From a virus, in IMG/VR virus record IMGVR_UViG_3300025093_000127, positions 1 to 23,292 of that record: DNA of 23,292 nucleotides. One strand, written 5' to 3'. Below, piece after piece: positions 1-23,292 of the stretch (position 1 is the stretch's first letter; every line of letters starts with the position of its first letter). Under the pieces are notes generated by a model. It was not told where the DNA came from, ran no database searches, and was given only the letters and a program-made list of their open reading frames with translations. Made by a program: the position numbers and the translations under genes.

Positions 1-1131
1 AGGTCCTTTTTTATGTTCATTTAATGTTTGCCAATAAGGAACAAAGTATCCTATTTTACCTCTATTCTCAAAAATATCATCAAATGTTACACAATTATAA
101 TCTTCAGGATTTCTAAAAATTGCTTCAGCATATAAAGCTGCTTTTCCTGAAACAAGCCCTCCTGTTCCTAAAGCCCATATTACAAGATTCTTTTTAGTTT
201 TTGAAGACTGTGTAGCTTCAATTGCTCCCCAAGCTTCCTTAATATTATACATAAAACCAATTTCATCTAATGCTACTAAGTTGGGCCTTGTTGCATTAGC
301 TGCTAAAGGATTATCTCTAAATGTTCTATGTCGTAATAAAGAACCTGTTTTAGATTCGTATTCTCGGTTAGGAGCCAAAGAGCCTGTATAGCTTACCATC
401 ATTGGAGATGGATAAAAATCATCACCTGCTCTATATGTTCCTTCTAAATGTTTAAAGGCTGCTTTACATTTTTTAATTAATGGCTCTGTATATTTAGTAT
501 CAATTGCTCCAATAATAGTATCAGATGCTATATAATCTTTAGCTTTTTTTCTTTCTAAATAGACATCATAATCAGTAGCGCCATCAAATAGAAAATTATG
601 ATTTACTAATCCTGATGTAGCATATGATTTACCTCCCCCACGAGATTGTACGCTCATTAAATGTTTTGCAGAATTTTTATATAAAGGTTTACCTAAATCT
701 TTTCCATGAATTTTTCTAAGGTAATCTCTAGCAGGAATATAGGTCATAGACTCTGATTCCTTTTTAGTTATCCTATTTAACTGTATGGATAATTCTTTTT
801 CAGGTCCATATTTTCTATCACAAGTAAATTCTTTATCATTAGTAAATCCTGAAAATCCTCTGCATTCCTCATAAATAAGAAAGAGTTCCCAATCTATATC
901 TCTTAACCACGGCAATCCTATAGCTTGTGCTACAGAAGTATCATCTTCAAATAATATTTTATGAAAGTTTATATAGTAGTATAAAGGACCAGGCATCCAT
1001 TTCCCTCCAACCCAACATCCTTCAACACATTTTCTTTTTTCTTGACCCCAAAATGTAATACGTTCATAATATTCCAAATCAGGATGATAATTAGGAATTT
1101 CTTTTAATAAAAAATTATTATTCTCGATCAT
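1..1131 (-). CDS. terL: Terminase large subunit, C-terminal part cut off by window start
   Basis: This reading frame is open from its ATG at 1131 to the window edge (377 codons, no stop). The product is the ATP-driven motor and nuclease that packages phage DNA into the prohead. A Walker A-like motif QSRGGGKS (Lys about residue 168) and a Walker B strand LVALDEIGF (Asp/Glu about 289-290) are visible, in the order and spacing expected of the ATPase half of TerL. The C-terminal RNase H-like nuclease domain would lie mostly outside the window. The ATG overlaps the stop of the upstream gene (ATGA arrangement), so the two are translationally coupled. It is the last gene seen of the leftward block. 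The family call is firm; the crAss-like assignment comes from context. Confidence 0.9.
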   Translation of the reverse strand, partial: MIENNNFLLKEIPNYHPDLEYYERITFWGQEKRKCVEGCWVGGKWMPGPLYYYINFHKILFEDDTSVAQAIGLPWLRDIDWELFLIYEECRGFSGFTNDKEFTCDRKYGPEKELSIQLNRITKKESESMTYIPARDYLRKIHGKDLGKPLYKNSAKHLMSVQSRGGGKSYATSGLVNHNFLFDGATDYDVYLERKKAKDYIASDTIIGAIDTKYTEPLIKKCKAAFKHLEGTYRAGDDFYPSPMMVSYTGSLAPNREYESKTGSLLRHRTFRDNPLAANATRPNLVALDEIGFMYNIKEAWGAIEATQSSKTKKNLVIWALGTGGLVSGKAALYAEAIFRNPEDYNCVTFDDIFENRGKIGYFVPYWQTLNEHKKGP

Positions 1132-1646
1132 ATTACGTCATCATCTGAAATAGATGTTATTTTATTGCCTTTCTTATGAGTTTTTTCCTCTTCGTAAGAT
1201 TCTTTAATTTTTTTATAATCATCGAACATTTTTGGCGTAAGGGCCAGCATCTTATCTATCTTAACTAATTCGTCTGTATCTTTTTCTTTAATTGCATTCT
1301 TATATAAGTCTTTAATAGCTATATCCCTAAAAGACATTATTTCGTCCCAATTATTTAAAGCTCTTTCTGCAGGACTTAAAGCTGTGGCTCTAAATTCTGT
1401 AATAACATTTTGAATTTTTTTCCAATTAAATTTATCGTTTTTTAAAAAAGACTTAGCTAAGATATTTCTTTTTTCAGGATTATTATAAAACTTAGAATCA
1501 GGATGTTCTGATAAATGAATAGCCCACATTATTTTAGAACTTTCTGATTTATCTTTTGTTTTATCTTTAGTATATAGTTCATTCATTCCTTCTGGAATGG
1601 TTAGTTCAGGGAACGATTTCCAAAAATTATTTGTGATATCTATCAT
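1128..1646 (-). CDS. Unknown 172-aa protein directly upstream of TerL; possible small-terminase partner
   Basis: I do not recognise the family. The protein is hydrophilic and mainly helical, with a charged, Lys/Glu-rich C-terminal third that looks coiled-coil-like (residues about 130-160) and an acidic end SISDDDVI. Its stop overlaps the start of the terminase gene and its own start overlaps the stop of the HU/IHF-like gene by a few bases, so the three are co-translated. Many tailed phages have the small terminase subunit at exactly this position, and a helical DNA-recognition protein of this size would fit. That role is inferred from position only; no clear helix-turn-helix is visible at the N-terminus. 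Confidence 0.7.
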   Translation of the reverse strand: MIDITNNFWKSFPELTIPEGMNELYTKDKTKDKSESSKIMWAIHLSEHPDSKFYNNPEKRNILAKSFLKNDKFNWKKIQNVITEFRATALSPAERALNNWDEIMSFRDIAIKDLYKNAIKEKDTDELVKIDKMLALTPKMFDDYKKIKESYEEEKTHKKGNKITSISDDDVI

Positions 1647-1912
1647 TTTTTAAAACTTTTTCCTTCCTTTTTCATAGTAATACACATATTAGCATGATTT
1701 ATATTTCTAATGTTAGGAATAAATTTTCCAAAATTATCAATATGAATAGCTTTAAATTTGTCTGCTATATACATATCTCCCTCTTTTTTATCCTGACTTG
1801 ATATAGTTTCAGTAATCTTAGTAGTAAGTAATCTCCAAATTTCTTCTGCTTGCTGTACGCTTATTCCGTGGGCTTTAGCTATATCTCTTAATATCTTATC
1901 TTGTTGGCTCAT
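1643..1912 (-). CDS. HU/IHF-like DNA-bending protein
   Basis: The 89-residue length matches the HU/IHF family. The N-terminal half is helical (DILRDIAKAHGISVQQAEEIWR region), and residues about 53-70 hold the pattern F-K-A-I-H-I-D-N-F-G-K-F-I-P, close to the family signature in which a beta strand leads to the conserved G-x-F before the DNA-binding arms. Such proteins bend DNA during packaging, replication or recombination. Crassvirales are known to encode IHF-like subunits near their structural genes, which fits this position two genes upstream of the large terminase. The C-terminal Lys-rich tail is short. The call rests on length and this motif; sequence divergence is high. Confidence 0.6.
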   Translation of the reverse strand: MSQQDKILRDIAKAHGISVQQAEEIWRLLTTKITETISSQDKKEGDMYIADKFKAIHIDNFGKFIPNIRNINHANMCITMKKEGKSFKK

Positions 1913-2451
1913 GAAATTAATATGTCTCCACCAAATTTATCTTCAATTATATTATCAGGACCATTAGCAGGAGGAGCCAATTTTTTAGACTCCTCCTGTT
2001 TTTTAGCTTGAGGTTTAGCTTTAGCTTTAGCTTTGCTTTTAGCTTTTGGTTTAGAAGACTTTGTAGCAGTATTAGATTTATTTATCAAATTAATTTCTAT
2101 TTTAAATCCTTCTTTATCAGGTTTAAATAATAGCCCACTATGAATTATATTTTCGTCATTTAAAATAGGCTCATTAAAAAAATTCTTTTTCTTTAATCTT
2201 GATATTATCCCATTAAATTGTTTTTCTTCAATATCCAACTCTTCTCTTATTTCTTTACGCATGTCAGTACTTAAAATAAATTTAGCTCTTTTGCCTGGAG
2301 GCAATGCTTCATATTCATGATTAAGTCTGACTAAATCTGCAAGCACCTCACGTTCCTGATTTGTTATGTTCAACATAAAATTCATAAACGCAAGGATTTG
2401 CCTGTAGATTTTGCTGTCATTCGTTGGTAATGTGATAATCTTTTTTTCCAT
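1909..2451 (-). CDS. Probable winged-helix DNA-binding protein with Lys/Ala-rich tail
   Basis: Residues about 30-110 read as a helical winged-helix domain: a helix beginning LTNQEREVLADLV-like, then a segment DMRKEIREELDIEEKQFNGIISRLKKKNFF, which has the shape of a recognition helix followed by a wing, and then strands to about residue 128. Residues about 130-155 are a low-complexity tract of repeated Ala-Lys and Ser-Lys units (a run of TTTAGC-like triplets in the DNA), typical of a flexible basic linker. The gene starts at the base where the next upstream gene stops. It may bind DNA as a regulator or replication factor; no specific role can be assigned. Confidence 0.65.
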   Translation of the reverse strand: MEKKIITLPTNDSKIYRQILAFMNFMLNITNQEREVLADLVRLNHEYEALPPGKRAKFILSTDMRKEIREELDIEEKQFNGIISRLKKKNFFNEPILNDENIIHSGLLFKPDKEGFKIEINLINKSNTATKSSKPKAKSKAKAKAKPQAKKQEESKKLAPPANGPDNIIEDKFGGDILIS

Positions 2452-2819
2452 TATTCTTTAATAACTTCTTTTGCTTTTTCTTGCAATTGTGGATCAGTAT
2501 TCAAAGTCTTCCCCAATTCATTCCAAGTTATTAAAGCTGTTTCCATTCCTGATGAAAGTACTGACATTAATACATTATATTCCATATTATATTTATCAAT
2601 ATTATCAGGTCTTTTAAATCTTAATGTTTGAAGTGTTCTTTCTCTATGTCCTAATTCAGCAACATATATAGAAAATGTCCAACCTTTAAATTCTTTTTCT
2701 TCTACTGGTTCACTCTTATATTTATAAGTAGCATTAATTCCTTGTTCTTGATTTCTAGAATTAATACCTGCAAATATAATAGCTACTGCTGCTTTTAATA
2801 TTTCTACTTTATTCTTCAT
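2451..2819 (-). CDS. Unknown 122-aa protein
   Basis: I do not recognise this protein. It starts with a hydrophobic helix (KVEILKAAVAIIFAGINS, residues about 4-20), then has alternating strands (GWTFSIYVAEL, RTLQTLRFKR) and a final helical part. The start helix is amphipathic rather than a clear membrane segment. It overlaps the upstream 61-residue gene by 11 bases and abuts the downstream winged-helix gene, so it belongs to the leftward operon. Its position in a packaging and structural block suggests a virion or DNA-handling role, which is only inferred. Confidence 0.7.
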   Translation of the reverse strand: MKNKVEILKAAVAIIFAGINSRNQEQGINATYKYKSEPVEEKEFKGWTFSIYVAELGHRERTLQTLRFKRPDNIDKYNMEYNVLMSVLSSGMETALITWNELGKTLNTDPQLQEKAKEVIKE

Positions 2820-2994
2820 GAGTAATTATTATTTTTAAAATAAAAGAAGAAGAAGTAGTAGAGGCACAATATTCAATTTTAATATCACTTTTTATTTCTA
2901 AACAAAATGGTTCTATTCTCTCTATTAGCTCTTCTTCTTTTTTAAATAAAAGTTCTATGTCATCTCCTTTATATGTATACTCAATTTCGGGCAT
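2809..2994 (-). CDS. Unknown 61-aa protein
   Basis: A short acidic protein (MPEIEYTYKG start) with a central Glu-rich helix (LLFKKEEELIERIEPF) and a C-terminal strand rich in Ser/Thr and Ile. It overlaps the genes on both sides by about 11-14 bases in different frames, the usual packing of this operon, and this supports it being real. It could be a companion of the adjacent 88-residue protein, since both have a Glu/Lys-rich helix followed by a beta segment. No function is recognisable. Confidence 0.6.
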   Translation of the reverse strand: MPEIEYTYKGDDIELLFKKEEELIERIEPFCLEIKSDIKIEYCASTTSSSFILKIIITHEE

Positions 2995-3247
2995 CTACAA
3001 TAAATACTTGTGAAGTATTTCCATGCTCTGTCAAAGTTAATTGTGCTTTTAGCTCACATCCATATTTTTCTAATAGAACTCGAAGCTCTTCTCCACATCT
3101 TCTTTTAGCTTCAATTCTCATTTCTTTAAATTGTTCTTCAGTTAATGGGGGTTGCTCCTCTATCTTTGGTTGAGGCATTTCTTCTACTGGTGCTTTTTCT
3201 CCTTTTTTCTCAGTAGCCTTTGCTTTTACTTTTGTTTTTGTTGCCAT
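2981..3247 (-). CDS. Unknown 88-aa protein with basic N-terminal tail
   Basis: The first 20 residues are almost all Lys, Ala, Thr and Glu (MATKTKVKAKATEKKGEKAP), a disordered basic tail. This is followed by a Pro/Glu-rich linker (about 22-36), a helix LTEEQFKEMRIEAKRRCGEELRVLLEKYGC (35-65) and a strand pair to the end. The basic tail suggests nucleic-acid contact. Its 3' end overlaps the 61-residue gene by 14 bases. I cannot name a family. Confidence 0.65.
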   Translation of the reverse strand: MATKTKVKAKATEKKGEKAPVEEMPQPKIEEQPPLTEEQFKEMRIEAKRRCGEELRVLLEKYGCELKAQLTLTEHGNTSQVFIVDARN

Positions 3248-3260
3248 TTTTATTATTTAT

Positions 3261-3563
3261 TTATGTTGAAAAAATTTTCATATTTAATCTATACCTTCCT
3301 CTTACATCTGTAGGAATAATAAATCCTCTTTTCTTAAGAGAAGCTATGTGTGTATCTAATGTTGGAGGAGCTATTCCTAATTTACTCATAATATATTTTT
3401 TATGTACTTTATCTGCGTACCACATGTAATGCTCCATATCTGCTTGTCTTAGTATATAAAACAATACTTTAAATGGTGCATCTTTAGATTTTAATAATAT
3501 CGAATCATTAGTATCTAAATAAACTGTAATCATTACTTTTTTCTTTTTTGCTCTCCTTCTCAT
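3261..3563 (-). CDS. RepL-like winged-helix protein, first gene of the leftward block
   Basis: The 100-residue product begins with a very basic stretch (MRRRAKKKKVM). It then shows the layout of RepL-type plasmid/phage replication initiators: a helix AFKVLFYILRQADMEHYMWYADKV-like, a turn and recognition helix (KYIMSKLGIAPPTLDTHIASLKKRGFII, residues about 60-88) and a wing ending RYRLNMKIF, close to the G-x-Y-x-L-N-P end seen in RepL proteins. Crassvirales carry RepL-like genes. It is the promoter-proximal gene of the leftward operon and sits directly beside the GATAGT repeat cluster and promoter, so it may bind those sites as an initiator or autoregulator. Family: fair; target: inferred. Confidence 0.65.
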   Translation of the reverse strand: MRRRAKKKKVMITVYLDTNDSILLKSKDAPFKVLFYILRQADMEHYMWYADKVHKKYIMSKLGIAPPTLDTHIASLKKRGFIIPTDVRGRYRLNMKIFST

Positions 3564-3592
3564 TACAAATATAAGGGTTTCTATTTAAAATA

Positions 3593-3799
3593 GATAGTAC
3601 AAAGATAAAAAAGTTATTTTACTATCCAAAACAAATAGTAAGTATAGTATTTAAATATTGTGCATAACTTGTTAATAAATAAGTGTTAAAAAATTTGCGG
3701 CTAAAATAGACTATCACTGTAGTAATAGTCCCACCATTACTAGAATGATAGTGTGTACTATTGTTTAAATGATAGTAGTGGCCACAAGCATTTGATAGT
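3593..3799. repeat. Cluster of GATAGT repeats: candidate operators or iterons
   Basis: GATAGT occurs on plus at 3593-3598, 3747-3752, 3771-3776 and 3794-3799, and inverted (ACTATC) at 3621-3626 and 3710-3715. The last three direct copies begin 24 and 23 bases apart, about two helical turns, and each is preceded by T (TGATAGT). The 8-base palindrome GTGGCCAC (3778-3785) lies between the last two. Two copies overlap the leftward promoter. The arrangement fits either a repressor operator array or initiator iterons. No gene lies in 3564-3891, and the rest of that stretch (3800-3871) shows nothing clear. Confidence 0.6.
3600..3630 (-). promoter_or_regulatory. Bacteroidota-type promoter of the leftward operon
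   Basis: On the minus strand TTTG (3630-3627) is followed by 19 bases and then TATCTTTG (3607-3600). This is an exact match to the -33 TTTG / -7 TAnnTTTG promoter used by the primary sigma factor of Bacteroidetes, at its usual spacing. It lies about 37 bases upstream of the ATG at 3563. One GATAGT copy sits in the spacer (written ACTATC on plus at 3621-3626) and another just downstream of the -7 box (3593-3598), so a protein bound to these sites would block the promoter. Confidence 0.75.
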
Positions 3800-3871
3800 A
3801 AAAAAAAGCTAACTTACTGTAACTCAATATAATATCCCAAAATTAGGTGGTACAAACTAACTATAAGGTAA

Positions 3872-3886
3872 AAACCTTCTAGGTTT
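3872..3886 (-). terminator. Short hairpin after the 57-aa leftward gene
   Basis: On the minus strand AAACCT, loop AGA, AGGTTT is followed by TTACC. The stem is six base pairs, mostly A-T, about five bases after the stop of the gene at 3892-4065. It would act as a weak intrinsic terminator and separate that gene from the RepL-like operon further left. Confidence 0.35.
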
Positions 3887-3891
3887 GGCTT

Positions 3892-4065
3892 TTACATAAC
3901 TATTATCTCTTGTGCTTTTTCTTCAAGAATAAAACATCTGCATTCAGTAACATCTCCCTGGGAATCATAACATACAGATACCACTAAATCATCTACTGAA
4001 TTATCTGAAAAGATCATAATATCTTGCCCCTCTATATATCCTAATTTTTCTAAAAAGCTTTCCAT
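3892..4065 (-). CDS. Unknown 57-aa acidic protein
   Basis: An open frame on minus from ATG at 4065 to TAA at 3892, starting MESFLEKLGYIEGQDIMIF and containing two Cys close together (ECRCFILEE, residues about 41-49). It is acidic, with an alternating strand and turn pattern. It is the only gene between the two main blocks, has its own -7-like TATCTTTA just upstream (minus, about 4080-4073) and a short terminator after it, so it looks like a separately transcribed small regulator. Such a gene in a divergent control region is often a repressor or anti-repressor, but no DNA-binding motif is visible. It was found by translating the gap by eye. Confidence 0.5.
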   Translation of the reverse strand: MESFLEKLGYIEGQDIMIFSDNSVDDLVVSVCYDSQGDVTECRCFILEEKAQEIIVM

Positions 4066-4079
4066 CTTATAAAGATACT

Positions 4080-4108
4080 ATACCTTTTATTATTTTTAGT
4101 AAAGGTAT
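4080..4108. other. Inverted repeat upstream of the 57-aa gene
   Basis: ATACCTTT (4080-4087) pairs with AAAGGTAT (4101-4108) across a 13-base A/T loop. It lies directly upstream of the leftward gene starting at 4065 and could be an operator or a transcription stop for anything coming from the right. A run of eight C (4142-4149) follows about 35 bases on and is unusual in DNA this AT-rich. Confidence 0.4.
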
Positions 4109-4191
4109 ATAGATTTTATATTTTTCAATTTCTAAAATATACCCCCCCCTTTTTATTTTATATTTTAAAAAATTCTTTGCGTTTAAGCATG

Positions 4192-4270
4192 TGTGGACCA
4201 CCACAGTCAACGACCCTTCCTATTATTTGCCTGGGCAACTCAGCCCCTTGGCATTTAAAATTTAAACATT
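4192..4270 (+). promoter_or_regulatory. GC-rich structured leader of the 82-aa gene
   Basis: Base composition changes abruptly at about 4180. TGTGG (4192-4196) pairs with CCACA (4201-4205) over ACCA, and GCC..GGGC (4229-4236) pairs with GCCC..GGC (4243-4252), both just ahead of the A/T leader and ATG at 4271. These would form two compact hairpins in the mRNA leader. They may protect or control the transcript; no known riboswitch was recognised. Confidence 0.4.
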
Positions 4271-4519
4271 ATGGCAACAGCTAAATTTCATTCGTTGCGT
4301 GGCGAGAAGTCCGCGCTCATCCTCGTTAAGCGCAATGCGCTAATGTTCTCATCCGTACCTGTGTACGTACCACGCACAGGCTTGCCCAAGGGCATTAAGG
4401 AAGGCGAAGAGTTCCCCATCGAAGATGGCTACGTTCTCATTGACATCGTCGACCACGAGACAGGCGAAGTACGCACTACCAGTGACGGTACGCCACTCAA
4501 ACAACTGTCCTACTCGTAG
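4271..4519 (+). CDS. Unknown 82-aa protein with atypical, higher-GC coding sequence
   Basis: The product is a small beta-rich protein: VKRNALMFSSVPVYVPRTGLP (residues about 18-38), then GEEFPIEDGYVLIDIVDHETGEVRTTSDG (45-73). No membrane segment or signal is present. I do not know the family; a small nucleic-acid-binding beta barrel is possible but unproven. The gene uses CTC, CGC, GCG and GAG codons and is close to half G+C, while all its neighbours are strongly A/T. That points either to recent transfer from another genome or to selection for strong expression. It is the first gene of the rightward block and is followed by a 16-bp hairpin, so it is probably transcribed early and alone. Confidence 0.8.
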   Translation: MATAKFHSLRGEKSALILVKRNALMFSSVPVYVPRTGLPKGIKEGEEFPIEDGYVLIDIVDHETGEVRTTSDGTPLKQLSYS

Positions 4520-4540
4520 GACTTTTGTTTTCGTGCTCTG

Positions 4541-4579
4541 TAACAGATACTCTTTTATTATTAAAAGGAGTATCTGTTA
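4541..4579 (+). terminator. Long hairpin after the 82-aa gene
   Basis: AACAGATACTCTTTTA (4542-4557) pairs with 4562-4578 through a TTAT loop, giving 16 bp with one bulged G, extendable by one T-A pair at the base. It starts 22 bases after the stop. There is no U-run on the plus strand after it, so it may be a processing or stability hairpin rather than an intrinsic terminator. Confidence 0.5.
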
Positions 4580-4651
4580 ATACACTCATTACTAATTATT
4601 AGTAATTGTATAGGAATAGCGTTTAATATCAACTCATAATTCCCAAATGTT

Positions 4652-4729
4652 ATGAAAAATTCTGATATTTATGTGGTTACGAACGGATGTTTCACACCAC
4701 AAGATTGGACTGTAAACGAGAATGCGTAA
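4652..4729 (+). CDS. Possible 25-aa peptide within a structured transcript
   Basis: ATG at 4652 opens a 25-codon frame (MKNSDIYVVTNGCFTPQDW start) ending TAA at 4729. The same bases form two hairpins (TGTGGT 4672-4677 with ACCACA 4696-4701; TGGACT 4706-4711 with AGTCCA 4729-4734), and a 14-bp hairpin follows. It could be a leader peptide, or the frame may be accidental inside a non-coding RNA. No homology is apparent. Confidence 0.25.
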   Translation: MKNSDIYVVTNGCFTPQDWTVNENA

Positions 4730-4736
4730 GTCCAGA

Positions 4737-4768
4737 AAAGCTATAATATTGAAAAATATTATAGCTTT
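4737..4768 (+). terminator. 14-bp hairpin with GAAA loop
   Basis: AAAGCTATAATATT (4737-4750) pairs perfectly with 4755-4768 across a GAAA tetraloop and is followed by ATTTACTATTTT. It is a likely transcript end for the small element at 4650-4735, although the T-run is interrupted. Confidence 0.55.
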
Positions 4769-4815
4769 ATTTACTATTTTGGATAACAAGCTATAGTTAG
4801 CGAGTCAGCTATAGT

Positions 4816-4915
4816 GTAAGTAGAATGATGCAGAAATTACATCACTAAGGTATGGGAGACAGCAACCCTTAAATGTAATCCATGTGATTAGTAATAGTTA
4901 TCATTCGTGACTTAC
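4816..4915 (+). ncRNA. Structured RNA element with nested stems and a possible pseudoknot
   Basis: GTAAGT (4816-4821) pairs with ACTTAC (4910-4915), then AATGAT (4824-4829) with ATCATT (4900-4905), then ATTACAT (4836-4842) with ATGTAAT (4873-4879), with GGG (4854-4856) facing CCC (4866-4868) in the middle. In addition ATCAC (4841-4845) can pair with GTGAT (4884-4888), which would cross the inner stem and make a pseudoknot or a switch. No open frame covers it. The family is unknown; it could be a free RNA or a leader for downstream genes. Confidence 0.5.
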
Positions 4916-4929
4916 CCTAAATAGTTATT

Positions 4930-4956
4930 AAACTCTCATCCAACTTGTGAGAGTTT
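4930..4956 (+). terminator. 9-bp hairpin between two RNA elements
   Basis: AAACTCTCA (4930-4938) pairs with TGAGAGTTT (4948-4956), then ATTA. It separates the nested RNA at 4816-4915 from the closed-stem RNA that begins at 4960. Confidence 0.55.
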
Positions 4957-4959
4957 ATT

Positions 4960-5060
4960 AAAAGATTAGGAGGTCGATAGGTGAAAGTCCTATACCTTGG
5001 ATACCGCTTCATTATAAGCATAGACTCCGAGTGGAGAAGAAAGTTCTCGCCTAATCTTTT
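4960..5060 (+). ncRNA. 101-nt closed-stem structured RNA
   Basis: The ends AAAAGATTAGG (4960-4970) and CCTAATCTTTT (5050-5060) are perfectly complementary over 11 bp. Inside lie AGGT-CG-ATAGG (4971-4981), closing a 7-base TGAAAGT loop with CCTAT-ACCT (4989-4997); GCTT (5006-5009) with AAGC (5016-5019); and two alternative pairings, CTCC/GGAG (5025-5036) or GAGAA/TTCTC (5034-5048). The T-rich 3' strand can also act as a terminator tail. No long open frame is present. It is the clearest example of a layout repeated several times in this region. Confidence 0.6.
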
Positions 5061-5082
5061 ATTTTAATCCTTTAAACTTAAA
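5061..5082 (+). repeat. Conserved gene leader, copy 1 of the exact 22-base repeat
   Basis: These 22 bases (ATTTTAATCC then TTTAAACTTAAA) recur exactly at 7393-7414. Looser versions (CCTTAAA-x-TTAAATATT before ATG) precede the genes at 6856, 8267, 8795, 8964 and 9303, and a version precedes the short frame at 7077. The A/T-rich leader probably sets translation starts in place of a Shine-Dalgarno site. Confidence 0.65.
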
Positions 5083-5092
5083 ATCCACAACC

Positions 5093-5383
5093 ATGAATAT
5101 ATCAATAATTAATCAAAAACCATTTTGTCTATATAAAGGCAAAGAAGTAGGAATAGCAACAGGATATTTTGCAGGTGATAAATTTGCAGAAACAGATGGA
5201 GATGAATTCATTACAGAAGTATCAGGAAGAAGCTTTGGATGGACAGACAACCAAGGCATTGGATACAAAAGTGATAAATCTGCATTTACCAGACCTTCTG
5301 TTGATCGTATCATAGAAGAATTGATGAACTATCCATCTTTGATGAAGGTTGCCTCTGATCTTGGTCTAATTAAAACTAAATAA
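5093..5383 (+). CDS. Unknown 96-aa protein
   Basis: The family is not recognised. The N-terminal half is beta-rich with many Gly and aromatic residues (KPFCLYKGKEVGIATGYFAGDKF; FGWTDNQGIGY), and the C-terminal third is helical (PSVDRIIEELMNYPSLMKVASDLGLIK, residues about 67-93). It has no signal peptide or membrane segment. The ATG is preceded by the shared leader repeat, and the gene follows a closed-stem RNA. The next gene starts five bases after its stop, so the two are co-transcribed. Confidence 0.7.
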   Translation: MNISIINQKPFCLYKGKEVGIATGYFAGDKFAETDGDEFITEVSGRSFGWTDNQGIGYKSDKSAFTRPSVDRIIEELMNYPSLMKVASDLGLIKTK

Positions 5384-5387
5384 TACT

Positions 5388-5639
5388 ATGTCATTTATTG
5401 TCTTTAACACTCTAAAAAAAGCAAAACATTATCTTAAGTATTTAGAATCTTTACCATTAACTGATGATGATTTGTTTCACGGTACTACTAAAGAATATAG
5501 CATCAAAAATAATTTAATTATTTTAACAGAAACTTCTGATGCTTATTGTTCTAGCTCTGATCCTAGTACAGGATATATTTGCTGTTCAGGCAATTATGTA
5601 ACTTATAAAATAGTCATAGGAAGAATAAAATCTTCCTAA
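5388..5639 (+). CDS. Unknown 83-aa Cys-containing protein
   Basis: Begins MSFIVFNTLKKAKHYLKYLESLPL, helical and basic, followed by a Ser/Cys-rich segment (DAYCSSSDPSTGYICCSGNYV, residues about 52-72) holding three Cys, which could be a metal or disulfide site. No family is recognised. Its stop codon TAA lies inside the first strand of the cloverleaf-like RNA at 5637-5707, so the end of this mRNA and the RNA element share bases. Confidence 0.65.
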   Translation: MSFIVFNTLKKAKHYLKYLESLPLTDDDLFHGTTKEYSIKNNLIILTETSDAYCSSSDPSTGYICCSGNYVTYKIVIGRIKSS

Positions 5640-5707
5640 AAGACTCAGTTCTCAGAACTGTTTCGCCCAAGAGAGCGATGTCCCAAAAGAGGACTAAATC
5701 TCTTTTA
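5637..5707 (+). ncRNA. 71-nt cloverleaf-like structured RNA
   Basis: TAAAAGA (5637-5643) pairs with TCTTTTA (5701-5707), enclosing three hairpins in a row: CAGTTC/GAACTG with loop TCA (5646-5660), TCGC/GCGA with an 8-base loop (5663-5678) and GTCC/GGAC with a 7-base loop (5680-5694). This has the outline of a tRNA cloverleaf but lacks a T-loop and an anticodon stem of normal length. A second AAAAGA (5685-5690) can take over the same TCTTTT, making a shorter alternative hairpin, so the element might switch between two folds. Confidence 0.5.
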
Positions 5708-5715
5708 CAATTATT

Positions 5716-5796
5716 AAGACAGGTATGGTTTTCAGTTTGATATCACATTATGTGATGTCAGAATCCTACTAACACATCTAGCGGACCTGTCTTTTT
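5716..5796 (+). ncRNA. Closed-stem structured RNA ending in a T-run
   Basis: AAGACAGGT (5716-5724) pairs with ACCTGTCTT (5785-5793), followed by TTT. Inside is a 10-bp hairpin TGATATCACA/TGTGATGTCA with a TTA loop (5738-5760) and a weaker CTA/TAG stem with a 7-base loop (about 5768-5781). The outer stem plus T-run would double as an intrinsic terminator, defining an RNA of about 80 nt. It lies 25 bases before the next gene. Confidence 0.55.
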
Positions 5797-5820
5797 ATTA
5801 ACTCTTTAAATAAAGAAATT

Positions 5821-6042
5821 ATGGCACTATTTGAACCAATTGTAGTTAAAACAGGTAAAGAATTGGATAATCACTTCACTGCCTTGACATATCGTGGAGA
5901 AGATGCAGAGTATGATGAAGGGTATGGAGAGTGGTATGAACAAGAATGGAATTGTATTATAAAATACTGGTATAATGAAGATTATGACGAAGTATTTTGT
6001 GAAACACTCTACATACTTGAAGGTACTTCAGAAGGGGATTAA
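5821..6042 (+). CDS. Unknown 73-aa very acidic protein
   Basis: The protein has many Asp, Glu, Tyr and Trp residues, especially GEDAEYDEGYGEWYEQEWNCIIKYWYNEDYDEVF (residues about 27-60), and few basic ones. Strongly acidic small early phage proteins often mimic DNA or bind host enzymes. That is a general possibility; nothing here identifies a target. The start is preceded by the shared A/T leader, and a structured RNA lies immediately upstream. Confidence 0.65.
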   Translation: MALFEPIVVKTGKELDNHFTALTYRGEDAEYDEGYGEWYEQEWNCIIKYWYNEDYDEVFCETLYILEGTSEGD

Positions 6043-6057
6043 TTAATACTATTTATT

Positions 6058-6216
6058 ATGAAAAAGATTAAAGTTACTCAACACGAGATACAACAAGCTA
6101 TGAAAAGTAATGTTCATAGAAATAAAAAGAAGTATTTTCGTAAATTAAAACACAAGGCAATGCCACATAGAGATGATAGCCTTTATGATGGACACAGACC
6201 TCTCACAAGAGTATAG
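6058..6216 (+). CDS. Possible 52-aa basic protein overlapping the tRNA-like element
   Basis: ATG at 6058, TAG at 6214-6216. It is very basic (KKIKVTQHEIQQAMKSN; HRNKKKYFRKLKHKAMPHRDD) with a predicted helical N-terminal half, so an RNA- or DNA-binding peptide is plausible. It follows the acidic gene by 15 bases. The last 60 bases of the frame are also the 5' half of a tRNA-like fold (6156-6237), so part of the frame may be constrained by RNA structure rather than protein. Confidence 0.45.
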   Translation: MKKIKVTQHEIQQAMKSNVHRNKKKYFRKLKHKAMPHRDDSLYDGHRPLTRV

Positions 6217-6237
6217 GTGCGAATCCTATCATTGCCT
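6156..6237 (+). ncRNA. tRNA-like element with acceptor and T arm but no D arm
   Basis: GGCAATG (6156-6162) pairs perfectly with CATTGCC (6230-6236), leaving T6237 as a discriminator-like base. Directly before the 3' acceptor strand is a textbook T arm: ATAGG, loop TGCGAAT, CCTAT (6213-6229). Between them, CATAGAG (6166-6172) pairs with CTTTATG (6181-6187) over an 8-base loop, and CTCT (6200-6203) with AGAG (6208-6211). No D arm is visible and the middle arm is longer than an anticodon arm. It is either a degenerate tRNA, a D-armless tRNA, or a tRNA mimic. No CCA is encoded. Confidence 0.45.
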
Positions 6238-6238
6238 C

Positions 6239-6838
6239 TATAGTAGTCCTTGTGGCTACTATAATCCCAAGTTGTCGGGATTTAAAACTATAGATGTTGA
6301 ACTATAGTGTGAAATAGACAAAACACCGTGTAATCAGTACCTTTCTTGTAAGGGGAGCAGTTGCACACAAGGGTGGATAGTACAAAGACCTTGCAGGGTT
6401 CTAAAACTATCAGTGTTATAAATAAAGAGTATGGCCTGCAAGCTATATGTGGTTGTTTATAAAATTAGGGATTTGAGCTACTATCCTAGTAAAACGTAAA
6501 ATGCTAAGTTCAAACTAAAAAAAGAACTGGACAATGGGTGAAACCTAAAGCTTATGGTATAGTTGGAAGTGCCTAATCAATATGTAGCAATACATATTGT
6601 ATCCCGAAAGGGCTTATTGAATCTTTGTGCCAGCATTGACGATATAAGACTTAATTGAAGTGTTGTTGGCCAATAACATTGATAAAGAGTAGAACAACTA
6701 TATCTTATTCTGTTACTATGCAGTCAATCATAGTATGGCAAAGTTAATGAAGGATTTTTCTATCCGTGTGCTAACTCCTCATCATAGGAGATCATTAACA
6801 TTTTGAACCGAGTAGTGCTAGGTTTTATTTTTATTTAC
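6239..6838 (+). ncRNA. Large (about 0.6 kb) ornate structured RNA
   Basis: No frame of useful length runs through these 600 bases, yet helices fill them: TATAGTAG/CTACTATA (6239-6263), ATCCC/GGGAT (6264-6281), CACCGTGT with ACAC-GGTG around CCTT/AAGG (6324-6375), GATAGT/ACTATC (6376-6411), CAATATGTA-GCAA-TACATATTG (6578-6599), CCC-GAAA-GGG (6603-6612), ACTATG/CATAGT (6715-6734), and a three-way junction GTTAATG/CATTAAC (6743-6799) holding GGAT/ATCC and CTCCT/AGGAG. CTTGCAGG (6390-6397), in the loop of the GATAGT hairpin, is complementary to CCTGCAAG (6435-6442), an 8-bp pseudoknot. GNRA-type tetraloops (GCAA, GAAA) are typical of folded RNAs. Size and the tRNA-like neighbour recall the GOLLD and ROOL classes found in phages; I cannot confirm membership. 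Confidence 0.6.
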
Positions 6839-6855
6839 TCCTTAAATTAAATATT

Positions 6856-7056
6856 ATGAAAAGAAATGACTTAGCAAAACTAGTAGAATTTATAACAGCA
6901 TTATTAGCATTCTTATTAGCAATAATGGTTATGACAGTAGAAAATATATCCCTAGGATTTCAGGGAAGAATGATAGTTGGTGGATACTTTATATTTGTAT
7001 CACTTTTATGTGTTTGGTTTCTTATACTTAGGCGTATGAAAGAACTAAAAGAGTAA
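6856..7056 (+). CDS. Small protein with two membrane helices
   Basis: The 66 residues contain two hydrophobic helices, about 9-28 (LVEFITALLAFLLAIMVMTV) and 39-58 (IVGGYFIFVSLLCVWFLILR), joined by a short loop, with a basic end (RRMKELKE). This hairpin topology and size are seen in holins and in small superinfection-exclusion proteins. Being in the early accessory region and far from lysis genes favours a membrane-modifying role, but that is inference. The ATG follows the shared A/T leader after the large RNA. Confidence 0.65.
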   Translation: MKRNDLAKLVEFITALLAFLLAIMVMTVENISLGFQGRMIVGGYFIFVSLLCVWFLILRRMKELKE

Positions 7057-7076
7057 TAATCCTTAAATTGAATACT

Positions 7077-7115
7077 ATGAAAGAGCATCCTTGATATCTA
7101 CTATTACAGTAGATA
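7077..7115 (+). promoter_or_regulatory. Five-codon upstream frame plus hairpin ahead of the 75-aa gene
   Basis: The shared leader is followed by ATG at 7077, but the frame (MKEHP) stops at TGA 7092-7094. Immediately after, TATCTACT (7095-7102) pairs with AGTAGATA (7108-7115) over ATTAC, seven bases before the ATG at 7122. A leader peptide plus hairpin in front of a start is the layout of translational attenuation. It could also be a worn-out earlier start. Confidence 0.4.
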
Positions 7116-7121
7116 CAATTT

Positions 7122-7349
7122 ATGAAGAAATTACACTTCGCAACAAGAGTCATTGTTAAGATGATTCCAAAAGCTAATAGTAATTCTTTTACTTCCAATC
7201 TTAAAAAGAGATTGCAAAAAGAGATTAATGCTGATAAAGTTAGCATTAACAAATCTGTTTTTGTTAAATCTCAAGATGAGAAAGATAAGTTGAAGATTGC
7301 TAAAGCTGAATGGAAGAAGCATCGAGATGACATCTTGAAAAAATCCTAA
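7122..7349 (+). CDS. Unknown 75-aa basic protein
   Basis: Lys-rich throughout, with a helical C-terminal half (QDEKDKLKIAKAEWKKHRDDILKK, residues about 51-74) that would be soluble and amphipathic. The N-terminal part includes FATRVIVKMIPKANSNSF. No Cys, no membrane segment, no known motif. It may contact nucleic acid. Its start lies just behind a five-codon frame and a hairpin, which may govern its translation. A weak hairpin (AATGC/GCATT) follows its stop before the next leader. Confidence 0.6.
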   Translation: MKKLHFATRVIVKMIPKANSNSFTSNLKKRLQKEINADKVSINKSVFVKSQDEKDKLKIAKAEWKKHRDDILKKS

Positions 7350-7392
7350 TGATAAGGTAGGCTAATGCTGAAATAACCTCGTGAAAGGCATT

Positions 7393-7414
7393 ATTTTAAT
7401 CCTTTAAACTTAAA
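7393..7414 (+). repeat. Conserved gene leader, copy 2 of the exact 22-base repeat
   Basis: This is identical over 22 bases to 5061-5082 and ends five bases before the ATG of the phosphatase gene at 7419. The identity, longer than a translation signal needs, suggests either duplication or recombination between leaders. Confidence 0.65.
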
Positions 7415-7418
7415 TATT

Positions 7419-7889
7419 ATGAACGAAGATAAACCAAAAGCAATTATTGTAGATGTTGACGGAACATTAGCAGATATGAGAGGTATTAGAGGCCCGTTTG
7501 AATGGGATAAAGTACATCTTGATAAACCTCATCAAGATGTTATTGACCTTGTTAATGAGTTAGCGAGTGTTAGAGAACTTATTCCACCTGGAAAACCATT
7601 TAGAGAAATGCCATTTAAATACAAAATCATTATTACCACAGGTAGAGATGGTGTTTGTGAAGATGCAACTAAAAATTGGTTGTTAGAAAACTATATTAAT
7701 TATGATGATTTCTATATTAGAAAAGAAGGTGACTTCAGAAAAGATAACATCATTAAATCTGAAATCTATATGGATCATATCAGACCTAAATATGATGTTG
7801 CATTTGTTATTGATGACAGAGATCAGGTTGTTGAAATGTGGAGGTCATTAGGTTTAAGGGTGTTACAAGTAGCACCAGGAAATTTTTAA
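7419..7889 (+). CDS. Stand-alone polynucleotide 3'-phosphatase of the HAD superfamily (T4 PseT phosphatase domain)
   Basis: This enzyme should remove 3' or 2',3'-cyclic phosphates from nucleic-acid ends so that they can be ligated. All HAD motifs are present: DVDGTLAD with nucleophile Asp12 and Asp14, motif II TTGR (73-76), a Lys in the RKDNIIKSEIY segment (107-117), and VIDDRDQVVEMWRSLGLRVLQVAPGNF (130-156), very close to the end of the T4 polynucleotide kinase/phosphatase. The N-terminal kinase domain of T4 Pnkp is absent, and no kinase or RNA ligase was found in the window. In T4 the enzyme repairs tRNA cut by host anticodon nuclease. Its place beside tRNA-like and structured RNA fits an RNA-repair role, which is inferred. 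Confidence 0.88.
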   Translation: MNEDKPKAIIVDVDGTLADMRGIRGPFEWDKVHLDKPHQDVIDLVNELASVRELIPPGKPFREMPFKYKIIITTGRDGVCEDATKNWLLENYINYDDFYIRKEGDFRKDNIIKSEIYMDHIRPKYDVAFVIDDRDQVVEMWRSLGLRVLQVAPGNF

Positions 7890-7896
7890 TTATAAA

Positions 7897-7989
7897 AAGC
7901 CAACCTCTCAGCTCGTGGAAGACCTTTAATGGTATTTATACCATCATCCTAAGAACATAGTGGAAATGTTGGGCTCTGTAAAGTCAGAG
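7897..7989 (+). ncRNA. Structured RNA downstream of the phosphatase gene
   Basis: AGCCAAC (7898-7904) can pair with GTTGGGCT (7968-7975) with one extra G, enclosing ATGGTA-TTTA-TACCAT (7929-7944). CTCTG/CAGAG (7974-7989) follows and competes for two bases. It begins just after the stop at 7889 and ends at a strong terminator, so it may be a 3'-UTR-derived small RNA. Confidence 0.45.
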
Positions 7990-8002
7990 AATAAAGCAGA
8001 CC

Positions 8003-8045
8003 AAGGTATCCCTCCGTAAAACCATAGCGGAGGGACCTTATTTTT
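8003..8045 (+). terminator. Strong intrinsic terminator
   Basis: AAGGT and CCCTCCG (8003-8016) pair with CGGAGGG and ACCTT (8028-8039), followed by ATTTTT. The G/C-rich stem stands out in this DNA. It ends the transcript of the phosphatase gene and the RNA behind it. Confidence 0.75.
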
Positions 8046-8050
8046 AATCC

Positions 8051-8126
8051 TTAACTTAAATCAGGTACGGAATCATCAGATATCTTAGTACAGTTTATTA
8101 ACGGCTGATTAAAAGTTAAATTTTTT
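8051..8126 (+). ncRNA. Closed-stem structured RNA in the place of a gene
   Basis: TTAACTT and AATCAG (8051-8064) pair with CTGATT and AAGTTAA (8105-8119), 13 bp with a small internal loop, followed by six T. The first strand is itself a copy of the shared gene leader (AATCCTTAACTTAAATC), but no start codon follows. So here the leader opens an RNA element, not a gene. The stem plus T-run would terminate the RNA. Confidence 0.55.
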
Positions 8127-8232
8127 AATAAAAAGTTCCAGAATTTCAATAGGCCAAATCATTGAATATTAATATCGAATAGAATTAATGGAATAGACTG
8201 TAAGGCGAGTCTATTCTCTGTAACTTTTTATT
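8127..8232 (+). ncRNA. 106-nt closed-stem structured RNA
   Basis: AATAAAAAGTT-C-CAGA (8127-8142) pairs with TCTG-TA-AACTTTTTATT (8217-8232), a 15-bp closing stem with small bulges. Inside are TTCAAT/ATTGAA (8145-8166) and a perfect 9-bp hairpin GAATAGACT/AGTCTATTC with an 8-base loop (8191-8216). It directly follows the preceding closed-stem RNA, so two such elements stand in tandem. Nothing codes for protein between 7890 and 8266. Confidence 0.6.
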
Positions 8233-8266
8233 TTTATAACTTAATTATAACTTAATCTTAAATATT

Positions 8267-8488
8267 ATGGCAAAAGAAAAAATAGTAAATCAACAATCAT
8301 TCTCTTTTACATTAGAACTTACTAATGGAGAATTAGAAGGTGGAAATAATTTTAAAGGAACTATTATAATTCCTGCAAAAAGTAAAGAAGAGGCTCTTAA
8401 AATAATAGAAAAGAAAGGATATAGAATAAAGTATCCTGGTACTAATACTGTAACAATAGCTTCTAGTATTAATGAGAAAAATGAATAG
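8267..8488 (+). CDS. Unknown 73-aa protein
   Basis: A small protein with strands at both ends (SFSFTLELTNGEL; TNTVTIASSINE) around a helix SKEEALKIIEKKGY (about 39-52), a beta-helix-beta layout of the kind seen in small ferredoxin-like domains. No catalytic motif is seen. The next gene begins six bases after its stop. The start follows the shared A/T leader. Confidence 0.65.
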   Translation: MAKEKIVNQQSFSFTLELTNGELEGGNNFKGTIIIPAKSKEEALKIIEKKGYRIKYPGTNTVTIASSINEKNE

Positions 8489-8493
8489 AAAAT

Positions 8494-8775
8494 ATGAAAA
8501 GTATACTTATAGTAATAATACTTCTAATAAGTACTTCTTTATTAGCACAAGATAAATTAACTAAATCAGAGAAAGAATATGTAGAATGGACATATACTAA
8601 ATTTAATTTAATTGAGGCTATTAATGATCTAGAAGATTATATAGAATGGACACAACAAGACATTGAAAATGGTTCAATAGATGAGAAGATAGGACTCTTA
8701 TATATAGAGAACTATCGTCAAACTATTGATAGACTGTTATCAGTTTATACATATTTAGATATGTTAGAAAAATAA
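8494..8775 (+). CDS. Secreted 93-aa protein with signal peptide
   Basis: MKSILIVIILLISTSLLAQ is a clear type I signal peptide, with cleavage likely after LLA (before Q19). The mature part is helical and acidic (EYVEWTYTKFNLIEAINDLEDYIEW; ENYRQTIDRLLSVYTYLDMLEK). In a Gram-negative host it would act in the periplasm. Periplasmic small phage proteins often block superinfecting phages or affect the envelope; here this is only a guess. It is the first of three genes with signal peptides in this region. Confidence 0.7.
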   Translation: MKSILIVIILLISTSLLAQDKLTKSEKEYVEWTYTKFNLIEAINDLEDYIEWTQQDIENGSIDEKIGLLYIENYRQTIDRLLSVYTYLDMLEK

Positions 8776-8794
8776 CCCTTAAAACTTAAATATT

Positions 8795-8953
8795 ATGAAA
8801 AAAAGACAAGCAGAATGGTCAGATAATATCTACATTCCATTAACACCACGAACACAACTTCAAGACCAGGTGAATTTTTGGACAAAAGACAGAGGATCAT
8901 TTAATATTGAATTATACCTTCAATTTTGTAAACTAAAAAAAACATTTTCCTAA
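8795..8953 (+). CDS. Unknown 52-aa protein
   Basis: ATG at 8795, stop at 8951-8953. The sequence MKKRQAEWSDNIYIPLTPRTQLQDQVNF starts basic, with several aromatic residues later (FNIELYLQFCKLKKTF). The ATG has the shared CCTTAAAACTTAAATATT leader, and a further leader begins at its stop for the next gene, so it sits neatly in the row of cassettes. No family is recognised. Confidence 0.5.
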   Translation: MKKRQAEWSDNIYIPLTPRTQLQDQVNFWTKDRGSFNIELYLQFCKLKKTFS

Positions 8954-8963
8954 ACTTAAAATT

Positions 8964-9284
8964 ATGAAAGAGAATACAACAAGAGTTTTAATACTCGCAG
9001 AAGTGATAGTAAACAATGATGTTAGTAAAATATCTCCTTCATATTTATTTGATGGAAAAAATGTAGATGATTTCATTGATTTTATTAAATCACAAATAGA
9101 AACTCCTATAGAAACAGCTTTTACAGATAAAATGATTGACCATCTTAAAGAATATGGTTATTCTATTACAGCTGAAGTTCTTCCAAGAGACAAAGCTAAA
9201 GTAATAGATTTATTATTACCTGATGACGATAATTATTATTATGGTCCAAATTCTGAAAAGATAAGAAAGAAAAAAAGTAAATAA
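8964..9284 (+). CDS. Unknown 106-aa protein
   Basis: It opens with a strand (TTRVLILAEVIVNND), followed by helices (DVDDFIDFIKSQIETPIETAF; DKMIDHLKEYGYSITAEVL) and a basic end (EKIRKKKSK). No signal peptide or membrane helix. The mixed alpha/beta composition suggests a small globular cytosolic protein. It has its own A/T leader and belongs to the accessory row. Confidence 0.65.
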   Translation: MKENTTRVLILAEVIVNNDVSKISPSYLFDGKNVDDFIDFIKSQIETPIETAFTDKMIDHLKEYGYSITAEVLPRDKAKVIDLLLPDDDNYYYGPNSEKIRKKKSK

Positions 9285-9302
9285 CCCTTAAAAACATATA
9301 TT

Positions 9303-9869
9303 ATGAAGAAAATAGTATTTGCGATACTGTTAATGGCATCGCCATCTCTAATTTCTCAAACAGCAAATTTTGACTATTATGCTTGGACAAGTGTTCAGGC
9401 TGATTATCACGCTATTGAGTTAAAAATAGATGTAAAAGAAAAAGTAAAGTATTATGATATAGTACTTGAAGTAGATGAAATGTATTACCCTGTTACAGCT
9501 CGTAGAGTTAAAGGTTCTACAATTACATTGTTATTATCTGCTTATCAAAACTATTATGTCCGTATAAATGATGATATAAAAATATTTTTATCAGCATTAG
9601 GTCGTGAAGTTATTGATGATAGAGATTTAATAATAAATTCTGAAGTTAATTATAACTTTAAAAAAGGTGTATTAGTTTTTGATTATCCTTTTAAAAAAGA
9701 AAGAAAATTATATCCTGATTACACTGATGAAATATTATCTAGTGGAAGTAAAGATTGTATTTTTTATGATAAAAGACCAAAAAAAAGAAAATCGAAAAGA
9801 AAAAGAAAAAAAGACCAAATAAAAAGTTTTAAACAGTCTAAAAAATATAAATGTAACAGTAGAAAATAA
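9303..9869 (+). CDS. Exported 188-aa protein with very basic C-terminus
   Basis: MKKIVFAILLMASPSLISQ is a signal peptide with likely cleavage around residue 19. The middle is beta-rich with many Tyr (YYDIVLEVDEMYYPVTARRV; YQNYYVRINDDIKIF), suggesting a periplasmic beta-sandwich-like domain. The last 35 residues (about 153-188) are almost all Lys/Arg/Ser, a tail that could bind nucleic acid, lipopolysaccharide or peptidoglycan. The function is not recognised. Confidence 0.7.
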   Translation: MKKIVFAILLMASPSLISQTANFDYYAWTSVQADYHAIELKIDVKEKVKYYDIVLEVDEMYYPVTARRVKGSTITLLLSAYQNYYVRINDDIKIFLSALGREVIDDRDLIINSEVNYNFKKGVLVFDYPFKKERKLYPDYTDEILSSGSKDCIFYDKRPKKRKSKRKRKKDQIKSFKQSKKYKCNSRK

Positions 9870-9892
9870 TCTTTAACTTTAAATTAAAAATC

Positions 9893-10048
9893 ATGAAAGT
9901 TTGTTTTAATAAAGAATTCTTTGATGGTTGGAGTCACCAGGATATATATTTGTATCTTGAAACACTTATTTTATTTGTAGACAATCCTGTACATTATTAT
10001 TCAATAAAAGGAATGGATTATGAGGAATGTCTTGTATATCTTAATTAA
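9893..10048 (+). CDS. Unknown 51-aa protein
   Basis: ATG at 9893, TAA at 10046-10048. The sequence is acidic and aromatic (MKVCFNKEFFDGWSHQDIYLYLETLILFVDN), with a Cys near each end. The leader TTTAACTTTAAATTAAAAATC before the ATG matches the shared pattern, which argues for a real gene. Confidence 0.5.
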   Translation: MKVCFNKEFFDGWSHQDIYLYLETLILFVDNPVHYYSIKGMDYEECLVYLN

Positions 10049-10069
10049 GTAATCCCAAAAATCAATATA

Positions 10070-10177
10070 GTGAAAGTTGTGATGAGAGCTCTTATGAAGA
10101 GCAAAGAAAGTACTTTATTAATAGGGTACTTTAGCGTTTTATGTATAACGCTGATTATATGTGCTATAGTAGCATAA
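10070..10177 (+). CDS. Possible 35-aa single-pass membrane peptide (GTG start)
   Basis: A GTG start at 10070 gives a basic N-terminus (MKVVMRALMKSKEST) followed by one membrane helix, LLIGYFSVLCITLIICAIVA (residues 16-35), then TAA. This is the classic shape of a small inner-membrane peptide. The same bases form hairpins (GCTCTT/AAGAGC about 10087-10101 and AGCGTT/AACGCT about 10133-10152), so RNA structure may also matter. An internal ATG start at codon 5 is possible. Confidence 0.45.
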   Translation: MKVVMRALMKSKESTLLIGYFSVLCITLIICAIVA

Positions 10178-10198
10178 TATAAATTTATTTATTTAGAT

Positions 10199-10233
10199 AA
10201 AAGAGTTACTTTTTTGAAAGTAGCTCTTTTATT
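10199..10233 (+). terminator. 14-bp hairpin terminator, possibly bidirectional
   Basis: AAAAGAG-T-TACTTT (10199-10212) pairs with AAAGTA-G-CTCTTTT (10217-10230) over TTTG, then ATTATT. The A-rich 5' strand would give a U-run in the opposite direction too. It closes the transcript ahead of the gene at 10251. Confidence 0.65.
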
Positions 10234-10250
10234 ATTAAAAACGAGAAATT

Positions 10251-10739
10251 ATGAAAAAATTAATCTATGCTTTAATATTAATTATATTATGGCTGCCTAA
10301 TTATGGGCTCAGTAAGGAATCAGAGAAATTTATTTTAACTGGTAAATTTATTAATGCCAGTAAAGTTCAGTGTCACATTTATAAAGATTTATCAGTAAAT
10401 CATGACAGTTGGACTTTAATTAGAGGAAAAATCTTTAAAGACATTTATGAAATTGAATTGGATATAAACAGCGGTTATCTTCTTATTTTTCAAGATGGCA
10501 AACAATCCAAACATTTGTACATTTTTACAAAAAAATCAGATAATTTAATTATTAACACAGATTTTGGAAGTAAAAACACTGGTATCGTTGTTTATGATGA
10601 AGATTTTGATACGTATAAATTAAGAGTAATTACTCCTGATGAAGTTGAATCTCTTAAAAAGAAAGGAAAATATACAATTAAAAAGAGAAGCCCTTTAGTA
10701 AATCCTAAAAGAGAAAGAGAAGGAATTACTTGGGGATAA
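10251..10739 (+). CDS. Exported 162-aa protein with signal peptide
   Basis: MKKLIYALILIILWLPNYGLS is a signal peptide (cleavage near residue 21). The rest is beta-rich: KFILTGKFINASKVQCHIYKD, YEIELDINSGYLLIFQDGKQSKHLYIF. This is a strand pattern similar to the small beta-sandwich lipoprotein-like proteins common in Bacteroidota, though there is no lipobox Cys. The end is basic (KGKYTIKKRSPLVNPKRERE). It sits between two strong terminators and so is probably its own transcript. The beta-sandwich idea is tentative. Confidence 0.7.
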   Translation: MKKLIYALILIILWLPNYGLSKESEKFILTGKFINASKVQCHIYKDLSVNHDSWTLIRGKIFKDIYEIELDINSGYLLIFQDGKQSKHLYIFTKKSDNLIINTDFGSKNTGIVVYDEDFDTYKLRVITPDEVESLKKKGKYTIKKRSPLVNPKREREGITWG

Positions 10740-10781
10740 AAAAATTAGTCTGTCGTGGATTAATGTTTAAGTTAAGGATAG

Positions 10782-10813
10782 GAAGGCAACTAGAAATGGT
10801 TGCCTTCTTTTTT
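10782..10813 (+). terminator. Strong intrinsic terminator
   Basis: GAAGGCAAC (10782-10790) pairs perfectly with GTTGCCTTC (10799-10807) over TAGAAATG, followed by six T. It ends the transcript of the exported-protein gene before it. Confidence 0.85.
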
Positions 10814-10833
10814 GTTAAAAAAATTAAAGATAT

Positions 10834-10961
10834 TATATGCTATTTAAATGTTCTCAATAGCATATAAGCAGACTTATACAATTTACTAAACCAACGATCA
10901 AGAAGTAGTGAAAGTATCGTAAGAGTTATATTAAAGAAAAGTCTAAATTTTATAGAGAACA
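10834..10961 (+). ncRNA. Pseudoknotted structured RNA upstream of the 183-aa gene
   Basis: TATATGCTATT (10834-10844) pairs perfectly with AATAGCATATA (10856-10866). Its loop carries TGTTCTC (10849-10855), exactly complementary to GAGAACA (10955-10961) 100 bases later. Between them AGACTT (10870-10875) pairs with AAGTCT (10939-10944), enclosing ACGAT/ATCGT (10894-10920). The whole forms a compact pseudoknot starting about 20 bases after a strong terminator and ending 34 bases before the ATG at 10996. It is either the leader of that gene, where it could sense something, or a separate RNA. Confidence 0.6.
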
Positions 10962-10995
10962 CAGAATAATATATTAATCATAAAAAATAATCATT

Positions 10996-11547
10996 ATGAA
11001 TAGTGTTGAAAATTTAAAAGATGGTGACTTGCTGTTAGTAAGTGCCAAAAGAGTAAATGGAGGTAAAGTTCAATTGTGCTTTGCTCAAAAAGTGATGAAC
11101 CCTGAAGCACGTCCAGCGTCAATAACAGGATTGTTAAACAAATCAGATGAAAGATTTACCCAAACAGCAAATGCACGTTATGCATGGATGTCAGGTGAGC
11201 CTACTGATATTAAAGATGCATTTGGTGTTGATTGCAGTGATATCCCTAATGTAGGAGATGAAAAAGATTTAGGTATCTTGAATCCTACACATGAAGGTTC
11301 TAAATTGAGTCTTCAAATCACTGAGACTACTGAAGGTACTGAGTATGATGTTGCAAACTTTGAAACTCGTGCAAAACGAGCAGGAAAAGATGGCGACTTT
11401 ATCCTTGATTCTGAAGGACGATACATCTATGTAAAAGCTACAATAGTTAGAGGGGATGCGAAACATGTATTTATCTCTAATACTCAACGTGCTTCTGCAC
11501 AGGCAGGTGCTAGTGATGCTGCAATAGCAGATGCATTAGACGCTTAA
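10996..11547 (+). CDS. Unknown 183-aa protein, monocistronic and probably abundant
   Basis: A soluble beta-rich protein: DGDLLLVSAKRVNGGKVQLCFAQKVMNPEARP (residues about 10-40), SKLSLQITETTEGTEYDVANFETRAKRAG, RYIYVKATIVRGDAKHVFISNT (about 143-164), with an Ala/Asp tail (AGASDAAIADALDA). I do not recognise the family; a DNA-binding OB-like fold is conceivable. Its coding sequence is less A/T-rich than that of its neighbours, it has a structured leader, and it lies between two of the strongest terminators in the window. All of this suggests a highly expressed single gene. Confidence 0.75.
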   Translation: MNSVENLKDGDLLLVSAKRVNGGKVQLCFAQKVMNPEARPASITGLLNKSDERFTQTANARYAWMSGEPTDIKDAFGVDCSDIPNVGDEKDLGILNPTHEGSKLSLQITETTEGTEYDVANFETRAKRAGKDGDFILDSEGRYIYVKATIVRGDAKHVFISNTQRASAQAGASDAAIADALDA

Positions 11548-11567
11548 TATTTTTTAAATATTGAATT

Positions 11568-11598
11568 AGAAAGGAGCTTCGGCTCCTTTCTTTTTTTT
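11568..11598 (+). terminator. Strong intrinsic terminator with TTCG loop
   Basis: AGAAAGGAGC (11568-11577) pairs perfectly with GCTCCTTTCT (11582-11591) over a TTCG tetraloop, then a run of T to 11598. It is the strongest terminator in the window and divides the accessory region from the replication operon. Confidence 0.92.
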
Positions 11599-11656
11599 TA
11601 TCCAAACTATACTTTATATAAAAAGAAATATAAATTATTAAAATCCTCTTAAAATC

Positions 11657-11920
11657 ATGACTCTCAATAAAATAACACCAAAAAATAAAATTAATATTCA
11701 AGAAATAGGATTATATTTAAGATTGATATATATGGAATATCAGCCAAAAAATAATAAAGAAATGGCTGAATTAATCACAGAATATTTTAATGTTCAATGC
11801 GAAGAAGAAGATGTGAATATATATGAAAGATTATATATGTATCAAGAACAAGAAGATTACGAAAAAGAATCAAGAGCTATTTTATACGGTATAAATATAT
11901 TTAATCAATTACAAATATGA
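11657..11920 (+). CDS. Unknown 87-aa protein ahead of the polymerase
   Basis: A helical acidic protein: IQEIGLYLRLIYMEYQPKNNKEMAELITEYFNVQCEEEDVNIYERLYMYQEQEDYEKE. The NKEMAELITEYFNV part (residues about 33-46) has a helix-turn-helix-like shape. Its stop overlaps the polymerase start (ATGA), so the two are translated together. It could regulate or assist the polymerase; nothing more can be read. Confidence 0.65.
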   Translation: MTLNKITPKNKINIQEIGLYLRLIYMEYQPKNNKEMAELITEYFNVQCEEEDVNIYERLYMYQEQEDYEKESRAILYGINIFNQLQI

Positions 11921-13926
11921 TAAATTTAGTTACTAATCAAAAAAGTGCATTTACTGATGAAATGTATTCTATATGTACAGTACAAGACTCTTTAGACTAT
12001 TTATATAGTTTAGAGAGTATTGCTTTAGATACTGAAACTGAAGGATTTGATCCTCATACTGATGCTATTATAAGCTTACAATTAGGAAATAATGATATAC
12101 AATATGTTATTGATATTTCTACTGTAGATATTCAATTATATAAAGAATTAATAGAGACAAGACTAATATTAATGCAGAATGCTAAATTTGATTTAAAATT
12201 TTTATTTAAGCATAATATTATACCAAAAGATATATACGATACTTTTTTAGCAGAAAGAGTATTATCAACAGGTATTGATAATATTAGAAAAAGTTTAGGA
12301 GCTTTAGTTTTTAAATACTGTAATGTTTCTTTAGATAAATCTATTGTTAATGTAATAGGAACAGAGGGATTAAGTACCAGAGTTATACAATATGCTGCTG
12401 ATGATGTAAAATATTTACATCAAATTCAAAAAGAACAATTAATAAAATTGAAAGAATTAGGATTGCAAAAAACTATCTCTTTAGATAATAAATATGTTTT
12501 TGTTCTTGCTTATATTGAATATTGTGGAATGTATTTAAATTCTACAAAATGGAAAGCTAAATGTTTGGAAGACAAACAAAATATGCAAAATATTAAAAAT
12601 CAGTTAGATAAATATATTTTAGATAATCCTACAGATTATAAAGAATTTATTGATAATCAATATAATATGTTTGAAGAAGGATTTTCTACAAAAATAAATT
12701 GGAATAGCGAAAAACAAGTAATTCCATTAATGGAAAAATTAGGTGTTAATGTAGAAATTAAAGACAAAAAAACAGGAATTATTAAAAAATCTATTGATCA
12801 AAAAATATTACGTCCTCAAATAAATATACATTCTTTAGTTTCTCTATATATAAAATATAAAGGTTATCAAAAAGAAGTATCTACTTATGGAGAAAATTGG
12901 TTTGAATATATAAATTCTAAAACTAAACGTATTCATACTAATTATACTCAAATTATGAATACTGGTAGATTAAGTAGTGGACAAAAAGGAAATAAAAAGA
13001 AAGGAATTTCTCAAAAACCTAATATGCAAAATGTTCCTTCTGAAGATAGAACAAGAAATTGTTTTACTGCTATGCCTAAAAATAAACTTATAGTTTGTGA
13101 TTATTCAGGACAAGAACAAATAGTATTAGCAAATAAATCTTTAGATAAAGATTTACTTAAATTTTATAAAAAAGGTCTTGGAGATATGCATTCTTTTGTA
13201 GCATCTAAGATATTTCCTGAACTTGCTGAACTACCTTTAGATGAAATTAAAAAGAATCATAAAGAAAAAAGACAAATCGCTAAAGGAGCAGGTTTTGCTA
13301 TTAATTATGGTGGAACAGGTATAACTATTGCTGAAAATTTATCAATATCTTTAGAAAAAGGAGAAGAAGTATATAAAGCATACTTTAAAGCATTTCCTGG
13401 ATTAGCTAACTATTTTAAAAAAGAAAAAGAAAAAGCTGTTAAATTAGGTTATGTACAATTTAATGAAATAAGTTATAGAAAGTCTTTTATTCCATTTTTT
13501 GAAGAATTTAAAACTTTACATAATGAATTATATGGTACTGATAATTTTTGGGATATTTATAAACTTGAAAAATCAAAACATTCTGATTATTTTAAAACAG
13601 AATTAAGTCCTAAAGTGCGTAAATATTTTAAGAAAAAAGGAGATATAGAAAGAACATCTTTGAATTATCCTATTCAAGGTACTTCTGCAGATATTACTAA
13701 ACTTGCAGGTATTTATGTATTTAAATATTTAAAAGAAAATAATCTTTTATTTAAGGTACTAATGCCTAATGTAGTACATGATGAGCTTCATTTAGAATGT
13801 TCTGAAGATATTGCCTCTGAAATGGCTGTTGTTTTAAAAGATTGTATGGAAAAAGCAGGAGAAAAGTTTTGTAAAACTATAGCTTTAAAAGCTGATCCCT
13901 GTATAACTGATTATTGGACACATTGA
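11917..13926 (+). CDS. polA: Family A DNA polymerase with 3'-5' exonuclease
   Basis: The 669-residue replicative polymerase has a DEDDy exonuclease domain: DTET (Asp38, Glu40), NAKFDLKFL (about 89-97) and YAADD (about 162-166). The polymerase domain follows: motif A VCDYSGQEQ (Asp395), O-helix motif B RQIAKGAGFAINYG (Arg452, Lys456, Tyr464) and motif C VVHDELHLE (Asp622). Motif A reads DYSGQEQ where most family members read DYSQIELR, a change next to the metal-binding Asp and at the ribose-selecting Glu region. The 5'-nuclease domain of bacterial Pol I is absent, as usual for phage replicases. Its start overlaps the preceding gene, and the next gene begins two bases after its stop. Crassvirales often carry a PolA-type replicase. 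Confidence 0.95.
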   Translation: MINLVTNQKSAFTDEMYSICTVQDSLDYLYSLESIALDTETEGFDPHTDAIISLQLGNNDIQYVIDISTVDIQLYKELIETRLILMQNAKFDLKFLFKHNIIPKDIYDTFLAERVLSTGIDNIRKSLGALVFKYCNVSLDKSIVNVIGTEGLSTRVIQYAADDVKYLHQIQKEQLIKLKELGLQKTISLDNKYVFVLAYIEYCGMYLNSTKWKAKCLEDKQNMQNIKNQLDKYILDNPTDYKEFIDNQYNMFEEGFSTKINWNSEKQVIPLMEKLGVNVEIKDKKTGIIKKSIDQKILRPQINIHSLVSLYIKYKGYQKEVSTYGENWFEYINSKTKRIHTNYTQIMNTGRLSSGQKGNKKKGISQKPNMQNVPSEDRTRNCFTAMPKNKLIVCDYSGQEQIVLANKSLDKDLLKFYKKGLGDMHSFVASKIFPELAELPLDEIKKNHKEKRQIAKGAGFAINYGGTGITIAENLSISLEKGEEVYKAYFKAFPGLANYFKKEKEKAVKLGYVQFNEISYRKSFIPFFEEFKTLHNELYGTDNFWDIYKLEKSKHSDYFKTELSPKVRKYFKKKGDIERTSLNYPIQGTSADITKLAGIYVFKYLKENNLLFKVLMPNVVHDELHLECSEDIASEMAVVLKDCMEKAGEKFCKTIALKADPCITDYWTH

Positions 13927-13927
13927 T

Positions 13928-14188
13928 ATGGAAAAAGACTATATATATAATAAAGATTTTAGTAAAATTTGTACTCTTTTAGAAAATAAAAGACAAACAT
14001 TTATTAATGCTCTTTGTTTTACTGATAATATTACTGCTGCTTCTATTGAAGTAGGAGTATCTAAAAAAAGTATGAATGATTTTATTAAAAAAGAAAAGAT
14101 AACAAAAGAACAATTGGCTACAATGAGACTAAAATTTCAGTTATCTAATCAAAAAATTAAATTAAGATTGTCTTCTAATAAAAAATAA
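13928..14188 (+). CDS. Small helix-turn-helix protein
   Basis: In this 86-residue basic protein, residues about 28-60 (FINALCFTDNITAASIEVGVSKKSMNDFIKKEKIT) read as a homeodomain-like helix-turn-helix, resembling the DNA-binding part of phage small terminases and resolvases. The C-terminus is basic and helical. It lies one base after the polymerase stop and two bases before the next gene, inside the replication operon, so a regulator or DNA-binding accessory role is likely. Confidence 0.65.
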   Translation: MEKDYIYNKDFSKICTLLENKRQTFINALCFTDNITAASIEVGVSKKSMNDFIKKEKITKEQLATMRLKFQLSNQKIKLRLSSNKK

Positions 14189-14190
14189 TT

Positions 14191-14655
14191 ATGGAAAATG
14201 TAATATTATTAATAGAAAAGGATAATAATTTTAAACAACCTCTTATTGTCATTAAACAAGCTTTTGCAGATTGGGATCGGGCAACTTTACAATGTGCTAA
14301 AGCTAATTCTACAGCTTCTAAAGGAGAATACTTTTACTTAAAAAAAGTTCCTTTTCAAGGACAAATAGAAAATAATTCATATGATGTTATTCGTGATGGA
14401 GAAGAAATAAAAATTGTTTATTATTCTGATTATTCAGAAGAAATTCATGTTGATGTATCTTTAAGTGTTTCCAGTTACGAAGAATATCATCATGAAGAAG
14501 TCCCTCCTGATATAAATCCTACTTATGAGATAGATGAAATAAGTATTTGCGGCACTCTTTTAAAAGATTTAAACTTATCTGAAGATTTAGTTAAAGAGAT
14601 TGAAAGAGTTGCAGAAAATTATAGATTAGAAATGGAAGAATTAGAAAAAGATTAA
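14191..14655 (+). CDS. Unknown 154-aa acidic protein
   Basis: The N-terminal half carries strands and a helix (VILLIEKDNNFKQPLIVIKQAFADWDRATLQC), followed by an acidic beta-rich middle (YYSDYSEEIHVDVSLSVSSYEEYHHEEVPPD, residues about 77-107) and a helical acidic end (EDLVKEIERVAENYRLEMEELEKD). No motif identifies it. It follows the small HTH gene by two bases and is part of the polymerase operon. Confidence 0.65.
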   Translation: MENVILLIEKDNNFKQPLIVIKQAFADWDRATLQCAKANSTASKGEYFYLKKVPFQGQIENNSYDVIRDGEEIKIVYYSDYSEEIHVDVSLSVSSYEEYHHEEVPPDINPTYEIDEISICGTLLKDLNLSEDLVKEIERVAENYRLEMEELEKD

Positions 14656-14666
14656 TTATTTGGATT

Positions 14667-14822
14667 ATGAAAGAAATAATGGACACAATAGATAATAGAT
14701 TTGAAAACGCTTTAAATAGGAAAACAGGTTGGGGGAAAAAAGAAATTTTAGAATTATATAGAAAAATTGCTTCTGAAGTTTATCTTGAAAATCTTAGTCA
14801 GCTTATGGAAAGAGGAAAATAA
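14667..14822 (+). CDS. Unknown 51-aa helical protein
   Basis: ATG at 14667, TAA at 14820-14822. The sequence MKEIMDTIDNRFENALNRKTGWGKKEILELY is followed by an amphipathic helix (RKIASEVYLENLSQLMERGK). It starts 11 bases after the previous stop and ends 7 bases before the next start, filling the gap exactly, which supports it as a gene. No function is recognised. Confidence 0.5.
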   Translation: MKEIMDTIDNRFENALNRKTGWGKKEILELYRKIASEVYLENLSQLMERGK

Positions 14823-14829
14823 TATATCA

Positions 14830-15273
14830 ATGGAGGAAAATCAGATTATTCAATATATCATTTCTAATAATTTAAATACTACATCTAGAAAAAGAATATA
14901 TATAGATCCTAGAAATTATTTAATAGGAGTTCTGTATTATAAACATGGTTTAACCGAAGAAGAAATAGCTTCTATTATTAAAAGAGATAGAACTACTATT
15001 AATTATAGCAAAGATATTGCTTATCATTTAAGGAACAATTCCAGTTTTCTAAAAAATACTATTAAAGTTAGACAATTATTTCCTTGTAAATTCACTAAAA
15101 ATGGCTCTCGTCATTTATATATTAATAGAAAAAGAAATATTTCTTTTAATGTTACAGAAGAAGAATACCTTTTATTAAGGAAATTAAAAAGAAAATTAGG
15201 AATCCGTGTAGATGGGACTGCAGTTAAAACTGTATTGTTTACTGAACTAAAAAAATATATTGGAAATGGATAG
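14830..15273 (+). CDS. DnaA domain IV-like helix-turn-helix protein
   Basis: The ATG at 14830 is preferred over an upstream ATG at 14767 because the latter would lie deep inside the preceding gene. Residues about 32-62 (YLIGVLYYKHGLTEEEIASIIKRDRTTINYSKDIAYHL) closely follow the DnaA C-terminal DNA-binding fold, where R-D-x-T-T is the recognition motif that reads the DnaA box. The rest (SRHLYINRKRNISFNVTEEEYLLLRKLKRKLGI) is basic. It may recognise the phage origin or regulate replication genes. The ATPase domain of DnaA is absent. It overlaps the helicase start by eight bases. Confidence 0.7.
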   Translation: MEENQIIQYIISNNLNTTSRKRIYIDPRNYLIGVLYYKHGLTEEEIASIIKRDRTTINYSKDIAYHLRNNSSFLKNTIKVRQLFPCKFTKNGSRHLYINRKRNISFNVTEEEYLLLRKLKRKLGIRVDGTAVKTVLFTELKKYIGNG

Positions 15274-16471
15274 AACAGAAAGGCAAATTGAAGGTTTGCG
15301 AAAATGGAAAGCCCATAATTATAGTGGTATAGCCCAATATCCTACAGGATTTGGTAAAACATATACTGCAATTATGGCAATTAAAGGAATGATAAAAAGA
15401 AAAGATATTGAATCTGTTCTTGTTATTGTTCCTACTATAGAATTAAAGAATCAATGGGAAAAAGAATTAGCTCTACATAAAGTTAAGATAGCACAAGTAT
15501 TTGTAATCAATACTGCAATTAAACATACCCATAATGTTGATTTTTTAATTCTAGATGAAACTCATAGATATGCAGCAGAAACTTTTAAAAGAATCTTTTT
15601 AAAAGCTACTTATAAATATATCATGGGGCTCACGGCTACTCTGGAAAGAGAAGATGGATTACACGATATTATTTTACAATACTTAAAAGTATTTGATAAA
15701 ATAACTGTTGATGAAGCTCTTTCTAACAATTGGATATCTCCTTATGAGGTTTATAATATTGCTGTACCTTTTAATAATGAAGAGCAAATTGCTTATACTA
15801 AAGCTGATAATAGCTTTAAGCATTTTGCTGCACAATTAGGAAGAGGAGCAGAAGCATTTAAAATAGCTAAACTTTGGATTGGTTCTAAAGATAAAAGACA
15901 ACAGGGTATAGCTGCTGCTTATTATAAATGTATGAGGTCTCGTAAAACAGTTTGTTTAAATAACACTAACAAAATAAGTCTTATTAAAGATATAATAGAT
16001 TTGTTTCCTGATAGAAATGGATTGTTATTTAGTGCAACAACTGAATTTGCAGATACTCTCCAAACAAAGCTTGGAGATATATCAATGACTTTTCATAGTA
16101 AACTTACTAAGAAAAATCAAGATTATGTTATTAAACGATTTAAAGATAAAAGAACTAAAATTAGATTTTTAAGTTCTGTTAAAGCTCTTAATGAAGGATT
16201 CAATGTTCCTGATTGTTCTCTTGGAATAATTGCTGGAAGTAATTCTACAAAAAGAACATTTATCCAACAGTTAGGAAGAATAGTTCGATATCAACCTGAT
16301 AAAAAAGCTTTAATTATCAATCTGTATACTCCAAATACTCAAGAAGAGAAATGGATGAACAAACGACTTGAAGGAATTAATAGTTCAATAATTTATAATG
16401 TAACTATTGAAGAATTCTTTAATATAGTAGGTACAGACGAAGAAATAAGTATTCAAAATAAATGTGCGTAG
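15266..16471 (+). CDS. Superfamily 2 helicase (UvsW/XPB/SNF2-like)
   Basis: An ATP-dependent DNA translocase or helicase. ATG at 15266 is chosen because the only earlier in-frame option is a TTG. Motif I QYPTGFGKT (about 24-32), motif II LDETHRY (DETH about 97-100), motif III GLTATLERED (121-130), a second RecA domain with LLFSATTEFADTL, motif V FLSSVKALNEGFNVPDC and motif VI QQLGRIVRYQPDK with the arginine finger are all visible. The 401-residue length is the helicase core alone. UvsW-like enzymes remodel replication forks and R-loops, and Crassvirales carry an SNF2-type helicase here. It ends in an intrinsic terminator that contains its stop codon. Confidence 0.9.
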   Translation: MDRTERQIEGLRKWKAHNYSGIAQYPTGFGKTYTAIMAIKGMIKRKDIESVLVIVPTIELKNQWEKELALHKVKIAQVFVINTAIKHTHNVDFLILDETHRYAAETFKRIFLKATYKYIMGLTATLEREDGLHDIILQYLKVFDKITVDEALSNNWISPYEVYNIAVPFNNEEQIAYTKADNSFKHFAAQLGRGAEAFKIAKLWIGSKDKRQQGIAAAYYKCMRSRKTVCLNNTNKISLIKDIIDLFPDRNGLLFSATTEFADTLQTKLGDISMTFHSKLTKKNQDYVIKRFKDKRTKIRFLSSVKALNEGFNVPDCSLGIIAGSNSTKRTFIQQLGRIVRYQPDKKALIINLYTPNTQEEKWMNKRLEGINSSIIYNVTIEEFFNIVGTDEEISIQNKCA

Positions 16472-16493
16472 TATTTAATTACGCACATTTTTT
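16461..16493 (+). terminator. Intrinsic terminator overlapping the helicase stop
   Basis: AATGTGCGTA (16461-16470) pairs perfectly with TACGCACATT (16480-16489), with T to 16493. The TAG stop lies at the top of the 5' strand, so the final codons of the helicase form half of the hairpin. Confidence 0.8.
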
Positions 16494-16511
16494 AATTTAA
16501 AAACTTTAATA

Positions 16512-16730
16512 ATGAAAGAAGAGCTACCGCATAAATACGGATGGGCAACAGGTCTAGTCCTGATAACCATATTTATAGCAATGGTTTTAGCAGCTATTGT
16601 AAGACTAGAAAAAAGAAAAGCAGACGGAACATTAATAGAGCTCTATGATCCTATAGAGCCTCAAGAGATTAAGGACTTTAGAAACCAAAACAAAGATGAT
16701 GAAAGAAGAAATAACAAGTATGTTGATTGA
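16512..16730 (+). CDS. Small single-pass membrane protein
   Basis: Residues about 11-31 (WATGLVLITIFIAMVLAAIV) form one membrane helix after a short N-terminus, and the C-terminal 40 residues are charged and soluble (RLEKRKADGTLIELYDPIEPQEIKDFRNQNKDDERR). Orientation is probably C-terminus in the cytoplasm given the Arg/Lys after the helix. It overlaps the next gene by 35 bases through a repeated junction sequence. The role is unknown; small membrane proteins of this type occur in lysis and in host takeover. Confidence 0.65.
   Translation: MKEELPHKYGWATGLVLITIFIAMVLAAIVRLEKRKADGTLIELYDPIEPQEIKDFRNQNKDDERRNNKYVD
16682..16698 (+). repeat. 17-base gene-junction repeat (three copies)
   Basis: AAACCAAAACAAAGATG occurs at 16682-16698 and 16872-16888, with a one-base variant (AAACCAAAACAAAAATG) at 17480-17496. 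Each copy ends in the ATG of a new gene while also encoding Asn-Gln-Asn-Lys near the end of the gene before it. The gene at 16696-16896 is thus flanked by identical direct repeats, like an inserted cassette. Confidence 0.75.
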
Positions 16731-16896
16731 TATTTTTGATAGAATCAATATAGACACTCCAAATAACTTTGATAGCATCTTAGATTTTGTTATTGAAGAT
16801 GTTAAAGAAACTGCTGATAAAAAAAATTGGCATGATGGAGATGTAGCAATAGCATTTAGAAGATGGATAGAAAACCAAAACAAAGATGAAAATTGA
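16696..16896 (+). CDS. Unknown 66-aa acidic helical protein
   Basis: The N-terminus MMKEEITSMLIDIFDRINID is helical, then NNFDSILDFVIEDVKETADKKNWHDGDVAIAFRRWIENQNKDEN. It is flanked by two identical 17-base repeats that supply its own start and the start of the next gene. Either of two adjacent ATGs (16696, 16699) could be used. No family is recognised. Confidence 0.6.
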   Translation: MMKEEITSMLIDIFDRINIDTPNNFDSILDFVIEDVKETADKKNWHDGDVAIAFRRWIENQNKDEN

Positions 16897-17017
16897 GGAC
16901 ATGACTACTATAGAATTAAGAAAACTCCTTAAAATTTCTGCAAGAGGTGTTGACAATTCTTTAAAGACAGCAACAATTGTAAATGAATTATTAAAAAGAA
17001 ATATTAAATTAAAATAA
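16886..17017 (+). CDS. Unknown 43-aa protein
   Basis: ATG at 16886 (within the second junction repeat), TAA at 17015-17017. MKIEDMTTIELRKLLKISARGVDNSLKTATIVNELLKRNIKLK looks like two short helices, resembling a SAP-type or small DNA-binding motif (IELRKLLK, then a turn, then TATIVNELLKR). The resemblance to a SAP motif is an impression only. Confidence 0.5.
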   Translation: MKIEDMTTIELRKLLKISARGVDNSLKTATIVNELLKRNIKLK

Positions 17018-17027
17018 ATTTAAAAAT

Positions 17028-17507
17028 ATGAACAAAAAAACTTATTTAAGAGACGGCAAACATTGGACAAAAGAGGAAATGGATATTTTATTAGACCAGC
17101 ATATAGATGGCGAAACTGATAAAACTATTGCTAATGTATTAGATAGAAGAATTGAACCTGTACGTAATAAAAGAACAGAATTAATGAAAGACTTAGTAGA
17201 TAGTTTTATTAAACTAGATAATAATGGTTTAGATGTAGATGGAATAGAACCTGGAGAAGGTTATTTTATTACAAAAGAACAGTATGATGGAGTCATGAAA
17301 GTTTTAAATGATGATTTAGGAAAAGAGTTTTTAGATGTACTTATTAAAGAAAATTTAGAAAAAAATGCAATTATGGATCTATTGTTTGACCATAAATATA
17401 TACCAAATAGTATAGTACAAGAAGCAATGGACGCTGCAATGGCAATTACAAAAAAAGATATCGAAAAAGTTAAATCAAAAAACCAAAACAAAAATGGAAA
17501 ATTATAG
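17028..17507 (+). CDS. Myb/SANT-like DNA-binding protein
   Basis: Residues about 12-50 (HWTKEEMDILLDQHIDGETDKTIANVLDRRIEPVRNKRTEL) match a Myb/SANT-type helix-turn-helix: W-T-x-E-E at the start of helix 1, then a turn with I-A and a basic third helix. The rest is helical and acidic (LVDSFIKLDNNGLDVDG; YDGVMKVLNDDLGKEFLDVLIKENLEKN), with a basic end. It probably binds DNA as a regulator. Its final codons overlap the next gene through the third copy of the junction repeat. Confidence 0.65.
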   Translation: MNKKTYLRDGKHWTKEEMDILLDQHIDGETDKTIANVLDRRIEPVRNKRTELMKDLVDSFIKLDNNGLDVDGIEPGEGYFITKEQYDGVMKVLNDDLGKEFLDVLIKENLEKNAIMDLLFDHKYIPNSIVQEAMDAAMAITKKDIEKVKSKNQNKNGKL

Positions 17508-17706
17508 ACAATTAGAAGTTTGTGCGGTTTGTGAATCTGCAAATTGTGGAGAAGAAATGCATTATAGTCCATCATATAATGACGAAAGCCATACTGTATG
17601 TAGAGATTGTAATGCAATAGAACAAGGATATAAGACTTTATATGAATGTCAATTTTGTGGTGTAATAGGAGATAAAAAAGAAAATTGTCATTGTCACGGT
17701 AATTAA
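17494..17706 (+). CDS. Small Cys-rich zinc-binding protein
   Basis: Two zinc-ribbon-like knuckles are visible: CAVC (residues about 9-12) with C (17), C-R-D-C at about 36-39 and a second CQFC (about 53-56) with CHCH near the C-terminus. Each group of four Cys/His could hold one zinc. Such small proteins bind nucleic acid or partner proteins in phages. The order of the knuckles suggests a rubredoxin-like or treble-clef fold, but this is not certain. Confidence 0.7.
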   Translation: MENYRQLEVCAVCESANCGEEMHYSPSYNDESHTVCRDCNAIEQGYKTLYECQFCGVIGDKKENCHCHGN

Positions 17707-17716
17707 AATAAAGAAA

Positions 17717-18091
17717 ATGAAATGGACAAATAGAGATATGCTTGCATTTGCTAGAGTAGCAAGTGCGGGCTCATATGGAGCTTATGAAGGATGTAATACT
17801 TTAGAAAAAAAATTGTCTAGATACAAAAAATTAAAAAAGAAAGCAGTTATAAGTAGGTATTCAAAAGAATTAGAAAATGGAAAACGTATAGCTTATGGTT
17901 TTGATCATGTATTAGGTTATTTTTTTGATGTATTTGATGTACCTGATAAAGATGGTGAAGAGCATTTATTAATTGAAGAATCTTCAAAACTTACAGGAAT
18001 GAGCAATGGAAAGATGATAGAATTAATGGATGTTTATAAATTACCAGGGAGTCATATAGAACAAGTGGCTATGGATTTACCTATTACATAA
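17717..18091 (+). CDS. Unknown 124-aa protein
   Basis: Starts MKWTNRDMLAFARVASAGSYGAYEG, then a basic helix (TLEKKLSRYKKLKKKAVISRYSKELENGK) and an acidic C-terminal half (FFDVFDVPDKDGEEHLLIEESSKLTG). No motif assigns a role; the basic helix might bind nucleic acid. Its TAA overlaps the following ATG (TAATG), so translation is coupled. Confidence 0.65.
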   Translation: MKWTNRDMLAFARVASAGSYGAYEGCNTLEKKLSRYKKLKKKAVISRYSKELENGKRIAYGFDHVLGYFFDVFDVPDKDGEEHLLIEESSKLTGMSNGKMIELMDVYKLPGSHIEQVAMDLPIT

Positions 18092-18240
18092 TGAGAAAAT
18101 CATTACGCAAAAAAGAATATTTTAAAACTGAAGATGGTTGGAAAAAATTACGTATAAAGGTTAATAATATAGGACCTGCTAATTTAATTACAATTACAGA
18201 AAGTGAAATGAAATATACAGTATTTTATTGGGAAATGTAA
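18091..18240 (+). CDS. Unknown 49-aa protein
   Basis: ATG at 18091 shares its A with the stop of the gene before it; TAA at 18238-18240. MRKSLRKKEYFKTEDGWKKLRIKVNNIG then a beta hairpin (ANLITITESEMKYTVFYWEM). It is basic at the start. The coupled start supports it as a real gene. No family is recognised. Confidence 0.55.
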   Translation: MRKSLRKKEYFKTEDGWKKLRIKVNNIGPANLITITESEMKYTVFYWEM

Positions 18241-18250
18241 AAACTATAAT

Positions 18251-18517
18251 ATGCCTGTAACTAAAAATAAATTATATAGAATTTGTAAGATTTATCAAAT
18301 ATTAGAATCTTATGGAAGAATAAAAAAACCTGAATTATTAAAAATTCTAAATGAACGTATTAATTTTCCTATTTCTTATGCTTCTTTAGATAAAGACTTA
18401 TATACATTAAGAGAAGATTTTGATATAAAAACAAGTCATAATCGTAATGGTCTTATTTTAGATGAAAAAGTAGATTTCAAAAAAAAATTATTAGAGTATT
18501 GTGGATTAATAGAATAA
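18251..18517 (+). CDS. Winged-helix protein resembling the WYL N-terminal domain
   Basis: In these 88 residues, LYRICKIYQILESYGRIKKPELLKILNERI forms the first helices, then ISYASLDKDLYTLREDFDIKTSHNRNGLILDEK (about 41-72) reads as recognition helix plus wing. This is the layout of DeoR/WYL-type HTH domains (S-x-x-T/S-L-x-x-D-L-x-x-L). The WYL ligand-binding domain is absent, so it is a stand-alone DNA-binding domain. It probably regulates phage or host genes; its target is not known. Confidence 0.65.
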   Translation: MPVTKNKLYRICKIYQILESYGRIKKPELLKILNERINFPISYASLDKDLYTLREDFDIKTSHNRNGLILDEKVDFKKKLLEYCGLIE

Positions 18518-18523
18518 ATACTT

Positions 18524-19087
18524 ATGAAAATAGAAGTTGATTTAAATAAACTAAACAGAAATCATCTATCTCCTAATCAATATATTATTCTTTATCTTAT
18601 TTATTACAAACAATTTGATATTTTAAAAAAATTATTTGCTTATAAAGAAGCTATTGAAATTCGAGATTCTTTAGTAGGTACTAAATATATATTGAGCAAA
18701 TCAGATGTAAAGTTTAAAAATACAATTTTAAGTATTCCAAATATTTGTAAACTTTTAAATATTCGAGCTGATGAAATTAATTTTGCTGAATTTTATGCGG
18801 TTTACCCTATTAAAGTAGGAAATAGAATACTTAGAGCTCGTTCTGTAGATACTATATTAGGACAAAAACATCAAAAAAAATACTTATTAAAAGTCAATAC
18901 AATAGCTGCTCATAAAGAAGCAATAACAGCTCTTGAAGCATATGTAGCTAAACAACGTATATCTGGCAATTTAAAGTATTTACTAAATATAGAGACTATT
19001 CTTAATAATGCAATGTGGGAACAATGGACTGAGTTTGTTACACCCACAGGAAAGGAGAATGCCAATTGGCAAGATGATACAATTTAA
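18524..19087 (+). CDS. Replisome organiser-like protein (possible helicase loader)
   Basis: The N-terminal 60 residues are helical (LSPNQYIILYLIYYKQFDILKKLF), DnaD-like. The C-terminal portion IAAHKEAITALEAYVAKQRISGNLKYLLNIETILNNAMWEQW (about 126-167) closely follows the ending of phage replisome organisers and helicase loaders, whose last helix reads Y-L-x-x-I-x-T-x-L-N-x-x-x-W. Its end overlaps no gene but lies 10 bases ahead of the DnaB helicase start, the classical loader-helicase arrangement. The role is inferred from this motif and the neighbour; sequence similarity to a named family was not tested. Confidence 0.6.
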   Translation: MKIEVDLNKLNRNHLSPNQYIILYLIYYKQFDILKKLFAYKEAIEIRDSLVGTKYILSKSDVKFKNTILSIPNICKLLNIRADEINFAEFYAVYPIKVGNRILRARSVDTILGQKHQKKYLLKVNTIAAHKEAITALEAYVAKQRISGNLKYLLNIETILNNAMWEQWTEFVTPTGKENANWQDDTI

Positions 19088-19097
19088 AAATATTATA

Positions 19098-20165
19098 ATG
19101 GCAAAGATTGATTATTGGGGACAGCTGAAACAGAACATACAAAGGGGTATTGATGGTTATAACAAAGGATTACCTACAGGATTTAATAGATTAAATACTC
19201 ATATTAGCAATATTCAACAGAAGCGCTATACAACCGTGGGAGGGGCTACTGGCACAGGTAAAACTGCTTATGTAGATTCTGCATATTTATTTCATCCTTA
19301 TGAATATCTAAAAACAGGAGAAAGTAAACATTCATTAGAGATTATTTACTATTCATTAGAAATTCCTCCTGAAGAAAAATTAGCAAAGTTTGTTTGTTTT
19401 AAACTTTGGGAATTATATGGAGTTTATATTGATAGTAAAACATTATATAGTGAAGGAAAATTAAAAGTTCCTCAAAATGTAATTGCTCTTATTGAAGAAT
19501 TAGAAGATTATTTTGCTGAAATGCAAGATACTGTACTTACTTTTAGAAGCTCTATGAGTCCTGATTATATGTATAAAGACTTAATGAGCTATGCAGAAAA
19601 AAGAGGTAAAGTAATTAGAAATAGTGATGGGATTATTATAGATTATAAACCTAATGATCCTTTTTTAATTACTGAAATAATTATTGACCATGCTAATTTA
19701 ATTACTCCTAATAAGCAAGATAAAAATCAAAAAGCTGCTATTGATAGAGCATCAAAAATGTTAGTATTTTTTAGAAATATGTTTAGATTTAGTCCTATTG
19801 TAGTATCTCAATTTAATAGAGGTATTGAGGGTATGGATAGAAAAGAACAAAATTCTCAAGAACCTCAACTTTCTGATTTTAAAGAAACAGGTGCTACACA
19901 AGAAGATGCTAATATAGTTCTTGCCTTATTTAATCCTTTTAGATATGGTATGGAAAGACATAGAGGCTACCCAGTTTTTAAACTTAAACGTAGGTATAGG
20001 TCTGCACATGTTCTAAAAAATAGAGGAGGAGCTGATGGATTAGTTATTGGTTTACATTTTATGGGAGAAATAGGTAAATTTAAAGAATTACCTACTGCTA
20101 AAGATTTGGAAGAGAATCCTAAATTATTGCAAAAAATTTTAAATTATGGAAAACAAGAAAAATAA
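19098..20165 (+). CDS. dnaB: DnaB-type replicative helicase (RecA core)
   Basis: ATG at 19098 is chosen because an earlier in-frame ATG at 19008 lies within the loader gene and would add a non-conserved tail. The 355 residues contain LPTGFNRLN, Walker A GGATGTGKT (Lys55), Walker B EIIIDHANLI, motif 3 VVSQFNRGIEG and SDFKETGATQEDANIVLALFNP, a DnaB motif 4 hallmark (S/E-x-x-x-E-x-x-x-D). An Arg-rich finger region near the C-terminus (KLKRRYRSAHVLKNRGG) fits the subunit-interface Arg. The N-terminal DnaB domain is missing, as in several phage helicases. It unwinds the fork with the primase downstream. Confidence 0.9.
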   Translation: MAKIDYWGQLKQNIQRGIDGYNKGLPTGFNRLNTHISNIQQKRYTTVGGATGTGKTAYVDSAYLFHPYEYLKTGESKHSLEIIYYSLEIPPEEKLAKFVCFKLWELYGVYIDSKTLYSEGKLKVPQNVIALIEELEDYFAEMQDTVLTFRSSMSPDYMYKDLMSYAEKRGKVIRNSDGIIIDYKPNDPFLITEIIIDHANLITPNKQDKNQKAAIDRASKMLVFFRNMFRFSPIVVSQFNRGIEGMDRKEQNSQEPQLSDFKETGATQEDANIVLALFNPFRYGMERHRGYPVFKLKRRYRSAHVLKNRGGADGLVIGLHFMGEIGKFKELPTAKDLEENPKLLQKILNYGKQEK

Positions 20166-20664
20166 AAATTATCATTTTCATATAGGAGATTTAGTTGAAG
20201 AATTTAAAAACAATAAATTTGATGCAATTATTCATGGTTGCAATTGTTTTCATATTATGGGAGCAGGCATTGCCAAGCAAATTTCTAAAGAATTTCCTGA
20301 AGCTTTTGTAGAAGATCAAAAAACTCCTTGTGGAGATTATAATAAATTAGGCAGTATTTCTATTGCAAAAACAGATTATGGAGATATTATTAATGCCTAT
20401 ACACAATTTTATCCAGGTCCTAATTTTGAATATCATGCTTTTATTAGTTGTTTAAATGTTATTAATATTCAATATAGAGGAAAGCATATCGCATTGCCTC
20501 AAATAGGATGTGGAATTGGAGGAGCTGATTGGCAATATGTTAATCATATTATAGAAAATCATTTAAAAGATGTAGAATTAACATTAATTTACTATTTAAA
20601 ACATTATGATAAAGGAGAAGATACCTTGGGTGAAATTAAAATTGACGGAGAATCCGAAGTATAG
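20146..20664 (+). CDS. Macrodomain protein (ADP-ribose binding or hydrolase)
   Basis: A 172-residue macrodomain. Residues about 25-48 (FDAIIHGCNCFHIMGAGIAKQISKEF) are the ADP-ribose-binding loop with catalytic-site Asn33 and the G-A-G-I-A turn. GDYNKLGSISIAKTDYGDIINAYTQ follows, then IALPQIGCGIGGADW (about 120-134), the second phosphate loop. The form resembles Poa1p/TARG1/DarG-type macrodomains that cleave ADP-ribose from proteins or nucleic acids. It overlaps the DnaB gene by 20 bases and so is made together with the replisome. A counter-defence role, removing ADP-ribose put on DNA or host proteins by DarT-like toxins, is plausible and inferred. Confidence 0.88.
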   Translation: MENKKNKNYHFHIGDLVEEFKNNKFDAIIHGCNCFHIMGAGIAKQISKEFPEAFVEDQKTPCGDYNKLGSISIAKTDYGDIINAYTQFYPGPNFEYHAFISCLNVINIQYRGKHIALPQIGCGIGGADWQYVNHIIENHLKDVELTLIYYLKHYDKGEDTLGEIKIDGESEV

Positions 20665-20899
20665 AGATTCAGTATCAAGATTATATTATGTATTTTTAAA
20701 AGAGTCTGGATATGATTTAAATAATTCCATTAAAGCTTTTTTACAAGACATAGAAAATAAAGTAATTCCACCTATAGATTCTATAGGAAGAACTTCAAGA
20801 AAAGTTCAAGAAGAATACCCAAATTTAAGAGGAAAATATTGGGAAAAAAGAAAGCAAAAATCAGTTAAAATAAAGAACGAAATCTTGCACAAATGCTAG
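20606..20899 (+). CDS. Unknown 97-aa basic protein
   Basis: The ATG at 20606 gives a 59-base overlap with the macrodomain gene, so a GTG at 20630 (89 residues) may be the true start. The mature part is helical: RDSVSRLYYVFLKESGYDLNNSIKAFLQDIENK, then PPIDSIGRTSRKVQEEYPNLRGKYWEKRKQKS. The segment SIGRTSRKVQEEYPNLRGKYWEKR is of a type I have seen in small proteins of many tailed phages, with no function known to me. It ends the operon that began with the winged-helix gene at 18251, just ahead of a promoter-like site. Confidence 0.65.
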   Translation: MIKEKIPWVKLKLTENPKYRDSVSRLYYVFLKESGYDLNNSIKAFLQDIENKVIPPIDSIGRTSRKVQEEYPNLRGKYWEKRKQKSVKIKNEILHKC

Positions 20900-20915
20900 T
20901 GTTTTCGTATCTTTA
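20884..20915 (+). promoter_or_regulatory. Candidate Bacteroidota-type promoter for the ATPase and SSB operon
   Basis: CTTG (20884-20887), then 20 bases, then TATCTTTA (20908-20915), one base off TAnnTTTG and one off TTTG. It sits 35 bases before the ATG at 20950, at the largest gap in this stretch. The match is weaker than that of the leftward promoter. Confidence 0.35.
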
Positions 20916-20949
20916 TTAAGAGGTTAAAAATCAATAAAAATACAATTTT

Positions 20950-21624
20950 ATGGGACAATTAGTATTCCTGGTTGGCAAATCAGGTATGGGGAAAAGTACG
21001 TCAGGTAGAAATTTAAATTCTGACGAAACATTATGGTTAAATGCAGACCAAAAAGCATTACCTTTTAAAAAGTTTAAGGAGAAATATAACGAGAAAAAAG
21101 GAAATTATTTTAAGTCTTCTGATGTTAATGAAATTATTGGACAAATTAAAGAAGCACATAAAAATCCTAAAATTAAAACTATTATAGTAGATACTTGGTC
21201 AAGAGTAATGACTGATGCTATTATGTCCCCACAATTTAGGGCTTCTAAAGGTTTTGAAAAATGGACAAGAATGAGTGGAGGCCAATATGACCTAATTAAT
21301 ATTATTAATGAGAAATTAAGAGATGATATCATAGTATATCTATTTGCACATCCTGAAGTGCATCATGATGAAGATGGCTATTCTAGGGAAAGAATAGTAG
21401 TACAAGGTAAACAACTTGAAAAACAAGTTCCTGAAAGTTTTAGTACTATTGTTCTTTATGCTGATATAAAAAAGATACCTGGAAAACCTAATCATCATAT
21501 TTTTAGAACAGTAAATTCAGGGACAGATACTTGTAAAACTCCAATAGGAATGTTTGAAGAAGATGAAATTGACAATGATTTAGTTGTTGTTAATGATGCT
21601 ATTCGAGATTACTATGGAATATAA
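20950..21624 (+). CDS. P-loop ATPase of the Sak4/RecA-like group
   Basis: The N-terminus LVFLVGKSGMGKSTSGRNL carries a Walker A (GKSGMGKS, residues 9-16). KTIIVDTWSRVM (about 75-86) is a Walker B strand ending in Asp, followed by a Thr/Ser as in RecA-type cores. Later FAHPEVHHDEDGYSRERIVVQGKQLEKQVPESFSTIVLY resembles the sensor region of the phage AAA/Sak4 single-strand-annealing ATPases, which promote recombination with SSB. A protein of this kind is conserved in Crassvirales. Its SSB-like neighbours support a recombination or replication role, which is inferred. Confidence 0.8.
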   Translation: MGQLVFLVGKSGMGKSTSGRNLNSDETLWLNADQKALPFKKFKEKYNEKKGNYFKSSDVNEIIGQIKEAHKNPKIKTIIVDTWSRVMTDAIMSPQFRASKGFEKWTRMSGGQYDLINIINEKLRDDIIVYLFAHPEVHHDEDGYSRERIVVQGKQLEKQVPESFSTIVLYADIKKIPGKPNHHIFRTVNSGTDTCKTPIGMFEEDEIDNDLVVVNDAIRDYYGI

Positions 21625-21720
21625 TTATTTTTTTAAAATCAAACAAATCAAAACTTTGTGAGGTTATCACTAATAAAAGAATAGATTGATTTAGTTTAAA
21701 GAATTAGAAATTTAATTAAA

Positions 21721-21739
21721 TGCGAGTATCGCAATTTTT
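21721..21739 (+). terminator. Weak hairpin ahead of the next gene
   Basis: TGCGA (21721-21725) pairs with TCGCA (21729-21733) over GTA, followed by A and five T. It is short. The gap 21625-21768 otherwise shows only A/T-rich sequence. Confidence 0.4.
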
Positions 21740-21768
21740 ATAATTATAAATAAATAAATTTTCACAAA

Positions 21769-22278
21769 ATGGAAAATGAGGTAAATTGGGGAATCCCAAT
21801 CAAAAGAGTAGCAAAAAAAGTAGAAAAATTCTCTACGCCTGTTGTTACATTAGCAGCTTTAGCTAAAAAAGGGTCAGGAAGAAAGTTTAGTTTTAATGTA
21901 GCAAGTCAAGAGCTATTAAATTTAGTAGGAGGAGAAACCTGTTTAAATATTGGATACGATCCAGAACAAAATATTTTTCTTCAAATAGCTGCTAAAGATG
22001 AAGGTCTTAAAATTACTAAATCTTTTAGTTTTAGTGATAAAAGAACTTATGAGTATATTGCTAAAATTAAAGAGCTAAATACTGAAGTAGAAAATTACTT
22101 TTCTATTGAGCCTGTTGAGGGAAAAAACTATTTTCAATTAGTTGTATTAAATGATGTAGATACTACGGAAGAAACTAATAATTCAGAAGTAGAAGATACT
22201 ACAAAAGAACCTACTAAAAAAAGCAAAAATAAAGCTCAAGCATCTGTTGAAGAAGAAGTAACTGAAGATTGGGCATAA
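21769..22278 (+). CDS. Unknown 169-aa protein with acidic tail, possible SSB-like or recombination partner
   Basis: A beta-rich N-terminal two thirds (KFSTPVVTLAALAKKGSGRKFSFNVASQELLNLVGG; LNIGYDPEQNIFLQIAAKDEG; YFQLVVLNDV) is followed by a Lys/Glu-rich linker (TTEETNNSEVEDTTKEPTKKSKNKAQ) and an acidic end EEEVTEDWA. That tail, with Trp near the C-terminus, resembles the protein-interaction tails of SSBs. It is followed closely by another protein with an acidic tail. A DNA-binding accessory of the ATPase upstream is likely, but the fold is not identified. Confidence 0.65.
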   Translation: MENEVNWGIPIKRVAKKVEKFSTPVVTLAALAKKGSGRKFSFNVASQELLNLVGGETCLNIGYDPEQNIFLQIAAKDEGLKITKSFSFSDKRTYEYIAKIKELNTEVENYFSIEPVEGKNYFQLVVLNDVDTTEETNNSEVEDTTKEPTKKSKNKAQASVEEEVTEDWA

Positions 22279-22299
22279 TTAATTTAAATATTTCAAAAA

Positions 22300-22899
22300 A
22301 TGAATATTGATTTAAACAATGAAGAATTTGATGGTGGAGGAAATGTATCCATCTTCAATAATGGAAATGCTGGAATTGTTGATGATGTTACATTAACAAT
22401 TGAAAAAAAGAAAGCAGACGATAAAGAAAATGCTCCTGATTATAAGTTAATCTTTACAGATTCTTCAGGAGCTTCTTGTAATTCATCTTATTGGTATATT
22501 ACTGACGCTACTGAATATAATTCAGTAGAACAATTAATTACTAAACAAGGTAAAGTGCTAAAACATATAGCACATGCTGTATTAGGGAATGATTTTGAAT
22601 TTCCTAAATACAAAAATCCTAAAGAGATGTTGAATGGTATTATGAAGCTTGTTAAAGAAGGATTAGCTAATAGTGGTACATTTAGAATTTTTGCTAATTA
22701 TGGCACAAAAGAATACTGTAAAAAGTATATTCAACCTCGTTCTTGGGTTCCTTTTATGGAGCCAATGACAGTTGCGGAAGAAGATACTCGACTAAAAGCA
22801 GGTGACTTTGATGCTATGGAAAGATTGCAAGAAGATACTTTTGTAGATAATGGAGTTGCTAGTAAAGAAGCAGTTGCAGAAGACGATGATTGGGATTAA
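22300..22899 (+). CDS. Probable single-stranded DNA-binding protein
   Basis: This 199-residue soluble protein has a beta-rich core (VSIFNNGNAGIVDDVTLTIEKKKADDKENAPDYKLIFTDSSGASCNSSYWYITDATEY, residues about 15-75), basic and aromatic residues in the middle (FRIFANYGTKEYCKKYIQPRSWVPF, about 127-152), and a very acidic tail EAVAEDDDWD typical of SSBs, T7 gp2.5 and T4 gp32. The order ATPase, acidic-tail protein, acidic-tail protein, primase fits a replication fork operon. Family membership is not proven and no OB-fold signature was read directly. Confidence 0.6.
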   Translation: MNIDLNNEEFDGGGNVSIFNNGNAGIVDDVTLTIEKKKADDKENAPDYKLIFTDSSGASCNSSYWYITDATEYNSVEQLITKQGKVLKHIAHAVLGNDFEFPKYKNPKEMLNGIMKLVKEGLANSGTFRIFANYGTKEYCKKYIQPRSWVPFMEPMTVAEEDTRLKAGDFDAMERLQEDTFVDNGVASKEAVAEDDDWD

Positions 22900-22918
22900 G
22901 GATGTTTAATTAAATTTT

Positions 22919-22947
22919 AGGGGAGTTTTTAAACTCCCCTATTTTTT
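22919..22947 (+). terminator. Intrinsic terminator between SSB-like gene and primase
   Basis: AGGGGAGTTT (22919-22928) pairs perfectly with AAACTCCCCT (22931-22940), followed by ATTTTTT. The primase ATG comes three bases after it, so primase must be made by read-through or from another promoter. Confidence 0.85.
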
Positions 22948-22949
22948 CT

Positions 22950-23292
22950 ATGAAACAAATAAATTTAAACTCAATATTATTTAATCAAACACTTACCAGA
23001 GAAGATATTTTAGTTCATATATCTCAAGAAGAAATTTATTCTCATTATATAGGAGAAAAAATCACAAGTGGAATGATAATCAATAGTCCGTTAAGGGAAG
23101 ATAATGTTCCTTCTTTTGGATTTTTTTATCATAAAAACGGTGGTGGAACACTAATGTATAATGATTTAGCTACTAAAGATTGTGGAGATTGTTTTGTTTT
23201 TGTTGCTAGACTTTATGGATTACAATTTAAAGATGCTTTAAAGAAAATTATTTTTGATTTTAATCTTTCAGATTTAGAAGTAACAGCTGAAG
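22950..23292 (+). CDS. DnaG-type primase, C-terminal part cut off by window end
   Basis: ATG at 22950, open to the edge (114 codons). Residues 45-90 (NSPLREDNVPSFGFFYHKNGGGTLMYNDLATKDCGDCFVFVARLYG) match the zinc-binding N-terminal domain of DnaG-type primases: SPLREDNVPSF stands for C-P-F-H-x-E-K-T-P-S-F, followed by the turn G-D-C-F-V-F-V. The first Cys and His of the usual CHC2 zinc site are replaced (Ser46, Arg49), while Cys78 and Cys81 remain, so the zinc site may be lost or altered. The catalytic TOPRIM domain lies beyond the window. Start: the only ATG right after the terminator. Confidence 0.8.
   Translation, partial: MKQINLNSILFNQTLTREDILVHISQEEIYSHYIGEKITSGMIINSPLREDNVPSFGFFYHKNGGGTLMYNDLATKDCGDCFVFVARLYGLQFKDALKKIIFDFNLSDLEVTAE

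Follow-up and report, generated by a model that had tools for sequence, protein, structure and literature searches.

The window, the 23,292-base stretch of an IMG/VR virus record analysed here, most likely belongs to a Crassvirales-related phage with a Bacteroidota host, as its terminase is closest (33%) to that of the Crassvirales member Cellulophaga phage phi14:2 and its DNA polymerase I shows approximately 40% identity to those of crAss-like phages. When ORFs of at least 50 aa are considered, positions 6217-6855 (639 nt) form the longest gene-free gap in the window, as had been noticed from the sequence alone, with the flanking ORFs ending at 6216 and starting at 6856. To the left lies a small ORF (6058-6216, + strand; MKKIKVTQHEIQ..) that overlaps a tRNA-like structure (6156-6236, + strand), and further to the right a HAD-type phosphatase of the PHROG polynucleotide kinase families is encoded (7419-7889, + strand). 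The second longest gene-free gap, at approximately 4519-5093, shows internal inverted similarity.

The sequence-only reading had placed an ornate RNA at 6239-6838. A real RNA is found there, but its conserved extent, defined by homologues and their alignment, is the shorter 6262-6832 (+ strand). Similarity among the homologues begins at approximately 6262 and ends past a T-rich tail at approximately 6832 while the flanks differ, indicating a discrete RNA gene. No reading frame is kept in the homologues of 6262-6832, and a coding function was rejected on these grounds. Both the occurrence of G-U pairs and the T-rich tail at the 3' end point to the + strand.

Eight full-length homologues besides the window, plus one partial copy, were obtained from IMG/VR phage contigs. 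The L003 copy, 86% identical to the window stretch, was found through the neighbouring phosphatase, while scans for conserved words identified L059, L061, L062, L063, L081, L082, L083 and, for the 3' part only, L086. The nine full-length copies (window included) are 571-589 nt long and share 71-96% pairwise identity, and a covariance model of the 5' domain, R1, matched every full-length member at 164-173 bits. A candidate homologue in L085 was rejected as a 17-nt chance match. Weak R1 matches in L099-L101 were also put down to chance, and the two that were read (L099 and L101) resemble coding sequence. BLASTN against 50,697 annotated phages returned no relative of the RNA, and its most conserved motif, looked for in 84,980 bacterial and archaeal genomes, gave one chance match, inside an Acetobacter gene. 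No description of the RNA was found in the literature searched, subscription journals and bioRxiv being outside its coverage.

Three of the RNA-bearing records exceed 100 kb. The RNA is approximately 80% identical between phages in which a shared polymerase and terminase were not found. It is better conserved than the surrounding genomes and appears to move between phage lineages, with an accessory cassette, since most RNA-bearing records gave no match to the window polymerase or terminase: the polymerase was found only in L086 (33%), and the terminase in none, in a search that had no positive control and in which several records are fragments. Separately, gene-poor stretches in L083 (1-900), L003 (5943-6031), L004 (6456-6540), L057 (9548-9625) and L002 (3274-3330) contain several short conserved noncoding elements, 86-98% identical between phages that otherwise differ, which suggests islands of small RNAs so far undescribed.

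The genes next to the RNA vary between loci, with different complete ORFs flanking it in different phages, and it is therefore not a leader of one gene. A role as a cis-acting leader or attenuator of the downstream gene would agree with the placement of the RNA on the same strand as the downstream genes, but these genes differ from locus to locus and a terminator-like element ends the RNA in every copy, making such a role scarcely credible. This putative, consensus-like 3' end (6805-6831, + strand) consists of a stem, 6805-6809/6821-6825, followed by the T-rich tail, and its loop (GAGTAGTGCTA) is unchanged in all copies.

We searched the window for known RNA families with Rfam, using both gathering thresholds and E <= 10, and no family matched the RNA; at E <= 10 only chance matches to eukaryotic RNAs and a weak tRNA match at the neighbouring element were returned. 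Four homologues were likewise without any Rfam match, including to GOLLD and ROOL. The ROOL model (RF03087) found nothing in the window (E <= 10), in the four homologues or in seven records containing the RNA or its neighbours, while scoring 130 bits in a positive control, the L. salivarius plasmid pMP118. No match to the GOLLD model (RF02032; conserved 3' region) was seen in the window or in nine RNA-bearing records, although this model, too, detects its own members in controls, and R1 did not match the ROOL and GOLLD records searched. The RNA itself gave no tRNA or tmRNA match with ARAGORN or Rfam. A single Rfam search without a match was not considered decisive, because the final Rfam search missed GOLLD in L110 and L106, both of which were found by a later genome search.

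Group I and group II intron models also gave no match in the window at E <= 10. A catalytic RNA, be it a self-splicing intron or another ribozyme, would be in keeping with the size, the pseudoknots and the GNRA loops, all typical of large ribozymes and, as to size range, of group I/II introns. The same model library does, however, detect a group I intron in L052 (16515-16772, 97.6 bits), and the RNA sits between different whole genes in each phage instead of interrupting a gene or another RNA. We consider a catalytic RNA very unlikely.

The sequence-only reading was correct on several points: the RNA is large and ornate, belongs to a phage, has a tRNA-like neighbour and is reminiscent of GOLLD and ROOL, and a new class was rightly allowed for. 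Membership of GOLLD or ROOL, which that reading had also entertained, is not borne out by any of the model searches. Like ROOL, the RNA occurs in phages near tRNAs, has pseudoknots and is of nearly equal length (ROOL model, 574 positions), but its conserved motifs are different. With GOLLD it shares the large ornate build, loop-loop contacts, a position beside tRNAs or a tRNA-like element and the same two genomic sites; unlike GOLLD, for which many RNAs exceed 800 nt, it measures approximately 575 nt and does not show the two-part 5'/3' conservation. Both GOLLD and ROOL contain disordered long variable linkers, and no such linker is seen within the chain of the new RNA, where the largest insertions are approximately 9 nt. 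A very diverged member of either family, beyond recognition by the Rfam models, would explain the similar size, the phage setting, the tRNA-like neighbour and the sites shared with GOLLD. Against this, neither model scores at E <= 10 in the window or the four homologues, R1 finds nothing in records of either family, and by eye a short 5' hairpin with a loop pseudoknot and short closing helices are unlike the ROOL consensus structure. We regard such a relationship as improbable, and conclude that this large ornate phage RNA, though of the GOLLD/ROOL kind, belongs to neither family and constitutes a new class.

Secondary structure was derived by a scan for stacked pairs kept in the alignment, which yielded 20 helices and bears out the impression that the stretch is full of them. 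Across the nine sequences, 98.7% of the cells of the 124 pairs are paired, and 59 of the pairs change on both sides, as compared with 24.7 in shuffles and 5-7 when partners were slid. As the helices were chosen on the same alignment on which they were counted, two independent checks were made. Parallel stacks served as a control without physical meaning, and 12 antiparallel stacks with at least three compensatory pairs were found versus 0 parallel ones. In a hold-out, helices defined from six sequences pair in 97.2% of the cells of L081, L082 and L083, and in 35-49% when slid. The folding energy of the single sequence is mildly low (z -1.74, with 0 of 20 shuffles as low). Neither complementary octamers nor folding energy proves structure alone; the comparison of nine sequences does, and both the helices and the loop contact of the earlier reading are conserved in the relatives.

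The fold (all elements on the + strand) opens with a 5' hairpin, TCCC/GGGA (6265-6280), whose loop forms pseudoknot 1, followed by a helix with 3 covarying pairs (6288-6293/6302-6307). Helices 6324-6327/6372-6375 and 6328-6333/6361-6366 contain 7 covarying pairs and end in an almost invariant tip, AGTACCTTTCTTGT..GGGGAGCAGT. Two elements then present the loops of the kissing contact: helix 6376-6380/6407-6411 with inner stem 6387-6390/6397-6400 presents loop A (6391-6396), and helix 6416-6422/6456-6462 with hairpin 6429-6435/6442-6448 presents loop B. The loop of the next hairpin, 6464-6470/6484-6490, forms pseudoknot 3. A multibranch domain (6556-6704) is closed by helix 6556-6565/6695-6704 and encloses a GNRA-loop hairpin with 7 covarying pairs (6578-6599), a CCC-GAAA-GGG hairpin (6603-6612) and helices 6613-6617/6644-6648 and 6660-6667/6672-6679. 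It is followed by hairpin 6714-6720/6729-6735 (4 covarying pairs) and a helix, 6743-6750/6792-6799, that encloses hairpin 6775-6779/6786-6790. The GNRA-loop hairpins pointed out beforehand hold up across the family, as both tetraloops, 6587-6590 (GCAA) and 6606-6609 (GAAA), are GNRA in 9 of 9 sequences.

An 8-bp pseudoknot had been predicted between 6390-6397 (CTTGCAGG) and 6435-6442 (CCTGCAAG). The two segments are exactly complementary, although approximately two such 8-nt matches are expected by chance within 570 nt by our estimate. The contact is conserved and covaries. The 8-bp reading was not retained, since the two outer pairs of the eight compete with the covarying stem of each loop. 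The contact is thus a 6-bp kissing interaction between loop A (TTGCAG, 6391-6396) and loop B (CTGCAA, 6436-6441). A G-C to A-U exchange in L003, L082 and L083 maps to one event, and one U-U mismatch is present in L081. The kissing contact could be intramolecular or intermolecular. Covariation is also seen in two further pseudoknots, and is strong in one of these: pseudoknot 1 (6272-6276/6317-6321, + strand) shows several pair combinations, with at least five changes on the tree and none broken, while pseudoknot 3 (6474-6479/6549-6554, + strand) has two pairs with both-side changes in the L062/L081 lineage and one broken cell, in L083.

The tRNA-like structure adjoining the RNA has an acceptor stem and T-arm, with one long arm (loop AUGAUAGC) replacing the D and anticodon arms, and scores 18.4 with the Rfam tRNA model (cut-off 29). 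A pattern scan located the element at 11 loci in addition to the window, among them L061 (458-535, - strand), L059 (1142-1213), L104, L106, L109 and L110 (- strand). Its neighbour is the new RNA in three phages and a GOLLD-like RNA in four, and this shared cassette is a hint as to the RNA's partner or cargo. Two tRNAs occupy 4854-4928 and 5233-5308 (- strand) of L081: a tRNA-Pro, which lies approximately 65 nt upstream of the new RNA, and a weaker tRNA-Ile (anticodon aat). A further small conserved motif occurs at 5718-5791 of the window, at approximately 7190-7245 of L053 and downstream of the tRNA-like element in L102, L103 and L106. It has a covarying closing stem GACAGG/CCTGTC (AAGTTATAG/CTATAACTT, AACAAGGT/ACCTTGTT) around UAUGG..CCUACUAANACAUCUAGCG, and its copy in the window gave no Rfam match.

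Comparison of the loci revealed that the new RNA is exchanged with a GOLLD-like RNA at two separate genomic sites. Site A is bordered in relatives by the small ORF (MKKI.VTQ.EIQ) on the left and the HAD phosphatase on the right. The new RNA occupies this position in L003 and also in the window, there together with two extra ORFs, while L004, L005 and L006 carry a GOLLD-like RNA gene of approximately 0.85 kb. Over its 3' half, the latter aligns to the entire GOLLD model with 64 bits (E 5e-16), a score under the Rfam cut-off of 150 bits. At site B, the exchanged position is followed by the tRNA-like element and a MRNLFEDAMYLFD gene, the protein of which is 98% identical between L110 and L064; the new RNA is present in L059/L064, and L110 has a GOLLD-like RNA instead (46 bits, E 1.7e-12, again below the 150-bit cut-off). 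DNA relatives of the L004-L006 RNA were found in seven tested records, none of them carrying the new RNA; the records that do carry it contained no such relative other than a 25-base chance match in the L063 record. Among approximately 18 tested records, several of them incomplete, none contained both RNAs. L111 has the tRNA-like element and, following it, a gene 92% identical to that of L061, but no such RNA. A divergent GOLLD-like group was observed in Bacteroidota-type phages (L093-L096, L104, L106, L109, L110). Its members score 46-64 bits or are missed by the Rfam model, as in the case of L093 despite 87% DNA identity to L004, indicating that Rfam under-reports GOLLD in these phages. The exchange of sites does not by itself prove equal function with GOLLD.

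GOLLD and ROOL, both found in phages near tRNAs and with no sequence or secondary structure in common, form RNA-only cages, a 14-mer and an 8-mer respectively, through kissing loops and A-minor contacts (PMC12286853). The new RNA gene has a conserved fold with three tertiary-type contacts and is present in many different phages. We propose that it encodes a large (approximately 575 nt), independently terminated RNA acting in trans, whose approximately 20 helices would be tied by at least three loop contacts (two pseudoknots and the kissing interaction), leaving GNRA loops free for further docking. Expression of GOLLD rises during lysis. The new RNA would be one exchangeable component of a mobile accessory cassette of phages, and we infer that it does GOLLD's job, replacing GOLLD at the same sites and being made during lytic growth. 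By analogy with GOLLD and ROOL, loop-loop and A-minor contacts would most likely assemble it into a homo-oligomeric, probably hollow, RNA particle, possibly with a cargo; the multimeric reading is favoured because these two RNAs, though unrelated, both form RNA-only cages. Taken together, we consider it reasonably probable that this is a new class of trans-acting ornate phage RNA, interchangeable with GOLLD, most likely homo-oligomeric and probably forming a hollow particle.

Alternatively, the RNA could stand alone and act on ribosomes, or on a protein of host or phage, as scaffold, decoy or inhibitor. It would then work as a monomer or RNP and build no cage. There is precedent in OLE, which acts in protein complexes, and in raiA RNA, which is a monomer (PMC12286853). 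These are likewise large, ornate bacterial RNAs without known catalysis, but they are cellular and the new RNA matches no such Rfam family. GOLLD bound ribosomes in pull-downs, and invariant tips such as AGTACCTTTCTTGT could bind a partner. On the other hand, no accompanying protein gene is common to all the RNA loci, and the two-site exchange with a GOLLD-like RNA points to the behaviour of GOLLD, which assembles without protein. We therefore judge a monomer or RNP rather unlikely, and prefer an RNA-only oligomer.

Whether nanocages are widespread among large natural RNAs is a question raised in the cryo-EM study (PMC12286853). At somewhat less than even chances, the RNA described here could add a third class to the phage RNAs that form particles from RNA alone. 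It would be related to neither GOLLD nor ROOL in sequence or fold and would be swapped for GOLLD at the same sites, so that RNA cages would have evolved convergently in phages exposed to the same selection. What GOLLD and ROOL do is unexplained, and an unrelated RNA in GOLLD's place offers a direct test. If the new RNA also multimerises, it would be the particle, and not the sequence, that is under selection; if it does not, the features common to the new RNA and GOLLD would narrow down the function. The cassette also ties the new RNA and the GOLLD-like RNA to the same tRNA-like element, which provides a concrete lead to partner or cargo.
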